NCBI GenBank assembly: GCA_947472795.1
Contig: CANJBL010000005.1
Location: forward strand, 62,001-126,000
Origin: Fidelibacterota bacterium
Lineage (GTDB): Bacteria > Pseudomonadota > Alphaproteobacteria > Rhodospirillales > Rhodospirillaceae
DNA: 64,000 nucleotides
Reading direction: 5' to 3'
Each line of letters starts with the position of its first letter. Positions within the stretch are counted from its first letter, which is position 1. The notes below the pieces were generated by a model, which saw only the letters and a list, made by a program, of their open reading frames with translations, had not been told where the DNA came from and did no database searches. The translations under genes and the position numbers were made by a program. This document shows, in pieces, positions 1-64,000 of the stretch.

Positions 1-107
1 ATTTCCTGAAAGACAACGGCTGCGACAGCATCCAAGGCTTTTTCTATTCAAAGCCTTTGGAAGCCAGCGAATTCGCAAGCAAGCTGAAGAGGCTGGTGAG
101 CGTCTAG
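1..107 (+). CDS. EAL-domain protein, C-terminal end only
   Basis: Only the last 34 residues are inside the window, read in the frame starting at base 3 and stopping at TAG 105-107. The tail contains GCDSIQGFFYSKPLEASEF, which matches the last strand and helix of EAL-type cyclic-di-GMP phosphodiesterase domains (usual form G-C-D-x-x-Q-G-Y/F-x-x-S-x-P). The gene is therefore probably a c-di-GMP signalling protein, but catalytic residues and any partner GGDEF or sensor domains lie upstream of the window. It runs convergently into phoU, with only three bases between the two stop codons. Confidence 0.6.
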   Translation, partial: FLKDNGCDSIQGFFYSKPLEASEFASKLKRLVSV

Positions 108-110
108 GCG

Positions 111-839
111 CTACTTGCTGACGGCGTTCACGTCATCGCCGCCCTTGGGCCGCGGCGCCGTCTTCCACACACCGGACAACTGGAATTCGATGACTTCGGC
201 GATGTTGGTCGCGTGGTCGCCGACGCGCTCCAGGTTCTTGGTGATGAAGAGCAGGTGCGTGGAGGACTCAATGGCCTCCGGTTCCTTGGCATTCTTGATC
301 ATGTTCTGGGACATGCTCGAGATGACTTGCCGCATGACCCGCGCAACGAGATCGTCGATCTCCTGGTCGTGTTGCCAAACCATTTCTGCCTTGGCTGCAT
401 CGCGGGTGGTAAAGGAGTCCATGACCTCGCGCACGCTGCGGTGGGCCGCCATGCCCAGGGAAGCCATCTCTTGCGGAATCGGGACGCTCGGATGGCGCGC
501 CAGGATGAGGGTACGCTTAGAGATGTTCTTGGCGTAGTCGCCGATGCGTTCAAGCGAACCCGCGATTTTCACGTTCCCGAAGACATACCGCAGATCATTC
601 GCCATGGGCTGGCGGCGCGCGATGATCGACAGCGCGCTCGCTTCGATCTTACGCTCGCATTCATCCACCTCGGCATCGCGCACGAGAATACGCTCAGCGG
701 CGTCCACGTCGCGTTTCATGAGCGCGGCGATGGCGTTCTGAAGTTGAGACTCCGCGAGGCCGCCCATCTCCAAGACGCGACGTTCCAATTGGGCTAAGTC
801 GTTGTCGAAGGACGAAACGATGTGCTCGCCGTGATTCAT
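111..839 (-). CDS. phoU: Phosphate-signalling regulator PhoU
   Basis: PhoU is a cytoplasmic negative regulator that links the Pst phosphate transporter to the PhoR/PhoB two-component system. The 242-residue product has the family's usual length and two copies of the metal-binding helix motif, ERIGDYAKNI and ERVGDHATNI, one in each three-helix bundle. A TTG at 854 would add five residues; I prefer the ATG at 839. Unusually for this family there is no pst operon or phoB on the visible side: the upstream gene on the same strand is a small membrane protein and the downstream neighbour is a convergent EAL gene. An 8-bp palindrome lies just upstream at 866-889. Confidence 0.95.
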   Translation of the reverse strand: MNHGEHIVSSFDNDLAQLERRVLEMGGLAESQLQNAIAALMKRDVDAAERILVRDAEVDECERKIEASALSIIARRQPMANDLRYVFGNVKIAGSLERIGDYAKNISKRTLILARHPSVPIPQEMASLGMAAHRSVREVMDSFTTRDAAKAEMVWQHDQEIDDLVARVMRQVISSMSQNMIKNAKEPEAIESSTHLLFITKNLERVGDHATNIAEVIEFQLSGVWKTAPRPKGGDDVNAVSK

Positions 840-865
840 CGCGGGGTGTTCCAATGCTTAGGAAG

Positions 866-889
866 AGATCAACCTACTACAGTTGATCT
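866..889. promoter_or_regulatory. Perfect palindrome upstream of phoU
   Basis: AGATCAAC (866-873) and GTTGATCT (882-889) form a perfect 8-bp inverted repeat around an 8-base spacer, in the 118-bp gap between phoU and the small membrane gene. No T-run follows on either strand, so an operator is more likely than a terminator. It does not resemble the direct-repeat Pho box. The bound regulator is unknown. Confidence 0.35.
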
Positions 890-957
890 ACGGGAAATAT
901 GCCAGGGCATCGTGACGGGCCCGTGAATTATTTGTGACGAACAAAAAAGGACTGCTG

Positions 958-1215
958 CTAGAACAGCTTGCGCGCTTTGCCGCCGGTACGCGGGCGAGGC
1001 TGTGGTTGCGGGTGAGCCGCCAGATCGAGCGGCACGGCAGGCTCTGCGGCGGCACGATGCACAGCGCGACGGCGGGCACGCCAGCTCAGGGCGCCGACCA
1101 CTCCCACGACCACAATGAGCGGCGGCACGACCTGAAATGGATGAGGGCCTAGTCCGCGGTTTACGGCCACATAGCTCAAGAGGAAAAGTCCGCCGGCAAT
1201 GAGCGTGCGTTTCAT
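958..1215 (-). CDS. Small two-helix membrane protein
   Basis: This 85-residue protein has two predicted membrane helices (about residues 5-20 and 27-44, rich in V, L, I, A) followed by an arginine- and proline-rich cytoplasmic tail ending KARKLF. The ATG at 1213-1215 is preceded by GGATCTCC, an acceptable ribosome-binding site. I do not recognise a family. It is divergent from queE and lies upstream of phoU on the same strand, so the two could be co-transcribed. Confidence 0.55.
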   Translation of the reverse strand: MKRTLIAGGLFLLSYVAVNRGLGPHPFQVVPPLIVVVGVVGALSWRARRRAVHRAAAEPAVPLDLAAHPQPQPRPRTGGKARKLF

Positions 1216-1262
1216 TGGAGATCCACATCCATGAACTAACTTATTGAAATAGCTTAAAAATT

Positions 1263-1318
1263 AAGAATCCAAGAGTGTGTGTGGTTTACCCAAAAGATAC
1301 CCCGCCCCCTGGATTCTT
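1263..1318 (+). promoter_or_regulatory. Structured leader hairpin before queE
   Basis: AAGAATCCA (1263-1271) and TGGATTCTT (1310-1318) can pair perfectly over 9 bp, closing a 38-base loop that contains GTGTGTGG and TACCCAAAAG. The structure ends 30 bases before the queE start codon. Queuosine operons are often controlled by preQ1 riboswitches, but this sequence lacks the preQ1-I signature (short GC stem plus A-rich tail), so any riboswitch role is inference. A small AT palindrome (CTTAA-AAA-TTAAG, 1253-1265) overlaps its left arm and could belong to the promoter. Confidence 0.35.
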
Positions 1319-1348
1319 CCCGGCCGACACAGTATGTGAACGCCCATC

Positions 1349-1984
1349 ATGGCATACGCCGTCAAAGAGATTTTCTACACCCTCCAGGGCGAAGGCGCGA
1401 ATACCGGCAAACCGGCCGTGTTCTGCCGTTTCACCGGCTGCAATCTATGGAGTGGTTTGGAGAAGGACCGGGACACCGCCAACTGTCGTTTCTGCGACAC
1501 GGACTTTGTCGGCACCGACGGACCCGGCGGCGGCAAGTTCGCCGATGCCGAAAGCCTGGCCAATGCCGTCAGCGCGGCCTGGAAGGGTAACGGTGGCGCC
1601 CAGCGCTTTGTGGTCTGTACGGGTGGTGAGCCGCTTCTTCAGCTTGATGCCGTGCTCATCGACGCGCTGCATGCCCGCGGCTTCAAAATCGCCGTCGAGA
1701 CCAACGGCACGTTGCCCGTCCCAGAAGGCTTGGATTGGGTCTGCGTCAGCCCCAAGGCTGCGGCCAAACTCACTGTCACCGCGGGCGACGAACTCAAGCT
1801 GGTCTATCCACAGGACGACGCCGATCCCAGCCGCTATGAAGACCTTAGCTTCGCGCACTGGTTCCTGCAGCCCATGGATGGCTCCGCGCGCGCCGCCAAC
1901 AGCCGCAAAGCCATCGATTACTGCTTGGCCCATCCGAAATGGCGCCTGTCGATGCAAACGCACAAATATTTGGGAATTCCGTAA
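1349..1984 (+). CDS. queE: 7-carboxy-7-deazaguanine synthase QueE
   Basis: QueE is a radical-SAM enzyme that rearranges 6-carboxytetrahydropterin to 7-carboxy-7-deazaguanine in queuosine synthesis. The 211-residue product has the substrate-loop motif FYTLQGEG near the N-terminus and cluster cysteines C31, C46 and C49 in a CX14CX2C spacing, the form known from the Burkholderia-type QueE rather than the classical CX3CX2C. TGGEPLLQ follows, typical of radical-SAM SAM-binding strands. It is the first gene of queE-queD-queC; queD starts six bases after its stop. Confidence 0.96.
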   Translation: MAYAVKEIFYTLQGEGANTGKPAVFCRFTGCNLWSGLEKDRDTANCRFCDTDFVGTDGPGGGKFADAESLANAVSAAWKGNGGAQRFVVCTGGEPLLQLDAVLIDALHARGFKIAVETNGTLPVPEGLDWVCVSPKAAAKLTVTAGDELKLVYPQDDADPSRYEDLSFAHWFLQPMDGSARAANSRKAIDYCLAHPKWRLSMQTHKYLGIP

Positions 1985-1989
1985 GAGAC

Positions 1990-2361
1990 ATGTCCGGCCG
2001 TTTTCAGATCATCAAAGAGTTCGGGTTCGAAGCCGCGCATTCCTTTGGCCACAAGCCCAAGGGTCACGAGAACACGCGCGTACACGGCCATTCCTTCAAA
2101 GTGGAAGTAGCGCTGTCCGGTGAGCCCGATCCCGTGACCGGCTGCGTCGTGGATTTCGAGACCGTCAACGAAGTGATCGCGCGCGTGCGTGACAAGCTCG
2201 ACCATCATTTCCTCAATGACGTCGTCGGCATGGGTACGCCGTCGCTCGAAAATCTGGCGAGTTGGATCGCAGGCGAGCTGCGCCCACACTTCCCACAGCT
2301 CGCCAGCGTCACCGTGCGCCGCCCAAGCCTCGGTGAGTCCTGTCGCTTCGATGCCACATGA
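1990..2361 (+). CDS. queD: QueD-like 6-carboxytetrahydropterin synthase lacking the usual Cys
   Basis: The 123-residue product belongs to the 6-pyruvoyl/6-carboxytetrahydropterin synthase fold, converting dihydroneopterin triphosphate to 6-carboxytetrahydropterin. Zinc ligands are visible (FEAAHSF and RVHGHSF), as are LDHHFLND and the PSLEN helix. The catalytic cysteine, found in E. coli as GHKCGRLHGHSF, is replaced: here the stretch reads GHENTRVHGHSF. The C-terminal substrate-anchoring Glu (VKET in E. coli) is also changed (VRRP). The ATG at 1990 follows AAGAG and overlaps nothing; the stop overlaps the queC start as ATGA. Operon position argues that it works in preQ0 synthesis, perhaps as a diverged alphaproteobacterial subtype. 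Confidence 0.88.
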   Translation: MSGRFQIIKEFGFEAAHSFGHKPKGHENTRVHGHSFKVEVALSGEPDPVTGCVVDFETVNEVIARVRDKLDHHFLNDVVGMGTPSLENLASWIAGELRPHFPQLASVTVRRPSLGESCRFDAT

Positions 2362-3035
2362 GCACGCCCCCTTTAAATTCACCAACACGATGTGTGGTGC
2401 TGCACTCGGGCGGACTTGATTCTACCGTCTGCCTGCTGCTGGCCCGCCGCGAAGGCCGTATCCCGCGCAGCCTCGGCATCAGCTATGGGCAAAAACACGA
2501 CGTGGAACTGGCTTACGCCGCCAACCAATGCGCGCGCTTCGGCATCGACCGGCACGTGATTGAAGTCGGCTGGCAACAACCCGCCATCGAAATCCCCAAG
2601 GATCGCACCGTCGCCGAGATGAAAGCGGGCATAGCGCCAACTTTCGTGCCGGGCCGCAATGCCGTGTTCCTGGCTCTGGCGTGCGCGGAAGCCGCTGGTG
2701 TCGGGGCAACGGAAGTTTGGCTCGGCGTGAACGCCGTCGACTATTCAGGTTATCCCGACTGCCGGGAGTCTTTCCTGCAAGCGTTCCGCGCTATGTGGGC
2801 CGAAGCAGTGCCCAATCCACCGCGCATCGTCGCACCCCTGGTGACTCTCACCAAACCCGAGATCGCGGCACTTGCGCGCGACCTCGGCTTGAAACCCGGC
2901 GATACGTGGAGCTGCTATGCCCCGGATCTCTCAGGGGCGGAGCCCGCACCCTGCGGGCACTGTGATGCTTGCCTTCTGCACAATCATGCTTGGGCGGAAG
3001 CCGGCAGCGTGAGTGTCGTGAAGCCCGCGCTTTAG
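2358..3035 (+). CDS. queC: 7-cyano-7-deazaguanine (preQ0) synthase QueC
   Basis: QueC is an ATP-dependent amidoligase/nitrile synthase that converts 7-carboxy-7-deazaguanine and ammonia to preQ0. The 225-residue product shows the PP-loop SGGLDST (residues 17-23), the substrate motif PGRNAVFLALA, and a C-terminal zinc site built from a Cys plus CGHCDAC. The start ATG overlaps the queD stop (ATGA), so the two are translationally coupled. Together with gluQ at 8447 it shows that this organism makes queuosine, and probably glutamyl-queuosine, on its tRNAs. No tgt or queA is in the window. Confidence 0.97.
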   Translation: MSTPPLNSPTRCVVLHSGGLDSTVCLLLARREGRIPRSLGISYGQKHDVELAYAANQCARFGIDRHVIEVGWQQPAIEIPKDRTVAEMKAGIAPTFVPGRNAVFLALACAEAAGVGATEVWLGVNAVDYSGYPDCRESFLQAFRAMWAEAVPNPPRIVAPLVTLTKPEIAALARDLGLKPGDTWSCYAPDLSGAEPAPCGHCDACLLHNHAWAEAGSVSVVKPAL

Positions 3036-3154
3036 AACTTTCCGCTCACCGTCACACCGAACGTGCGCGGCAGGCCTGGAAAGACTTCTGCAAAGCCAAA
3101 GCTGGTATTGGCCAACCCCGACACGAAGTTCTCCAGTGTACGTCCGTTTACCTT
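3032..3154 (-). pseudogene. C-terminal remnant of a TonB-dependent receptor
   Basis: On the minus strand one frame reads VNGRTLENFVSGL, then about 25 more residues ending in LPRTFGVTVSGKF and a stop at 3032-3034. This is the characteristic last beta-hairpin and terminal aromatic Phe of TonB-dependent receptors. The frame is closed by a stop codon immediately upstream (3155-3157), so only about 41 codons survive. The remnant overlaps the end of queC by four bases and lies 12 bases downstream of the luxI homologue. A receptor gene was probably deleted here, joining luxI to queC. Confidence 0.6.
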
Positions 3155-3166
3155 TTAGAACGATCC

Positions 3167-3823
3167 CTAGGCCGCGGCTTTGAAAGCCTGGCTATCGGGT
3201 TCCATCACGATGCGCGGCCTTTCGGGCAACATCTCGTGAGCGCCCACTTGCAAGCGGCGCACGTTCAATTCTGAAACATCGGCAAAACCGGAAATCGCAC
3301 GAGTCACACCGATCTGCAGCGGCGGACCAAAGCGCTGGGTCAAGAGGCCGGCACGTTTCAAGATGCGTTCGAAACGTACGTCGGCAACCGCGACGATGCG
3401 GTTGATGTTGCGCCGCGCGGCGAAAGTAAAAAGTTGATCGAGCAGCAGGTTGGTGATGGTGTTGATGGTCCCGAGCGATTCGTTCTGAGCCACGCGCTTG
3501 GAGACCGCAAAGCGGCTGATCTCCCACACATCGGGCGCCTCTGGCGCTGGCATGCCGTAAAGCAGCTCGGGGAACACATTCTTCAGCATGTAGGGGCCGG
3601 TCGTCGGCAACAACCGCCAAGAGCCGAGAACCTCGCCGCCGTGTTCGCAAACGATATAGACCGGGTCCAGATCGTCGAACATGTCGCGTTCTTTGCCGGC
3701 CTGTGAGCCCACCTCCCACGCGAGACGTTCCTTAAACACTTCGTGACGCAAACGGAACATGCCGTCGAGACGGCGCGAGGCTTCGGTGGTGACCTCTGGC
3801 ATTTCGATGATCGACGCAAGCAT
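3167..3823 (-). CDS. Acyl-homoserine-lactone synthase, LuxI family
   Basis: The product is a LuxI-type autoinducer synthase that would make an N-acyl-homoserine lactone from SAM and an acyl donor. Counting from the ATG at 3823 (218 residues), the invariant residues are present: R26 and F30 (RHEVF), W36, the acidic DDLD cluster at 50-53, R70 (GSWRLLP), F84, E101 and R104 (WEISRF). A TTG at 3841 would add six residues; the ATG has a good GGGGGAG site nine bases upstream. No luxR gene is visible nearby, so its receptor must lie elsewhere. A lux-box-like 20-mer sits 64 bp upstream. Downstream is only a receptor remnant. Confidence 0.9.
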   Translation of the reverse strand: MLASIIEMPEVTTEASRRLDGMFRLRHEVFKERLAWEVGSQAGKERDMFDDLDPVYIVCEHGGEVLGSWRLLPTTGPYMLKNVFPELLYGMPAPEAPDVWEISRFAVSKRVAQNESLGTINTITNLLLDQLFTFAARRNINRIVAVADVRFERILKRAGLLTQRFGPPLQIGVTRAISGFADVSELNVRRLQVGAHEMLPERPRIVMEPDSQAFKAAA

Positions 3824-3864
3824 GGGACCCGGCTCCCCCAAGAGGATTGTTTCGGGTCCAGATC

Positions 3865-3907
3865 ACCATACGGTTAAGGGTGCTGAGACCTGTCAGAACT
3901 AACAGGT
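3865..3907 (-). promoter_or_regulatory. lux box and promoter of the luxI homologue
   Basis: ACCTGTCAGAACTAACAGGT at 3888-3907 has perfect 6-bp arms (ACCTGT/ACAGGT) around 8 bases, the same arms and length as the Vibrio fischeri lux box. On the minus strand its downstream end occupies the -35 position: 17 bases later comes TATGGT (3865-3870), a plausible -10. This is the class II arrangement in which a LuxR protein replaces -35 contacts, so luxI is predicted to be autoinduced. Confidence 0.7.
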
Positions 3908-3921
3908 TCGATGGCCTCTAA

Positions 3922-3967
3922 AGAGGTGCAGAGTCGGCCTCAACCAACAGCTGCATAGCCTCTTTTT
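3922..3967 (+). terminator. Possible rho-independent terminator
   Basis: AGAGG-TGCAG (3922-3931) can pair with CTGCA (3951-3955) and CCTCT (3959-3963), leaving a 3-base bulge and a 19-base loop, and is followed by a TTTTT run. It lies between the luxI lux box and the rightward leader region, where no plus-strand gene ends. It could terminate a short transcript starting near the lux box, or be chance. Confidence 0.3.
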
Positions 3968-4095
3968 ATTCATAATTATGCAGTTAGAACAATGGATTAT
4001 CCGGATTTTCTGTCCGGACGAACTCTGGGGATTAGCGCCTCGGTATAAGTTGGCCGGTACACCGGACCGCACATGAGGCGCCAAAGCTGAAAAAA

Positions 4096-4165
4096 GGATG
4101 GCCGTGGGCTGCTGGGTTCAACGCCCAGAGCGCCGCGATCAACAAGCCCGCAAAGGGCGCCATCC
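4096..4165 (+). ncRNA. Candidate three-way-junction leader RNA
   Basis: Three stems can form together on the plus strand: P1 GGATGGC/GCCATCC (4096-4102 with 4159-4165), P2 GCT-CTGGG/CCCAG-AGC (4108-4116 with 4124-4131, one bulged G), and P3 GCCC/GGGC (4146-4149 with 4155-4158) closing a GCAAA loop directly against P1. A ribosome-binding site and ATG follow about 18 bases downstream. The layout resembles a riboswitch or structured leader, but I cannot match a known class. Confidence 0.3.
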
Positions 4166-4193
4166 CTATAAAAATAGAATTTGGAGCCTAGTC

Positions 4194-4400
4194 ATGACGC
4201 ACCTCACCACACCCTCGCCCGCGTCGTGGGCGAGTCACAGAAACTCATCGACCGCCGTATCTTCTGCTTCAAGCCCTCAGGCGCTCACGGTCCAGCCGCC
4301 ACCTGCGGCGCGACTCATATCGCTCGGCGTTGCATTGCGCTATTTGGCGGCTCAAGGCAGAGAACGGCGCTCCCGTGTGAAACTGGCACTCGTCCCCTGA
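4194..4400 (+). CDS. Small protein of unknown function (doubtful)
   Basis: A 68-residue reading frame starts at ATG 4194 behind GGAG. Its N-terminal half is rich in Ser, Pro and Ala; the C-terminal half is basic and helical (RLISLGVALRYLAAQG, then Arg/Lys). Its start context is nearly copied at the aminotransferase start: 17 of 20 bases from 4183 match those from 4712. I recognise no family. The frame may be a real short leader gene, a degenerated duplicate of the aminotransferase start, or spurious; other frames across it are also open because of the high GC. Confidence 0.3.
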   Translation: MTHLTTPSPASWASHRNSSTAVSSASSPQALTVQPPPAARLISLGVALRYLAAQGRERRSRVKLALVP

Positions 4401-4722
4401 CGGCGCGCCATGCAGGATATGTCCCTGCCGGGGATAGCCTTTTCGCAGGCTAGGCTTGGCCCAGCGCCGTGCGCGTGCACCGCTACGTTCCGCTTTGGAG
4501 CCGTGCCGCATTTTGCGCTTGTGCATCTGACCTCGCACCTGCCCACGGGCTGTAACCGCTGGCTGCGCCTCGGGGCGCCGGCCAGCATCGCCGCAGTCAT
4601 CCTCGAACGGGCGAACGTCGCCAATACCAATGGTCGGCTGCCGCAACGCAGCCACACCCGCCGGCCTCACGCAAGAAAAGCCGTGAAACGGCCGCTCATG
4701 AAAAGAGAAACGGAGACCAGTC
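4401..4722. other. Stretch without a convincing gene
   Basis: Between the doubtful small frame and the aminotransferase, both strands have open frames but none has a recognisable domain, signal peptide or good start. The stretch does hold a strong hairpin at 4558-4586, with GCTGGC pairing GCCAGC around an inner GCGCC/GGCGC stem, and no T-run after it. It is best read as a long, structured leader of the aminotransferase or as decayed coding DNA. Confidence 0.4.
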
Positions 4723-6039
4723 ATGACTCACACAGCCGTGTTTTCACCGACCGGCCGCATCCGTGGATTTTCGAGCCGTCGCTCGGATGAAGCGCTCACG
4801 GCTCTCGAATCCCGTACGGCACACTCCTGGTTGATGGCCCTCGACCGAGCCAAGGTATTGCCCGATCTTCCTGCAACACCTTCTGCCGCCGTTCGGCTGT
4901 TCATCAAGGCTGCAGCCGGTGCGCATGTCACCGACATGGACGGCACGCGCTACGTTGATTTGTGCCTGAATGATGGCGCGCAAATCCTGGGCCACGCGCC
5001 GCCCGTCGTTCAGCGCGCCATCGTCGATCAAAGTGCGCGCGGCTGGCATTTCGATCTGCCGGGTGAGAGCCAGCTGGAGTTGGCGCGCCTTATCCAATCA
5101 GCGGGCGCTGCCAACGAACGCGTTGCCTTGTGCTCTTCGGGCAATGAAGCGCTGCATCACGCGCTCCGGGCGGCCCGCGCTTTCACAGGCAAGGCCGGAA
5201 TCGGCGTCTTCCGTGGAGCGGAGCATGGCAAAAGCTTGCGCGAAGACGGCGCCATTGAATTGCTGCCTGCCAATGAATCGGCGGCCCTTGAGCGCGTTCA
5301 GCATCACAAGACACTCGCGGCCGTTCTCGTGGAAGCGGTCAGCGCCGCCGAGCCGGGCCTTGACCGCGCAGCGTGGCTACATGAACTGGCGCTGTGTTGC
5401 CGCAACGCCGGAATCCTGCTCATCCTCGATGAACGCCTGACGGGCTTCCGCCTTGCTTACGGCGGCGCGCAGGAGATTTTCGGTCTCATTCCTGACCTTG
5501 TAGTGTACGGCAAAACCGTCGGCGGTGGTTTGCCATTGGGTGCCGTCGCGGGACACACCGACATCATGAAGGCGGGGTATGAGACCGACGGAAAACCCGA
5601 ATTTGCGCGCGTGCCGTCGCTGAGCCCGCTTAGCGTAACGGCGGGCATCGCCACGCTCGACTACCTCCACGGCCGCCGCGCGGCACTCTATCCCGCGCTC
5701 AATGAAACCGGCCGCGATCTCGCCGAGCACTTCAACGCCTTTGCACGCGAAGAGCAGATACCTGCGTTCCTGCAGTGTGCCGGATCCATGTTCCGCATCA
5801 AGCTCGGTTCAAACCGGCGCGCGGGTGAACCCGTCACCGCCGAGAGCAGCCCTGCCTGGGCCACGACCGAAGCATCCTTCAACGTGCTCACGCTGAGCCG
5901 CGGGATATTAATGCTGTCTTGTCGCCGGGGATTTCTGTCGACGGCGCACACGCGCGCGGACATCGGTTGCGTCACAGAAGCGTTTCAGCTTGCGCTGCGC
6001 GATCTGCGCGACGACGGACTTTTTGCCGGGATGTTGTAA
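4723..6039 (+). CDS. Class III aminotransferase, glutamate-1-semialdehyde-aminomutase-like
   Basis: The 438-residue product is a PLP-dependent fold-type I enzyme of the class III aminotransferase/GSA-aminomutase group. Visible signatures are DGTRYVDLCLNDGAQILGH near the N-terminus, CSSGNEALHHALRAAR (phosphate-binding loop), LILDERLTGFR (the PLP-pyridine Asp) and VYGKTVGGGLPLGAVAG, whose Lys should carry PLP. It is probably not the heme enzyme HemL: it has a 40-residue N-terminal extension and diverged substrate loops. The ATG at 4723 follows GGAG. It is downstream of the luxI region on the opposite strand, which raises the possibility of quorum-linked metabolism, but the substrate cannot be told. 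Confidence 0.85.
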   Translation: MTHTAVFSPTGRIRGFSSRRSDEALTALESRTAHSWLMALDRAKVLPDLPATPSAAVRLFIKAAAGAHVTDMDGTRYVDLCLNDGAQILGHAPPVVQRAIVDQSARGWHFDLPGESQLELARLIQSAGAANERVALCSSGNEALHHALRAARAFTGKAGIGVFRGAEHGKSLREDGAIELLPANESAALERVQHHKTLAAVLVEAVSAAEPGLDRAAWLHELALCCRNAGILLILDERLTGFRLAYGGAQEIFGLIPDLVVYGKTVGGGLPLGAVAGHTDIMKAGYETDGKPEFARVPSLSPLSVTAGIATLDYLHGRRAALYPALNETGRDLAEHFNAFAREEQIPAFLQCAGSMFRIKLGSNRRAGEPVTAESSPAWATTEASFNVLTLSRGILMLSCRRGFLSTAHTRADIGCVTEAFQLALRDLRDDGLFAGML

Positions 6040-6043
6040 GGCT

Positions 6044-6430
6044 TTAGGGCGTGGCGGCGGGGTCTGGCTGCAACGCCTTGGCCATATTGGCGCAACCACG
6101 ATTGATATTCTCGATGGCGGTGTTGCTGTCGGCCGCTGCTTTTTTGCGCCGTTCCTCGGTCGGACACGAGGCATTGAAAAGAGCTGCAACATTATCCACC
6201 AGCTCCTTTGGACACGCCACAGCTGCGCCTGGTTTGCGTGAGGAATGCTGGGGCAAATTTCCCATGATCACCGGATTGCCGGCCAACATCAGGCCAACGA
6301 CCGGCTGCGGCGGTATAACCACCCCACCGCGGGCGTCGAAGAAGATCATTTCCACACACTCGGCCGCTGATGCTGGGCCCACGGCTGCAAAAACTGTCGC
6401 CAGGAAGCCGAGAGACAAATAGCGGCGCAT
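6044..6430 (-). CDS. Small exported protein of unknown function
   Basis: The 128-residue product begins MRRYLSLGFLATVF and has a clear signal peptide cleaved after about ASA-AE near residue 24. The mature part has three cysteines (AECVE, VACPK and ASCPT, plus GCANM), suggesting disulfide bonds in the periplasm, and a Pro-rich segment VVIPPQPVV. The reading frame continues upstream through the tRNA-Leu gene, but the protein must start at ATG 6430. It converges on the aminotransferase with four bases between stops. No family recognised. Confidence 0.65.
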   Translation of the reverse strand: MRRYLSLGFLATVFAAVGPASAAECVEMIFFDARGGVVIPPQPVVGLMLAGNPVIMGNLPQHSSRKPGAAVACPKELVDNVAALFNASCPTEERRKKAAADSNTAIENINRGCANMAKALQPDPAATP

Positions 6431-6448
6431 GGCAGCCTTTCCAAATGA

Positions 6449-6532
6449 TGGTGCGGGTAGAGGGACTCGAACCCCCACTCCAGAGGAACCTGATTTTGAG
6501 TCAGGCGCGTCTACCAATTCCGCCATACCCGC
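6449..6532 (-). tRNA. tRNA-Leu (anticodon CAA)
   Basis: On the minus strand the acceptor GCGGGTA (6526-6532) pairs with TACCCGC (6453-6459), followed by discriminator A and an encoded CCA (6449-6451). The anticodon stem CCTGA/TCAGG encloses the loop CTCAAAA, giving anticodon CAA for UUG codons. A long variable arm and the T-loop GTTCGAGTC complete a class II leucine tRNA. It lies just upstream of the small exported protein gene on the same strand. Confidence 0.97.
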
Positions 6533-6691
6533 ACGGAACCCAGGCTAACCATCCCGGGTGGGCGATGGACATAGAGCAGGATGGCGGCGCTGTAAAGCAG
6601 GGGAACGCCGCCCGGCCCTCCCCAGCGAGTGTGAAGCCCTTGTAATACCCGCCAAATTGTCTTGGGCCGGCGCGCATGTTAGGAATTCGGC

Positions 6692-7207
6692 ATGGCCCCC
6701 TCCGATACCCCCGGCACCGATAAAGGCTTTGCGGCGACCGCCCTTGTGACCGCCGTCGTGGCGTTGATCCTGGCGACGGTCTATGTCGCTCAATATGGAT
6801 TCGACCTTTTTCCCTGCACCCTGTGCTTTGTCCAGCGCGTGCCCTATTGGCTAGCCGTGGTGATGGGCACGCTGTCGCTGATGCGGGCCGTGGACTCGCG
6901 CACGCGGCGCGTCATCCTCTTCCATCTTGCGGGGCTGTTCCTGCTCGACGCCGGGATCGCGCTTTATCACGCCGGCGTGGAGTTCCACTGGTGGGCCGGT
7001 CCCGTCACCTGCACCGGCGGCGCGCGAATCTTGTCCCTCGACGATCTCACTTCGGCCTTGGGCAAGAAAGGCCATCCTAACTGCGACGAGCCTGCGTTCC
7101 TGTTCATGGGGATTTCCATGGCGGGATACAACGTCTTCGCCGCGCTAGGTCTTACCGTCGCCTCTGTGTTCGCCGCCACGCGCAAAACCTGGTGGAACGC
7201 CTCGTGA
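6692..7207 (+). CDS. dsbB: Disulfide bond formation protein B
   Basis: DsbB is an inner-membrane quinone reductase that reoxidises periplasmic DsbA. The 171-residue product has four predicted membrane helices, the first periplasmic CxxC pair (C42-C45, PCTLC) and the second pair C107 and C131 in the large second loop. The start ATG at 6692 follows AGGA. The gene overlaps coq7 by four bases, coupling a ubiquinone-using enzyme with a ubiquinone-synthesis enzyme. Confidence 0.92.
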   Translation: MAPSDTPGTDKGFAATALVTAVVALILATVYVAQYGFDLFPCTLCFVQRVPYWLAVVMGTLSLMRAVDSRTRRVILFHLAGLFLLDAGIALYHAGVEFHWWAGPVTCTGGARILSLDDLTSALGKKGHPNCDEPAFLFMGISMAGYNVFAALGLTVASVFAATRKTWWNAS

Positions 7208-7764
7208 GCGCTGCAGGGATCACAGCAGAGAAACGCTTGCCGGGCGATGCCGACAAAGAGACGTTGCTGGCTCAGATCATCCGCGTGGATCATGCGGGCG
7301 AGTACGGTGCAAAGCGCATCTATGAAGGCCAGCTGGCGATCCTCGGCAAAACCGATGCCGCTCCTATCCTAAACGAGATGCTTGCCCAGGAAGAAAAACA
7401 CCTGGCCGCTTTCAACATCATCATGACCGAGCGGCGCGTGCGCCCCACGGCGCTGGAGCCGCTGTGGCATGTGGCGGGTTTTGCCTTGGGTGCGGCGACC
7501 GCCATGCTCGGCAAGGAAGCCGCCATGGCCTGCACGGCGGCCGTAGAGGAGGTCATCGGCGAACACTATGCGGAACAGACTCACCTGCTCGGCGACGACG
7601 AGCGTGAATTGCGCGACGCCATCGACGGCTTCCGCAAGGATGAGCTTCATCACCGCGATGTGAGCTTACAGCACGGCGCTGAGACGGCGCCGGCTTATGT
7701 GCCGCTCACGGCGGTCATCAAGACAGGCACGCGGCTTGCGATATGGCTGTCGAAGAGAATCTAA
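7204..7764 (+). CDS. coq7: 3-demethoxyubiquinol 3-hydroxylase COQ7
   Basis: COQ7 is a di-iron membrane-associated hydroxylase that performs the penultimate ring hydroxylation of ubiquinone. The carboxylate-histidine ligands of both halves are visible: E33 (HAGEYGA), E63/H66 (EEKH), then EEVIGEHY and DELHHRD. I choose the GTG at 7204, which overlaps the dsbB stop (GTGA) and is preceded by GGTGGA; an upstream GTG at 7192 has no ribosome-binding site. The product is 186 residues, normal for the bacterial COQ7 form. It converges closely on the HNH gene. Confidence 0.93.
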   Translation: MSAAGITAEKRLPGDADKETLLAQIIRVDHAGEYGAKRIYEGQLAILGKTDAAPILNEMLAQEEKHLAAFNIIMTERRVRPTALEPLWHVAGFALGAATAMLGKEAAMACTAAVEEVIGEHYAEQTHLLGDDERELRDAIDGFRKDELHHRDVSLQHGAETAPAYVPLTAVIKTGTRLAIWLSKRI

Positions 7765-7770
7765 TCGGCT

Positions 7771-8328
7771 TTAAGCCGGATCCAGTTCCGTATCCCAATA
7801 GAGATAATCGCGCCAACTGACGTGCAGATAGTTTGGCGGAAAGCCGCGGCCGATCTCCTGCAGCTCGTAGGAGTTCGGGCGATAAGGCCGCTGCGATGGG
7901 AACATATGGGCTTCCTGCGGCAGGCGATTGCCTTTCAGCAGGTTGCAGGTGGAGCATGCCGTCACCACGTTCTGCCACGTTGTGCGCCCGCCGCGCGAGC
8001 GCGGGATCATGTGATCGAACGTCAGATCATTGATGGGATGCGGCGTATGGCAATACTGGCACTTGAATTGATCGCGCAGGAACACGTTGAACCGGGTGAA
8101 GGCCGGTGAACGTTCCATCGGCGCGTATCTATTCAGGCTGATGACGCTGGGCAGCTTCATCTCCCAGCTCGGCGAGCGCACGATCTGGTCATATTCCTGG
8201 ACGACCTGGACGCGCCCCAGGAACACAGCTTTGATGGTTTCCTGCCATGACCAGAGGGACAGCGGGAAATAACTCAGCGGACGGAAATCCGCATTCAGGA
8301 CCAGAGCTGGACAGGTTTCGAGCAACAT
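7771..8328 (-). CDS. HNH endonuclease family protein
   Basis: The 185-residue product contains a central HNH/McrA-type nuclease domain: zinc pair CQYC, the FDHMIPRSRGG beta-hairpin holding the catalytic His, and a second pair CSTCN with the following NLLKGNR helix. The N-terminal part (VLNADFRPLSYFPLSLWSWQ) is highly typical of a stand-alone HNH protein found throughout alphaproteobacteria and other groups. Its target is not established. No restriction or phage genes surround it, so a housekeeping nucleic-acid role is more likely than a mobile one. It is divergent from gluQ. Confidence 0.88.
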   Translation of the reverse strand: MLLETCPALVLNADFRPLSYFPLSLWSWQETIKAVFLGRVQVVQEYDQIVRSPSWEMKLPSVISLNRYAPMERSPAFTRFNVFLRDQFKCQYCHTPHPINDLTFDHMIPRSRGGRTTWQNVVTACSTCNLLKGNRLPQEAHMFPSQRPYRPNSYELQEIGRGFPPNYLHVSWRDYLYWDTELDPA

Positions 8329-8446
8329 CGTCCCCTACGCACTTCACTGAACCGTCTCCAGTGTAGCAACTCTCCGGCCAAATACAAAATGTGGTATTCG
8401 TGACAGGCAAAGGCCACAAACCGCCCTAAACTGAACAAAACACGCC

Positions 8447-9313
8447 GTGCACCAGACTACCCGTTTTGCCCCAAGCCCCACGGGGTTTTTACACCTCGGA
8501 CATGCCTATTCGGCGCTGTTTGCCTATAAGGCCGCCGGAAATGGGCGGTTCCTGCTGCGCCTGGAAGACATCGACCAGGGCCGATGCCGTCCGGCTTTCG
8601 AGGAGGCCATATACGAGGATATGGGTTGGCTTGGCTTTGTCTGGGAAACGCCCGTCCGCCGACAGTCGGAGCATTACACCGCATACCGCGAGGCTCTCGA
8701 ACACCTTGATCACAAGGGCCTGCTCTATCCCTGCTTCTGCACGCGCGCCGATATTCAGCGTGAAATCGCCAATGCGGGGGCAGCACCGCATCTGACGAGA
8801 TTAGGACCCGACGGGCCCATTTATCCCGGCACCTGCCGACATCTTTCCCGTGCAGAGCAAGAGCAGCGCATCCAGGCCGGCCTTCCTTATGCTTTGCGTC
8901 TGCGCACCGATGACGCCTTGCGGCAAACCGGCCCCCTAACCTGGATCGATGACATTCGCGGCGAACAGGCCGCCAGGCCAGAGATCTTCGGGGACGTTGT
9001 TCTTGCGCGCAAAGACATACCCGCCAGCTATCACCTCGCCTGCACGTGGGACGATGCCTTGCAGAGCGTCACGCTGGTCACGCGCGGTGAAGATCTTTTA
9101 CCGGCCACGCATATCCATTGTCTGCTGCAGGCACTCTGGAAATTGCCGCAGCCGCGCTATAGGCATCACGCTCTCATTACAGATGCGGACGGGAAGAAAT
9201 TCTCAAAACGCGATCAGGCGCCAACCTTGCGAAGCCTGCGCGAAAAAGGCCTCACGCCGAACGATGTGAAGGCGATGATTGACGACGCGCAGGGCTCTAA
9301 AAAGCTTCGATGA
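8447..9313 (+). CDS. gluQ: Glutamyl-Q tRNA(Asp) synthetase
   Basis: GluQ-RS attaches glutamate to the queuosine in the anticodon of tRNA-Asp. The 288-residue product is a shortened glutamyl-tRNA synthetase: class I HIGH-type motif in FAPSPTGFLHLGHA, zinc site CFC with YPGTC, and KKFSKRD as the KMSKS loop, without an anticodon-binding domain. The start is GTG 8447. The last 17 bases overlap the convergent kinase gene. Its presence matches the queEDC operon at 1349-3035. Confidence 0.94.
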   Translation: MHQTTRFAPSPTGFLHLGHAYSALFAYKAAGNGRFLLRLEDIDQGRCRPAFEEAIYEDMGWLGFVWETPVRRQSEHYTAYREALEHLDHKGLLYPCFCTRADIQREIANAGAAPHLTRLGPDGPIYPGTCRHLSRAEQEQRIQAGLPYALRLRTDDALRQTGPLTWIDDIRGEQAARPEIFGDVVLARKDIPASYHLACTWDDALQSVTLVTRGEDLLPATHIHCLLQALWKLPQPRYRHHALITDADGKKFSKRDQAPTLRSLREKGLTPNDVKAMIDDAQGSKKLR

Positions 9314-12248
9314 ACCCGCGCACGTCGGCAAAGGCAATATCCACCTGCGGCGACAGGCCTTCGATGGTGGGCCAATCTGCCAGAGCAGCGCTGGCCTCGA
9401 TGGTTTTATATAAGTCGGCAAGACGCGCAGCGCCCGCCGATACCGCAGCTCCCTTGGCGGCATGCGCCGCTTTCGCAAGACCGTCGCCGTCGCGCGAGCG
9501 TATAAGCGCGCGCAGCGTTTCAGGCGTCTCTTTTTCCGTGCTGAGATAGAACTGCAGCATCTCGCGCAAGGCCGACGGGTCGCTATTGCCGAGCAACCCG
9601 GCCAAAATACTGGTGTCAATCGGCACCGCGCCGTTGCCATCAACGGCTGCCGCCGATGGGGGCATTGAAATGTCCGTCTGCACTATGTCTGCCAATGCGC
9701 GGCGCAAGGTAGCTGTCTGAGGCAGCCAGCGTTGCACCATCTCATCCAAAGTGGCCAGATCGGTGGGCTTGAACATGTAGCCGTCCATACCGGCGGCGCG
9801 ACAGATATCCGCTTCGCCCTGCAAAGCGTTGGCCGTGAGCGCAACGATGGGCAGGTGCCGCTTGGACGTCAGCTCGCGGTCGCGGATAAGGCCCGTCAGC
9901 TGATACCCGTCGATAAACGGCATATGGCAATCGGTGATCAGGAGGCCGTGCCGCCCTTCGTTCTTTGAGATCACGTCCCAGGCTTCACGGCCGTCGTTGA
10001 CGAACTCCGCGGCAAGCCCGAGGCGGCGCATCTGATTGCGGATGACGAATTGGTTGGTCTGGTTGTCTTCCGCCACCAGAATCAAGCAACCATGATTCAT
10101 CGCTACGTCTGTGCTCGGCGCCTGGAAGTTGAGCTTGGAAAAATCCTTAGCTTCGGACCGGCGCTTTAGGGTGCGCCCCGTGGCGGTTGCAATCGCGTCA
10201 TAGAACTTGACCCTGCGGACGGGCGCGGACAATACGGCCGACGGCTTCTGGTCCATCGCGACTTTGGCGGCGCTGCCACTGAGATGCGGCGCGATGACAA
10301 CAGTTTTGATATCGCTCTGCAGGGCGTTGAGATCGCGGATGAAACGCGAAAAATCCCCATCTCCGATCCTTACGCTCACGATCACGGCGTGAACCGGTCT
10401 GCTGTGCGCCATTTCCCGCTTCCACGTGGCAAGCGCGTCGGCATGACTGGTGGACTCCAGAACTTCAATTCCGGCGGCGCGTGCATAAAGCGCGCAGGCC
10501 GAACGCGATCCGCCCGGATCGCACATCACGATGCGCAAATCGGTCAAGACGCCGTCGTAACCCTCCAGCGAGTTCGAGCGCTCGGCCATCGGCAGACGCT
10601 CGAATGGCACTGTGAACCAGAATGTTGAGCCGCGTCCGACGACACTGCGCACGCCGATTTCGCCGCCCATGAGTTCGATCAGGTTCTTAGAGATGGAAAG
10701 ACCCAACCCCGTGCCGCCGTACTTGCGCGTGGTAGAGAAGTCCGCTTGGCTGAAGGGCTGGAAAAGCTGCCTCTGTTTGTCTTCCGGAATGCCTAGCCCC
10801 GTGTCCGTAACCTCGAACAGCGCGACGATCTCTTGATCGGTGATTTTCTTGGCGATAACCTCGATGGACACCGTTCCGGTCGAGGTGAACTTCACGGCGT
10901 TGCCCATGAGATTCAGGATGATCTGGCGGATGCGGACAGGGTCGCCCTTCACGGTCGCATCGATCTTGGGATCAACCGTGCAAATGATGTTGAGCGTCTT
11001 GCTTTGGGTGTGACCACCGATGACTTCGGCGGTGGATTCCACAACGTCGGCGAGGGCAAACTCGGTGCGCTCCACAGTCATGCGGCCGGCCTCAATCTTT
11101 GAATAATCGAGGATGTCGTTAATGACGTCGAGCAGACCGATGCCAGAACGCTGGATAAGATCGACCATCTGCCGCTGTTCTTCGGTCAGTTGCGTCGACC
11201 GCAACAGCTCCACGATGCCGATGACACCACTCATGGGTGTGCGGATCTCGTGGCTCATGGCTGCGAGGAACTGCGACTTGGCCACCGCCGCTTCCTCCGC
11301 CTTGACCTTGGCCTGTTGCAAACGGTCTTGCAGCAGCTTTTCTTCCGAGATGTCGGTATATGTGCGCACGAACCCGCCGCGCGGTAGCGGCGCTTGGCGG
11401 CATTCGATCGTGCGGCCATCTTTCAGCGCGTACTGATCGCGTCCACTTTGCGAAACTTGGTCCAACGAACCGCTCTGTTGGATCGCGAGCCGGCGCTGGA
11501 TATCGGACGTCAGGATTTCAAAGTCCGCGCCGTCTGTGGTGGCCTCGGCTTCTAGCCCTAAGAGCTGCGATAAGCGATCGTTTGTGAAAGCGATCTTTCT
11601 ATCGGCATCTACGATGACCACGCCGTGATCGACGGAATCAAGCATGGTCTTAATAATGGAGTTTCGAGCAGCCAGTTCCTCGATAGGATTGGAGATCAGC
11701 CGATGGAGCCAAAGAGAAAGAGGAAGCGCCAGCCCCAACGCTCCCGCGCCAATAGCGAGCAGAACGGCGATATAACGAGCCAGGCGCGCGCCAACAGGCT
11801 CGACGCTGGCCCTCAGATAGATCGAGCCGACAATTGTTTCATCATCCGCCACCGGCGCGAAGACACTGAGCTCGCCGCCTTCGAAATGCGCGCCCATGGC
11901 GCGGGCAACTTGAGGAATGACCTCGGCCTGCACTCCGGGGCGCGTATAGCTGGTGACCAGCTTGCCGGCATCATCATAGACCGCCGCACCCATGATTTCG
12001 GAATTGGCGTTAAGCGCGGTTAAATACTCCTGAGCGGCCTTTGGGTCGTTGAAGACCAGCGCCGCGGCGACGCTCGCCGCGAGGATCTCAGCCTCGCTGC
12101 TGATGGCATCCACCTTCTCGCGCTCGTATGTGCGCGCATCGTAGATGGCCATGATCATGCCGCTGATCAGCAGAGCGATGACCGTCGCCAACACCGTGAC
12201 TGATGCAAGCTTCCAGCGTAGCGAAATCGAATTGAACCAGTGGCGCAT
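9297..12248 (-). CDS. Hybrid sensor histidine kinase with CHASE8-like sensor and HPt domain
   Basis: This 983-residue inner-membrane kinase has membrane helices at about 13-35 and 158-181 flanking a periplasmic CHASE8-type domain (ASVAAALVFNDPKAA, IMGAAVYDDAGKLV), then a PAS domain (about 195-305), HisKA with H333 (SHEIRTPMSG), HATPase (NLMGNAVKFT, DTGLGIPED, GGTGLGLSIS), a degenerate receiver (571-690, no acceptor Asp), a second receiver with D773 (LLITDCHMP) and an HPt domain with H929 (HAAKG). It should run an internal His-Asp-His phosphorelay. It is the last gene of the TonB receptor-yfiR-kinase operon, eight bases after yfiR. CHASE8 is the sensor also used by YfiN, the known partner of YfiR. 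Confidence 0.92.
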   Translation of the reverse strand: MRHWFNSISLRWKLASVTVLATVIALLISGMIMAIYDARTYEREKVDAISSEAEILAASVAAALVFNDPKAAQEYLTALNANSEIMGAAVYDDAGKLVTSYTRPGVQAEVIPQVARAMGAHFEGGELSVFAPVADDETIVGSIYLRASVEPVGARLARYIAVLLAIGAGALGLALPLSLWLHRLISNPIEELAARNSIIKTMLDSVDHGVVIVDADRKIAFTNDRLSQLLGLEAEATTDGADFEILTSDIQRRLAIQQSGSLDQVSQSGRDQYALKDGRTIECRQAPLPRGGFVRTYTDISEEKLLQDRLQQAKVKAEEAAVAKSQFLAAMSHEIRTPMSGVIGIVELLRSTQLTEEQRQMVDLIQRSGIGLLDVINDILDYSKIEAGRMTVERTEFALADVVESTAEVIGGHTQSKTLNIICTVDPKIDATVKGDPVRIRQIILNLMGNAVKFTSTGTVSIEVIAKKITDQEIVALFEVTDTGLGIPEDKQRQLFQPFSQADFSTTRKYGGTGLGLSISKNLIELMGGEIGVRSVVGRGSTFWFTVPFERLPMAERSNSLEGYDGVLTDLRIVMCDPGGSRSACALYARAAGIEVLESTSHADALATWKREMAHSRPVHAVIVSVRIGDGDFSRFIRDLNALQSDIKTVVIAPHLSGSAAKVAMDQKPSAVLSAPVRRVKFYDAIATATGRTLKRRSEAKDFSKLNFQAPSTDVAMNHGCLILVAEDNQTNQFVIRNQMRRLGLAAEFVNDGREAWDVISKNEGRHGLLITDCHMPFIDGYQLTGLIRDRELTSKRHLPIVALTANALQGEADICRAAGMDGYMFKPTDLATLDEMVQRWLPQTATLRRALADIVQTDISMPPSAAAVDGNGAVPIDTSILAGLLGNSDPSALREMLQFYLSTEKETPETLRALIRSRDGDGLAKAAHAAKGAAVSAGAARLADLYKTIEASAALADWPTIEGLSPQVDIAFADVRGFIEAF

Positions 12249-12256
12249 AGAGGCTT

Positions 12257-12829
12257 CTATCCTCGGCGTTTCGCGGACCTGGCGAGATCTAGAAGCTTCG
12301 AGCTGATCGTTACGCCATTTACGGATGCGGCTTGGTCATCAATCTCAAAACGCACGCGATTTTCAGCGATGACGAAATTAATGATGCCTGTGGTCTGCGG
12401 CGTGCGCGCGCCGTCGGTAATGGTGAGCACGTTCTCGCCGCGCACAGCCTCGAGTGCCGCGCTGATTTTATGGTCGTCCCTGTCACTAATGTAGAGGATC
12501 TGACAACCGGATTTCGGCATCACCGCTTTCAATCTCTCCACCACGACTGGATGATCGGCGATGCGTTGCCCATCGACAACCTTGTCAAGAATCTGCCCGA
12601 AGGGATCGTCGCCGAGGAGACAGAGCTTGGTCGGGCTTGCCGCCGACGCAAACACTGTTTCGGGCCATTCCACAAACCCGCCGAACTTGTAGAGATACGC
12701 AGCTTTGACGCTGAATTCTGGTGCCGAGGTATCTGCAGGCGCGGCCATCGCAGGTTGGTACAGCGGGCAAAGCACCGCAGTGACCAGCGCGAGACAATGT
12801 AATCGCCGCGCCAAGGCTAAAATCTCCAC
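12257..12829 (-). CDS. YfiR-family periplasmic regulator
   Basis: The 190-residue product has a signal peptide (cleavage after about MAA at residue 30) and the YfiR fold signatures EFSVKAAYLYKFGGFVEWP, CLLGDDPFG and CQILYISDRD. YfiR in Pseudomonas is a redox-sensitive periplasmic inhibitor of the diguanylate cyclase YfiN. Here no cyclase is present; the neighbour is a kinase with a YfiN-like CHASE8 sensor, so YfiR probably controls that kinase. The start is GTG 12829, overlapping the receptor's stop by 13 bases, which indicates translational coupling. Confidence 0.87.
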   Translation of the reverse strand: MEILALARRLHCLALVTAVLCPLYQPAMAAPADTSAPEFSVKAAYLYKFGGFVEWPETVFASAASPTKLCLLGDDPFGQILDKVVDGQRIADHPVVVERLKAVMPKSGCQILYISDRDDHKISAALEAVRGENVLTITDGARTPQTTGIINFVIAENRVRFEIDDQAASVNGVTISSKLLDLARSAKRRG

Positions 12830-14769
12830 TGCGTTTCCACGAAGAAGCTGCGTTCCATACGATTGTTCACGCCCGAGGTAGTGAACTCGCGGTAACCCGT
12901 GTTCAGTAAATTGAACCCCGAAACTGAAATTTCCACAATCTCGGAGAGTTTCCAGGCTAACCGGCTGTTGACCTCAGCATAGGCGGGGACGGCTGGTTTT
13001 GGCAATGCATCGACATAGCGCAGGTAGGCGTCAAATGTGACCACCGGCGTGATATTCATGGCTGAATGCAGTGAGAACTGCTTGTCGGGATCGTTCCCAG
13101 CCTGCTCCAAACCGCCTACGTCTTTGCTCGTTGGCTTGAACCTGAGATTCTGGTGCTGCACGTTGAAACCAGCCGACAACCGCCACCAATCGGTCACTTG
13201 ATAATTTCCCCAAGCCTCCATGCCGTAGACAGCGCCATCCATAAGATTTGCGAAGTGAAGCGGAAACACGGTGGCAGGTGTGGGTTCAATGCTCCGCAAA
13301 TTGTCGTAACTGTGATAGAAGCCGGACACGGAGAAGGAAAACTGCGAACTTGGCTGAGTGCGCACGCCAAGTTCATAGGACGTCAACTTCTCTGCCTGGA
13401 AATCACTTCCGCCGGTCAAAAAGACCAAAGCGCCTAGCTTTTCGATGACATCGCGGTCGAACCGCGTTGGTGCCCGCACCGCGCGAGATACAGCAGACCA
13501 CAACAATGTGTTATCGGTCACTTTCCATGCCAGACGCGCGCTCGGCAGTACGGCCAATCCAGAATATGGGTCATCCTCAAGTTTGGCGCCAAGCGTCAGC
13601 TTGAGGGAGCTGGTGAGTGTAAGGTTGTCCTGCAGAAACACGTTTGAGAGGTCCAGCTTGCTCTTCACCGGCTGAATCTGGAAGGCATCGACGTTGACGA
13701 CGTGATCTTTGTTGATCCGATAACCTCCGCCCCAGACAACATCGTTCCAGCTGCCCAGCTTGAAGCTGTGCTGTACGTCGAGGTCATAGATATCCAATAC
13801 ATATCCGCCCGTATCAAACCGGCGCGTGCGATCGTAGTATGCTTGTACCTGCAATTCGGACGTATCGAAGTGGTGTTGCCAACGGGCAAGCAGATTCTGA
13901 CCGCCGACATCTTGATCGATGGCCGCCGGTTGATGTTCCGACCCGCGATAGAGATCACCCTGAACAGTGACGACGTCATTGTCTGGTGCCCAGTCGAGGC
14001 GAAAACCGCCTTGTCCCATAGACCAACCGTCTTTTGCGTCTGCTCCGGTAGAGGTCGTCGCGGCGCTGCGGCCAAAACCCTTGGCATAGACGCGGTATGT
14101 CAGGTTGTCGCCAAGGTCCCCGCCGAAGCGGCCCGCCACGCTGCGCTCTAAATTGCCGGCCCCGAATGTTAAGAGGGCTCCTTGCGTATCGGCTGAACTG
14201 CGTGTCGTGATATTGATCACGCCGTTCATGGCATTTGCGCCCCATAACGTGGCGCCGGGGCCGCTGATGATTTCGATACGTTCGAGATCTTCGCGCAAGA
14301 CGTCCTGCATATCCCAATAAACGCCGCCGTAAAGCGGCGTATAGACGCTACGGCCATCGATCAGCACCAGAAGTTTGTTTGCCAGTGGGCCGTTGAATCC
14401 GCGCGAGGAGATGGCATAGGTCTTGGAATTCACCCGGCCGACTTGCAGGTTCGGCGCAAGACGGAGCATTTCGGGCACGCTGGTCGCACCCGAGCGCTGC
14501 ACATCTTCCTGAGTAATAACGTAGATCGCGGCCGAAGCTTCACTGAGAGGCTGGGCTTTCTTGGACACCGATGAAATTTCAAGGTTGCCCAGATCTTCGA
14601 TCGAGAGTTCCCGGAGTTCCTCGCCCGACGCAGAGGCATAGTCGGCGGCGCTGACACCGCTTGATCCACAGATCAAAAACAGCGGGAGAGTAAAAAGACG
14701 GGCCGCCGTACTCACAGAGGTTCGGGAGCCGAAAACAAAGCCGCGAGCGTGGTGGTCGTCGCTGGGCAT
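12817..14769 (-). CDS. TonB-dependent receptor of a YfiR/kinase operon
   Basis: The product of about 650 residues is an outer-membrane receptor with a signal peptide (LFTLPLFLICGSSGVSAAD), a plug domain (YVITQEDVQRSG, RGFNG, VLIDGRSVYTPLYGGVYWD, RIEIISGPGATLWGANAMNG) and a beta-barrel ending in Phe (QWRF). Its N-terminal stretch SIEDLGNLEISSVSKK is typical of receptors paired with YfiR and sensor kinases. The ATG at 14769 is preferred; a GTG at 14781 would add four residues. The ligand is unknown. Genetically it is the first gene of a receptor-yfiR-kinase operon, suggesting sensing as well as transport. Confidence 0.92.
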   Translation of the reverse strand: MPSDDHHARGFVFGSRTSVSTAARLFTLPLFLICGSSGVSAADYASASGEELRELSIEDLGNLEISSVSKKAQPLSEASAAIYVITQEDVQRSGATSVPEMLRLAPNLQVGRVNSKTYAISSRGFNGPLANKLLVLIDGRSVYTPLYGGVYWDMQDVLREDLERIEIISGPGATLWGANAMNGVINITTRSSADTQGALLTFGAGNLERSVAGRFGGDLGDNLTYRVYAKGFGRSAATTSTGADAKDGWSMGQGGFRLDWAPDNDVVTVQGDLYRGSEHQPAAIDQDVGGQNLLARWQHHFDTSELQVQAYYDRTRRFDTGGYVLDIYDLDVQHSFKLGSWNDVVWGGGYRINKDHVVNVDAFQIQPVKSKLDLSNVFLQDNLTLTSSLKLTLGAKLEDDPYSGLAVLPSARLAWKVTDNTLLWSAVSRAVRAPTRFDRDVIEKLGALVFLTGGSDFQAEKLTSYELGVRTQPSSQFSFSVSGFYHSYDNLRSIEPTPATVFPLHFANLMDGAVYGMEAWGNYQVTDWWRLSAGFNVQHQNLRFKPTSKDVGGLEQAGNDPDKQFSLHSAMNITPVVTFDAYLRYVDALPKPAVPAYAEVNSRLAWKLSEIVEISVSGFNLLNTGYREFTTSGVNNRMERSFFVETQWRF

Positions 14770-14849
14770 AAAGCCACCCACGTCATGATCCCGGTGTAGT
14801 TACGGCATTTCCGTAACGCCGGATGTGAAGCCCCCAATGGCGTATAAAA

Positions 14850-14878
14850 ATAGTCCCATACTTATGGGAGCGAGTCAA
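14850..14878 (-). promoter_or_regulatory. Predicted promoter with internal palindrome
   Basis: Reading the minus strand, TTGACT (14873-14878) is followed after 17 bases by GACTAT (14850-14855). The spacer holds a perfect palindrome TCCCATA-CT-TATGGGA (14854-14869). A repressor bound there would block the promoter of the receptor-yfiR-kinase operon. The -35 is good and the -10 is weak. Confidence 0.4.
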
Positions 14879-14944
14879 AATCATCTCGGAAAGGTGGCAC
14901 CAGGAGGGCCATCGAAGTCCGGGGGCTCACCGGCCAGAACCTGA

Positions 14945-15841
14945 CTAAAGCTTGAGTTTTGCCAGGGGGTGATTGTTTTGAACCAAGGCTTTCAACCGCT
15001 CATCCAACACATGTGTGTAAATCTGCGTTGTTGAGATATCGGCGTGGCCCAACATCTGTTGCAGGCTGCGCAGGTCCGCTCCATGCGCCAGCAAATGCGT
15101 GGCAAAGGAGTGCCGCAGAACGTGAGGCGAAACGCGTGAAGGCATCAGGCCAGCGCGTATCGCAATATCTTTCAGCATGGCGGAGAACCCATCGCGTGTG
15201 AGGTGCCCGCCGCGCCCCGGACCAGGGAACAGCCACGGCGACGTCTTGCTTTTGCCGCCGAGGAACGCATCACGCACATCGATATAGGACGCGACCGCTG
15301 TGCGCGCACGCTCGCCGATGGGGATCATGCGTTCCTTGTTGCCTTTGCCGCGCACAATCATGGCTGTCTTGCCGCGCACAGACGCCAACGGCAGCGATAC
15401 AAGTTCCGAAACGCGCAGGCCCGTGGCATACAGCAACTCCAGCAAGGCGCAAGACCGCCGGCCTTTGATGCCTTCCAGTTCTTGTGCACCGGCGAGCAAA
15501 CGCTCCACTTCCTCTTCCGACAAAAATTTCGGCAGAGGCTGGTTCAGACGCGGACTGTCGAGCGCCGCGGTGGGATCGTCGCGGCGCAGGCCCTCGCTAT
15601 AAAGGAACTTGTAGAACTGGCGGAGACACGAAAGCCGCCGCGACGCCGTGCGCGGCGCGAGCCCAGCTTGCTGCATGTGATCGAGATAGCGCCTCAGATC
15701 GCCCGAGAGCGCTGGTTCGATATTCGCTTTTAGAAAAGCGGCGACATCCGCAAGGTCGCGCCCATAAGCCTCCACGGTGCGCGCGGATGCCCCGCGCTCC
15801 ACAGCCATCATTTCCAGGAAGGTGTCCACATGCCGGCTCAT
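14945..15841 (-). CDS. xerD: Site-specific tyrosine recombinase XerD
   Basis: XerD acts with XerC at dif to resolve chromosome dimers. The 298-residue product has an N-terminal SAM-like core-binding domain and the catalytic set R143 (GLRVSEL), K166/K169 (GKGNKER), H240 and R243 (HVLRHSFATHL), H266 (LGHADIS) and Y275 (TQIYTHV). Length and context are those of the housekeeping enzyme rather than an integrase: no attachment-site repeats or phage genes lie nearby. It is 14 bases downstream of the large exported protein gene and probably co-transcribed. Confidence 0.94.
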   Translation of the reverse strand: MSRHVDTFLEMMAVERGASARTVEAYGRDLADVAAFLKANIEPALSGDLRRYLDHMQQAGLAPRTASRRLSCLRQFYKFLYSEGLRRDDPTAALDSPRLNQPLPKFLSEEEVERLLAGAQELEGIKGRRSCALLELLYATGLRVSELVSLPLASVRGKTAMIVRGKGNKERMIPIGERARTAVASYIDVRDAFLGGKSKTSPWLFPGPGRGGHLTRDGFSAMLKDIAIRAGLMPSRVSPHVLRHSFATHLLAHGADLRSLQQMLGHADISTTQIYTHVLDERLKALVQNNHPLAKLKL

Positions 15842-15855
15842 GTGGGGCCTCTCGC

Positions 15856-17802
15856 TTACAAGCCGGAGACCAGCAAGGCTTCCACAGCCAGGGCACGAGC
15901 ATCATCCTCGCGCCCTACCGCGCGCAAAGATTCGATCACATGCTGCAAGGACGCCAGGCTTATATGCGTGCCGTCTTCACCCAGGGCGACGAGGGCGAGC
16001 GCGGACGCCTCGCCGACGCGCTTGCTCTTCGCGGCGAGATCTAGACCATTCCAAATCGCTGGAGATAACAGCGAGACATTGGCGCTTTTCACCGGTCCAT
16101 TGAGCAACCCTTGCCAGTCGGCGGAGGTCACAGGCTCTCCCGCAGCCGCCAGCACGCTCAGAAGAGTCTCGCGGCGCTGAGCCGCGACGTCCGGAGCCAG
16201 ATTGGTCGGCAATGCAGCGGTCCAGGCCCGCAAAGCTTGCGGCGGGATGGGCGTTCCAGACGGCGCCAACAATTTCTCAACAGGCCAGATGCTATCGGCA
16301 ACCAAGCCGGCATCACTTGAGGTCCGCGCCATATTGCGCGAGAGATCGACCCACCCCTTGGCCTTTTCGGTCGCCACGCGATCTTCCGGCCCTGCCGCCA
16401 GCAAGGCCCGCGCGGCCGTTCCTGCAAACCAGACAAGATCTCCCGAAGGTTCCATCTCTTCGAGCATATTGGCGTAGGCAGGCCCCATGACGGTAAGGTC
16501 TGGCCCCTTCTCGCCCTTATCCACGCGCACAAGGTCGAGCGCCAGCGCGATGACTTCGGCGCGCGCCGTGGGCACCGTCTGCGCCAGAGCCGACTGATAC
16601 AGAAGGGCGCGGCCACGCACATCGCCTGCGGTGATCTGCGACAACGGCGGAGGCGCCGGATTCTTGGCATCGACTTTGGCATAGAGTGCGCGCAGCGCAT
16701 CCACGCCAATGGTGCCAACGGCCACGGCACGCTCGGTCAGCAGGATGCGCGCCTCTTCCAGCGCGCGGCGGCGTTCGCGTTTCACAGCCTCCGGTGTCTT
16801 GTCGCCTTTGACGGCGACCTCTTCGGCAGGTTGCAGGGCTGCGAGCCACCCGAGCGTGGAAGGGTCGGTGATTTTGCTTTGCACGTCGGCGAGATTCGCC
16901 GGCAACGTCGCGTTCGCCTTGCGCAGCATGGCGTAATGCAAAGGCTCCAACTTGGTGAAGCCGGCAGGCGCCGGTGCAGGGTTCCCCCCCAACACATCGA
17001 TCGCCCAAAAAAATACGGCGTCATCCACATGTTGCTCGCGCAAGATTGACAGCCCGAGGCTCGCCGCGCTCGCTTGATCGATGCTGTATTGGCAGAACAC
17101 TTGAATCTTCTGCCAATACGGATCCGGTGATGTCGCCAAAGCCGCTTGCGCTTCGGTGCACGCCGGATTGACGTGATTGGTGACAAGATTGGCTTCGGTC
17201 TTCAGGCGCTTCAGCCCTTCGGTCATCTGCGCCGGCGGCACCAACTCCATCAGCGCCTGCACGTCGGCCCATTCGCCCAAACCGGCAAGCGTGGCAACCC
17301 GCGTCTCCAGCAACCATTGCGATGCGTTCAGCGCGGCAACCGCGTCCGTTCCCCCGACAGAGTCTTCGCCGCGCGGCGCGGCGGGCGGCGCTCCCGGCGA
17401 CAGCAGAAGATTCTTGAGCAGGTGACGCTCTGCCGGCGAGTTCACGCGGCGCGGAAGACGCGGCATGATCTCGCGCAATGTCTCCAGATCCGTACCGCGC
17501 CACAGCTGCGGCGAAAATCCGCCCATGGCGGTATCGACCAGACCAATGCGGTCCACGCCCGGCGCGGCGATATCACCCACATCGACGCTGGGCTCCGTGG
17601 GTCCGCTATCGGCATCGGACGGCGTTGCCAGATTGGGGAGAATAGAGACCGGTCCCGTGATCGGTGCGCCGGCAGGTGCCTCCGGAACATCCTGCGCCAT
17701 AACGGGCGCTGCGGACAGAAGCATGCAGGCCCAGGCCGCCGAGGCTCCCAGGAGAAGTGCGCGCCGCGCGCTACGTGAAGCCGACTTACTTGAAGCGATC
17801 AT
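15856..17802 (-). CDS. Large exported alpha-helical protein of unknown function
   Basis: The 648-residue product has a signal peptide (residues 1-36, ALLLGASAAWACMLLSAAPVMA) and a long mature part dominated by Ala- and Leu-rich helices with no catalytic motif I can recognise. The pattern resembles helical-repeat (TPR/HEAT-like) proteins. A low-complexity Pro/Ala segment follows the signal. Its start overlaps the end of the upstream tiny membrane gene by 17 bases, and xerD follows after 14 bases, so the three form an operon divergent from aroK-aroB. A periplasmic scaffolding role would be a guess. Confidence 0.75.
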   Translation of the reverse strand: MIASSKSASRSARRALLLGASAAWACMLLSAAPVMAQDVPEAPAGAPITGPVSILPNLATPSDADSGPTEPSVDVGDIAAPGVDRIGLVDTAMGGFSPQLWRGTDLETLREIMPRLPRRVNSPAERHLLKNLLLSPGAPPAAPRGEDSVGGTDAVAALNASQWLLETRVATLAGLGEWADVQALMELVPPAQMTEGLKRLKTEANLVTNHVNPACTEAQAALATSPDPYWQKIQVFCQYSIDQASAASLGLSILREQHVDDAVFFWAIDVLGGNPAPAPAGFTKLEPLHYAMLRKANATLPANLADVQSKITDPSTLGWLAALQPAEEVAVKGDKTPEAVKRERRRALEEARILLTERAVAVGTIGVDALRALYAKVDAKNPAPPPLSQITAGDVRGRALLYQSALAQTVPTARAEVIALALDLVRVDKGEKGPDLTVMGPAYANMLEEMEPSGDLVWFAGTAARALLAAGPEDRVATEKAKGWVDLSRNMARTSSDAGLVADSIWPVEKLLAPSGTPIPPQALRAWTAALPTNLAPDVAAQRRETLLSVLAAAGEPVTSADWQGLLNGPVKSANVSLLSPAIWNGLDLAAKSKRVGEASALALVALGEDGTHISLASLQHVIESLRAVGREDDARALAVEALLVSGL

Positions 17803-17914
17803 TGGGGATGACTTTTTCTGTCGTCGCGGAGGGCGGCGGCATATCCCATGTGGCGAGGAACACGGTTCCGCCGATCAGAACGGCCAGGACCAGTAAAATC
17901 AGGAATTTAACCAT
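17786..17914 (-). CDS. Tiny single-helix membrane protein
   Basis: A 42-residue frame runs from ATG 17914 to TAA 17786: MVKFLILLVLAVLIGGTVFL gives one membrane helix, then a short tail with WDMPPPSATTEK. It overlaps the start of the 648-residue exported protein by 17 bases in another frame, which points to coupled translation and supports it being real. A Pro-rich tail in the periplasm or cytoplasm and conserved operon position suggest a small membrane partner of the exported protein. Function unknown. Confidence 0.6.
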   Translation of the reverse strand: MVKFLILLVLAVLIGGTVFLATWDMPPPSATTEKVIPNDRFK

Positions 17915-17984
17915 GCTTGTATCAATTCAGTTGGTTTTATATAGGAGCGCCGCCGTGAGCTTGCTTTTGGCGACGGCTGCGCTA

Positions 17985-18009
17985 GGACACTACGTCAAGG
18001 GACACTACG
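17985..18009 (+). repeat. Direct repeat in the aroK promoter region
   Basis: GGACACTACG occurs at 17985-17994 and again at 18000-18009, a 15-bp period, in the 160-bp divergent region between the tiny membrane gene and aroK. It could be a binding site for an activator; a plausible -10 (GATAAT, 18020-18025) follows. Confidence 0.35.
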
Positions 18010-18057
18010 CAAACCCTATGATAATGTCCATTGAACCAATAGTTTGCGCCTGCACAT

Positions 18058-18091
18058 TTGAATAAGGCCGTCGATTGAATAAGGCAGTCGA
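18058..18091 (+). repeat. 17-bp tandem duplication at the aroK start
   Basis: TTGAATAAGGCCGTCGA (18058-18074) is repeated directly as TTGAATAAGGCAGTCGA (18075-18091) with one mismatch. The second copy supplies the TTG start codon of aroK and the first copy places TAAGG at ribosome-binding distance. Because 17 is not a multiple of three, a start in the first copy would give a six-residue peptide that stops just before aroK. Confidence 0.7.
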
Positions 18092-18671
18092 GATCAACAA
18101 AGATGACGTATCCGCTCAGCCGGTCTTAAGCCGCACCATCGTGCTGGTCGGCCTTATGGGCGCGGGCAAAAGCTGCATCGGGCGGCGGCTTGCGCAACGC
18201 CTAAATGTGTCCTTTGTCGATGCCGATACCGAAATCGAGCAGGCGGCGGGCTGCACGGTTGCCGAGATTTTCGAAAAATATGGCGAGGCGGCCTTCCGCG
18301 ACGGCGAGCGGCGCGTCATGGTGCGCCTGTTACAGGGCACACCAACGATCCTCGCCGCCGGTGGCGGCGCCTTCATGGATGCCGAGACGCGTCGGCTGAT
18401 CCGCGAGCACGCGGTCTCCGTATGGCTGCGCGCCGATCTCGACACGCTCACGGCGCGTACGAAGGGGCGTGGGCACCGCCCCCTCCTGAATGGGGCCGAT
18501 CCGCGAGAGACCTTGGCCAAGCTCATGGATGTCCGTTATCCGGTCTATGCCGAGGCCGACATTGCCGTCGATACGGGCGCCGACAACCCAAACGTGACGT
18601 GCACACGCGTGATTGAAGCCCTGGTCGAACGCAGCGACGTCCGTGTCCAGCCCGCGGCGGGATCACCATGA
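18075..18671 (+). CDS. aroK: Shikimate kinase
   Basis: AroK phosphorylates shikimate in the aromatic amino-acid pathway. The 198-residue product has the P-loop GLMGAGKS (residues 26-33), the shikimate-binding FVDADTEIE and FRDGERR elements, and the GGGAFM loop. No ATG exists before the P-loop, so the TTG at 18075 is the only sensible start; it is preceded by TAAGG provided by a 17-bp duplication. The stop overlaps the aroB start (ATGA). Confidence 0.93.
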
Positions 18672-19822
18672 CGCCCGAAGCAGCCCTGCGCCGCGTTGAG
18701 AGCCCAGCCGCCGTGAAGGTCGCACTGGGGAATCGTTCGTACGATATCCACGTCGGGCGCGGCCTTCTGCAGCGTGCCGGGGAACTTTGCGCGCCGGTCT
18801 TGAAGCAGAAGCGCGTTTTCATCGTCACCGACAGCACTGTGGCGCCGCTCTATCTCGCCGCCTTTGAATCAAGTCTGCGCACATCCGGAATCCGCGCCGA
18901 TCACGTCATCGTGCCGGCCGGCGAAGCCAGCAAGACTTTCGATGAACTCGCCCGCGTGCTTGATGCCATGCTAGCGGCCAAATGCGAGCGCGGCACCATG
19001 ATCGTAGCACTTGGCGGCGGTGTCGTCGGTGACCTCACGGGCTTTGCGGCTTCGGTGCTCCTGCGCGGTGTCGATTTCATCCAGGTGCCGACCACCCTTC
19101 TCTCGCAAGTGGACAGTTCGGTCGGCGGAAAGACCGGCATTAACACCGCTGCCGGCAAAAACCTTGTTGGCGCGTTCCACCAGCCGCGTCTTGTCCTGGC
19201 CGATACCGATGTCCTTTCCACCCTTCCGCGCCGCGAGCTTTTGGCGGGCTATGCCGAAGTGGCCAAGTACGGGCTTCTGGGCGATGCCGCCTTCTGGGCG
19301 TGGCTTGAGACCAATGGCGCAGCCGCGCTCTCGGGCGGCGACAATGCGCACGGATTTCTCCGTCACTGTATTGTCACCAGTTGCGAAGCCAAAGCGCGCA
19401 TCGTTGCCGCCGACGAAAAGGAAAGCGGCGAGCGGGCCCTTCTCAACCTTGGCCACACCTTCGGTCATGCGCTGGAGGCGGAAATGGGCTACGGCGGCGA
19501 GCTTCTGCACGGCGAGGCCGTTGCCATAGGTATGGCCATGGCCTTCGATCTCTCCACGCGTCTCGGTTTGTGCCCTGCCTCCGACGGCGCCCGTCTGCGC
19601 GCGCATTTCGAGGCCGTTGGCTTACGGACCGCGCCGCCGCGCACGGGTCCGCGCGGCGCCATCACGCCGGCCATGCTTGTGGCGCACATGGCCCAAGACA
19701 AAAAAATGAAAGACGGCGCGCTGACCTTTGTGCTGGCCCGGGGCATCGGCAAAGCCTTTCTCACGCACGACGTGCCGGCGGCGGTCCTGGAACAAACCCT
19801 GGCAGCGGCCCTCAAGGGCTAA
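18668..19822 (+). CDS. aroB: 3-dehydroquinate synthase
   Basis: AroB is the NAD- and zinc-dependent enzyme that cyclises DAHP to 3-dehydroquinate. The 384-residue product carries the NAD-binding [15 protein letters not shown], the substrate loop [13 protein letters not shown] with [12 protein letters not shown], and the zinc ligands in [14 protein letters not shown] and [11 protein letters not shown]. It is translationally coupled to aroK and followed one base later by the CNNM/CorC gene. Confidence 0.96.
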
Positions 19823-19823
19823 C

Positions 19824-21113
19824 ATGCTCGTAACATTCCTCATCGTCATTGTCCTGATCGCCGTTACCGCGGTCTTTGCTGCCGCCGAGACTGCGCTTAC
19901 GGCCGTCTCGCGTCCGGCGATCTATGCTCTGGAGCAGGAAGGCGATGAGCGCGCCAAGACCGTCAACAGGCTGCTCGATAAGCGTGAGTTGCTGATCTCC
20001 ACCGTGCTTCTGTGGAACACGCTGATCAACATTCTGGCGTCGGCTCTGGTGACCAGCGTCATGATCGAATCTTTTGGCGAACGCGGCATTGTTTACGCCA
20101 CGGGTATCATGACTTTGCTCATCTTGATCTACGGCGAGATCCTGCCGAAGACGTTCGCTCTGTTGCACACCACCGGCACGGCTTTGACCCTCGCCGGACT
20201 CATGTCGGCCTTGGTCACTGTGGTCACGCCGATCAATATCGTGATTCACGGACTAGTGAATGCCACCTTACGTCTTTTACGCATTTCCACCGAGCATAAC
20301 CGCACGGCCGAGCAGGCCATCACCGAGTTGCGCGGCACGATCGAATTGCACATGGCCGACGACCAGATCGTGCAGGAAGACAAACACGAGCATGTCATGC
20401 TGCGCAGCGTGCTCGATCTCGCCGACGTCACCGTCGGGGAGGTCATGATTCACCGCAAGAAAGTGGTCACCATCGACGCCGAACTGCCCATGGCGGAAAT
20501 CCTCGAGCAAGTGGCAGCCAGCCCCTATAGCCGCGTGCCCTTGTGGCGCGACACACCAGACAACATTGTCGGCGTTATTCACGCCAAAGCGTTGCTGCGC
20601 GCCATGAACGCTGCTGGCGGCGATCCCACGAAGGTCAACGTGCTGACCCTGGCGGCCAAGCCCTGGTTCATCCCCGACGGCACCACGCTGCTCGATCAAA
20701 TGAACGCCTTCCGGGCACGGCGCGAGCACTTCTCCATGGTGGTGGACGAATACGGCACGTTACTCGGCGTGGTAACGCTGGAAGACATTCTGGAAGAGAT
20801 TGTCGGCGACATCCGCGACGAACACGATATTCCTGTGGCCGGCGTGCGCCCGCAGACTGACGGCTCCTATCTCATCGACGGCAGTGTCACGCTGCGCGAT
20901 CTGAACCGCGAACTGAACTGGGGCTTGCCCGACGACAAGGCTTCGACCTTGGCCGGTTTCGTGCTTCACGAGGCCCGCACCATTCCCGAAGCCGGTCAGC
21001 AGTTCCTGTTCTGCGGTTTCCGTTTTCAGGTTGTGCGCCGCGCCCGCAATCAACTGACCCTTCTTCGCGTCACGCCACCGAAGGAAGAATCCGCGTCGAA
21101 CGCCGCTGCCTAA
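19824..21113 (+). CDS. CNNM/CorC-type transporter or HlyC family protein
   Basis: The 429-residue product has an N-terminal DUF21/CNNM membrane domain with about four helices (FLIVIVLIAVTAVFAAAETALT, then YATGIMTLLILIYGEILPKT), two CBS domains (GEVMIHRKKVVTID; VVDEYGTLLGVVTLEDILEEIVG) and a C-terminal CorC_HlyC domain. The family is linked to magnesium or cobalt efflux and membrane stress. The ATG at 19824 follows the aroB stop by one base, so it is the third gene of the aroK-aroB operon, an arrangement often seen in alphaproteobacteria. I see no hemolysin activity implied. Confidence 0.88.
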   Translation: MLVTFLIVIVLIAVTAVFAAAETALTAVSRPAIYALEQEGDERAKTVNRLLDKRELLISTVLLWNTLINILASALVTSVMIESFGERGIVYATGIMTLLILIYGEILPKTFALLHTTGTALTLAGLMSALVTVVTPINIVIHGLVNATLRLLRISTEHNRTAEQAITELRGTIELHMADDQIVQEDKHEHVMLRSVLDLADVTVGEVMIHRKKVVTIDAELPMAEILEQVAASPYSRVPLWRDTPDNIVGVIHAKALLRAMNAAGGDPTKVNVLTLAAKPWFIPDGTTLLDQMNAFRARREHFSMVVDEYGTLLGVVTLEDILEEIVGDIRDEHDIPVAGVRPQTDGSYLIDGSVTLRDLNRELNWGLPDDKASTLAGFVLHEARTIPEAGQQFLFCGFRFQVVRRARNQLTLLRVTPPKEESASNAAA

Positions 21114-21280
21114 ACGGCGTCCTTTGCCGCGCTGCACTCCGCGAGCCTTATCAGGGCTTAAGGGGCATTGCTTGACCGTCCTTCAGGATGGGATCAGACT
21201 TTGTGTTCGAGGGGTCTTCGTGACGTCCCTGCGTACCCGCTGGGACTTTCCCTTTATGGCCCCTGAAAAAGGAGAGCGCC

Positions 21281-21730
21281 ATGATCCGGAAGATTGTGCC
21301 CGATGTGATTAGCGGCCAAACCCTACATAAGATTACGCCCCGCGAGTGCGCCACCGCGGCCGCGAAATTGATGCGCGACAAGAAAATTGCTGCCGTCCTT
21401 GTCATGGAGAGCGAATATCTCGTTGGCATCATCACGGAACGCGACATGACCACGCGCGTGGTTGCCGCCGGCCGCGACCCTGACACCACCAGCGCCGCCG
21501 AGATCATGACAGCCAATCCCGACACACTCTCGCCCGACGATACGGCGTCCGATGCCATCAACATGATGCGCAAACACAACTACCGCCACTTGCCTGTGGT
21601 GGAGGGAACGCGCGTTGTTGGCATGGTGTCGGTGCGCGATCTCTATGCGGTCTACAACACCGAGCTAGAGCAGGACTTGAAAGACCGCAACGCTTTCATT
21701 TACGGCGAAAGCTACGGAGCATTGCAGTAG
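21281..21730 (+). CDS. CBS-domain pair protein
   Basis: The 149-residue product is almost entirely a tandem CBS pair: AAKLMRDKKIAAVLVMESEYLVGIITERDM and HNYRHLPVVEGTRVVGMVSVRDL. Such stand-alone modules bind adenosyl nucleotides and regulate partners. A good AAAAGGAGAG site precedes the ATG at 21281. It is separated from the CNNM gene by 167 bp that contains a TTGACC hexamer but no clear -10. It converges on bolA. Confidence 0.85.
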   Translation: MIRKIVPDVISGQTLHKITPRECATAAAKLMRDKKIAAVLVMESEYLVGIITERDMTTRVVAAGRDPDTTSAAEIMTANPDTLSPDDTASDAINMMRKHNYRHLPVVEGTRVVGMVSVRDLYAVYNTELEQDLKDRNAFIYGESYGALQ

Positions 21731-21756
21731 CCCCTTACGCTTCTCCGGGGGCTTTC
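21729..21756. terminator. Weak terminator between cbs and bolA
   Basis: AGCCCC (21729-21734) pairs with GGGGCT (21748-21753), followed by TTT. It spans the convergent gene ends and overlaps the bolA stop region. The short T-run makes this only a possible terminator. Confidence 0.35.
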
Positions 21757-22013
21757 AGTTTTAGCGAAAGGGCGTGGACGCGCTCCTTGAGTTCGTCGGC
21801 CAGAATCGCGTGCACGCGGCGCTGGCGCTCGACCCGTGACGTGCCGGCGAACACTGCCGCTTCCATGACCACATTGAAATGGGTTTCCCCCATGCCGTCG
21901 GGATTGTCGCCAGCGTGTCCGTGATGGCGGGCGGTATCGTCGATGACTTCCAGCGCTGTCGGATGAAATGCGTCCTGCAGCTTGGTGCGGATGCGCGTGC
22001 TGTAAATGCCCAT
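21735..22013 (-). CDS. bolA: BolA family protein
   Basis: The 92-residue product has the BolA/IbaG core: IRTKLQDAFHPTALEVIDDTARH, the invariant-His region GETHFNVVMEAAVFAG and RVERQRRVHAIL (the FxGxxxxxRHRxVY-like motif). BolA proteins pair with monothiol glutaredoxins in iron-sulfur trafficking and can act as transcription regulators. It is divergent from the J-domain gene at 22119, a conserved alphaproteobacterial neighbourhood. Confidence 0.9.
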   Translation of the reverse strand: MGIYSTRIRTKLQDAFHPTALEVIDDTARHHGHAGDNPDGMGETHFNVVMEAAVFAGTSRVERQRRVHAILADELKERVHALSLKLKAPGEA

Positions 22014-22118
22014 GGTAATTGCCTATTTCGCCTCGCCGACGTATTGCTCCCAACCATGCATAGATGCCGCGAAGAAGCAAGATTGCAGCGCGCGCGCACC
22101 TCCCCATATTCTGTGGCT

Positions 22119-22736
22119 ATGAGTGATCGTCATTCTTCCAAGGACGGTATTTTTCCCGACCACGAGGGATTGACCTGCGAGGCCAACCCATCGGCACATA
22201 CCTGCGCTTGGGCCGGGTGCATGGAAGCTGGCGCCTATCGCGCGCCCAAAGATCGCACGCTCACCGACTACCAGATGTTCTGCCTCGAACATATCCGCGC
22301 ATACAATGCCCAGTGGAATTTTCACGCTGGGTTGTCCACGGCGGAAATGGAACAGGAAATCCGCAGCACAGCCACCTGGGATCGTCCCACCTGGAAACTG
22401 GGAAGCCTCGGCGCCAAAGCGAAGACGGGCCGTGTTCACGTTCATGATCCCTTCGGATTTGCGGAAAGGACCGACTTCGATCCGCGCCGCCGCGAGAACG
22501 CCCGCGAAAAGCGCGAGGAAGCCAGTCCTGCTGGCAAAGCCCGTAGCAAGGCACTGAAGGTCCTCGACCTAGCCTTGCCGCTCACCCTGGAAGCCCTACG
22601 CGGGCGCTATAAGACCCTGGTCAAAAAATACCATCCGGATGCCAACGGCGGCTCGGCCGAGGCTGAAAGCCGCATGAAGGTCATCAACGAGGCCTACCAG
22701 ACACTCAAAGCCGGCCTGAGCCCGCAAGAAAGCTAA
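22119..22736 (+). CDS. J-domain protein (DnaJ-like co-chaperone)
   Basis: The 205-residue product has an N-terminal cysteine/histidine-containing part (LTCEANPSAHTCAWAGC) and a C-terminal J domain: LEALRGRYKTLVKKYHPDANGG, with the HPD tripeptide near residue 172 and VINEAYQTLK as the last helix. It lacks the G/F and zinc-finger domains of DnaJ proper, so it is a specialised DnaK partner. The ATG at 22119 is chosen because upstream in-frame codons cross the bolA gene. Its place before cobS-cobT is typical. Confidence 0.85.
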   Translation: MSDRHSSKDGIFPDHEGLTCEANPSAHTCAWAGCMEAGAYRAPKDRTLTDYQMFCLEHIRAYNAQWNFHAGLSTAEMEQEIRSTATWDRPTWKLGSLGAKAKTGRVHVHDPFGFAERTDFDPRRRENAREKREEASPAGKARSKALKVLDLALPLTLEALRGRYKTLVKKYHPDANGGSAEAESRMKVINEAYQTLKAGLSPQES

Positions 22737-22925
22737 CCGCGTTTGCGGAAAACGCAGGTGATTTCCTGGCGAATTTACCAGTATCCCATTGTAAAATAGG
22801 TCACTTCGAGGCCGATTGTCCCTCTGGCGGCGTCATGCCATAAGGACCCCTTCCACAAGACGCGACTTGGTCTCAATCGAGATTTTCCTTTGAGCGTTAT
22901 CCAAGCGCATGGAGACGAATGAACG

Positions 22926-23924
22926 ATGACAAAGCGGAGCGAAACAGCACGTAGCGAAGCGCCCCCCACGGCGCCTGACCGTCAGGTTTCGGTGCGCGAG
23001 ACATTCGGCATCGCCAGCGACATGAAAGTGCCCGCTTTCTCGCAGCGCGCCGAACACGTGCCCGATGTCGATCCAGCATATCGCTTCGACCCCGAAACGA
23101 CACTCGCGATCCTGGCAGGCTTTGCCCATAACCGGCGCGTGCTCGTGCAGGGCTATCACGGCACGGGGAAATCCACGCATATCGAGCAGGTGGCCGCCCG
23201 CCTGAACTGGCCGTGCTTGCGCATCAACCTGGACAGCCACATCAGCCGCATCGACCTTATAGGCAAGGACGCCATTGTGCTCAGGGATGGTATGCAGGTC
23301 ACCGAATTCCGCGAAGGCCTTTTGCCTTGGGCCCTGCAACATCCCGTGGCTCTGGTGTTCGACGAATACGACGCCGGCCGCCCCGATGTGATGTTTGTCA
23401 TCCAGCGTGTGCTTGAAGTGGACGGCCGCCTTACCCTGCTCGATCAAAACAAGGTCATCCGTCCGCATTCCGCATTCCGCCTGTTTGCCACCGCCAACAC
23501 GGTGGGCTTGGGCGACACCACGGGCCTCTATCACGGCACCCAGCAGATCAACCAGGGTCAGATGGACCGTTGGAACATCGTCGCCACGCTGAACTATCTG
23601 AAGCACGATGCCGAAACCGACATAGTGCTCGCCAAAGTGAAGTCCTACGACACGCCCGCTGGACGCAAGCTTATCTCGGCCATGGTCAACGTTGCCGATC
23701 TCACGCGCGCGGGCTTCATGGCCGGGGATATCTCCACCGTCATGAGCCCACGCACGGTGATCAGCTGGGCCGAGAACAACCAGATCTTCAACGACATCGG
23801 TTATTCCTTCCGCGTCACTTTCCTCAACAAGTGCGACGAGACGGAACGCCCCGTGATCGCGGAATATTTCCAGCGCAGCTTCGGTGAGGAAGTTACCGGC
23901 GGCGCTGTAGAAGCCGTCGCTTAA
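22926..23924 (+). CDS. cobS: Cobaltochelatase subunit CobS
   Basis: CobS is the AAA+ ATPase subunit of aerobic cobaltochelatase (CobNST), which inserts cobalt into hydrogenobyrinate diamide. The 332-residue product has Walker [10 protein letters not shown] (residues 76-84), Walker [13 protein letters not shown], sensor 1 FATANT and the arginine-finger region. The last step partner CobN is not in the window; cobS-cobT pairs away from cobN are common in alphaproteobacteria. cobT starts 26 bases downstream. Confidence 0.95.
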
Positions 23925-23950
23925 ACCGTCCGCGAAGGGACGAGAGCCCT

Positions 23951-25858
23951 TTGAAACCGCCGTATCACAGCCAGTCCGAGCGTCATGCCTCGCGCACGGA
24001 GCTTTTCAAGACCGCCACCACGGCGGTAGTGAAGGCGCTTGCAGAAAAGCCCGACGTCACGGTCGTTTATGCTTCTGCGACCAACCAGCGGACGGCAAGT
24101 GCATCGGGCGATGTGCGCCTGCCCTTGCCGCCACAACGCCTCAATCACGAGACCGTGGTGCGCCTGCGCGGTGCCGCCGATGCCGCCGCCATGCGTCTGA
24201 AGCACCACAACGCCACGGTGCACGCCCGGCGGATGCCGGCGGGCAAAGACGCCATGGACGCCTACAACGCCATGGAGCAAGCGCGTGTCGAGGTGTTGGG
24301 CGCGCGGCGATACACTGGTGTCGGGCGCAATCTGGGCGAAGCACTGGAACAGCGGTTAGCTGCCGAAGGCTATCACGTCGCCCGCACATTCTTCCAAGTG
24401 GACCGCTCCGACGCACTGAAAGTCATGATTCATGATCGTTGCGGGGCCATTGATTTCGGCGCAACGGGCGAGCATGTGCGCAACCTGGTGCGCACCGAGT
24501 TCGGCACCAAGCTCGACAAAGACTTGAAGGAGCTGGCGGCCAGTGTCGGCGACCAAAAGAAAAGCGCCGACATCCTGCGCCGTCTCATCGAGGCCATGCA
24601 GCTCGAACAGGACAACGTCACTGAACTTCAGCGCCAGGAGGACGAGGCCGACAAGGACGATGAAACCAGCGGCGACATCGACACCGAAGACAACGACTCA
24701 AACCAGGATCAGTCGCCCGACGCCACGCGCGAACCGGCAGACCCCTCCGCAACACCAGACGACTCGCGTACCGAGGGCGCCGAGGAGGAGGAAGGTCAGG
24801 GGGAGGGCGATCCCGCTTTCGCCGCCGAGAGCGAAGACGAAGCCAATGCCCGCCCGGCCCGGCCCAAGCCCGGCCACAACAAGCAGGGTGGCATTGAGCG
24901 CTACAAGGTCTTCACCACGCGCTTCGATCAGGTGGAGGATGCAGCCAATCTCTGCGATGCCGAGGAATTGTCGCGCCTGCGATTGCAGCTCGACCGCCAG
25001 CTGGCGCATCTGCAAGGTGTCGTGTCGCGGCTTGCCAATCGCCTCCAGAGAAAGCTCATGGCGCAGCAGCAACGCAGCTGGGAGTTCGATCTCGAGGAAG
25101 GCCTTCTGGACGCGAGCAGGCTCGCGCGCATCGTTGCGAATCCAACGCACTCCCTCTCGTTCAAGCGCGAGAAGGAGATGCAGTTCCGCGACACCATCGT
25201 AACCATGCTCATCGACAACTCCGGCTCCATGCGTGGCCGGCCCATCACGATCGCTGCCATGACCGCCGATCTTTTGGCGCGCACGCTGGAGCGCTGTGGT
25301 GTGAAAGTGGAGATTTTGGGTTTTACCACCAGTCAGTGGAAGGGCGGGCAAGCGCGCAAACTCTGGACCGAGAGCGGCAAGCAAAGCAATCCTGGCCGCC
25401 TGAACGATCTCCGCCACATCATCTACAAGGCTGCCGATATGCCCTGGCGCCGCGCGCGCCGGAACTTAGGCCTGATGCTGCGTGAAGGAATCTTGAAAGA
25501 AAACATCGACGGCGAAGCGCTGGCTTGGGCCTATAGCCGCCTGGTCGCGCGCCGCGAGCAGCGCCGCATCCTCATGGTGATCTCGGACGGCGCACCGGTC
25601 GATGATTCCACTTTGTCTGTGAATCCGGGCAACTACCTGGAGCAGCACCTGCGCGATGTCATTGCTTCCATTGAAAGTGATTCCGATATTCAGCTTCTGG
25701 CCATCGGCATCGGTCACGACGTGACGCGCTACTACCGCCGCGCTGTAACGTTGATGGATGCGGACGAACTGGGCGGCGCTGTCATGAGCCAGCTCAGCGA
25801 CTTGTTCGAAGAAGATGCCCACAATGCCGCCATGATGGCGGCCCCTTTGGTGATGTGA
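23951..25858 (+). CDS. cobT: Cobaltochelatase subunit CobT
   Basis: CobT partners CobS as the metal-ion-binding co-subunit of cobaltochelatase. The 635-residue product has an N-terminal CobT domain, a highly acidic linker (about residues 225-310, rich in Asp/Glu), and a C-terminal von Willebrand A domain with the MIDAS motif DNSGS near residue 422 and ISDGAP later. The start is TTG 23951, preceded by GGGACGAGAG. Length and order match the family. Confidence 0.95.
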
Positions 25859-25870
25859 CGGGGTGATGTG

Positions 25871-26269
25871 ATGGCGCGTATCTCCATCACACGGTTGCGC
25901 CTGCGCAAGGTTCTCTATCTCATTCCGTTCATCTGGTATGCGCAGCGCAGTCAGGCACAGGCCTTGCGCGCCGAGGGATGCTTTGGGGCGCAAGTGCGCC
26001 GCCATCAGGGCGCCTTCTGGACCCTCACCTCGTGGCGCGATCAGGCCGCCATGCGCGCCTTCATGCTCTCAGGCGCACATCGCACCGTCATGCCAAAACT
26101 GGTGAGCTGGTGCGATGAAGCGTCTCTTGCGCATTGGACGCAGGAAGGCACTGAGCTTCCGCCGTGGAGTGAAGGCGAGAAACACTTGGCAGCGTCCGGT
26201 CGTACCTCGCTGGTGGCGTACCCTTCGCCGGCCCATGCCGCCGGAAATCCTCTGGGCTCATCCGCCTGA
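25871..26269 (+). CDS. Small ABM/DUF3291-like protein
   Basis: The 132-residue product has a pattern of the dimeric alpha/beta-barrel (antibiotic-biosynthesis monooxygenase-like) superfamily: QALRAEGCFGAQVRRHQGAFWTLTSWRDQAAMRAFMLSGAH, that is, a comparison of a residue-by-residue moving sheet followed by a W-x-D-x-x-x-M-x-x-F helix. Similar proteins have been noted as stand-alone, function unknown. A GTG three bases upstream is an alternative start. It follows cobT by 12 bases and is ended by a strong terminator. Confidence 0.6.
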   Translation: MARISITRLRLRKVLYLIPFIWYAQRSQAQALRAEGCFGAQVRRHQGAFWTLTSWRDQAAMRAFMLSGAHRTVMPKLVSWCDEASLAHWTQEGTELPPWSEGEKHLAASGRTSLVAYPSPAHAAGNPLGSSA

Positions 26270-26290
26270 ACAAAAACAGAGTCGCAAAAC

Positions 26291-26319
26291 AAAAAGCCCG
26301 CCATCACTGGCGGGCTTTT
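26291..26319. terminator. Bidirectional rho-independent terminator
   Basis: GCCCGCC (26296-26302) pairs with GGCGGGC (26309-26315) around a 6-base loop, with AAAAA before and TTTT after. It separates the cobS-cobT transcript from convergent rpmB and can work on both strands. Confidence 0.9.
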
Positions 26320-26341
26320 CTTCAATCAGTCTGCGAAGAGC

Positions 26342-26632
26342 TTAGGCGGCTTTCGCCTGGGCCTTCTTGATGCGGCGCTTCAGCACAAGGGCGTCCGGCT
26401 GCAGCTTGGTGCTCGATGTGTTGAGCAGGAAGGCGTCGATGCCGCCGCGCTTCTCGATGGTGCGCAGCCCATTGCTGGTCACGCGCAGACGCACGCGCTG
26501 GCGCAGCACGTCGGAGAGCAACGTGACTTGATGCAAGCTCGGCAGGAAGCGACGCCGGGTCTTGTTGTTGGCGTGGCTGACGTTATTACCGGACTGAACA
26601 CCGCGACCGGTGGCTGCACAACGGCGCGCCAT
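26342..26632 (-). CDS. rpmB: 50S ribosomal protein L28
   Basis: The 96-residue product starts [20 protein letters not shown] and has the L28 core [12 protein letters not shown] and [17 protein letters not shown], with a basic C-terminal tail common in alphaproteobacteria. The ATG at 26632 fits the mature protein; an earlier in-frame ATT-type start is unnecessary. It is the only ribosomal protein gene in the window. The 146 bases upstream up to the next gene should hold its promoter; I see no clear hexamers. Confidence 0.95.
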
Positions 26633-26778
26633 GGCAAAATCCTTTCTGATCAAGCAAATATCGGATGGACGACTCTGGGGCGCCCGAGAAGTCCGGCGTT
26701 TTACCTGCTGACCCGATGTGGGTCAAGGCCAATTCCCGTCCGAAAGCGATCGGGATTTTGGCGAAAAATCTATATTTA

Positions 26779-27168
26779 TCAATGCTTTTTGCTGGTCACA
26801 GGTGGCTTGGAGGCCGGTCCATCCTGCATCAGCCCCTTCACACCGGCCAGAACCTGGGTCCGGGCGGAGGCGCTGGTGGCCGTTGCCTTCATGCGCAGGA
26901 CAGCCTGCCGTAGGCTCAGAAGCCGCATTATGCCTTCCTGATCGCTCGGTTTGGGCGGCTTGGCTGTCAAATCCTTCAGCGCCTGCTCCAGCACCCCTTG
27001 CGCTTTGGCGCGCTCACGCTGGTGCACAGCCATGACCTCGGCGATGAGCTCCGCCCGGTTCGATGGGGGAACGTAAGTCCTGTTTTTGGGCGTGTTTTTG
27101 AGCGCGGAGGCTTTGGCGGGTTTAGATCCGCCGCCGAAAAGTCCCTTCAGCTTATCACCCAGTCCCAT
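26779..27168 (-). CDS. Hypothetical protein, 129 residues
   Basis: The product starts MGLGDKLKGLFGGGSKPAKA, then has two amphipathic helices (RAELIAEVMAVHQRERAKAQGVLEQALKDL and QEGIMRLLSLRQAVLRMKATA) and a basic, Thr/Lys-rich tail. No domain recognised. It is seven bases downstream of the two-helix membrane/coiled-coil gene, forming a two-gene operon. The ATG at 27168 is preferred; open sequence further upstream is in the frame antisense-shifted against its neighbour. Confidence 0.65.
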   Translation of the reverse strand: MGLGDKLKGLFGGGSKPAKASALKNTPKNRTYVPPSNRAELIAEVMAVHQRERAKAQGVLEQALKDLTAKPPKPSDQEGIMRLLSLRQAVLRMKATATSASARTQVLAGVKGLMQDGPASKPPVTSKKH

Positions 27169-27175
27169 GATCGCC

Positions 27176-28060
27176 TCAGGTCGCCGGTTCCGCGGCTTGT
27201 AAACGCTCGGACAAATTGGCCAGCCGGCGGCGCGCGAACAAGTCGTCATCTGGCGCATCGGCGCCAACGTCAGGGGAAGAGGCTTCGCTTGCGAGCGACG
27301 CTTCCGCGGACGCCGGCGCCAACATCCGGGCGGCTTGCTCATCGGCGCTTTTGAACAGACGGAAGGCGCGCCCCAGCGCGCCATCATCGAAGATCTCGGC
27401 CGCGAGCTTATCGTTGGTAATGGACGCCAGCCGTTCATAACGGCGCACAAAAGCCGCCAGCGCCGCGCCGGCCACAGCATCGCGCGACACGGCTTCGGCC
27501 ATGCGCTCAGCGATATCGGGGTGCGAGACGGCAAAACTCAGGAACGATTGCACGAAGACATACACGTCGCCTGCGCCGTAGCGCATCCAGGCAGCGTTCG
27601 CGGCCTCTCGGTCCATGACGCCCAGACGCTCCGCGAGCACGCCGGCGCTTGCCGCCATGTCTTGCAGCGCGAGGCGCCGTGTCTCCAGCGCCTGCGTGCG
27701 CGACGCTTCGGCCTGTAATTGCATCAATGTGCGCGCCTGCACTTCCGCCTGCTGCAGGCTCTGACGATTCTGTGCGGTCATCTCGCCCATACGGCGCGCG
27801 AAGTCGCCCAAGGCGCGCCGTTGCTCCAGCACCGCCATCACCAGCCACAGCGCTGCAAGCGGGCCCGTCGCCGAAGCAATGACGACCATCAGCGACGACG
27901 GCGGCAAACCTGCCAGGGCGTTGAGTCCGCCCAAGGCATCGACATATCCGCCGACGGCCAAGATCCACAGCGTCGTTGCTGCCACCGCGAAAACAAAGGC
28001 AATACGCGCGCGCATTTGGGCAAGAAAATCGTTCAAAGGCGAAAACCGTACATGGGGCAT
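27176..28060 (-). CDS. Membrane protein with coiled-coil region, unknown function
   Basis: The 294-residue product has two predicted membrane helices (about 20-45, IAFVFAVAATTLWILAVGGYV, and 58-80, MVVIASATGPLAALWLVMAVLEQ) followed by a coiled-coil (MGEMTAQNRQSLQQAEVQARTLMQLQ) and an Ala-rich cytoplasmic part. The layout recalls membrane-anchored structural or cell-envelope factors. It lies upstream of a second hypothetical gene. No family recognised. An AAAGGA motif lies very close to the start ATG. Confidence 0.7.
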   Translation of the reverse strand: MPHVRFSPLNDFLAQMRARIAFVFAVAATTLWILAVGGYVDALGGLNALAGLPPSSLMVVIASATGPLAALWLVMAVLEQRRALGDFARRMGEMTAQNRQSLQQAEVQARTLMQLQAEASRTQALETRRLALQDMAASAGVLAERLGVMDREAANAAWMRYGAGDVYVFVQSFLSFAVSHPDIAERMAEAVSRDAVAGAALAAFVRRYERLASITNDKLAAEIFDDGALGRAFRLFKSADEQAARMLAPASAEASLASEASSPDVGADAPDDDLFARRRLANLSERLQAAEPAT

Positions 28061-28188
28061 TTCCTTTGCCGATACTAGTACTGCACATCCTTTCTGGACT
28101 TGAGCCCGGAAAGACGCTTTATAGCGACGCCTGATTCTAAGTGAGCAGAGTCGCAGCGTCTAGGCCGAGAGCTGTGAGTGGAACGCGA

Positions 28189-29055
28189 ATGAGCTTTCTT
28201 AATAAAGTTGTCAGTTGCAACCGCCGCGATTTGCGCCGCTTCGTGCCCTTCAGCATCGCGGGCATACAGTATGGCTGGTTAACACCGCCGCGTGCCGCGG
28301 CACTGCTCGCCCACCGCGCCGTCTTCCAACCTTCCGCCGGAAACGGCGTAGCCCTGAATCCGGAACTCTCCACGCCGCGCGCACGCTCACGCGCCTTTGC
28401 CCGCATCACGCCGGCGCTCGTGGACACCGGCCTCTTCCAGAAGCCGCGCGGCGAGCTTTATGCCGTGAAGAACCATTGGAGCGACGATAGCGCCTTTTCC
28501 ATTGATCGCGCTCACGTGCCAAACTTTGGTTTACGCGCCTACGGCGTGCATTTGAACGGCGTTGTGTATACGCCCAAGGGTCCGCGCCTTTGGATTGGTA
28601 CACGCGCAGATCATCTGCAGGTAGCACCCGGGCAACTCGATAATATGGTGGCCGGTGGCCAGCCCGCCGATCTCAGCCTGATGGACAACTTGGTAAAGGA
28701 ATGTGACGAGGAAGCGCACCTGAAACCCCGCCTTGTCCGTACCGCACAGCCCGTTGGCGCCATTAGCTATAGTTTCGAGAGCCCGCAGGGTCTGCGCGTG
28801 GATACTCTCTTCTGCTATGACCTCTCTATGCCCAGCACGGTTGCGCCCAAGGCCAGTGAGGAAATCAGCCGCTTCGAGTTGATGCGGCTTTCGGCCGTTT
28901 TAAAGCTCATCCGCGACACCGACCGCTTCAAGTTCAACGTCAATCTGGTGATCCTGGACTTCGCCATCCGGCACGGCGTTATCACCGCCGAGAACGAGCC
29001 GGACTTCGAGCGGATCGTGGCTGGTCTGCACGAGCGGCCACAACATATTGTCTGA
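28189..29055 (+). CDS. Nudix hydrolase family protein (DUF4743-like)
   Basis: The product (288 residues from ATG 28189) resembles eukaryotic-type Nudix proteins with an N-terminal DUF4743 domain: RFVPFSIAGIQYGWLTP, VHLNGVV, GPRLWIGTR, and a Nudix-like helix DNMVAGG...LVKECDEEAHL. The glutamates of the Nudix helix (KECDEEA) are present, so it is likely an active pyrophosphohydrolase on a thiamine-like or nucleotide substrate. A GTG at 28141 would add 16 residues; the ATG has a GTGGA site. It runs toward accA. Confidence 0.8.
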   Translation: MSFLNKVVSCNRRDLRRFVPFSIAGIQYGWLTPPRAAALLAHRAVFQPSAGNGVALNPELSTPRARSRAFARITPALVDTGLFQKPRGELYAVKNHWSDDSAFSIDRAHVPNFGLRAYGVHLNGVVYTPKGPRLWIGTRADHLQVAPGQLDNMVAGGQPADLSLMDNLVKECDEEAHLKPRLVRTAQPVGAISYSFESPQGLRVDTLFCYDLSMPSTVAPKASEEISRFELMRLSAVLKLIRDTDRFKFNVNLVILDFAIRHGVITAENEPDFERIVAGLHERPQHIV

Positions 29056-29196
29056 TTCCCTATAGTTAACAGCTATATAAGGTTGGTATCCTTCGGGGAT
29101 TGTTGACTTTTTGACCCTCCGTCGGCATTGATGCCCGCTCGCGCTGGCACTGGCCGGGGTTGCCCCCAGCTCACCACCGTGTGCGCAAAGGACACC

Positions 29197-30153
29197 ATGC
29201 ACTTTCTCGACTTTGAGAAGCCCATTGCTGAGTTGGAAGGAAAGATCGCCGAATTGCGGCATCTGTCCGACAGCGATGGCCTGAACATTGCCGAGGAGGT
29301 CAGTCGCCTGCAGACGCGCGTCGACCGCGACCTGCGCTCCGCCTATGCCAAACTTACGCCCTGGCAGAAGACCCAGGTAGCCCGTCATCCCGAACGGCCT
29401 CACGCCGTCGATTACATCAAAGCGTTGATCCAGGATTTCATGCCCATGGCCGGCGATCGTGTCTTCGGTGAAGACATGGCCATTGTCGGTGGTCTCGGCC
29501 GCTTCCAGGGCCGCTCGGTTATGGTTATCGGCATCGAGAAGGGCCACGACACCGACACACGCATCAAACACAACTTCGGCATGGCACGCCCCGAGGGCTA
29601 TCGCAAAACCCGCCGCCTCATGGAGCTGGCCGACCGCTTCGGCGTGCCGGTGATCACGTTAGTTGATACAGCCGGCGCCTATCCCGGCGTGGACGCTGAA
29701 GAGCGCGGCCAGGCGGAAGCCATCGCCCGCTGTATCGAAACCTGCCTCAACATCACCGTGCCGCTGGTTTCCGTCATCATCGGCGAGGGCGGCTCCGGTG
29801 GCGCCATAGCGTTGGCCACTGGCAACGTCGTGCTGATGCTGGAGCATGCCATCTACTCCGTGATCTCGCCGGAAGGCTGCGCCTCCATCCTCTGGCGCGA
29901 CGGCGAACAGGCCAAGACCGCCGCCGAGGCTCTGCGCATCACGGCGCAAGATCTTGAGCGCCTCGGCATCATCGACGGCATCATTCCCGAACCCGTCGGC
30001 GGCGCTCACCGCGCGCCCGAGACGACGTTCAATGCCGTGCGCGATGCTATTGAGGGCCACCTCGCCCAGCTCGTGCGCCTGGAAAGCCACCAATTGCGCG
30101 CCCGCCGCCGCGACAAATTCCTGCAGATGGGCCGCGGCGGCCTCTCGATCTGA
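29197..30153 (+). CDS. accA: Acetyl-CoA carboxylase carboxyltransferase subunit alpha
   Basis: AccA, with AccD, transfers the carboxyl group from biotin to acetyl-CoA for fatty-acid synthesis. The 318-residue product begins [17 protein letters not shown], typical of the subunit, and shows [34 protein letters not shown] and [12 protein letters not shown]. The ATG at 29197 follows AAAGGA; earlier in-frame starts would add non-conserved residues. accD is not in the window. Confidence 0.96.
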
Positions 30154-30197
30154 TCTCTCCCTTTACACCCATTTTCGCGTCCACTATGGTCCGCGCC

Positions 30198-30278
30198 ATG
30201 TTCACGTGCGCCAAGAAAACCACGACGACACTCAAGACGACCACCATCGGTGGGGCGGCTGGGGCGTGCGCGCGGTAA
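30198..30278 (+). CDS. Threonine-rich leader peptide upstream of asd
   Basis: The 26-residue frame ATG 30198 to TAA 30278 has eight threonine codons, clustered as KKTTTTLKTTTIGG, plus one Ile, closely resembling the E. coli thr leader pattern. An in-frame ATG at 30186 would add four residues. Its 3' half contains GGTGGGGC (30249-30256), which can pair with GCCCCGCC of the following terminator. It is 95 bases upstream of asd, so ribosome stalling at Thr codons would control readthrough into asd. Confidence 0.7.
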   Translation: MFTCAKKTTTTLKTTTIGGAAGACAR

Positions 30279-30303
30279 ACGTGACTTAAAGCAAACCCAG
30301 ACA

Positions 30304-30336
30304 GGCCCCGCCGGATCGACGGGGCCTTTGTTGTTT
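30304..30336 (+). terminator. Attenuator terminator before asd
   Basis: GGCCCCG (30304-30310) pairs with CGGGGCC (30320-30326) around nine bases and is followed by TTTGTTGTTT. It stands between the Thr-rich leader peptide and asd. The 5' arm can alternatively pair with GGTGGGGC in the leader peptide (30249-30256, one G-U), giving an antiterminator. This makes a classical ribosome-dependent attenuator. Confidence 0.75.
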
Positions 30337-30373
30337 CAGGCGCCCGTCTCCAGCACAACACGGAGAAGCGTCT

Positions 30374-31396
30374 ATGCTCAATACGAAATCAAAAACCGTT
30401 GCCATCGTCGGCGCGACCGGCGCCGTGGGCGTCGAATTTCTGCGTTGTCTTGATGAACGCGAGTTTCCGCTCAAGGAATTGCGGCTTCTAGCTTCGGCAC
30501 GTTCAGCCGGTAAACAGTTGTCCTTCAAAGGTCAGCCGCTGACGGTCGCCGAATTGACCGACCGCAGCTTTGAAGGTGTCGATATCGCGCTGTTCTCGGC
30601 CGGTAGTGACATCTCCAAAAAATTCGCACCCGCCGCCGTGAAGGCCGGCGCGGTTGTGGTCGACAATTCCTCAGCATTCCGGATGAAGCAAGACGTGCCG
30701 CTAGTGGTGCCGGAGATCAATCCAGAAGCCATCGCGCGCCATAAGGGCGTCATCGCCAACCCGAATTGCTCAGCGATCATCTCCATCACGCCGCTGTGGC
30801 CGGTGCACAAGGTCAACCGCATCCGCCGTCTAAACATCGCGACCTATCAAGCCGCATCAGGTGCCGGCGCCGCCGCGATGGAGGAGTTGGAAGAATCGAC
30901 TCGCGCGTATCTCGACGGCAAGGACTATGCGCCGAAGGTGCTGCCGCATCCTTACGCCTTCAATCTCTTCAGCCATAATGCCGATATCGACCCCGCCACC
31001 GGCTACAACGGCGAGGAAAGCAAGGTCATTCAGGAAACGCGCAAGATCTTCGGCGATCCGGATATCCGCATTTCGATCACCTGCGTGCGCGTGCCCGTGC
31101 TACGCGCCCACGCCGTGGCAGTATCGTTCGAGTGCGAGAAGCCAATCACGGAAGCCGAAGCGCGCAAGCTGATCGCCGGGGCACCGGGTGTGCGCATCGT
31201 CGACGACCGTGCGCGCAATTACTTCCCTATGCCGCGCGATGCGTCCGGACAGGATGATATCCTGGTGGGCCGCATCCGCCAGGATGTGGGCGACCCGGCA
31301 GGCCATACAATTGCACTGCTCTCGGCAGGCGATCAGTTGCTGAAAGGTGCTGCGCTCAATGCGGTGCAAATTGCCGAGAAACTACTAGCTGCATAA
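30374..31396 (+). CDS. asd: Aspartate-semialdehyde dehydrogenase
   Basis: Asd reduces aspartyl phosphate to aspartate semialdehyde, the branch point to threonine, methionine, lysine and diaminopimelate. The 340-residue product has the NADP loop VGATGAVG, catalytic C132 (NPNCSAI) and the VPVLRAHA histidine segment. ACGGAGAA precedes the ATG. Expression is predicted to be attenuated by threonine supply through the leader peptide at 30198-30278. It is followed by a palindromic repeat. Confidence 0.96.
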   Translation: MLNTKSKTVAIVGATGAVGVEFLRCLDEREFPLKELRLLASARSAGKQLSFKGQPLTVAELTDRSFEGVDIALFSAGSDISKKFAPAAVKAGAVVVDNSSAFRMKQDVPLVVPEINPEAIARHKGVIANPNCSAIISITPLWPVHKVNRIRRLNIATYQAASGAGAAAMEELEESTRAYLDGKDYAPKVLPHPYAFNLFSHNADIDPATGYNGEESKVIQETRKIFGDPDIRISITCVRVPVLRAHAVAVSFECEKPITEAEARKLIAGAPGVRIVDDRARNYFPMPRDASGQDDILVGRIRQDVGDPAGHTIALLSAGDQLLKGAALNAVQIAEKLLAA

Positions 31397-31406
31397 ATAA
31401 ACTTGC

Positions 31407-31495
31407 TGTCGTCCTGGGCCTTGTGCCCAGGACCCAGGGTAAAACGACGGCTCTTGTGTATGGCTCTGGATCCTGGGGACAAGCCCCAGGATGAC
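31407..31495. repeat. Palindromic intergenic repeat
   Basis: The 89-bp element starts TGTCGTCCTGGG and ends CCCAGGATGACA, near-perfect inverted ends; each half contains its own small hairpin (CCTGGG...CCCAGG and CCTGGGG...CCCCAGG). Such 'CCTGGG-rich' palindromes are widespread between genes in alphaproteobacteria. Placed between asd and convergent pgk it can stop transcription from both sides. Confidence 0.75.
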
Positions 31496-31548
31496 ATTTG
31501 AACAAACAAGCCTGTCTCCATCCCTGGAAGCTGGCTTTTGTTTGTTCG

Positions 31549-32736
31549 CTAGCCGAGGGCTTTCACGCCTGGCAAGTCTTTGCCTTCCATCCACTCCAGG
31601 AAAGCACCGCCGGCTGTCGAGACGTAAGTGAGCGCGTCGGAGACACCCGCCGCATTCAAGGCCGCCACGGTGTCGCCACCGCCGGCGACGGAGACGAGCT
31701 TGCCGGCCTTTGTCAGAGCGGCCACATGCTGCGCCGTTTCGAAGGTCGCCTTTTCGAAGGGCTTCACTTCGAACGCACCCAGGGGGCCGTTCCACAGCAG
31801 CGTCTTGCAGGTCTCGAGTTTGCTCTTGAGGGCCTTCACGGTGGCGGGGCCGACATCGAGGATCATCTTGTCGGCAGGGACCGCCTTGATATCGACCACA
31901 GCAGACGCCACGCCTTCCCTCAAACCATCGGCCACTACAGCATCCGTCGGCAGGAATATCTCGCAGCCCGCGCTTTTAGCTTTGGCGAATATCGCGCGCG
32001 CCGTCTCGGCGAGATCGCGCTCGCACAGGGACTTGCCGACATCCACGCCTTGGGCATTGAGGAACGTGTTAGCCATACCGCCGCCAATGACAAGCACATC
32101 GACCTTGTTGACCAGGTGATTGAGCACGTCGAGCTTTGTCGAGATCTTTGAGCCGCCGACAATAGCCATCACCGGCTTCTTGGGCTGCTCAAGTGCGGCG
32201 GTGAGCGCTTCCAATTCGGCCTGCATCTGCTTGCCCGCAAAGGCCGGTAGTGCGTGCGCCAGACCTTCCGTGGAAGCGTGCGCGCGGTGCGCGGCGGAAA
32301 AAGCGTCGTTGACGTATATGTCACCCAGCGCCGCAAGTTCCTTCACGAACGCCGGATCGTTGGCTTCCTCGCCGTTGTGGTAGCGCAGATTCTCGAGCAA
32401 CGCGACCTGGCCCGGCTTCAAAGCATCAACAACTTTCCGTGCCGCTTCGCCAATACAATCGTCGGCGAAGGCAACATCCTGGCCGACAACTTTCGCCAAC
32501 GCCGGCGCAATGGGTTTGAGCGACATCTCGGGCACGCGCTTGCCCTTGGGCCGGTCGAAGTGCGACAGCACGATGACCTTGGCGCCGCGTGTCACCAGAT
32601 CGGTAATGGTGGGCGCGAGCCGCGCGATGCGCGTGGCATCGGTGACGCGCCCATCCTTTACCGGCACGTTGAGGTCGGCGCGCACGAGCACGCGTTTACC
32701 GGCGACGTCGGCCTGACCGAGAGTCTTGAAACCCAT
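31549..32736 (-). CDS. pgk: Phosphoglycerate kinase
   Basis: Pgk transfers phosphate from 1,3-bisphosphoglycerate to ADP in glycolysis. The 395-residue product shows [13 protein letters not shown], the substrate motif [21 protein letters not shown], the hinge region, nucleotide loop [10 protein letters not shown] and the final GGGDTVAAL. It is 15 bases downstream of gap, forming the usual gap-pgk operon. Confidence 0.97.
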
Positions 32737-32751
32737 GACTGCGCGTGCGCT

Positions 32752-33774
32752 TTAGAGCAACTTGCCCATGGCAACGAGCGTGTCGAGCATGCGGTTCGAG
32801 AAACCCCACTCGTTGTCGTACCACGAGAGCACACGCACGAAGTTATTCGGCATGACCTTTGTCTGGGTCGCATCGAAAGTGCTGGAGGCGGGGTTGTGGT
32901 TGAAGTCGATGGACACCAGCGGCAGAGTGTTCACTTCAAGCACGCCCTTGAGCGAACCGTTGAAGGTCTTGCCGGAAGCCGCATCGGCCATGGCTTGGTT
33001 GATGGCTTCTTCGGTGGCCGACTTGCTCAGCACGCACTTCAAATCCACGACCGAGACGTTGGGCGTCGGCACACGGATTGAGGAGCCATCGAGCTTGCCT
33101 TTCAGTTCTGGCAGTACTTCACCGACAGCCTTGGCCGCACCGGTGGAGGTCGGAATCATGCTGAGAGCAGCCGCGCGCGCACGGCGCAGGTCCTTGTGCA
33201 ACGTATCCACAGTCGGCTGATCGCCGGTGTAGGCGTGGATGGTCGTCATGTAGCCCTGCTCGATGCCGAACAGCGTGTGCAGCACGTGGGCGACTGGCGC
33301 GAGGCAGTTGGTGGTGCAAGACGCGTTACTGACAACAAGATGCTCTTTCTTCAGCTTGTCGTGATTGACGCCGTACACGACGGTCAGGTCGGCGCCACCG
33401 GACGGAGCCGAGACCAGCACCTTCTTGGCGCCGGCGCCCAGATGGATTTGGGCCTTATCCTTGTCGGTAAAGATGCCCGTGCATTCGGCGACGATATCGA
33501 TGCCGAGATCCTTCCAGGGCAGCTTCGCCGGGTCGCGTTCCTTAAAGACCTTCACACCCTTGCCGTCGACGGTAAGCACATCGCCGGAGACTGAGACGTC
33601 GGCTTTCAGTGGACCATGTACCGAGTCCCACTTCAGCAGGTGGGCGTTGGATTCAGCCGGACCCAGGTCGTTGATGGCGACGAATTCCACGTCGGAGCGT
33701 TTCGCCTCGACCATGGCGCGGAAGACATTGCGGCCGATACGGCCAAATCCATTGAGAGCGACACGAACGGTCAT
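32752..33774 (-). CDS. gap: Glyceraldehyde-3-phosphate dehydrogenase
   Basis: The 340-residue product has the NAD-binding [12 protein letters not shown], Asp at the end of the second strand (INDLGP, favouring NAD over NADP), catalytic C153 in SNASCTTNC, and [12 protein letters not shown] at the C-terminus. It is the first gene of gap-pgk, starting at ATG 33774. The 159-bp gap upstream separates it from the divergent polyphosphate kinase gene. Confidence 0.97.
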
Positions 33775-33933
33775 GGGGAAAGGAGTTCCTTTTCTTCATG
33801 GAAAACGGACCTGGAAGGGCAAGCCAAGTCCTCGTGATAATGCTGGGGAAATACAATAGTCTTCGACAGAATCCAAGCCGCGCCATCCATAAACCAGCTA
33901 TGCATAAAACAGTTCCCTCGCAGGTCCCCTGAT

Positions 33934-35505
33934 ATGGCCGGAAAAAGTATCTTCAAAGCCGCCAAAACCACGAAAACCACCAAAACCAGTGTAACTCTGT
34001 CCGATGCGGCCTTCCGGGCGGCTCGGGACAAACTGCGCCTCGATCTGGTGGATTTGCAACAGGCCTGCCGGCAAGAGGGATTCCCCATCATCGTGGTGCT
34101 GTCCGGCGTCCAGGGCGCCGGCGGCGTCGATAGCATCAACATGCTCAATACCTGGATGGACCCGCGCTGGATCCAGACCCACGCTTTCGACGCCCCCAGC
34201 GACGAAGAACGCGAGCGGCCCCTTTTCTGGCGGTATTGGCGCAGCCTGCCGGCGTCCGGCAACATGGGCCTTTATCTCGACGGCTGGTATGGGGATGCCC
34301 TGGCAGCCCATGTTCAAGGTCGTTTGCCGGCAAAAGACTATGCGGCACATCTGAAGCGCATCGCGGCCTTCGAGGGTTCTCTGGCGCGGGAAGGCGCGTT
34401 GATCGTCAAAATCTGGCTGCACCTCAGCCAGGCCCAACAGCGCCACCGGGCAGATGTACATCGCATCGACCCGATCTTCGGCTTTCGTTCCAGTGACAAT
34501 TCCTGGCCGCAGCCGGGTCCCTACGCCAAGTATGTCGCCGCCGTGTCTAAGTCCATCGCGGCTACAAGCACAGCCGAAGCGCCATGGCATGTGGTGGAGG
34601 GAACCGACGATAACACCCGTCGCGCCCACGTGCTCACCATTCTGCGCGATGCCATGAAGGCCCACAGCAAAGCCATTCGTAAGAAGCGGGGGCATGTGGC
34701 CAAGGCGCTGAAGGATGAACGCAAGGCCGATAAGAAGGTCGATAAGCAGAAGCCGCATAAGACCGCGCGCGGTGCCTTGACGCGCGTGGATCTATCTCAA
34801 AAAATGAGCGACGCCGAATATGCTGCCGCATTCAAAACGCGCCAGCAGCATCTGTACGACGTGCAGAAAGCCGCGCGTGCGGCTGGCATTTCCACCGTCG
34901 TCGCTTTCGAAGGCTGGGATGCCGCCGGCAAAGGCGGAGCCATCCGCCGTCTGACCTATGCCTTGAGCGCCAAGAACTACAAGGTGGTGCCCATCTCAGC
35001 TCCTAACGACGAGGAGCGCGCATACCATTACCTTTGGCGCTTCTGGCGCCACCTGAACCGGGCAGGGCACTTCACTCTTTTCGACCGCAGTTGGTATGGA
35101 CGCGTGCTGGTGGAACGCGTTGAGCACTTTATTCCGGATGAAGCATGGCAACGCGCCTACGACGAGATCAACGCCTTCGAGCAGCAGCTTGTGGAACATG
35201 GTACCGTGGTACTGAAATTCTGGCTGCACATCGATCCCAAGGAACAGCTCAAACGTTTCAAGGACCGCGAGCGCACGGCCTATAAGCGCTGGAAGATCAC
35301 CGACGACGACTGGCGGAACCGGCAGAAGTGGAACCGCTACGAAGAAGCCGTGAATAATATGATTGCGCGCACCTCCACCCGGGCTGCCCCCTGGCAACTG
35401 GTGCCAGCTAAGAACAAGCACATCGCTCGAATTCTGATTCTCGATAGTGTTATCAAAGCTCTAGAAGATGCTTTGCCGCGCCGCAAAGGCCGAAAAACCC
35501 GCTAA
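33934..35505 (+). CDS. pap: Polyphosphate:AMP phosphotransferase (two-domain PPK2)
   Basis: The 523-residue product has two PPK2 domains in tandem, the architecture of class II PPK2/Pap enzymes that make ADP from AMP and polyphosphate. The N-terminal domain has a degenerate P-loop GVQGAGGVD (residues 58-66); the C-terminal domain has an intact GWDAAGKGGA (about 328-337), the lid arginines (WRFWRHL) and DRSWYGRVL. A Lys-rich linker (about 245-290) joins them. The first domain is therefore probably non-catalytic. It is divergent from gap. Confidence 0.9.
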   Translation: MAGKSIFKAAKTTKTTKTSVTLSDAAFRAARDKLRLDLVDLQQACRQEGFPIIVVLSGVQGAGGVDSINMLNTWMDPRWIQTHAFDAPSDEERERPLFWRYWRSLPASGNMGLYLDGWYGDALAAHVQGRLPAKDYAAHLKRIAAFEGSLAREGALIVKIWLHLSQAQQRHRADVHRIDPIFGFRSSDNSWPQPGPYAKYVAAVSKSIAATSTAEAPWHVVEGTDDNTRRAHVLTILRDAMKAHSKAIRKKRGHVAKALKDERKADKKVDKQKPHKTARGALTRVDLSQKMSDAEYAAAFKTRQQHLYDVQKAARAAGISTVVAFEGWDAAGKGGAIRRLTYALSAKNYKVVPISAPNDEERAYHYLWRFWRHLNRAGHFTLFDRSWYGRVLVERVEHFIPDEAWQRAYDEINAFEQQLVEHGTVVLKFWLHIDPKEQLKRFKDRERTAYKRWKITDDDWRNRQKWNRYEEAVNNMIARTSTRAAPWQLVPAKNKHIARILILDSVIKALEDALPRRKGRKTR

Positions 35506-35692
35506 CTTTGGGCGTTTTTGGCTGGTTCCTAAACGTGTGGTTGCGCCGCTTTTTTCCGCGAAGGAAGTCCAGCCTTTGCAACGTCATTAATACATCAGGC
35601 GTTTCTGCGGTACACTTCCTGCGGCTTGGGGTTTGATATCGCGGAAGTCTACCGGGGGTCTTTTTCAACGTGTTACCCCAAAGACGTTAGAA

Positions 35693-35708
35693 GTCGCGCA
35701 TTCGCGAC
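35693..35708. promoter_or_regulatory. Palindromic operator candidate before the DUF1501 gene
   Basis: GTCGCG-CATT-CGCGAC is a perfect 6-bp inverted repeat, 46 bp upstream of the DUF1501 start. A second pair ACGGCG/CGCCGT (35716-35721, 35731-35736) follows at once. Both are GC-rich and could be regulator sites or mRNA hairpins. The rest of the 248-bp gap from 35506 shows nothing I recognise. Confidence 0.3.
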
Positions 35709-35753
35709 GAGTATGACGGCGCAAGAATTTCGCCGTTTCTAGGAGCTGGGGTT

Positions 35754-37019
35754 ATGAACATGATGCCCGACGCGTCTCATACGCACCTTTCCCGCCGCAA
35801 TCTTCTGATCGGCGCCACGGCTGGCGCAGCACTCGCCGCCGCCGGTCCGGGCCTGCGCGTCTCCTTCGCCGCCGACGCCTCTTCACAGCGCGACATTCTC
35901 ATCGTGCTGTTCCAGCGCGGGGCCTGCGACTGGCTGCAAATGGTTTCGCCCGCGGGCGATGCGAACTACATCAAAGCCCGGCCCAATATTCGCGTACAGA
36001 CCACCGGCAATAATGCAGGCATCGGCCTGGCAAGCCTCAACGGTACGGACTTCTATCTCAGCGCGAGCGCGCCGGAACTGAAGACACTTTATGACTCGGG
36101 CAATCTCGCTTTTGTGCACGCGGTCGGCATGCACACCGAGGACCGCAGCCACTTCATCTGCCAGGACATGATGGAGAAAGGCGGCGCCGACGGTGAAGCC
36201 AAGCAGAATTCAGGCTGGCTTGCGCGTCACCTCTACGCCAATCCCAATACCGCGCCGCTCAGCACAGTCTCCTCCAGCTCCAGCAACCCGGCAGCGCTTC
36301 TCGGCGACCCGAATGCTCTGGCCATCGCCGATGCGTCGAACTTCAACATCAGCGGCGGCAGCGGCAATGCCAACGTCATTCGCGCCATGAATCTGGGCAG
36401 CAGCACCTACCAGAAAGCCGCCATCGAGACGCTCAACGCGGTGAACGACGTCCAGACGGGCCTTAAGACCATCAATGATGACTCCGCCAACGCGGGCTAT
36501 ACGGGCGGCGCGCTCTCGCAGTCCCTGCGGTCCCTGGGCAAACTGATTAAGATGAACGTGGGCCTGGATGTGGCCACGGTCGATTTCGGCAGTTGGGACA
36601 TGCACAACAGCTTGGTGGGTGAATTCAATACACGCACCACGGAATTCAGCCGCGCACTTTCCGCCTTCTGGACAGACATGGCCGCATTCCGCAACCGGAT
36701 CACGCTCGTGACCATGACAGAGTTCGGACGTCGCCTGCAGGAGAACACGAGCCAGGGCACCGACCACGGCTCCGCCTCGGGCATGTTGATCCTTTCCGGT
36801 AACGTCAACGGCGGTAAGCTTTATGGCACGTGGCCGGGCCTTGCCGCGAACCAGCTGACAACCGGTGACCTCACCGTCACCACCGACTACCGCAACGTGC
36901 TCGGCGAGATCCTTGCCACGCGGCACGCGGAGAAGAACCTCTCCGTCGTGTTTCCCACCTTCCAATACAGCCCGGTCGGTATCATGAAGACCGGCACCAC
37001 GGTCACTCCGGCGCCGTAA
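35754..37019 (+). CDS. DUF1501 family exported protein (Tat)
   Basis: The 421-residue product has a twin-arginine signal (SRRNLLIGATAGAALAAAGPG) and the DUF1501 sulfatase-like fold: ILIVLFQRGACDWLQMVSP, HAVGMHTEDRSHF, DFGSWDMHNSL, VTMTEFGRRLQEN and TDHGSASGMLIL (metal-binding Asp/His positions). It is exported folded to the periplasm. It is followed 25 bases later by a DUF1800 gene; the two families almost always occur together, usually in the reverse order. Function unknown. A good AGGAG precedes the ATG. Confidence 0.88.
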   Translation: MNMMPDASHTHLSRRNLLIGATAGAALAAAGPGLRVSFAADASSQRDILIVLFQRGACDWLQMVSPAGDANYIKARPNIRVQTTGNNAGIGLASLNGTDFYLSASAPELKTLYDSGNLAFVHAVGMHTEDRSHFICQDMMEKGGADGEAKQNSGWLARHLYANPNTAPLSTVSSSSSNPAALLGDPNALAIADASNFNISGGSGNANVIRAMNLGSSTYQKAAIETLNAVNDVQTGLKTINDDSANAGYTGGALSQSLRSLGKLIKMNVGLDVATVDFGSWDMHNSLVGEFNTRTTEFSRALSAFWTDMAAFRNRITLVTMTEFGRRLQENTSQGTDHGSASGMLILSGNVNGGKLYGTWPGLAANQLTTGDLTVTTDYRNVLGEILATRHAEKNLSVVFPTFQYSPVGIMKTGTTVTPAP

Positions 37020-37044
37020 CGCTATCCAAGGCAGAGAGGCAAGA

Positions 37045-38652
37045 ATGCTTCCGACATCACCAAATCCCCTCCGACTCGCACTGAACCGCGTGACGTTCGG
37101 CGCCCGTGACACGGACGTGCAGAACGTCACAAACTTAGGGTGGGCAGGATGGGTCAACGACCAGCTTGGCGCAGGGCCGGGCGACGATCCGGCGCTTTCC
37201 ACGTTCCTCTCTTCCCAGATCATGCATATCAAGTATGCAGCACCCGCCGACACCGATACGCGCGGCAAATGGGGCGCGGTGGATGAAGACCGCCTGCTGC
37301 TCTATCTCAACGCCGCCACGCCGACTTTGTGGGACATCACACGCAGTTCTGGCTCGACCTATTCGCCGGCGGAACGCACGCGCATCCGTCAGGAGATCGC
37401 CGCCGCCAGCTGGATCCGCAACACCCACAGCGCTTACCAGATGCGCGAGTTCATGGTGGATTTCTGGCATAACCATTTCAACATCGGCAAAAACGAGAAC
37501 GAACTCGCGACTTCACTGCTGCCGGTCTATGACCGCCTCGCGATTCGCCCACACGCTCTGGGCAATTTCCGCGTCATGCTGGAGGCCAACGCCACATCCA
37601 CCTCGATGCTGATCTATCTCGACAACTGGGTCAGCACCGCAGCTACGCCCAACGAGAATTATGCGCGCGAGATCATGGAGCTGCATACGCTGGGCGGCGG
37701 CTCGTATTATGGAACGGTTTCAGCCTCGGAGATTCCGAAGGGGACAGATGGCGTCGCCATAGGCTTCTGTGACGGGGATATCGTTCAGGCGTCGCGTGTC
37801 CTTTCCGGATGGACCATCCTCTACGGCCAGCGCGCCGACAATCAAACACTCCCAAACACCGGCGAGTTCGCCTACAACCTCACGCAACACAACCGCGTGG
37901 CCTCGGTGCTGCTTGGCGTGCGTATGGATAACATCACCAACGCCGATATGAGCCAGGGCCGGAAGTTCCTTGACCTCATTGCGTATCACCCAGCCACAGC
38001 TTCCTTCATCGTCGGCAAGCTGGCAAAACGCATGTTTGGTGATTCTCCGCCCCAAGCGGTCATCGATCGCGGCGTGGCAGCTTGGAAAGCCAATGCCAAA
38101 GCCGGCAATCAGATCGCGCAGGTTCTGCGCGCGATGATTCTCGACGGCAACGAGATCATGACCACCCCGGCCACCAAAGTCCGCCGGCCCTATGAGCGCA
38201 TCATTGCGCTAGCCCGCACCACGGGGATGGTCGTGAATGCGGGCACCTACATGACCAGCCTGCTCGACGGCCTCACGGATGGCCTGTTCGCCTGGCAGGC
38301 GCCCAATGGCCGACCCGACGTGAACGCCTATTGGACCGCCACTGGCGCCACGCTCACAACGTGGAATCTGCTGTTCCAGATTCCGAACCTGAAGGAGTTC
38401 ACATCAGCGCCGCTCGCCAGCCAATCGCCCTCCGACGCCCTCAATACCGCTACGGGCATTGTCGAATACTGGGTGGGACGTATGGTGGGTTATCAGCTGA
38501 GCCCTAACGCCATGAACAGCCTGATCACCGATCAGGCGGGGTCGAACGGCGTGCCGGCGGCCGTCAAATCCAACAACGCCTCGCGTGTCGAAACTGCGCA
38601 CCGGCGCCTGATCAGCCTGATTGCCACGTCGGAAGAGTTTGCGTTGCGCTAG
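37045..38652 (+). CDS. DUF1800 family protein
   Basis: The 535-residue product shows the DUF1800 signatures LALNRVTFGARDTDV, LLYLNAA, QMREFMVDFWHNHFNIG, ENYAREIMELHTLGGG and the repeated KVRRPYERIIALART. No signal peptide is visible, unlike its DUF1501 partner. The two are co-transcribed. The pair is common in soil and aquatic proteobacteria, but no reaction is established. The stop is followed by a palindromic repeat. Confidence 0.87.
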   Translation: MLPTSPNPLRLALNRVTFGARDTDVQNVTNLGWAGWVNDQLGAGPGDDPALSTFLSSQIMHIKYAAPADTDTRGKWGAVDEDRLLLYLNAATPTLWDITRSSGSTYSPAERTRIRQEIAAASWIRNTHSAYQMREFMVDFWHNHFNIGKNENELATSLLPVYDRLAIRPHALGNFRVMLEANATSTSMLIYLDNWVSTAATPNENYAREIMELHTLGGGSYYGTVSASEIPKGTDGVAIGFCDGDIVQASRVLSGWTILYGQRADNQTLPNTGEFAYNLTQHNRVASVLLGVRMDNITNADMSQGRKFLDLIAYHPATASFIVGKLAKRMFGDSPPQAVIDRGVAAWKANAKAGNQIAQVLRAMILDGNEIMTTPATKVRRPYERIIALARTTGMVVNAGTYMTSLLDGLTDGLFAWQAPNGRPDVNAYWTATGATLTTWNLLFQIPNLKEFTSAPLASQSPSDALNTATGIVEYWVGRMVGYQLSPNAMNSLITDQAGSNGVPAAVKSNNASRVETAHRRLISLIATSEEFALR

Positions 38653-38653
38653 A

Positions 38654-38697
38654 GCGTCGTGCCGAAAAATGGGAACCTGTTTTCGGCATAACGACGC
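38654..38697. repeat. Palindromic repeat/terminator
   Basis: GCGTCGT-GCCGAAAA (38654-38668) pairs with TTTTCGGC-ATA-ACGACGC (38680-38697) around TGGGAACCTG. The GCCGAAAA/TTTTCGGC core with GGGAACC loop recurs in many alphaproteobacterial genomes. It lies between convergent DUF1800 and ftr1 genes and should act as a two-way terminator. Confidence 0.75.
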
Positions 38698-38712
38698 AAC
38701 CAAATAATAAAC

Positions 38713-40659
38713 TTACGCTTTCGGCGTGGCGCTTCGCGTATTCCAGAAATACCCGGCAACGGCGATCACCAGCACCACCGCCTGAGCCACCAGCGGCAGC
38801 ATAGACGGATAGATACCGAGTGCATCTACGCGTGGCCCGTCGATAGCAATGGCCGGCACGATGCCGGCCTCTTGCAACGCGGCCAAGCCCTTGCCCGCCA
38901 GCACCACGGCCAGCACGGCTATCAGCAATGAACTCCACGCGAAGAATTGACCGATGGGCAGGCGGCGGCTCGTGCGCAGGAGAACAGCCGCGATGATCGC
39001 CAGAACGACCACCCCGGCTACAAGCCCTGCAAGGATTGAAGATCCGTTCCCGCGCGTCCACAGCGCGATGTAGAAAAGGATCGTTTCAAAAACCTCGCGA
39101 TAAACCGCAATGAACGACAGCGCGAACAGGAAGAAGGCGGATTTCTTTGTGAGTGCCGCTGAGAGTTTCTCTTTCAGATAGATCTGCCATTTTCCGGCCA
39201 GGCTCTTCTGATGCATCCAAATACCCACGCCCAGCAGAACAATCGCCGCGAACACGGACGAAACACCTTCCGTCAGTTCGCGGTTACTCCCGCTGATATC
39301 GACGAAGTAGGCGGCGATTCCCCATGTCAGCAGACCAGCGGCCAAAGCACCGACCCATCCCGCATGCACATAAGGCAGCACGTCGTGGCGTTCCACCTTA
39401 CGCAGGAAACCAATGGTGGCCACCACCACCAGCAACGCTTCAATGCCTTCGCGCACGAGAATGGTGAAGGCGCCCAGGAAAGCCGCCGCACTGTCTCCGC
39501 CTGATGCAAGCGCCTTCTCCGTCGCGTCGAAAAGCCCTTGCAGCGTTTGCGCCTGGGCCGCGACGTCAGCCACGGGTGCGGCCGCACTGATGCGGCTGCG
39601 ATAGGTGACCATGCCTGTTTCCACTTGCGCCAGCAGATCAGCATTCTGTATGCGCAGCATGGCTTCCACCGGCTCGAAGCCATCGAGATAGGCCGAGAGC
39701 GCCAGCGTCCCCGCGCGCTTAGCATCGCCGGCCTGATAAGCCTTCAGGCTTGCATCGAGCTGGCTGCGCGCGAGTGTCAGCGCGCCCGCACTGCCATTAC
39801 CGCTGCCTTGGCCGATGACGTCGGGATGCGTGCGCAGGTACGACATGAGGGCTTGCGCCTTGCGCTCGCCAATGTCCGTGGCAAGGCTCGCCTCGATGGT
39901 TCGCGCAAGGGACTCCAGGTTCGGGAAGCGCGCGCGCAAGCTTGCGTCGTCGCGCCAGAGCGCCTCACCTTCCTGCATCAGCTCCGGCGTGCCCGCGAAA
40001 GAACTCACGCGGAAAGCCAGTGCCCAACGGTCTTCGTCCGGGAATGCTGCCTGGAAGCTGATCATCGGTGTGCCGGCCACACCTTGCGTCACGACTTCAT
40101 ACAGTGAGAACAAGCTGCGCTGGCGCGCGCGTTCGTGTTCAGAGAATGCAATCGGCGGCGGATTCAGTTTAGCCGCGGCGGGGCCATCACCGTGACCTTC
40201 GGCTCCGTGACAGACGGCGCATTTCTGACTGAACAGCAAAGCACCGCGCGCAAGATCTGGTGCTTTCGCGGGCGCTACTGGCACGGGGTAGGTCGCAAGC
40301 AGGCTGTCGGCGACGGCATGCGCAATGCGCGCCACGTCGTCGGGAGACGCCAACGCGGCAATGGCCGCATTCAACTGCTCGGCCTGCGTGATGAGATCCT
40401 GGCGGCCGGCGCGCTCCGGCAACGCATTGAGATGTGTGAGCGCCGTCTCGCCGAACTCTTTCATCTCGGCGTATTCTGATTCGCTCGCAACCGCGCCGTT
40501 GGCCACCGCGCCGGAATAATCCACCGCGAGATAGTCGAACAACTTCCATGTCTGGCGAACATTGGCATCGGTGTCGGCATCCGCCGCGCGCGCGTTATGG
40601 CCGCCCGCAAGCACCAGCACAAATGCCAGCACCGCACTCCGCAAAAGCGATTTCGTCAT
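38713..40659 (-). CDS. Cytochrome c / FTR1 family iron permease
   Basis: The product (about 648 residues) fuses a periplasmic part with one c-type heme site CAVCH (with GHGDG, Met ligand distal) to a C-terminal FTR1 permease with seven membrane helices. The FTR1 iron-binding motifs REGIEALL and REVFETILFY (REGxE-type) are both present. The architecture matches FTR1/EfeU-like high-affinity ferrous uptake with built-in oxidation. The ATG at 40659 begins the signal peptide (MTKSLLRSAVLAFVLVLAGG) and follows GCGGGAA; a further ATG at 40698 is possible. A Fur-box-like site lies upstream. Confidence 0.9.
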   Translation of the reverse strand: MTKSLLRSAVLAFVLVLAGGHNARAADADTDANVRQTWKLFDYLAVDYSGAVANGAVASESEYAEMKEFGETALTHLNALPERAGRQDLITQAEQLNAAIAALASPDDVARIAHAVADSLLATYPVPVAPAKAPDLARGALLFSQKCAVCHGAEGHGDGPAAAKLNPPPIAFSEHERARQRSLFSLYEVVTQGVAGTPMISFQAAFPDEDRWALAFRVSSFAGTPELMQEGEALWRDDASLRARFPNLESLARTIEASLATDIGERKAQALMSYLRTHPDVIGQGSGNGSAGALTLARSQLDASLKAYQAGDAKRAGTLALSAYLDGFEPVEAMLRIQNADLLAQVETGMVTYRSRISAAAPVADVAAQAQTLQGLFDATEKALASGGDSAAAFLGAFTILVREGIEALLVVVATIGFLRKVERHDVLPYVHAGWVGALAAGLLTWGIAAYFVDISGSNRELTEGVSSVFAAIVLLGVGIWMHQKSLAGKWQIYLKEKLSAALTKKSAFFLFALSFIAVYREVFETILFYIALWTRGNGSSILAGLVAGVVVLAIIAAVLLRTSRRLPIGQFFAWSSLLIAVLAVVLAGKGLAALQEAGIVPAIAIDGPRVDALGIYPSMLPLVAQAVVLVIAVAGYFWNTRSATPKA

Positions 40660-40700
40660 GAATTCCCGCACTGCCATGGATGTCTCGTCGTCCAGCATTA

Positions 40701-40723
40701 TTGCAATTAAGAATGGGTCGCAA
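40701..40723 (-). promoter_or_regulatory. Fur-box-like operator of the FTR1 gene
   Basis: The 23-bp site reads TTGCGAC... to ...AATTGCAA on the minus strand, an inverted repeat with TTGC ends 42 bp upstream of the preferred start. By eye it matches 19 of 23 positions of the GC-end Fur-box form with TTGCGA and TTGCAA arms around CATTCTCATT. Iron-repressed expression would fit an iron permease. Confidence 0.55.
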
Positions 40724-40853
40724 GTTAAAAGCGTGCGAGAAAGCTTTTATTTTTATGAGATTTGACGCGGTGAAGGCGTACGCCCGGAGGGACAAAGAGC
40801 GCTAGCGCGGCGGCGGCAGGCGAGCTTCCCCGCGCCGCCGCCAGACCCGAAAG

Positions 40854-41312
40854 CTACTTGAGCGGACGTGGGTCGGTGGGCTTGCAGGCTTGCGTCCAGG
40901 TCAGAGTTTCATCGCCGTCCCTGCGGACTAGGCTCAAGGACATCTTGTTGCGGTCGATGCGGCCTTGCCACTGAGCGGCTTGAGAGCCGAAGCCTTCGCC
41001 ATCGTTCTGCCAGAGAATGGATTTGGCATCGAAGCTTTTGAGAGAGATCATGTCGAGGCGCTGACGCGTATCGGAATATTTGAACAGCGCTTTGGCAGCG
41101 TCGTCGATAGAATAGACATCCGTCACCTGCGTTGTGGTCGGCGCTTCCGATCCCTTCTTCGACACCAGCGTACCATCGCACGCGATCCACTGATCGGCAG
41201 CCAAGGCCGAGTTCACGAGCGCGAGGCACAGCGCGGCGCCCACAAGAGCGGCGCGCAGTCGAGCGTGACCTAAAAATGTGCAAGAGCTGATATCTGAATG
41301 AGATATTTTCAT
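40854..41312 (-). CDS. Small exported protein of unknown function
   Basis: The 152-residue product has a signal peptide (LRAALVGAALCLALVNSALAAD) and a small mature domain with two cysteines (WIACDGTL and TQACKPTD). A strong AAGGAGGA site precedes the ATG at 41312. It lies upstream of the ftr1 gene on the same strand across a 194-bp gap that contains the Fur-box candidate, so it is probably transcribed separately. No family recognised. Confidence 0.7.
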   Translation of the reverse strand: MKISHSDISSCTFLGHARLRAALVGAALCLALVNSALAADQWIACDGTLVSKKGSEAPTTTQVTDVYSIDDAAKALFKYSDTRQRLDMISLKSFDAKSILWQNDGEGFGSQAAQWQGRIDRNKMSLSLVRRDGDETLTWTQACKPTDPRPLK

Positions 41313-41542
41313 GGCTGTATCCTCCTTCGTTTGGGCCAGGAAAATTGATGTTGCGGGCACCGAGAAAAACCCGGCGCGTCATCAACGCAAGATTTTAAGG
41401 GGAATGTACGGCGTCAGTTCAAGACAAATCGTATTCGTGACGCACTGTATCGGCCGTTACATGCATTATCATGTCACGGGCATTTTCTCCTTTTGCTACC
41501 GTGCTCGCGCCGCGCATCCTCCAAGGACTTTTTGACAAAAAG

Positions 41543-42676
41543 ATGGCCGTTCTCCCCTCAAACACGCGTTCATCTTTTCAAGGTTCCGGCGGCGTACCAG
41601 GCGCCGATGCGTTCTACTTTCCGGCCGATACGTGCCGTCACGCGTGCATGTGGTTTGCATGGCCGACAAACGATCATGTGCTGCAAAAAGCTGTCGCGGC
41701 CCTGGTCGGCGCTGCTGCTGCTTTCGAACCCATTACATTGCTCGCCACCCCTGACGGCGAAAAAACCGCGCGTGCGGCTTGCGGCGGCGCGGCTGACATT
41801 GTCGTCCTTCCACATCAATCATTGCGTCTTCGCGATACTGGGCCGACATTTCTCGTCGACGGCAAGGGCGGTTCCGCGGGCGTGGATTGGCGCTTCAACG
41901 CATGGGGCCATCGGCAGCAGGCTTCCGACGATACGGACGTGGCACTGGCGCATGCGCTCCTTGGCACCGCCGAGGTGCGGCGCTTTCGGGCACCCTTGAC
42001 ACTGGAGAGCAGCAGTTTTGTCGGTGATGGTTACGGTACGCTGTTGGCGCTGGCACCGGCTGTGTTCGACACCGCGCGCAATCCTCAGCTTACATCCCTC
42101 GAAGCCTTCGGCATTTTTCAGGATTGGCTCGGCGTGTCGCGCGTCATCTGGTTGAACAGCGTGCATGCCGCTGATTCACTCCACACGGACATCCGCGCCC
42201 TCGCCGCCTTCGCAGCACCAGGACTCGTCGCAGTGACGAAAGTGTCATCCGATCATCCGCTGGGTGCGCGACTCTCGGCCGTTGAAACCGAGCTCGTGCG
42301 CGCGCGTGACGCGCACGGGAACCATCTCGAGATTGTCCGATTGCCTGCGCCACAGACCGGTGAAGGCTTGCGATCCTATACGAACTTCGTGCCGCTCAAT
42401 GGCGGCCTTCTTCTCCCCACCTTCGACGATGCGCAGGATGACGCCGCCGCCGCAATTTTGCGCGAGGCGTTCCCGGAGAGAGTCGTGCAACCCATTCCCG
42501 CCTTGGACCTCGCCGTTGCCGGGCTGACGCTGACATCCCTTGCGTTGCCGCAACCGGCGCGTCTTCTGGAACGTGACCGCGCAACTGTGTTGCCGCGTTC
42601 GGCATGGTCACAACCCACACCCGATGCCGAAGCGCTTCTGCAGCACTACGCTGATTTGGCGAGCGGTAAGTCCTGA
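41543..42676 (+). CDS. Agmatine/peptidylarginine deiminase homologue, probably inactive
   Basis: The product (377 residues from ATG 41543; an ATG at 41471 would add 24) belongs to the PAD_porph/agmatine deiminase family: MWFAWPTNDH, LRDTGPTFLVDG, LESSSFVGDGYGTLL and HTDIRALAAF are all recognisable. The catalytic end, normally GGGNIHCITQQ with Cys and His, reads AVAGLTLTSLALPQP here: the cysteine and histidine are absent. It is thus likely a pseudoenzyme or has changed function. It runs tail-to-tail with a polyamine-type binding protein, three bases apart. Confidence 0.75.
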   Translation: MAVLPSNTRSSFQGSGGVPGADAFYFPADTCRHACMWFAWPTNDHVLQKAVAALVGAAAAFEPITLLATPDGEKTARAACGGAADIVVLPHQSLRLRDTGPTFLVDGKGGSAGVDWRFNAWGHRQQASDDTDVALAHALLGTAEVRRFRAPLTLESSSFVGDGYGTLLALAPAVFDTARNPQLTSLEAFGIFQDWLGVSRVIWLNSVHAADSLHTDIRALAAFAAPGLVAVTKVSSDHPLGARLSAVETELVRARDAHGNHLEIVRLPAPQTGEGLRSYTNFVPLNGGLLLPTFDDAQDDAAAAILREAFPERVVQPIPALDLAVAGLTLTSLALPQPARLLERDRATVLPRSAWSQPTPDAEALLQHYADLASGKS

Positions 42677-42679
42677 GAC

Positions 42680-43927
42680 TTACGGCGTGCGGGGCGCGGA
42701 TGTTTCGGGCGAGGCCGGCGGCGCGTTGATGAGTTGCCAGAAGCGGTTCCTGAGGGCCACCGCCGCAGGTGCCGGAGTCATCTCTTCCATGACGCGTATT
42801 TTGGCAAGATCGGGGATGAGGCCCGCATCGGCCTTGATCTCAGGCTTCACATAAAGACCCGCGCCGGTGATTGCGCTGGCGAAGCCTTTGGCATTGGTCA
42901 GGCGTGCAGAAACTTCCGCGCGCATCAAGTAATCTATGAAGCGCAAACCGTTGGCTGTGTTCGCCGCCGCCTTCGGGATCGCGAGCAAGTCGTACCAAAC
43001 CACCGTGCCTTCCTTTGGCACAGCATAACGAATGTCGCTGTTCAAACCCGCCGCCCGCGCTTTACCGCGCGCTTGATACGTGTCGCCCGAGGTCGCCACA
43101 GCCAGGCACACTTTTCCGCTGGCAAGATTTTCGACTACGTCGGCGCTGGCGAACTTCGCGATGGAGGGCCGCACGGCTTCCCACAATCTCGTCGCTGCGT
43201 CGGTATCTTCGACTGTCGCGGAGTCCGCAGGCAATCCGAGATAGCTGAGCGCGATGGGGAAGACGCCGGTGGGGCTGTCGATCACTTGAATCCCGCAATC
43301 GGCCAGTTTCGCGGCCTTGGCGGGGTCGAACAGGATCGACCAGCTGTCCATGGCGGCATCCGCGCCCAGGCGTTCGCTGATCTTGGCTGCGTCATAACCA
43401 AGACCAATGGTTCCCCACAGGAGCGGCACCGAATGAGCATTGCCGGTGTCATAGATCGCTGTGCGCGCGGCAATCCGGGGATCAATATTGTGGCCATTGG
43501 GCAGGCTGCCGATATCGATGGGTTGCAGCTGATCCTGCTCCACCAATGCCTTCACACCCACACCGGATAGCAACGCAACGTCCTGCATCACGCCGCCATT
43601 GTTCATCAAATCAAGAAGCTGCTCCTGCGTGTCGTAGCCATCCACCACGACCTTGATGCCCGTATCGGCGGCGAACGCCGCCAGCACATCGGCATCGATG
43701 GCGTTGCGCCATGCCAGCAGGCGCACCTGATTGCTGGGCTGCGGCCCGGCGGGAACAGTGGCCACACTCACCGTCGCGGGAGGCGGCAGGCTTTCGGGTG
43801 ACGGCGCCACGGCCAAGAACGTGGCCCAGCCAGCGATGAGCACGAGACTGAGCACAATACCTAGCATCCAGCTCTTCAAGGGCCGGCGACGCGGACGGAG
43901 ATTCTCTGTCGAATCAGGCTCGTTCAT
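42680..43927 (-). CDS. PotD/PotF-like polyamine-binding protein
   Basis: The 415-residue product has an N-terminal membrane anchor (residues about 22-45, LKSWMLGIVLSLVLIAGWATFLAV) instead of a cleaved signal, then a spermidine/putrescine-binding fold: RLLAWRNAIDADVLAAFAADTGIKVVVDGYDTQEQ, SVPLLWGTIGLGYDAAKI and TSGDTYQARGKA. The ATG at 43927 follows GAAGG. No permease or ATPase is adjacent. With the deiminase homologue beside it, a polyamine link is suggested but not proven. Confidence 0.8.
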   Translation of the reverse strand: MNEPDSTENLRPRRRPLKSWMLGIVLSLVLIAGWATFLAVAPSPESLPPPATVSVATVPAGPQPSNQVRLLAWRNAIDADVLAAFAADTGIKVVVDGYDTQEQLLDLMNNGGVMQDVALLSGVGVKALVEQDQLQPIDIGSLPNGHNIDPRIAARTAIYDTGNAHSVPLLWGTIGLGYDAAKISERLGADAAMDSWSILFDPAKAAKLADCGIQVIDSPTGVFPIALSYLGLPADSATVEDTDAATRLWEAVRPSIAKFASADVVENLASGKVCLAVATSGDTYQARGKARAAGLNSDIRYAVPKEGTVVWYDLLAIPKAAANTANGLRFIDYLMRAEVSARLTNAKGFASAITGAGLYVKPEIKADAGLIPDLAKIRVMEEMTPAPAAVALRNRFWQLINAPPASPETSAPRTP

Positions 43928-44130
43928 CGAAAAACCTTCGCGCGGGCTGAGGGCAACAGCCGCAAGGGAAACATGCTTGGGAGTCCCGCCAAGCAAGGTG
44001 ACATACTAAAATGCCCCATACCAAGACGCCCCCATACCAAACGAATGAGTCGGTAAAAAGACCCCATCTTGTGCGGAACGCTGTGCCCCTTTAGTAGGTG
44101 TCTTTCAGGGGGCATTTGTAACGAGGGCCC

Positions 44131-44925
44131 GTGACTAAAGATTTTACCAGCGATGTCAACCGGAAGACGGCCTTGATCACCGGCGCGGGGCGGCGGATTG
44201 GCCGTGCCCTGGCCGAGGATCTAGGGGCTGCAGGCTGGGCGGTCGCGGTCCATTACCACCACTCCATCGAAGAAGCCGAACACGTTGTTACCGCTGTAAA
44301 AGCAGCTGGCGGTAAAGCCGCGGCTGTCCAGGCCGACCTTAGCGACGCGGCCTCGGTCGCAGCGCTGTTGCCACAAGCGGTCAAGGCGCTGGGTCCCATT
44401 GGCTGCCTCATCAACAACGCCTCCATCTTCGAGCGCGACGACATCTCCAATGCGACTCTGGCATCATGGGATTCTCATATCGCCATCAACCTGCGAGCAC
44501 CTTTCTTTCTGTGTCAGGCCTTCGCGGCTCAGCCTGAAATGCAAAGCGAGCGTGGCGCCATTATCAACCTCGTCGATGAACGCGTCTGGAGTCTCACACC
44601 ACACTTTGCGTCCTACACGGTGAGCAAGGCAGGTCTATGGGCCTTGACCCAAACACTCGCCCTGGCGCTGGCGCCGCGCATCCGCGTCAATGCCATCGGG
44701 CCGGGGCCTACCCTTCCCAGCCCTTACCAAAGCCAAGCGCAATTTGATGCGCAATGCGCCCGTATGCCCCTTGGCAAGGGCACAAATCCTTCCGAAATAT
44801 GTGTTGCCGCGCGCTTCATCCTGAGCGCACCCGCCATGACAGGACAGATGATCGCACTGGACGGCGGCCAGCATTTGGCTTGGGGCCAGGGTGACGCTTC
44901 AGCTGCAGAGAGGGCTATGGAATGA
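44131..44925 (+). CDS. Short-chain reductase, FolM/pteridine-reductase-like
   Basis: The 264-residue product is an SDR: ALITGAGRRIGRALAE (NADPH loop, Arg-Arg favouring NADPH), NNASIF, and the YTVSK active pair. The position of the usual catalytic Ser reads IINLVDERVWS, with Asp in its place, which is characteristic of pteridine reductases and FolM (dihydromonapterin/dihydrofolate reductase). The stop overlaps the folB start (ATGA), and co-transcription with dihydroneopterin aldolase supports a pterin role. GTG start at 44131 with GAGGG. Confidence 0.75.
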   Translation: MTKDFTSDVNRKTALITGAGRRIGRALAEDLGAAGWAVAVHYHHSIEEAEHVVTAVKAAGGKAAAVQADLSDAASVAALLPQAVKALGPIGCLINNASIFERDDISNATLASWDSHIAINLRAPFFLCQAFAAQPEMQSERGAIINLVDERVWSLTPHFASYTVSKAGLWALTQTLALALAPRIRVNAIGPGPTLPSPYQSQAQFDAQCARMPLGKGTNPSEICVAARFILSAPAMTGQMIALDGGQHLAWGQGDASAAERAME

Positions 44926-45347
44926 GCAAACCCGTCGTAGAACCCCTCAAAATCGCGGATGCCGCAGCCGATCTCAGGCACGTCTTCGTGCGCGACCTCG
45001 TCCTGGACTGCAACATCGGCGTCCACAGCCACGAGAAAGGCCGTCCACAACGGGTCAGGATCAACCTGGACCTTGCTGTCTGGGAAGGCGACGCTTCCCA
45101 CAACGACCGGCTGGAGAACGTGGTCTGTTACGAGGATATCGTTACGAAGGTCCGCGCCGTGGCCGCCGACGGCCACGTCAATCTGGCGGAAACCCTAGCC
45201 GAACGGGTCGCGGATATCTGCCTGCAGGATCCCCAGTGCCGCTCCGCTCGCGTGCGCGTGGAAAAACTGGACGTCTTCGAAGACGCCGGTAGCGTGGGCG
45301 TGGAGATCGAACGTCTTTCCGCACTGAAGCCCCGGGCTCGAGGATAG
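44922..45347 (+). CDS. folB: Dihydroneopterin aldolase
   Basis: FolB cleaves dihydroneopterin to 6-hydroxymethyldihydropterin in folate synthesis. The 141-residue product has the family residues FVRDLVLDCNIGVHSHEKGRPQRV, the helix HVNLAETLAERVADICL and the catalytic Lys/Glu-bearing VRVEKLDVFEDAGSVGVEIER. It has a 20-residue N-terminal extension. It is the second gene of the pair with the FolM-like reductase. Confidence 0.92.
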   Translation: MSKPVVEPLKIADAAADLRHVFVRDLVLDCNIGVHSHEKGRPQRVRINLDLAVWEGDASHNDRLENVVCYEDIVTKVRAVAADGHVNLAETLAERVADICLQDPQCRSARVRVEKLDVFEDAGSVGVEIERLSALKPRARG

Positions 45348-45819
45348 GGCCCGATCCCCATTCCCGACTCGGGAACAGGGTTAGTCGAACCGTTTGCACC
45401 GCAAAAACGTCATGATTTCCGCCATCGAATCGTAACCGAGTCATGGGGGGTGAAGGCGTGTCAAGCAAAGTTGTTCACAAGGACTCCGCATCCGCCGCAA
45501 TCAGAGCTAATTTTTGCGAGGGTTTCGAGCGGGTCGCTAAGACCTTCACGCTTTCACAGAAAAACCTTTGAATATCAAAGGATTATTTTTTGTGCTCACA
45601 AAAGAGGCACAGCGGTGGGAATCCAGATTCTAGGCCCCCCGGTCTTTCTCATCCGGCGGTTTTCAACAGACTTATCCACAGAAGTCGTGGATATCTGGCG
45701 CGGTCTTGAGTGGAGGATTTTCTGGATGTTTTGGGCCCCATACTGTGCCGCCCAGCCAGTCCGTTTCTCACCGTTTTCAGTGCGTTGACGCTCGCACCTA
45801 AAGGTTCCACATAAGCGCC
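45348..45819. other. Gene-free region with DnaA box and clustered GANTC sites
   Basis: No plausible gene occupies these 472 bases. It contains a perfect DnaA box TTATCCACA (45672-45680), a weaker match CGTGGATAT nearby (45686-45694, opposite strand), TTGTTCACA (45471-45479), and six GANTC sites (45366, 45427, 45438, 45482, 45619, 45626). A 7-bp palindrome CCTTTGA-ATA-TCAAAGG (45565-45581) is followed by an A/T-rich run. It could be an origin-like or CcrM/DnaA-controlled promoter region for uvrC. Confidence 0.4.
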
Positions 45820-47730
45820 ATGAGCGTCACCACGCCGCCCGAAGGCGAACTCGTACCAGTTGAAAACCGGCCCGCAGATGACCTGAAGCTCAGCGGTCAT
45901 GCGCGCCTGACAGACTTGGTCAAGAACTTCCCCCAGAAGCCTGGGGTTTACCGCATGAGCAACGCCGCCGGCGACATGCTCTATGTCGGCAAGGCCAAGA
46001 ACCTCAAGAAGCGCGTCAGCTCCTACCTCCAGATCGATCGCATACCCTTGCGCTTGCAGCGCATGGTGCATGAGACACGCACCTGTGAGGTGGTGATCAC
46101 CCATACGGAAGCCGAAGCGCTCCTGCTCGAGAGCAATCTCATTAAGCAGCTGAAGCCGCGTTACAACATTCTGCTGCGCGACGATAAGTCGTTTCCGTTC
46201 ATCATGATCCCCGGCGGCCATCAGTACCCGCGCATCGTCAAGCACCGTGGTGCGCGCACCAAGGGCAACGAGTACTTCGGGCCTTTTGCCTCAGCCGGCG
46301 CGGTCAATGGCACGCTGGCCACACTGCAAAAGGTCTTCTTGCTGCGCAGTTGCACCGATACGGTCTTCGCCAACCGGTCGCGTCCCTGTTTGCTGTATCA
46401 GATCAAGCGCTGTTCGGCCCCTTGCGTGGGTATCATCGATTCCGCCGCCTACGGCGCACTGGTGGGCGAAGCGCGCTCCTTCCTCACCGGCGACAGCAAT
46501 AAGATCCAGACCGATCTCGCGCAGCGCATGGAGACCGCCAGCGCCGCGCTCGATTTTGAGACGGCCGCGGCTTTCCGTGACCGCATCCGCGCCATGACCG
46601 CCGTTCAGGCCCGCCAGGACATCAACGTCAGCACGCTGGGCGAGGCCGACGTCATCGCCTTGCACCGCGCCGGCGGGCAATCCTGCGTGCAAGTGTTCTT
46701 CTTCCGGGGCGGACAGAATTTCGGCAATCGCGCCTATTATCCTGCCCACGCCGCCGATGACACCGACGGCGACATCATCGAGGCCTTCATTGGTCAATTT
46801 TATGATTCCTTCACCCCGCCGCGCGAAATCCTCATGAACGTCGCTCCCCCCAATGAGGCGATTCTTGCCGAAGCTCTCAGTCTGAAAGCAGAGCGCAGCG
46901 TTACCCTCAGCCGGCCACAACGGGGTGACCGGAAAAAGTTGCTCGATCACGCTGAGATCAACGCGCGCGAAGCGCTGTTGCGCCGCATGGCCGAGAACAC
47001 CGCCCAGCGCAAACTTCTCGAAGGCGTTGCCGAAGTTTTCGCCCTGGCGTCCATGCCCGAGCGCATCGAGGTCTACGACAACTCGCATATCTCCGGCACC
47101 CACATGGTCGGCGCCATGATCGTTGCGGGGCCAGGCGGTTTGGCGAAGAACGCTTACCGCAAATTCAACATCAAAACCGCCGACCTTGCCCCCGGCGACG
47201 ATTACGGCGCCATGCGCGAAGTCCTCACCCGCCGCTTCGCCCGGGCCCAGAAGGAAGACCCCGAACGCAAGCTCGGCCAGTGGCCCGATCTGGTGCTGCT
47301 CGACGGCGGTCTAGGCCAACTCAATGCAGGTCTTAAAGTTCTTGCCGACCTTGGCATCAGCGACCTTTGCGTCGCGGGCATTGCCAAGGGCCCGGACCGC
47401 AACGCCGGCCGCGAGCAGTTTTTCATGCCGGGCCGCGAGCCTTTCACGCTGCCGCCCAATCATCCGGTGCTTTATTTCCTGCAGCGTTTGCGCGACGAAG
47501 CCCACCGCTTTGCCATCTCGGCCCATCGCGCCAAACGCTCCAAGGCGATCGGCCAGTCATTGCTGGACGAAGTGACCGGAATCGGCGCTGCCCGGAAAAA
47601 GGCACTTCTGCGACACTTCGGCTCGGCGAAGGATGTGGCCGCGGCAGGGCTCACCGACCTCAAGGCCGTCCCCGGAATCAGCGCCGCCACGGCAAAAAAG
47701 ATATATGACCACTTCCATCCGGAAGGCTAA
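45820..47730 (+). CDS. uvrC: Excinuclease ABC subunit C
   Basis: UvrC makes both incisions in nucleotide excision repair. The 636-residue product has the GIY-YIG nuclease (PGVYRMSNAAGDMLYVGKAKNLKKRVSSYL, about residues 38-65), a UVR/UvrB-contact segment (ALDFETAAAFRDRIRAM), a C-terminal endonuclease domain (VYDNSHISGTH, DLVLLDGG) and two helix-hairpin-helix motifs at the end (GIGAARKKALLRHFGS; VPGISAATAKKI). pgsA follows after 34 bases. Confidence 0.96.
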   Translation: MSVTTPPEGELVPVENRPADDLKLSGHARLTDLVKNFPQKPGVYRMSNAAGDMLYVGKAKNLKKRVSSYLQIDRIPLRLQRMVHETRTCEVVITHTEAEALLLESNLIKQLKPRYNILLRDDKSFPFIMIPGGHQYPRIVKHRGARTKGNEYFGPFASAGAVNGTLATLQKVFLLRSCTDTVFANRSRPCLLYQIKRCSAPCVGIIDSAAYGALVGEARSFLTGDSNKIQTDLAQRMETASAALDFETAAAFRDRIRAMTAVQARQDINVSTLGEADVIALHRAGGQSCVQVFFFRGGQNFGNRAYYPAHAADDTDGDIIEAFIGQFYDSFTPPREILMNVAPPNEAILAEALSLKAERSVTLSRPQRGDRKKLLDHAEINAREALLRRMAENTAQRKLLEGVAEVFALASMPERIEVYDNSHISGTHMVGAMIVAGPGGLAKNAYRKFNIKTADLAPGDDYGAMREVLTRRFARAQKEDPERKLGQWPDLVLLDGGLGQLNAGLKVLADLGISDLCVAGIAKGPDRNAGREQFFMPGREPFTLPPNHPVLYFLQRLRDEAHRFAISAHRAKRSKAIGQSLLDEVTGIGAARKKALLRHFGSAKDVAAAGLTDLKAVPGISAATAKKIYDHFHPEG

Positions 47731-47764
47731 CATCCTCGCCTTCTGACGGTTGCGGGGACATCGC

Positions 47765-48337
47765 GTGCTGAATTTGCCAAACCTTCTCACCATGTCGCGG
47801 ATCATGATCATCCCGCTGGTGGTGGCTACGTTCTTCTTCGATAGCACAACCATGCGCTGGATCGCCTGCGCGCTCTTCACGCTCGCGGGCGTGACGGATT
47901 TCTTCGATGGCTACCTTGCCCGGCGCGCCAACCAAGTCTCCTCTCTCGGTCGATTCCTCGACCCTATCGCCGACAAACTGCTGGTGGCCTCGGTACTCCT
48001 GATGATCGTGGCCTTCGGCCGCGTCGGTCCGTGGTCCTATCTCCCCGCCCTGGTGATTATGCAGCGTGAAATCATGGTTTCCGGTTTGCGCGAATTCCTG
48101 GCGGAACTGCATGTCAGCGTACCAGTGACAAAGCTGGCCAAGGCCAAAACCACGGTACAGATGATCGCGCTCGGTTTTCTCATCGTCGGCTCCCATTCCC
48201 CGGAATGGATTCCCGCCGAGCGCATCGGTGAGATCGGCATCTGGATTGCCGCCGCCATTACGTTGATCACCGGCTACGACTATCTCAAGGCCGGCGTACG
48301 CTATATGGCCGGCAACCCGCCGCCCGCCGGATCATAA
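47765..48337 (+). CDS. pgsA: CDP-diacylglycerol-glycerol-3-phosphate 3-phosphatidyltransferase
   Basis: PgsA makes phosphatidylglycerol phosphate at the inner membrane. The product (190 residues) is hydrophobic with about five helices and carries the CDP-alcohol phosphotransferase signature DGYLARRANQVSSLGRFLDPIAD, spaced DGx2ARx8Gx3Dx3D. I choose GTG 47765 after GGGGAC; TTG 47750 is an alternative. It is in an operon with uvrC and moaD. Confidence 0.95.
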   Translation: MLNLPNLLTMSRIMIIPLVVATFFFDSTTMRWIACALFTLAGVTDFFDGYLARRANQVSSLGRFLDPIADKLLVASVLLMIVAFGRVGPWSYLPALVIMQREIMVSGLREFLAELHVSVPVTKLAKAKTTVQMIALGFLIVGSHSPEWIPAERIGEIGIWIAAAITLITGYDYLKAGVRYMAGNPPPAGS

Positions 48338-48341
48338 GCCC

Positions 48342-48593
48342 ATGACCGTTCTCTACTTCGCCTGGGTGAAGGAAAAGGTGGGCATGAGTACGGAAACGCT
48401 CACCCCTCCCACCGACGTCACAACAGTCGGCGCCTTGATGGATTGGTTAACCGTGCGCGGGCCCGGTCATGCCGCCGCGTTCGCGGATCGCAGCCTTATC
48501 AAAGCTGCCGTTGACCAAGTGCACGTCCCGCATACCGCACCGCTCGCCGGAGCCAAGGAAGTGGCGTTCTTTCCGCCCGTCACCGGTGGCTGA
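48342..48593 (+). CDS. moaD: Molybdopterin synthase sulfur-carrier subunit MoaD
   Basis: MoaD carries thiocarboxylate sulfur for molybdopterin synthesis. The 83-residue product has the ubiquitin-like pattern LYFAWVKEKVG and ends in the essential Gly-Gly (FPPVTGG). It starts four bases after pgsA. Its partner moaE is at 50014, separated by a methyltransferase gene on the opposite strand, unlike the usual moaD-moaE pair. Confidence 0.92.
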   Translation: MTVLYFAWVKEKVGMSTETLTPPTDVTTVGALMDWLTVRGPGHAAAFADRSLIKAAVDQVHVPHTAPLAGAKEVAFFPPVTGG

Positions 48594-49931
48594 TCACGCT
48601 TTCGCTGATTTTGTCAGGTAGACATAGTAGCCCAGAACAGGCTGCTGAGCTTCGTTGCGGATGGGCGCCTCAGCGGTGCGCACAACTTCGAAACCGGCCT
48701 CACGCGCAAGTCTTTGTATATATTCGCGGCCGTGACGATAGTGCCCGTTCTGGGCCAATTCCACATCATGTGTGGCGCTGATCTCCACGGTGAAGGCGAA
48801 GATGCCATCTGGTGTTAAGCACCGCTGCGCTTGCGTGAAGAGAGGACGCAAGTCCCCCAGATATTCGAATACGTCCGCCGAGACAATTAAATCGAATGTG
48901 TCCGAACGCTTGGCCATAACCTCGGCAAGATCGCCTGCCACAAGTTCATGATAAATTCCCCGCCGCACAGCCTCGCGAAGCATCTTCTCTGAGAGATCCA
49001 CCCCGACCAGGCGGGTGATGGGATAACTTTGCACAAGCGCATGACCCATGAGCCCCGTGCCGCAGCCGAGATCGAGAACCCCCGGAAAACTTTCTATCTT
49101 GGGCCGCAGATCGAGCAGCGTGGTCACGATAACGGCGGGGGCGCCATAGCCAAGCAGTCCCACCAGATGGTTTTCGAAATTGGGCGCGAAGGTGTCAAAG
49201 AACGATTGGGCAAAGGCGACGGGCTGCGCGTCGCTGATCTTGCCCTCGGCCGATGCCAGAAGGTGCTGCGCGACTTTATCGCCGGGATCAGCGGTCAGCA
49301 TGTCGCGATAGCACTCGGCGGCCTTAGCCATATCGTTCATGCAACGATAGGCGTGCGCGATTTGATTGAGGACGGGGTTATAGCTAACCGGCGGAATATC
49401 CGGGTGCGCCCGCAGCGTGAGCACGCCCTTGGTTCCAACGGCGACCGCATCAGCTTCGCGCCGGAGTTCGGTCAGCGCATTCACCAGCGAGATCAGACTT
49501 TTCACGTTCAGCGGATTGACGCTGTGCGCGTGCTCATAATAGCCCGCGGCACGCGGCATGTTCCTATCCTGGTGAGCCATGCGCCCGAGATAGTAGGCCA
49601 CATCATCAAAATTGGGATTGAGAGCCAAGGCCCGTTCCAAATGCGGCTGCGCCGCCTTGAGGTCCTGCTTATGCCCCAGGATAATACCCAACATACGCTG
49701 CGCCTCAGCACTGTCGGGCTCCACCTGCACCACCTGAGACCATACTGTTTCGGCCGCCGCGAATTTCTGCGCCGATATCAGAGCATGCCCCAAGTCGGAT
49801 AAAGCTTCCGTGGACTGCGGCCGCACCACGAGAGCACTGCGAAAGCAGCGCTCGGCGTCGTCCCAGGCACCGCGCGCGACGGCGGCCCGGCCGTCCTGAA
49901 GATAGGTTTGAAACTGATCGTTCATCGGCAT
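48594..49931 (-). CDS. TPR-repeat methyltransferase
   Basis: The product (about 445 residues) joins several N-terminal TPR units (DAERCFRSALVVRPQSTEALSDLG, AEPH-type repeats to about residue 210) to a SAM-dependent methyltransferase domain with VLDLGCGTGLMG, VGVDLSEKML and DLIVSADVFEYLGDL. It is cytoplasmic. Such TPR-methyltransferases are widespread in alphaproteobacteria; targets are unknown. It sits between moaD and moaE in the opposite direction, with its stop touching moaD. Start ATG 49931 follows GAAGG. Confidence 0.85.
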   Translation of the reverse strand: MPMNDQFQTYLQDGRAAVARGAWDDAERCFRSALVVRPQSTEALSDLGHALISAQKFAAAETVWSQVVQVEPDSAEAQRMLGIILGHKQDLKAAQPHLERALALNPNFDDVAYYLGRMAHQDRNMPRAAGYYEHAHSVNPLNVKSLISLVNALTELRREADAVAVGTKGVLTLRAHPDIPPVSYNPVLNQIAHAYRCMNDMAKAAECYRDMLTADPGDKVAQHLLASAEGKISDAQPVAFAQSFFDTFAPNFENHLVGLLGYGAPAVIVTTLLDLRPKIESFPGVLDLGCGTGLMGHALVQSYPITRLVGVDLSEKMLREAVRRGIYHELVAGDLAEVMAKRSDTFDLIVSADVFEYLGDLRPLFTQAQRCLTPDGIFAFTVEISATHDVELAQNGHYRHGREYIQRLAREAGFEVVRTAEAPIRNEAQQPVLGYYVYLTKSAKA

Positions 49932-50013
49932 GCCAGCCTTCAACTGAGAGGGCTTTTGCTTATTTCAATTTATCTGCTTTCCCCGTCAAGAGGGTCCATT
50001 TATCCTTTGAGAC

Positions 50014-50493
50014 ATGACATCACAAACTGCGGTGCGCGTTCAGCGTGAAGCCTTCGACCCCGGCATGGAGGTGGGCGACTTTTGCCGGCACAACGCCATG
50101 TCCGGCGGCGTCGCCACGTTCGTTGGTCAGATGCGCGATTTCCGCGGCGATACGCGCGAGTCCGGCGATACCATCACCGCCATGACGCTCGAACACTATC
50201 CCGGCATGGCCGAGCGGCAGCTCGAAGGTCTCATCACTGAAGCAAAAAGCCGCTGGCCTCTCGACGATGTCAGGGTCATCCACCGTTTTGGCACGTTGCA
50301 GCCAGGTGAGCCCATTGTGTTGGTGGCCGTCGCCGCGGCTCACCGGAGCGAGGCCTTCGAAGCCTGCGCTTTCCTCATGGATTGGCTGAAGACCGAGGCG
50401 CCCTTCTGGAAGAAGGAAAGCACCGCAGCCGGCGGCGCGTGGGTCGATGCCCGCGCCGCCGACGAAGATAAAGCCGAGCGCTGGCGGAGGTGA
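50014..50493 (+). CDS. moaE: Molybdopterin synthase catalytic subunit MoaE
   Basis: MoaE combines with MoaD to make molybdopterin from cyclic pyranopterin monophosphate. The 159-residue product has FVGQMRDFRGD, LEHYPGMAERQL, IHRFGTLQPGEPIVLVAVAAAHR and the catalytic Lys region TEAPFWKKE. It converges on the metallophore binding-protein gene. Confidence 0.93.
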   Translation: MTSQTAVRVQREAFDPGMEVGDFCRHNAMSGGVATFVGQMRDFRGDTRESGDTITAMTLEHYPGMAERQLEGLITEAKSRWPLDDVRVIHRFGTLQPGEPIVLVAVAAAHRSEAFEACAFLMDWLKTEAPFWKKESTAAGGAWVDARAADEDKAERWRR

Positions 50494-50499
50494 CCGCGC

Positions 50500-51504
50500 C
50501 TACGATGGATTGAGCAGCGCGGTGATCTGCTCTTCCGTCAGGTCCACATGATAGAAGAGTTTGAAGAAGCTTTTGGTGTCGGCTCGGAGCTGGTTCGCAT
50601 CGGGCGCGCCATAGAGCGCCGATGTCAACCACAACAAACCCAAGAGCCTGTTGACCGACGGCGGATGGTCCGTCCAACCCCACGGCGCGCGCGGTGGCGT
50701 GATGATGCGCCCCGCCTTTACCGCACGTAGGTCGGACCAGCCCGGTCCTTTGGCGTACTCGCGGAAGCGGCTGTCTATGGCGAGAATGAGATCGGGGTCG
50801 CCCGCCTGCACTTCCGCAGCATTGGCAGTTGGCGCCGAGATCACGTTCTTCATGCCAGCCAGGGCGTAGATGTCATTGAAGCCGCTGTCGGCCGATGTAG
50901 TTACTGTGCCGTCGGCCGAGCCTGCGACATACACTTTCACCGGCTTGGCCGTCGCAACCGTTTTCTGCACCCGATTGAGAACATCCTCCGCATAGCGGGC
51001 AAGCTCTTCCCCTCTGGCCGCACGACCGGTCAACTTTCCCAAAGCGCGCAGGGTTTCGGGCGTCTTTGCTACAGAAGCGCTCAACAAGACGTAAGGCAAA
51101 CCGGTTTTGTCCCGCACCTTCTCCGCCAATGCGATGTAACGCGCATCGGTGTCGCCGAAGTCGAGAATGAGCTGCGGCTTCTTGGCGAGGATTTCGGAGA
51201 TCTCGGGGTCTTGCCCCTTGGCTGTGACACCGCCGATTTCCGGCAGGGTCCTGACTTGCGGGGAAAGATAAGCCGCCACGTCCGGCCGCGGCGCATGCAC
51301 CCACCCCACCATGGCTTCAGGCGCGAAGGAATAGAGCAGAACTTCAGCAGGCGGACCTGCGGCGGCGATGCGGGTCACGGGTTCGGCGATTTTGATGGTG
51401 TGCCCCGTGACATCGGTGATCTCGCCGGCAAACGCCTGTGAGGCCAAGCCAAGCGCGAGCAGAAACGCCAGCTTCGTTCTCAGTAAAGATTGCGACATGC
51501 CCAT
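50500..51504 (-). CDS. ABC-type metal-complex substrate-binding protein
   Basis: The 334-residue product has a signal peptide (LAFLLALGLASQAFAG) and the FepB/BtuF/HmuT-type periplasmic-binding fold: GHTIKIAEPVTRIAAAGPPAEVLLY, EIGGVTAKGQDPEISEILAKKPQLIL, PDLILAIDSRF and WTDHPPSVNRLLGLLWL. It should carry an iron, heme, corrinoid or catechol-type metal complex. No permease or ATPase is adjacent. It is divergent from the TonB receptor gene, with two paired operators between them. The ATG at 51504 follows AGGAGA at proper distance; ATGs at 51531 and 51498 are alternatives. Confidence 0.85.
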   Translation of the reverse strand: MGMSQSLLRTKLAFLLALGLASQAFAGEITDVTGHTIKIAEPVTRIAAAGPPAEVLLYSFAPEAMVGWVHAPRPDVAAYLSPQVRTLPEIGGVTAKGQDPEISEILAKKPQLILDFGDTDARYIALAEKVRDKTGLPYVLLSASVAKTPETLRALGKLTGRAARGEELARYAEDVLNRVQKTVATAKPVKVYVAGSADGTVTTSADSGFNDIYALAGMKNVISAPTANAAEVQAGDPDLILAIDSRFREYAKGPGWSDLRAVKAGRIITPPRAPWGWTDHPPSVNRLLGLLWLTSALYGAPDANQLRADTKSFFKLFYHVDLTEEQITALLNPS

Positions 51505-51531
51505 AGTCTCTCCTGCGTTCGAGCCTTGCAT

Positions 51532-51589
51532 CGATATATCCTGTCAGATATATCAAGCCTTGGAACGAAATATTCTGACTGATATTTCG
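51532..51589. promoter_or_regulatory. Two Mo-box-like operators between binding protein and receptor
   Basis: Site 1 (51532-51555) has arms CGATATAT and ATATATCA; site 2 (51566-51589) has arms CGAAATAT and ATATTTCG, a perfect 8-bp inverted repeat. Both have an 8-base spacer with the shared pattern YCTGWCWG, and their centres are 34 bp apart. The 8-8-8 layout with CG ends and inner ATAT matches the ModE operator form (CGNTATAT-type arms). Site 2 lies 22 bases upstream of the receptor start. Confidence 0.6.
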
Positions 51590-51611
51590 CGTATCGCAAG
51601 GGGAGAATCAC

Positions 51612-53660
51612 ATGTTGCGCGTATCGCTGGCTTCGACTGTTTCGCTGCTGGCTTTGGCCATCACTGCGCCCACCGTCAAAGCCGCCGAAGACCAGGCCTT
51701 CAGCTTGGGTCAGATCGAACAGATCGTGGTTTCAGCGCAAGCCATCCAGCAGCGTCTGCAGCCCATGAGCCAGTCCGTGGTCTCTAGCGAAGAGATGTAC
51801 AAGTTCAACGAACAGACACTGGATCGGGCCATTGACTTGGTGCCGGGCGCCGTTTCGTCAAACACCGGCGGCAATCGTAACGAACGTCTCATCTTTGTGC
51901 GCGGCTTCGACCGTTTCCAGGTGCCGCTTTCCATCGATGGCATCCGTGTTTACCTGCCCGCCGACAACCGCCTCGACTACGGCCTTTTCCTCACCGCCGA
52001 TCTCGCGCAGATCCAGGTGCAGAAGGGCTACGTCTCGGTACTCGACGGCCCCGGCGGCATGGGTGGCGCGATCAACCTTGTCACCAAGCAGCCGACGCAA
52101 CCCTTCGAATGGGACGTGCGCGGCGGCATGACCGCCTCCGGCGATCTCTCGGCCAACGGCTATACCGGCTATGCGTCGGCCGGGTCCAAGCAGGAAAAAT
52201 ATTACGTGCATGTCAGCGGTGCCCTCACCGACATGATGCGCTGGAGCCTCTCGGACCGTTATGTGCCGACCGCGACTGAAAATGGCGGCTTCCGCGACCA
52301 TTCGCTGACCAAGAATTGGCGCGTCAACGCCAAAGCAGGTTACACGCCCAACGACAGCGACGAATACTCGCTGAGCTTCACCCAGCAATCCGGCAAGAAG
52401 GACGCGCCCTTCTCCGTCACCGACACCGTTGCCAGCCAACGCGATTGGCGCTGGCCCTATTGGGATGTACAGAGCATCTACTTCCTCTCCACCACTGCCC
52501 TCGGCCAGAACATGCATCTGAAGACAAAGGCTTACTACAACACCTTCAAGAACGGCCTGGAATCCTACGACGACGCCACGTACACGACGCAGAAGACTGC
52601 CAAGGCTTTCAGCAGCCCTTATGACGACAACGCATATGGCGGCAGCTTGGAATTAGATGCCGATCTGGCGCCATCCGACACCATCAAGGTGGCGGCGTTC
52701 TATCGCCGTGACCATCATGAAGAAGCCCAGACCACTTACGCGCCGACACTGTTCGTCGAGCCTGTGCAGACCAACGAGGAAGATACCTACTCCATCGCGT
52801 TGGAGAACCGGTTCCACGTCACGCCGCAGCTCGATTTCGTCGCCGGCGGCAGCTACGACTATCGCGACCTGCGTATCGCCAACGACTTTGCGTCGAACGC
52901 ATTCGTCTACTACGCGCTGAAGGATGCACATGCCTGGAACGGCCAGGCGGCGCTGATCTATAACATCGACCCCACGACGAACGTTTACGCTAACGTCTCC
53001 GACCGCACGCGCTTTCCGACAGTTTTCGAGCGCTTCAGTTCGCGGTTTGGCGGGTCCACCTCAAACCCCGGCTTGAAACCCGAGCGCGCGGTGAATACGG
53101 AAATCGGCGGTGGTACGCAGCTATTCGGCAATACCAAAGCCAGTGTGTCGCTTTACTACAACGACGTTACCGACGTCATTGTGTCGGTGCCGATTGTGGC
53201 CAACGGCACGAACGTCAACCAGAGCCAGAACGTCGGCAATGGGCACTATTACGGCGCCGAGTTCTCCATCGACAGTCACTTGGCCGACCACCTGGATCTC
53301 GCCGTGCGCTACAGCACGATCAAGCGCGTGATCCACAATCCGGTCAATGCGGCGTTCCGCCTCACCGGCGTGCCCAGTAACCAGATCTTTGCCTACCTGA
53401 CCTATGGCGTGATGGACAGGGTCAGCATATCGCCCAGCGTGTTGGCCGCCAGCGACCGCTGGACCGTCACCACCAATGGCGCCACTTACTTCCGCACCGG
53501 CGCGTATGTGCAAGCCAACCTGCAAGCCGATATCCGCGTAACGTCCAATGCCGACATCTCCTTCGGCGCGCGCAACCTCTTCGACGAGAACCACCAGCTC
53601 ACGGCCGGATTTCCTGAAGAAGGCCGCAACTTCTTCCTGAACTTGCGCATCCGCGGCTAA
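51612..53660 (+). CDS. TonB-dependent receptor (predicted metallophore or molybdenum-linked)
   Basis: The 682-residue product has a signal peptide (LASTVSLLALAITAPTVKA), a plug (IVVSAQAIQQRLQPMSQSVVSSEEM, FVRGFDRFQVPLSIDGIRVYLP, VLDGPGGMGGAINLVTK) and a beta-barrel ending RNFFLNLRIRG. The plug and barrel resemble catecholate siderophore receptors. The ATG at 51612 follows AAGGGGAG. Genetically it is paired with a divergent metal-complex binding protein and lies beside moaD/moaE; both are under the same Mo-box-like operators. The ligand may be a molybdenum or tungsten complex; iron cannot be excluded. Confidence 0.88.
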   Translation: MLRVSLASTVSLLALAITAPTVKAAEDQAFSLGQIEQIVVSAQAIQQRLQPMSQSVVSSEEMYKFNEQTLDRAIDLVPGAVSSNTGGNRNERLIFVRGFDRFQVPLSIDGIRVYLPADNRLDYGLFLTADLAQIQVQKGYVSVLDGPGGMGGAINLVTKQPTQPFEWDVRGGMTASGDLSANGYTGYASAGSKQEKYYVHVSGALTDMMRWSLSDRYVPTATENGGFRDHSLTKNWRVNAKAGYTPNDSDEYSLSFTQQSGKKDAPFSVTDTVASQRDWRWPYWDVQSIYFLSTTALGQNMHLKTKAYYNTFKNGLESYDDATYTTQKTAKAFSSPYDDNAYGGSLELDADLAPSDTIKVAAFYRRDHHEEAQTTYAPTLFVEPVQTNEEDTYSIALENRFHVTPQLDFVAGGSYDYRDLRIANDFASNAFVYYALKDAHAWNGQAALIYNIDPTTNVYANVSDRTRFPTVFERFSSRFGGSTSNPGLKPERAVNTEIGGGTQLFGNTKASVSLYYNDVTDVIVSVPIVANGTNVNQSQNVGNGHYYGAEFSIDSHLADHLDLAVRYSTIKRVIHNPVNAAFRLTGVPSNQIFAYLTYGVMDRVSISPSVLAASDRWTVTTNGATYFRTGAYVQANLQADIRVTSNADISFGARNLFDENHQLTAGFPEEGRNFFLNLRIRG

Positions 53661-53663
53661 AAC

Positions 53664-53692
53664 AAAAAGGGCGCCGCTGGCAGGCGGCGCCC
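53664..53692 (-). terminator. Rho-independent terminator of ilvE
   Basis: GGGCGCCGC (53669-53677) pairs with GCGGCGCCC (53684-53692); on the minus strand it is followed by TTTTTGTTTT. It lies 24 bases after the ilvE stop and also backs up the end of the receptor gene. Confidence 0.85.
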
Positions 53693-53715
53693 TTCATCTT
53701 CAGATAAACTGATCG

Positions 53716-54615
53716 TTAGGCCGCGCTGGAGGCAACGGCCTGTTTGCCGACGAGCGCATCGTAGTCGGCCATCAGCGTGCGGCAGACTTCGCCCGGCGTG
53801 AACTTGTAAGGCCCAATCTCGCGCACGGGCGTCACTTCTGCCGCCGTACCCGTCAGGAAACATTCCTGCGCCTTAGCCATTTCTTCCGGCATGATTGCGC
53901 GCTCTACCAGCTTGTAGCCGCGCTTCTTGGCAAGCCCGATAACCGTGCGCCGCGTGATGCCGTCCAGGAAGCAATCGGGATCGGGCGTGTGGATCTCGCC
54001 GTTCATGATGAAGAACACATTGGCGCCCGTCGCCTCGGCCACGCGGCCGCGATAATCGAGCATCAGCGCATCTTCGTAGCCCGCGCGTTCGGCGGTGTGC
54101 TTGCTCAAGGTGCAAATCATATAAAGGCCGGCGGCTTTCGCCTTCACGGGAGCACATTCCGGCGCCGGACGGCGCCACTGCGAGATTTGCAGGCGGATGC
54201 CTTTCAGGCGGGCTTCCAGCGTGAAGTAGGACGGCCACACCCACGTTGCGATGGCGACATTGATGCGCGCGTTCTGGGCGGTGACACCCATCTGCTCGCT
54301 GCCCCGCCAGACCATGGGGCGCAGGTAGCCATCGACAATGTTGTTCGCTTTCAGGGTTTCGTAGCAGGCATCGTTGATCTGCGCCGCCGCGAACGGCACT
54401 TTCATATCGAGCTGCTGGGCGGAGAACAGAAGCCGCTCGGTGTGCTCGTCGAGCTTGAAGATCTTACCGCTATAGGAACGCTGGCCTTCAAAGACGCAGG
54501 AGGCGTAGTGCAGAGCATGAGTCAGCACGTGCACCTTGGCATCGCGCCACGGCACCAGGGCGCCGTTCATCCAAATGAACCCATCACGATCATCAAAGGT
54601 TTGCGGCGCACTCAT
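53716..54615 (-). CDS. ilvE: Branched-chain amino acid aminotransferase
   Basis: IlvE performs the last, PLP-dependent transamination of Leu, Ile and Val. The 299-residue product is a fold-type IV enzyme: VFEGQRSYSGKIF, HTERLLFSA, the PLP Lys K160 in PVKAKAAGLY, YEDALMLDYRGRVAEATGANVF and FLTGTAAEVTPV. The ilvE-marR-ompR-kinase neighbourhood is typical of alphaproteobacteria. In the 149-bp divergent region toward marR a TTGACT (rc of 54705-54710 area) gives a plausible minus-strand -35. Confidence 0.93.
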   Translation of the reverse strand: MSAPQTFDDRDGFIWMNGALVPWRDAKVHVLTHALHYASCVFEGQRSYSGKIFKLDEHTERLLFSAQQLDMKVPFAAAQINDACYETLKANNIVDGYLRPMVWRGSEQMGVTAQNARINVAIATWVWPSYFTLEARLKGIRLQISQWRRPAPECAPVKAKAAGLYMICTLSKHTAERAGYEDALMLDYRGRVAEATGANVFFIMNGEIHTPDPDCFLDGITRRTVIGLAKKRGYKLVERAIMPEEMAKAQECFLTGTAAEVTPVREIGPYKFTPGEVCRTLMADYDALVGKQAVASSAA

Positions 54616-54764
54616 TACGGCTCTCCTAAATCCCTGTTCTTAAACGCTTTTGACATTTTATTGCTTTAAAACTGACCTACTCGTAACATTCTAAGGGTAT
54701 TTAAGTCAAGTATGCTGACGTATTATGCTCTTTGTCCAGTGCATACCTGATAAGGCCGGAAACC

Positions 54765-55289
54765 ATGGCTGAGCCCAAAACCCTCGTCAATCCGCTGTTC
54801 CTGCGTGACGAGGACTTGCGGCAAGGCATCGAGCTTCTCTTCTTTGCCTATCGCGATTTCACGGCGCGCGGCGACGCCATTCTCGCCAAGCAGCACTTTG
54901 GGCGGGCGCATCATCGCGTGATCTATTTCGTCGGCCGCCACGCCGGTATCACCGTCAGTGATCTCTTGGCAATCCTGCGTATCACCAAGCAAAGCCTCTC
55001 GCGCGTGCTGAGCCAACTGGTACGCGAAAACTATATCGAACAGCGCACCGGCACATCCGACCGCCGCCAGCGGCTTCTGTACCTCACCGAAAAGGGCCGT
55101 ACATTGGAGCAGGAATTGACGTCGGAGCAGCAAGGTCGTTTTGCCGCAGCCTATAAAGATGCTGGCGCCATCGCCGTGGAGGGCTTTCGCAAGGTTATGC
55201 TCGGCACCATGGACCCCTCGTCCCGCAAGCATTTCCAGGCCCCCGACAAACTGAACGATAAATTGAACGACAAGCCGGGCGACAAATAG
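54765..55289 (+). CDS. MarR-family regulator (PetP-like)
   Basis: The 174-residue product is a winged-helix MarR protein: FGRAHHRVIYFVGRHAGITVSDLLAILRITKQSLSRVLSQLVRENYIEQRTGTSDRRQRLLYLT. The tail repeats DKLNDKLNDKPGDK. In Rhodobacter the homologous petP lies beside petR; the same order (marR, ompR-type gene, kinase) is kept here. The ATG at 54765 follows AAGG. It is divergent from ilvE. Confidence 0.88.
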   Translation: MAEPKTLVNPLFLRDEDLRQGIELLFFAYRDFTARGDAILAKQHFGRAHHRVIYFVGRHAGITVSDLLAILRITKQSLSRVLSQLVRENYIEQRTGTSDRRQRLLYLTEKGRTLEQELTSEQQGRFAAAYKDAGAIAVEGFRKVMLGTMDPSSRKHFQAPDKLNDKLNDKPGDK

Positions 55290-55333
55290 CCGATGGCCGC
55301 CATAGCCAGCCGAATTCCGCTAGAATAGGGCCC

Positions 55334-56044
55334 ATGCAAAACACCGCGTCCGATCCGTCCAACGCCTATCCGCCGCACATCCTGGTGGTGGACGACGACA
55401 CGCGCCTGCGCAGCCTTCTGAAGAAATTCCTCTCCGCCAGCGGCTATATGGTCACCACTGCCGGCGACGCCAACGAGGCCCGCCGCCAGATGACCGCGTT
55501 GCAGTTCGATCTGTTGGTGGTCGACGTGATGATGCCCGGCGAGGACGGTCTTTCGCTCACGCGCGCCGTCCGCAAGGACAGCACCGTGCCCATTCTCATG
55601 CTAACGGCCATGGGAGAGTCGCGCGATCGCATCCATGGGCTGGAGTTGGGCGTGGACGACTACATGGCCAAACCTTTTGAGCCGAAGGAATTGGTCTTAC
55701 GCATCGGCTCCATCCTGCGGCGTGCGCCGCCCGTGGACGTTGCCACGCGCATGGAACTGCGCTTCGGCGACTGCCGCTACGACCTTGCGCATCAGACACT
55801 CACCCGCGCTGGTGAAGTCGTGCATCTGACAGCCGGCGAGGCCGAGCTGCTGAAAGTGCTGACCCAGAACATCAACACGCCCGTGGACCGCAGCATGTTG
55901 GTCGGTGACGAGGGTGAGTCCAACCCGCGCACCATCGACGTCCAGATCACGCGTCTGCGTCGGAAATTAGAGCCGGATTCACGCCAGCCGCGCTATCTGC
56001 AAACCGTACGCGGCACGGGTTACATGTTGCGAACGGACCCTTGA
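55334..56044 (+). CDS. OmpR-family response regulator (PetR-like)
   Basis: The 236-residue product has an N-terminal receiver with D64 (VVDVMMPGEDG) and K113 (MAKPF), and a C-terminal winged helix (TAGEAELLKVLTQNINTPVDRSMLVG, TIDVQITRLRRKLE). It is probably phosphorylated by the EnvZ-like kinase that starts within its stop codon. The order marR-rr-kinase resembles the alphaproteobacterial PetP/PetR locus. Targets are unknown. Confidence 0.92.
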   Translation: MQNTASDPSNAYPPHILVVDDDTRLRSLLKKFLSASGYMVTTAGDANEARRQMTALQFDLLVVDVMMPGEDGLSLTRAVRKDSTVPILMLTAMGESRDRIHGLELGVDDYMAKPFEPKELVLRIGSILRRAPPVDVATRMELRFGDCRYDLAHQTLTRAGEVVHLTAGEAELLKVLTQNINTPVDRSMLVGDEGESNPRTIDVQITRLRRKLEPDSRQPRYLQTVRGTGYMLRTDP

Positions 56045-57474
56045 TGGACAAGTTCGTCGATAAGCCTTTGGAAAAGACAAGAATCACGCCGCCCGACATC
56101 GGCCCACAGCCCAATGCCGGCCTGCTGAAGTGGCTGGAGCCAAGCGCTCTCGATAAGATCATGCCGCGGACGTTGATGGCGCGCGCAAGCCTTACCATTG
56201 TCGTGCCGCTCATCCTTGTGCAGCTTATTTCCACCTATGTGTTCTACGATAACCATTGGAGCGCCATGTCACAGCGCATGGCCGGCGATCTAGCGGGCGA
56301 TGTGGCATCGGTGCATGCCTTTCTGCGGGATTTCCAAAAGCCCGAGGAACTGGCGTGGCTTGCGCAAAATTCCAAGAGCACCATGGATCTCGATGTCTCG
56401 TTCGAGAGGGACGCGAAGCTGCCGGACGGCGTGCGCCTGATAGACGATTCAGGCGATCCCGCCGATAAACTGGAAGCGGCCTTGTGGGATGCATTGCGCC
56501 AGCCTTTCACTATCGACACGTTGCGCTACAGAACTGATCGCCTTGTCGCCATCCAGGTGCAGATGCAGAACGGCGTGCTCAAGATTCTGGTGCCGCGCAC
56601 CCGCATCTTCGGCAACAACAGCACCTACGTCTTCGTCATCTGGATGGTAGGTTCGTCGCTGCTGCTCTTTGGCGTCGCGACAGCATATTTACGTGGCCAG
56701 GTGCGCGCCGTACGCCGCCTTGCTCAGGCCGCGGACTCTTTCGGCAAAGGCCGCGAAGTGCCCGACTTCCCTGCCGAAGGCGCCTTCGAAGTGCGCCAGG
56801 CGGCCCGCGCCTTCAACGTCATGCGCGAACGCATTCAGCGCCAAATCGCCCAACGCACGGACATGCTCTCTGGCGTGTCGCATGACTTGCGCACACCGCT
56901 CACGCGCATGAAGTTGCAAGTGGAGATGATGCCTTCCCTGTCGCCCGAAGATGCGAGCGCCTTGCGCGAAGATCTCGGCGAAATGGAGCGCATGCTGGAG
57001 GCCTATCTTGCTTTCGCGCGCGGCGACGGCGCCGAAGAAGCAGCACCCACGGATATCGCCGAGCTGCTCGAGGCTATGGTAGGGCGCTTCCGGCGCGACG
57101 GCGCCAACGTCACTTTGCAGGCCGCCGGCTTGCCGCAAAAAGCGGCCATCAAATCCATCGCCTTCGAGCGGTGCCTGGGCAACCTCATCGGCAATGCCGT
57201 GCGTTATGGCAAGACCGTCACCGTTACGGCATTACGCGCCGGGGGCGTGCTGTACGTGCATGTGGATGACGATGGGCCGGGCATCACACCCGAAAAGCGC
57301 GAGGAAGCTTTCCGCGCTTTCCATCGCCTGGAACCATCGCGCAATCCCAAAACCGGTGGCATTGGGCTGGGTCTTACCATCGCCCGTGACATCGTGCGCA
57401 GCATGGGCGGCGATATCGTCCTCGACGAAAGCCCGATGGGCGGCTTACGCGCGGGCCTGCGCATCCCCCTCTGA
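56044..57474 (+). CDS. EnvZ-like sensor histidine kinase
   Basis: The 476-residue kinase has membrane helices at about 45-68 and 195-218 around a periplasmic loop, a HAMP segment, HisKA with H280 (GVSHDLRTPLTRMKLQ) and a HATPase domain (NLIGNAVRYG, DDDGPGITPEKREEAFRAF, GGIGLGLTIARDI). It overlaps the response-regulator stop by one base (TGATG), so it is the cognate kinase. Its 3' end overlaps the convergent TetR/COQ9-like gene by 30 bp. Confidence 0.93.
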   Translation: MDKFVDKPLEKTRITPPDIGPQPNAGLLKWLEPSALDKIMPRTLMARASLTIVVPLILVQLISTYVFYDNHWSAMSQRMAGDLAGDVASVHAFLRDFQKPEELAWLAQNSKSTMDLDVSFERDAKLPDGVRLIDDSGDPADKLEAALWDALRQPFTIDTLRYRTDRLVAIQVQMQNGVLKILVPRTRIFGNNSTYVFVIWMVGSSLLLFGVATAYLRGQVRAVRRLAQAADSFGKGREVPDFPAEGAFEVRQAARAFNVMRERIQRQIAQRTDMLSGVSHDLRTPLTRMKLQVEMMPSLSPEDASALREDLGEMERMLEAYLAFARGDGAEEAAPTDIAELLEAMVGRFRRDGANVTLQAAGLPQKAAIKSIAFERCLGNLIGNAVRYGKTVTVTALRAGGVLYVHVDDDGPGITPEKREEAFRAFHRLEPSRNPKTGGIGLGLTIARDIVRSMGGDIVLDESPMGGLRAGLRIPL

Positions 57475-58107
57475 GGACTCGGGCGGGCTGCTGCGGCGGC
57501 GCCCATTCATAAAGTCCGCCAGCTTCTCCGCCCGCGCTAAGGCTCGGTCCAGCGTCGCCATGGTCTTGGCGAGATCCGCGCTATCGTCTTCCATCCAGGC
57601 TTTGAGCGCGCAGCCCACAACGGCTTTCAAACCATTGATGCGCGCGAGCCCCAGGAACCCGCCGGTCGAAATACCCGCCGCGCTCAAGATCGCCACCGCC
57701 GAGCGCTCGGCGCGGCATAACGCCGCCAATCCCAACAGCGGATCGCGCGACGCCCCCGTGACAAAGGCCCGCGCCCCCTCGCGCTTGTCATTCAGCGCAT
57801 CGAAGCGGCGCATGAGCAGTTCAAACAGGCGGTCGCGCGGTGTGTCGTCAGCATCGATGCCAGCGACAGGCGCCAGCATGCGCGCATCGATCCGATCCAT
57901 CAGCGCGAAAAGCAGATGCATTTTGCCGGGCACCTGCAGGAGAACTTCGCCGAGCTTCAATCCGGCGCGTGTTGCCACCGCGTCCATGGACACCATGCGC
58001 CAGCCGACAACCGCCGCCTCATCAAGCCCGGCATCAAGAATGCGGTCGCCCAAAGTTGGCGGCGGTTCAGTGGCGGTGGATTTCTTCGGGGACTTTTGTG
58101 TGGCCAT
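57445..58107 (-). CDS. TetR/COQ9-like protein
   Basis: The 220-residue product has an N-terminal TetR-like helix-turn-helix (RILDAGLDEAAVVGWRMVSMDAVATRAGLKLGEVLLQV) and a C-terminal all-helical region resembling the rpsU-divergent/COQ9-type family. It is a regulator or a lipid-binding ubiquinone accessory protein; coq7 and ubiK elsewhere in the window make the latter possible. A strong AAGGAGG precedes ATG 58107. Its end overlaps the convergent kinase by 30 bases. Confidence 0.72.
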   Translation of the reverse strand: MATQKSPKKSTATEPPPTLGDRILDAGLDEAAVVGWRMVSMDAVATRAGLKLGEVLLQVPGKMHLLFALMDRIDARMLAPVAGIDADDTPRDRLFELLMRRFDALNDKREGARAFVTGASRDPLLGLAALCRAERSAVAILSAAGISTGGFLGLARINGLKAVVGCALKAWMEDDSADLAKTMATLDRALARAEKLADFMNGRRRSSPPESSEGDAQARA

Positions 58108-58158
58108 GAGAAAACCTCCTTGCCGAGAAAACAATGCAAGTCGGGAAGAGTTCCCGGA

Positions 58159-58977
58159 TTAACCCGCCAGTTCCTTGGAACGGCGGGTGGCTTCGGCCAC
58201 GGCTTTCGTGAAGAGAGCCTTCAGCCCAGGATCAGCCATTAATACATTCAGGGCCGCCGCTGTCGTGCCGCCAGGGCTAGTTACATTCTGGCGCAGCATT
58301 TCTGGCGCGAGGTCGCTTTTCTCCAACAAGGTGCCCGAGCCGGTAATGGTCGCCCGAGCCAGCCGCGCGGCTAGGTCAGCCGGCAAGCCCGCAGCGACGC
58401 CGGCATCGCGTAAAGCTTCCGCCACCAGAAACACGTAGGCCGGCCCGCTCCCTGAAACGGCGGTTACCGCATCCATCAAACCTTCGTCGTCAATCCATTC
58501 CACGCTGCCCACCGCCGACATCAGCACGTCGCACACTTGCCGCTGCACGGCGCTGACTTCGGGCGCGGCATAAAGCACGCTGACGCCCTTGCCGACGGAA
58601 GCCGGTGTGTTGGGCATGGCGCGCACGATGGCGCCCGTGCCGAGATGACGCTGGAAATAACTGGTCGTCTTGCCGGCAATCACGGAGAGGAACACAGGTC
58701 GCTGCGCGGTGAAGCTGGCGTAGGGCGGCACCACCTCGTCGGCGATCTGGGGCTTGACGGCGAACAGCACCACATCGGGGCGGAAGTCGCGGGGAATTTT
58801 GCTGACATGCGGCAGGCACGTCAGCGCACGGTGCGAGGCGCACGGCAGCACAGCGTCGCGCCCGGCGGGCTCGACCACGATGGCATCGACGGGGTTGAGG
58901 CCGCGCTTAAACCAGCCGTCCAGAAGAGCGCTGCCCATCTTGCCGCAGCCGACGAGGAGGATCGTGCCGAAGGTCAT
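58159..58977 (-). CDS. proC: Pyrroline-5-carboxylate reductase
   Basis: ProC reduces pyrroline-5-carboxylate to proline. The 272-residue product shows the NADPH loop ILLVGCGKMGSALLDGW, FAVKPQ, RAMPNTPASVGKGVS, the conserved SGSGPAYVF, and the C-terminal NVTSPGGTTAAALN. The ATG at 58977 is the natural start of the Rossmann fold; an upstream in-frame extension would have no ribosome-binding site. It is 51 bases downstream of the TetR/COQ9-like gene's start on the same strand and 56 bases after ybjN. Confidence 0.95.
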   Translation of the reverse strand: MTFGTILLVGCGKMGSALLDGWFKRGLNPVDAIVVEPAGRDAVLPCASHRALTCLPHVSKIPRDFRPDVVLFAVKPQIADEVVPPYASFTAQRPVFLSVIAGKTTSYFQRHLGTGAIVRAMPNTPASVGKGVSVLYAAPEVSAVQRQVCDVLMSAVGSVEWIDDEGLMDAVTAVSGSGPAYVFLVAEALRDAGVAAGLPADLAARLARATITGSGTLLEKSDLAPEMLRQNVTSPGGTTAAALNVLMADPGLKALFTKAVAEATRRSKELAG

Positions 58978-59033
58978 GCTGGAACGATAGCACCGGCCCG
59001 AAGATGTGCTAAGTGGGTTTTGCAGAAGGCTGC

Positions 59034-59537
59034 TTAAGCTTCGCCTACGGTGTCCAGCAGCGAACTGGCGATGGCGTCTTCCGCCGTGCGTCCGCCCCAG
59101 ATGACGAACTGGAAGGCGGGGTAATAACGTTCGCACTCAGACATGGCGAGTTCCATCAATTCGCCGATGGCATCGGTATCCACCCGGTCATTCAAGCGCA
59201 CCGTGTGGCGGAACATGGGAATGCCTTCTTCCACCCAGATGGCGAAGTGACCCATCCACAGACGCTCGTTCAGCTTGGCCAGCAGTTCGTAGATTTGGCC
59301 CATGAGTTTGTTCTGCACACGCATGTCCAGCGCGCACGAGAAATGCAGCGCCGAGAGGTCTTCAGACCAAGCGAAGAACATGCCGTAATCGCACCAGCTG
59401 CCTGGTGCTTCCACGGCCAGCTCGCTTTCACAGCGTCTGTCATAGACCCATTCTTTGCCGGCGATGACTTCTTCGATGAGATCGATGGGATTGCTAACAG
59501 GCGTAGGCGACGTACGGCGAAGCGTGCTCGACTGCAT
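59034..59537 (-). CDS. YbjN domain protein
   Basis: The 167-residue product is a YbjN/type-III-secretion-chaperone-like fold protein: NPIDLIEEVIAGKEWVYDRRCESEL, LHFSCALDMRV, LLAKLNERLWMGHFAIWVEEGIPMFRHT. Such proteins are common upstream of proC in alphaproteobacteria and probably act in envelope or stress functions. It is 56 bases upstream of proC on the same strand, so the two are an operon. Confidence 0.83.
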   Translation of the reverse strand: MQSSTLRRTSPTPVSNPIDLIEEVIAGKEWVYDRRCESELAVEAPGSWCDYGMFFAWSEDLSALHFSCALDMRVQNKLMGQIYELLAKLNERLWMGHFAIWVEEGIPMFRHTVRLNDRVDTDAIGELMELAMSECERYYPAFQFVIWGGRTAEDAIASSLLDTVGEA

Positions 59538-59692
59538 CTAACGGACCCCCAAATCCCCTGGGCCTGACTCGGACCGCGCCCTGACAGAACCGATCCAAGA
59601 TTCAAGATATAGTAGGGTCGAAACGCCCGCAATACAAAATCATGAATAAATACGCCGAGTCGCAGTGCATCGCAAAAATCGGGCACACACCC

Positions 59693-59701
59693 TGTGGATA
59701 A
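59693..59701 (-). promoter_or_regulatory. Perfect DnaA box upstream of ybjN
   Basis: TGTGGATAA, the complement of TTATCCACA, lies in the 193-bp gap between ubiK and ybjN. Four GANTC sites occur in the same gap. One other perfect DnaA box occurs at 45672-45680. DnaA control of the ybjN-proC operon is possible; it may also be chance. Confidence 0.4.
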
Positions 59702-59730
59702 GCTGGAACGAAAGGAGTCCGAAGCCGCTT

Positions 59731-59991
59731 TTACGCGCCGCTTTTGCCTGTGAGCTTGCGCTCAAGCTCGGCGACACGCGCCGCCAGATTTTCCTGCTCG
59801 GCGCGTGCCGTTGCCGCCATGGCCGCGACAGCATCGAACTCTTCGCGGCGGACAAAATTGGCCTCGGCCATGAAGCGCTCGAAGCGGTCGCGGATCATGG
59901 CTTCGATCTCCTGCTTCAAGCCGCCGAGTGCGCTCAAGGCACCACCGGCCATCTTGGCGAAGTCGTCGAAAATCCTGTTTTGGCTTTGCAT
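59731..59991 (-). CDS. ubiK: Ubiquinone biosynthesis accessory factor UbiK
   Basis: UbiK is a small coiled-coil protein that helps the hydroxylation steps of ubiquinone synthesis. The 86-residue product has the family's BMFP/DUF526 pattern: QNRIFDDFAKMAGGALSALGGLKQEIEAMIRDRFERFMAEANFVRREEFDAV and a heptad-rich C-terminus. The ATG at 59991 follows GAGGAC. It matches coq7 in the same genome. Confidence 0.88.
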   Translation of the reverse strand: MQSQNRIFDDFAKMAGGALSALGGLKQEIEAMIRDRFERFMAEANFVRREEFDAVAAMAATARAEQENLAARVAELERKLTGKSGA

Positions 59992-60110
59992 GGTGTCCTC
60001 ATGTGGTTCGCGCGACCGTGCTCCTAATATCGGCATTCACCTGCTTCCGCGCAATCACCATTGGCGGCATACCGAAACTTGCCCTAAAACCTTCGCACAC
60101 TCGGCCCTTT

Positions 60111-60190
60111 CTAGTGGAGCAGATTTGACTTTCGCTACCTGGCTGGTGGAAAAACGCGGGGAGCGAATGTCAAATCGTAAGCTCCACGAG
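60111..60190. repeat. Long imperfect hairpin element A
   Basis: CTAGTGGAGC...GATTTGACTTTCGC is answered by GCGAATGTCAAATC...GCTCCACGAG at the other end of the 80-bp unit. Arms of about 25 bases with a few mismatches and a 4-base insertion. It is immediately followed by a second element of the same design. No transposase is present; it could be a MITE or REP-like repeat. Confidence 0.6.
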
Positions 60191-60202
60191 ATTCATAGAT
60201 TT

Positions 60203-60278
60203 CTAGTGGTCCTCTGATTCTAACATTCGCAAGCCAGTCCGCAGAACCGGGATGCGAATGTTAGAATCGGACCACTAG
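60203..60278. repeat. Long hairpin element B
   Basis: CTAGTGGTCC and GATTCTAACATTCGC at the left are matched perfectly, apart from three inserted bases, by GCGAATGTTAGAATC and GGACCACTAG at the right (25 paired bases). It shares the CTAGTGG ends and the TTCGC/GCGAA inner ends with element A 12 bp upstream. The pair occupies the gap before hldD. The rest of 59992-60110 shows nothing I recognise. Confidence 0.65.
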
Positions 60279-60297
60279 CGGGGACCCTTCGGGCATC

Positions 60298-61284
60298 ATG
60301 TACGTCGTCACCGGCGGCGCCGGTTTCATCGGTTCCAATCTGCTGGCCACTTTAGAGGCGCACGGCATCGCTCCGCTTGCCTGCGTGGACCGCTGCGACG
60401 ATCCGCACAAGGTCCGCAACATCGCCAAGCGCAAGCTCGCCCATGTGGTGGCGCCCGAACAGACCTTCGCCTTCCTGGATGCCAACGCCGCCGACGTGAA
60501 GGCCATCTTTCACTTAGGCGCCATCACCTCCACCACCGAACGCGACCTTGCCAAGCTGGATGAAGTGAATGTGCGCTTGAGCCGTGCTCTGTGGGTCTGG
60601 TGCACGCGCCAGAGCGTGCCCTTCATCTATGCCTCTTCGGCAGCAACTTATGGCGACGGTACCGAGGGTTTTAACGACAACGCCACCGTAGAGGCACTCG
60701 CGCGCCTGAAGCCGCTCAACCCCTACGGCCAGAGCAAACATACCTTCGATCTGTTTATCGCCCAGGAGACCGCCCAAGCCCGTGCTGCGCCGCCAAGCTG
60801 GGCGGGATTGAAGTTCTTCAACGTCTATGGCGCCAATGAATTCCACAAAGGCTCGCAAGCCAGCCTCGTGCCCCAAATCTATCCCAAGGCCATCACGGGC
60901 GAACCTTATCCGCTCTTCAAATCCCACAACCCCGCTTATGCCGACGGCGGCCAGCTGCGTGATTTCATTTTCGTGGAAGACTGCTGCGACGTGATGCTGT
61001 GGCTTTTGGAAACGCGCAAGGTACATGGTCTGTTCAACCTGGGCACCGGCAAGGCGCGCAGCTTCCTTGATCTGGCTTCGGCCGTTTATAAGGCAGCGGG
61101 CCGTGAATCCTCGATCACTTACCGCGACACACCCGCAGACATCCGCGCCCAATACCAGTACTTTACCCAGGCAAAGATGGAACGCTTGCGCGCGGCCGGC
61201 TACACGCGTCCCTTCACATCGCTGGAAGACGGCGTGACCGCTACCGTGCAACGCTACCTGTCGAAATCTGACCCTTACCGCTGA
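60298..61284 (+). CDS. hldD: ADP-L-glycero-D-manno-heptose 6-epimerase
   Basis: HldD makes the heptose precursor of the lipopolysaccharide inner core. The 328-residue SDR has the short NADP loop MYVVTGGAGFIGSN, HLGAITSTTERD, catalytic ASSAATYG and YGQSK (Tyr/Lys pair), and FFNVYGANEFHKG...SLVP, all typical of HldD/RfaD. The start ATG directly follows the hairpin repeats. lgt follows after 18 bases. Confidence 0.93.
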   Translation: MYVVTGGAGFIGSNLLATLEAHGIAPLACVDRCDDPHKVRNIAKRKLAHVVAPEQTFAFLDANAADVKAIFHLGAITSTTERDLAKLDEVNVRLSRALWVWCTRQSVPFIYASSAATYGDGTEGFNDNATVEALARLKPLNPYGQSKHTFDLFIAQETAQARAAPPSWAGLKFFNVYGANEFHKGSQASLVPQIYPKAITGEPYPLFKSHNPAYADGGQLRDFIFVEDCCDVMLWLLETRKVHGLFNLGTGKARSFLDLASAVYKAAGRESSITYRDTPADIRAQYQYFTQAKMERLRAAGYTRPFTSLEDGVTATVQRYLSKSDPYR

Positions 61285-61302
61285 TCTCTTATCGGTGATC
61301 CC

Positions 61303-62115
61303 ATGTTCGCCATCGCCTTCCCTGCTTTCGATCCCATCATCTTCCACGTCGGCCCTCTGGCGGTACGTTGGTATGCGTTGGCCTACATCATCGGACTTTT
61401 TGCCGGCATCTGGTACGCACGCTGGATGGTGAAATTCCCGCCATCGCTCATGACACCAACACAGGTGGATGATTTCCTGCTGTGGGTATTGGGCGGCATC
61501 GTGCTGGGTGGGCGCTTGGGTTACGTGCTCTTCTATAAGCCCGCCGAATACCTCGCCCATCCGCTCGAGATCTTCAAAACCTGGGAGGGCGGCATGTCCT
61601 TCCACGGCGGACTTTTGGGCGTCACGCTCGCCGTCATTCTCTTTGCGCGTTCCATCAAGATTGATAAGTGGTATCTCGCCGACCTCGCGGCTTGCGCGAC
61701 ACCGATTGGGCTGGGCCTCGGGCGCCTCGCCAATTTTATCAATGGTGAACTGTGGGGCCGCGCCGCGCCCGATGTTCCATGGGCCATGGTGTTTCCCGGC
61801 GCCGGCCCTGAGCCGCGCCATCCCAGCCAGCTTTATCAGGCGGCCCTTGAGGGCGTAGCGCTTCTCGTGATCCTGCATCTCTGCTGGCGCAGCGAGAAAA
61901 TCCGCTCCCGCCCCGGTATCCTGACCGGCATTTTCTGGATCGGTTACGGCTGCTTCCGCATTGTTGGTGAGTTCTTCCGCGAGCCCGATGCTTTCCTTGG
62001 CTTTCTGTTTGGCGGCGCCACTATGGGACAATTGCTATCGCTCCCTATGCTGGCCTTCGGCGCCTTCTCCATCTGGCGCGCCAATCGGGCGAAGCCCGTC
62101 ACCGCCGCGGCATGA
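61303..62115 (+). CDS. lgt: Prolipoprotein diacylglyceryl transferase
   Basis: Lgt transfers diacylglycerol to the lipobox cysteine of prolipoproteins at the inner membrane. The 270-residue product has about seven membrane helices, the GGMSFHGGLLG motif with its essential His, GRLANFINGELWGR and HPSQLYQ. The stop overlaps the next start (ATGA), so hldD-lgt-midA-pgeF form one operon. Confidence 0.95.
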   Translation: MFAIAFPAFDPIIFHVGPLAVRWYALAYIIGLFAGIWYARWMVKFPPSLMTPTQVDDFLLWVLGGIVLGGRLGYVLFYKPAEYLAHPLEIFKTWEGGMSFHGGLLGVTLAVILFARSIKIDKWYLADLAACATPIGLGLGRLANFINGELWGRAAPDVPWAMVFPGAGPEPRHPSQLYQAALEGVALLVILHLCWRSEKIRSRPGILTGIFWIGYGCFRIVGEFFREPDAFLGFLFGGATMGQLLSLPMLAFGAFSIWRANRAKPVTAAA

Positions 62116-63173
62116 CCGCGACGGAAGACGCGCTCAAGGAGCGCATCCGCCGCGACGGCCCGATTTCGCTTGAAGCTTATATGAGCATCGTCACAGAAGC
62201 GTACTACGCACGCGGCGATGTCTTCGGGCGAGACGGCGACTTCATCACAGCCCCCGAGATCAGCCAGACTTTTGGCGAGCTCATCGGGCTCTGGTGTGCC
62301 GTTGTCTGGCAGAACATGGGCGCGCCTGCTTCGTTCCGCCTTGTGGAATGCGGGCCGGGGCGCGGCACGCTGATGAAGGATATCCTGCGCGCTGCTGCGC
62401 GCGCGCCGGGTTTTGCCACAGCCGCCGATATCCATCTCGTCGAGCGCAGCGAAGCCCTACGCGCGAAACAACGCGAGACATTAGCAACGTATTCCGTCAC
62501 CTGGCACGACGACATCGCACGCGTACCGGCCGGCCCACTGATCCTGGTCGCCAACGAATTTCTCGACGCTCTTCCCATCCGCCAGTTCGAAATGTCGGCG
62601 TCAGGATGGAAAGAACGCTTCGTCTCTCTCAATGAGCACGGCGCGCTCATGTTGCAGCTTCACGCCGGAGCGCCCACCTCGGCTCCCGCCGCACAGACGG
62701 GTGATCTCTTCGAGACCTCTCCATCAGTCACAGCTTTCATCGCAGATCTTGCGCGACGGTTGGCGGTGACCGGCGGTGCGGCTTTACTTATCGACTACGG
62801 CTATAAGGCCACAGCTCTTGGCGATACCTTGCAAGCCGTAGCGAAGCATAAACCCTGTGACATCTTTGACGCGCCCGGCGAGGCAGACCTGACCGCCCAT
62901 GTGAATTTCTCTGCCGTCGCCGACACAGCGACGGCGGCCGGTACGCGCGCATTCGGGCCCGTCGAACAGGGCGCATGGCTCAACCGTCTTGGCATTCAGG
63001 CGCGCGGCCTTCAGCTGGCGAAAGGCAAAGCCGCCGATGTGGCTGAAACCGTGAGCGCCGGAATCCGCCGCCTCACGCAACCCGACGCGATGGGCGTGCT
63101 TTTCAAGGTGATGGCCCTTGCACATCCTTCACTAGCCACGCCCGAAGGTTTCCAGCAGGATGGCGCCGCATGA
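62112..63173 (+). CDS. MidA/NDUFAF7-like SAM-dependent methyltransferase
   Basis: The 353-residue product belongs to the MidA (COG1565) family: ISLEAYMSIVTEAYYARGDVFGRDGDFITAPEISQTFGELIGLW, VECGPGRGTLMKDILRAA, LVANEFLDALPIRQF and LLIDYGYK. In mitochondria this protein (NDUFAF7) dimethylates an arginine of complex I; a similar role here is likely but not proven. Four-base ATGA overlaps link it to both lgt and pgeF. Confidence 0.88.
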   Translation: MTATEDALKERIRRDGPISLEAYMSIVTEAYYARGDVFGRDGDFITAPEISQTFGELIGLWCAVVWQNMGAPASFRLVECGPGRGTLMKDILRAAARAPGFATAADIHLVERSEALRAKQRETLATYSVTWHDDIARVPAGPLILVANEFLDALPIRQFEMSASGWKERFVSLNEHGALMLQLHAGAPTSAPAAQTGDLFETSPSVTAFIADLARRLAVTGGAALLIDYGYKATALGDTLQAVAKHKPCDIFDAPGEADLTAHVNFSAVADTATAAGTRAFGPVEQGAWLNRLGIQARGLQLAKGKAADVAETVSAGIRRLTQPDAMGVLFKVMALAHPSLATPEGFQQDGAA

Positions 63174-63970
63174 ACCGCCTCGCCCCAGAATCAGATGCTC
63201 AAGACTCAGATGTCGTGCACATCGACGCGCTCAGCGCCGTACGCGGCTTGCGTCATGGCTTCTTCACCCGCAACGGCGGTGAGTCGCAGGGGCTTTACGG
63301 TTCCAACAATTGCGCTTTCGGTTCGCAGGACTCTCGCGATGCCGTTGCCGCCAATCGCGCCGCCTGCGCCAAGCATCTGGGCGCATCAGCCCTTGTCACC
63401 GTCAAGCAGCGCCATACCACCGACGTGGTGATCGCGCGCACGCCCTTCAGCTGGGATGAAGCGCCCGATGCCGATGCGCTGGTCACGGCACGCAGGGGCT
63501 TGGCGCTCGGCATTCTCACCGCCGATTGCGTGCCCGTGCTTTTCGCCGACCCCGACGCCGCCATCATCGGCGCAGCGCATGCCGGCTGGCGCGGCGCCTT
63601 CGATGGCATTCTCGCCAACACCACGCTCGCCATGGAAAAGCTCGGTGCCAAGCGGCAAAACATCATTGCTGCCGTCGGACCTTGCATCGGTAAAGCGTCT
63701 TACGAAGTGGGACCCGAATTTGTGACACGCTTCACCGCGCGCGATCCGGCTTATGCCCGCTACTTCGGCAACACAAAAAGCGATGGCCATGCTTATTTCG
63801 ATCTGCCGGCCTTCGCCGCCGACCGGCTCAGGGAGGCCGGTGTCGGCACTGTTGTCGTGCAAGGCAGCGATACGTGCGGCGCAGAAAGTCAGTTCTTTAG
63901 CTATCGCCGGTCCACCTTGCGGCGCGAACCCGACTATGGCCGGCAACTTTCCGCCATTGTGATGACATAG
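63170..63970 (+). CDS. pgeF: Peptidoglycan editing factor PgeF
   Basis: PgeF (YfiH, formerly laccase-domain protein) keeps L-Ser out of the first position of peptidoglycan stem peptides. The 266-residue product has the three metal ligands in LVTVKQRHTTDV, GILTADCVPVLFADP and GAAHAGWRGAFDGIL, plus GPCIGKASYEVG. It ends at 63970; the last 30 bases of the window hold no gene that can be read. Confidence 0.92.
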   Translation: MNRLAPESDAQDSDVVHIDALSAVRGLRHGFFTRNGGESQGLYGSNNCAFGSQDSRDAVAANRAACAKHLGASALVTVKQRHTTDVVIARTPFSWDEAPDADALVTARRGLALGILTADCVPVLFADPDAAIIGAAHAGWRGAFDGILANTTLAMEKLGAKRQNIIAAVGPCIGKASYEVGPEFVTRFTARDPAYARYFGNTKSDGHAYFDLPAFAADRLREAGVGTVVVQGSDTCGAESQFFSYRRSTLRREPDYGRQLSAIVMT

Positions 63971-64000
63971 GCATGATGATCTAGGCATGCGCGCTCGATT

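Follow-up and report, generated by a model that had tools for sequence, protein, structure and literature searches.

Two putative ModE-type operators between genes for a TonB-dependent receptor and an orphan MolA-like binding protein

The divergent gene pair and its intergenic sites

The window, the whole 64-kb stretch of DNA analysed here, contains two divergent genes, which encode an orphan, MolA-like Peripla_BP_2 binding protein (SBP; 50500..51504, minus strand) and a 682-residue TonB-dependent receptor (TBDT; 51612..53660, plus strand). Between the two genes lie two putative ModE-type operators, to which no strand is assigned: Mo-box 1 (51532..51555; CGATATAT-CCTGTCAG-ATATATCA), nearer the SBP gene, and Mo-box 2 (51566..51589; CGAAATAT-TCTGACTG-ATATTTCG), nearer the TBDT gene. 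The original prediction of two 24-bp sites, 34 bp apart from start to start between divergent SBP and TBDT genes, was confirmed from the letters, as was its description of the second site as a perfect 8-bp inverted repeat; the CG ends that it ascribed to both sites occur at 3 of the 4 ends, and one end of Mo-box 1 is CA. The pattern used to search for Mo-boxes was CGNNATAT-N8-ATATNNCG, which Mo-box 2 matches exactly and Mo-box 1 with one mismatch. Both sites have the 24-bp dyad of ModE operators, CGNTATAT(A)..(T)ATATANCG, and share 13 and 12 of the 16 specified bases with the full E. coli consensus (counted by eye). The published Mo-box consensus is ATCGNTATATA-N6-TATATANCGAT (PMC545781, PMC2700814).

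With at most one mismatch, the pattern matched both sites and nothing else in the 64 kb (shuffle mean 0.04), and none of 100 shuffles contained two matches. With at most two mismatches, the count in the window was near chance (3 found versus 1.38 expected; at least 3 in 12 of 100 shuffles). The observation of two ModE-type boxes is confirmed.

The SBP gene probably starts with the ATG at 51504; its longest open reading frame begins at 51531. Shine-Dalgarno-like motifs were read from the sequence ahead of the SBP gene (AGGAG, 51510..51514, minus strand) and the TBDT gene (GGGGAG, 51600..51605, plus strand). The SBP start is 27 bp from Mo-box 1 and the TBDT start (51612) 22 bp from Mo-box 2, a layout that would suit repression of both genes. 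No sigma-70 consensus promoter was found at 51450–51700, and the promoter and terminator scan was empty.

Family models identify moaD (48342..48593, plus strand) and moaE (50014..50493, plus strand; above the Pfam cut-off and slightly below the NCBIfam cut-off) as genomic context only. Their closeness to the boxes, which had also been predicted, was borne out at a distance of within about 3.2 kb. The same proximity is seen in four relatives from the genus that share this gene block (G001, G011, G016, and G018), and neither gene was matched in the stretches around the boxed loci of G003, G059, G067, G355, and G580. The adjacency was rejected as functional evidence because it holds in the genus block only, and nearness to moaD and moaE is weak evidence for function.

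A short ModE and its candidate targets

The genome of the window (G000; a 3.2-Mb draft in 51 contigs, 96.9% complete) contains a single ModE homologue, so the reading of the sites as ModE operators survived the search for a modE gene. The protein has 123 residues and consists of the HTH DNA-binding domain only. Its nearest PDB sequence is 2ijl (3.3e-30), E. coli ModE (1b9m) was matched at 7.3e-11, and the winged-helix feature is present. The match to TIGR00637 (4.5e-23, 81.2 bits) is under the curated cut-off of 98.5; among 148 relatives, 14 pass this cut-off and 83 have a match at 1e-8. The C-terminal Mop/TOBE molybdate-binding domains of full-length ModE are absent from the short protein, and the sole match of a TOBE search of the genome was partial and lay in a 48-residue frame elsewhere. 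The absent Mo-binding domain and the sub-cut-off score both count against the model set out below. At modA of Agrobacterium, a short ModE(S) reportedly binds a pair of Mo-boxes and responds to Moco status. The short ModE described here would probably bind DNA and act as a repressor. Its gene adjoins genes for TusA and a YeeE-type sulphur transporter (L026:2518-4240).

The exact pattern occurs at 4 places in the genome, with 10 more at one mismatch; at up to two mismatches there are 99 forward matches versus 58 with the reversed control pattern. One of the four exact boxes lies 43 bp upstream of the modA open reading frame, and the other three are at two TBDT genes. The modA-modB-modC set is complete, with each protein above its curated NCBIfam cut-off. 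The claim that the window system operates rather than the usual ModABC therefore failed: it does not stand instead of ModABC, which is present behind its own box. Compared with the ModE regulon known from the E. coli-type operator and from Agrobacterium ModE(S), the system has the same 24-bp frame, a short ModE homologue, and a box before modABC; it is unlike that regulon in its predicted targets, among which are the genes for two TonB-dependent receptors and for an orphan binding protein.

A second tandem Mo-box pair, with both boxes exact and 33 bp apart from start to start, is located at C6:21408-21464 (L028:6409-6465). It lies upstream of a gene for an 844-residue TonB-dependent receptor of another clade, which is only distantly related to the window TBDT (27% identity over 226 columns). 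Relatives of the C6 receptor were found at 14 places, the C6 gene itself included. Those in G058 and G020 (76–77% identity) have box pairs directly upstream, and that in G008 (56% identity) has one exact box; all three stand in other gene neighbourhoods. No box was found at the remaining ten places (38–46% identity). Two single boxes were also observed in the genome: a box-like CGTTATGTAGGTTTGTATATAACG at C1:37028-37051 (L029:6029-6052), approximately 160 bp ahead of the gene for an AraC-family regulator and with no Mo link seen, and a one-mismatch box at C7:138050-138073 (L030:6051-6074), which overlaps the start codon of a cytochrome c gene and may be a chance match.

Upstream of modA, a box with at most one mismatch was present in 18 of the 20 relatives examined, and the reversed pattern in none; the exceptions were G003, with two boxes with two mismatches, and G024, with none. 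On the basis of this box before modA, here and in the 18 relatives, iron, B12, or Fur control was set aside as the main reading. Two findings count against the model: G010, G017, and G018 keep their modA boxes with no ModE match detected there, and only 2 of the best-scoring 30 modA loci, all from other genera, have a box. The idea that ModE loss goes with box loss, raised by G018 (no ModE detected, and only a two-mismatch site at the SBP gene), was dropped because these three genomes keep good modA boxes.

The SBP is present in 12 of 148 relatives. Boxes were found at 6 of these 12 loci (G000, G001, G003, G011, G059, and G067), and no box with at most one mismatch at the other 6 (G016, G018, G023, G047, G060, and G129) or at most of the 80 named SBP loci listed, both of which count against the model. 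The TBDT is present in 9 of the 148 relatives and in 6 of 385 class-level genomes, two of these six being already counted. Within 350 bp upstream and at up to one mismatch, a box precedes 14 of 89 SBP loci (shuffle mean 0.05, maximum 1; reversed pattern 1) and 7 of 24 TBDT loci (shuffle mean 0.02, maximum 1; reversed pattern 1); these are not independent cases, because the loci are related and the window is counted in both sets, and the count omits six named loci that repeat G001, G003, G011, G016, G018, and G129. At up to two mismatches, the counts were 18 of 89 (reversed 6) and 7 of 24 (reversed 4); they were set aside because the number of such matches in the window is close to that expected by chance and because the reversed pattern is matched at the orthologues too. 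The predicted conservation of the sites was thus found in part, with boxes present again at some, not all, of the SBP and TBDT orthologues from other genera. Across 317 genomes of the order, a strict tandem-box pattern was matched at 3 places, in the window, at C6, and in G067, each time next to a TBDT gene and with no reversed control match in any genome; this pattern misses pairs with mismatches or wider spacing, for example those of G001, G011, and G059.

It is very improbable that chance produced the two sites or that they serve another regulator. Many regulators could use AT-rich inverted repeats, the two-mismatch count in the window points the same way, and the single boxes at C1:37028 and C7:138050 have no clear Mo link; against this stand the exact and one-mismatch counts above the shuffles, the same box before modA in nearly all relatives examined, and the confinement of strict tandem boxes to TBDT loci.

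The receptor, the binding protein, and their relatives

Pfam, the structure model, and the fold matches agree on a Plug domain and a 22-strand-type barrel in the TBDT. The model has a pLDDT of 85.4, with residues 1–26 and 37–49 below 50; the stretch IEQIVVSA (residues 35–42), which resembles a TonB box by eye, lies partly in this low-confidence region. The nearest folds are OprC (copper), PirA, Cir, PfeA, Fiu, and PqqU, at 15–18% identity, and the best solved relative by profile is Cir (1e-41). OprC, the TonB-dependent copper importer of Pseudomonas aeruginosa, is the top fold match (TM about 0.73–0.77 by query length) and differs in sequence (15–17% identity), metal, and control. The receptor alignment (A2) covers 19 of 23 TBDT frames, with broken, partial, and near-duplicate frames omitted. 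The TBDT orthologues of G003 and G016 (L061 and L063) each have an in-frame stop, and the receptor thus seems dispensable in some relatives.

The SBP is related to MolA of Haemophilus influenzae by both profile and fold. A profile of 69 SBP relatives finds 4pag (1.5e-76) and MolA (3psa, 8.6e-32), and in a Foldseek search with the SBP model (pLDDT 92.8), 4pag was the best match and MolA ranked 8 (E 1.7e-14). A single-sequence PDB search with the SBP did not reach MolA at E 0.01, which counts against the model. Siderophore, haem, and B12 binders also appear in the profile and fold match lists; they share the fold, which therefore gives no ligand.

No permease or ATPase was found beside the window SBP; a cognate FecCD and ATPase are present in G003, of the same genus, in the order box-SBP-FecCD-ATPase-TBDT, and in G580, where two boxes lie between divergent TBDT and SBP-FecCD-ATPase genes (the TBDT start is uncertain). 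The only FecCD of the window genome is BtuC-like (best NCBIfam match, below cut-off), and its neighbours are cobalamin genes (cobA- and cobT-family, over cut-off) and genes for BtuB-like and BtuF-like proteins. E. coli BtuF docks to BtuC, as we take it, through E72 and E202. These two columns of the alignment correspond to positions 103 and 230 of the SBP, and the window SBP has S103 and A230 there. Thus, the SBP both lacks its own permease and has lost both docking acids, a combination that is new here.

We tallied the docking columns over all 89 SBPs, split only by the presence of FecCD in the locus. Both columns are acidic in all 74 listed loci with FecCD (69 E/E and 5 E/D); of the 15 listed SBPs without FecCD in the locus, the first acid is gone in 9 (the window included) and both are retained in 6. 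The window SBP forms a clade (support 0.993) with those of G001, G011, G016, G018, G059, and G067; as in the 89-SBP tally, the comparison within this seven-member orphan clade is fair, and here all 7 members have lost the first acid and 6 of the 7 the second. L082 and L091 also have no FecCD in the locus and lost both acids; L082 lies elsewhere in the tree, so the acids were probably lost at least twice. The permease-linked rows of the SBP alignment (A3; 69 of the 89 SBPs, the other 20 being added for the docking-column tally) have 97 conserved columns, of which 78 are kept by at least 6 of 8 orphans and 12 are lost in at least 6; residue 103 is the only column lost in all 8. The eight orphans were picked after the acid loss had been seen, and this comparison describes the selectivity of the loss, not a tie to the missing permease. 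The seven-member clade shares further changes, such as T122R and I213Y, which could reflect a change of ligand and count against the model.

These data bear on whether the SBP is in fact part of an ordinary MolABC-like importer that uses BtuCD or a permease missing from the draft, which we regard as distinctly unlikely. The genome is an incomplete draft, G003 keeps SBP, FecCD, ATPase, and TBDT genes together, and the six rows that keep both acids without FecCD in the locus may be served by a distant permease elsewhere; on the other side, each of the seven genomes of the orphan clade (G000, G001, G011, G016, G018, G059, and G067, the last 66% complete) has a single full-length FecCD, its type being assigned in G000 only, and the clade has lost the docking acids almost throughout.

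Most SBP relatives belong to MolABC-like operons. Among the 80 named loci listed of 289 relatives, FecCD was found in 71, a ModE match in 14, a modA-like match in 26, either of the latter two in 31, and a match to the window TBDT in 12. The SBP-FecCD-ATPase genes of G129 adjoin modE, a modA-like gene, and a gene that by eye looks like one for formate dehydrogenase, and a Paracoccus locus (L143) combines modA, modE, a boxed TBDT, and SBP-FecCD-ATPase. In G388, an XdhC-family gene is flanked by TBDT and SBP genes, with a nearby AIRS-domain gene read as selD, and G598 has a similar arrangement by eye. In G355, two exact boxes lie ahead of the TBDT gene, with no SBP match within the 15 kb examined. 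Five Bartonella loci have TBDT-SBP-FecCD-ATPase and no box, which counts against the model.

Several further arrangements were observed. A modA-like gene lies directly before SBP-FecCD-ATPase on the same strand in L081, L083, L112, L116, and others, an arrangement like that of HI1469–HI1472, in which a single operon may be served by two unrelated binding proteins. In L164:2615-8614 and L165:6240-12311, TBDT and SBP genes surround an XdhC-family gene next to a selD-like gene, a layout that presumably resembles selenium-dependent Mo hydroxylase loci. G013 (L071:5519-10369) has a box ahead of genes for an SBP_bac_6 binding protein (another family), a TBDT, and a di-haem oxidoreductase, and G093 (L073:6738-11644) has a similar trio without a box.

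MolABC of H. influenzae (HI1470–1472) is a type II molybdate/tungstate importer. The window system resembles it in the family of its SBP, and SBP relatives have SBP-FecCD-ATPase genes, several behind a modA-like gene, as is described for HI1469–HI1472 (PMC3928620). It is unlike MolABC in that the SBP has no permease or ATPase nearby, no second FecCD in the genome, and no docking acids, and in that a TBDT and Mo-boxes are added. The factor repressing molB in H. influenzae is described as unknown (PMC4031551).

A candidate route for molybdenum across the outer membrane

The boxes, the ModE homologue, the box before modABC, the recurrence at orthologues, the family memberships, the missing permease, and the lost acids can all be read from sequence. 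On such evidence from several genera, the putative regulatory half of the system is well supported, and we strongly infer ModE-type regulation of the SBP/TBDT pair. Molybdenum as the transported element and its hand-off to ModA make up the proposed transport half. The interpretation in the original prediction is partly supported.

The joint model that we favour, and consider reasonably probable, is that the short ModE represses the receptor and the SBP and that Mo is scavenged across the outer membrane and fed to ModABC. The two sites would be tandem Mo-boxes for the short ModE. When Mo or Moco is sufficient, the short ModE would cover the DNA just upstream of both starts and repress both genes; when Mo is scarce, the receptor and the SBP would be produced. 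Powered by TonB, the receptor could then import a Mo source across the outer membrane, be it molybdate, a Mo chelate, or tungstate, and the SBP could retain it in the periplasm. ModABC, behind the same kind of box, would carry it into the cytoplasm; this is the most likely entry, given that the SBP lacks a dedicated permease as well as the docking acids of its class. More tentatively, and with rather less than even confidence, we suggest a free periplasmic relay, in which a type II SBP that has left its permease would, under Mo starvation, take molybdate delivered by a ModE-controlled TBDT, or strip it from a delivered chelate, and pass it to ModA of the unrelated type I importer; two different TBDT clades of this lineage would then be outer-membrane parts of the Mo regulon.

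The boxes could be real operators of the short ModE and the ligand be something other than Mo, such as an iron chelate, a cofactor, or a molybdoenzyme substrate gated by Mo status; we consider this unlikely. The nearest folds of the receptor are copper, catecholate, haem, and PQQ receptors, the SBP fold list includes siderophore, haem, and B12 binders, and the second boxed TBDT (C6) is near a Mo-hydroxylase gene pair. In Azotobacter vinelandii, VnfA1-dependent TonB siderophore receptor operons, the nearest Mo-linked TBDT operons found in the open-licence literature, likewise combine a TBDT with ABC components under control tied to Mo/V status, and differ in their control by the activator VnfA1, with no ModE site reported in the accessible part of the source (PMC9542535). 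Against a non-Mo ligand, 31 of the 80 named loci listed place the SBP relative next to modE or a modA-like gene, both of which adjoin the SBP of G129, and MolA is among the nearest solved relatives of the SBP.

For tungstate, imported alone or alike with Mo under the same operator, the case is weaker still, and we judge it highly unlikely: MolA binds both molybdate and tungstate (PMC4031551), and the G129 SBP operon is near the putative formate dehydrogenase gene, set against which the Mo-hydroxylase genes and modABC in the genome point to Mo. Binding of molybdate by MolA is described only near 100 µM (PMC10182148), which counts against the favoured model.

Mo is below 20 nM in most freshwaters (PMC3440940). 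No ModE-controlled or molybdate TBDT was found among the papers listed from the open-licence literature, a body of text in which most subscription papers are missing. The box pair at the gene for an import gate and that for its neighbouring binding protein suggests energy-driven Mo scavenging across the outer membrane. Passive passage of molybdate through the outer membrane is the usual assumption. If the model is true, some bacteria spend TonB energy on molybdenum, which would join the metals tied to TonB-dependent receptors, and other genomes could be searched for such scavenging by the combination of Mo-box and receptor. The SBP would, if so, also be a testable case of transport rewiring, in which a type II binding protein becomes independent of its permease during evolution.
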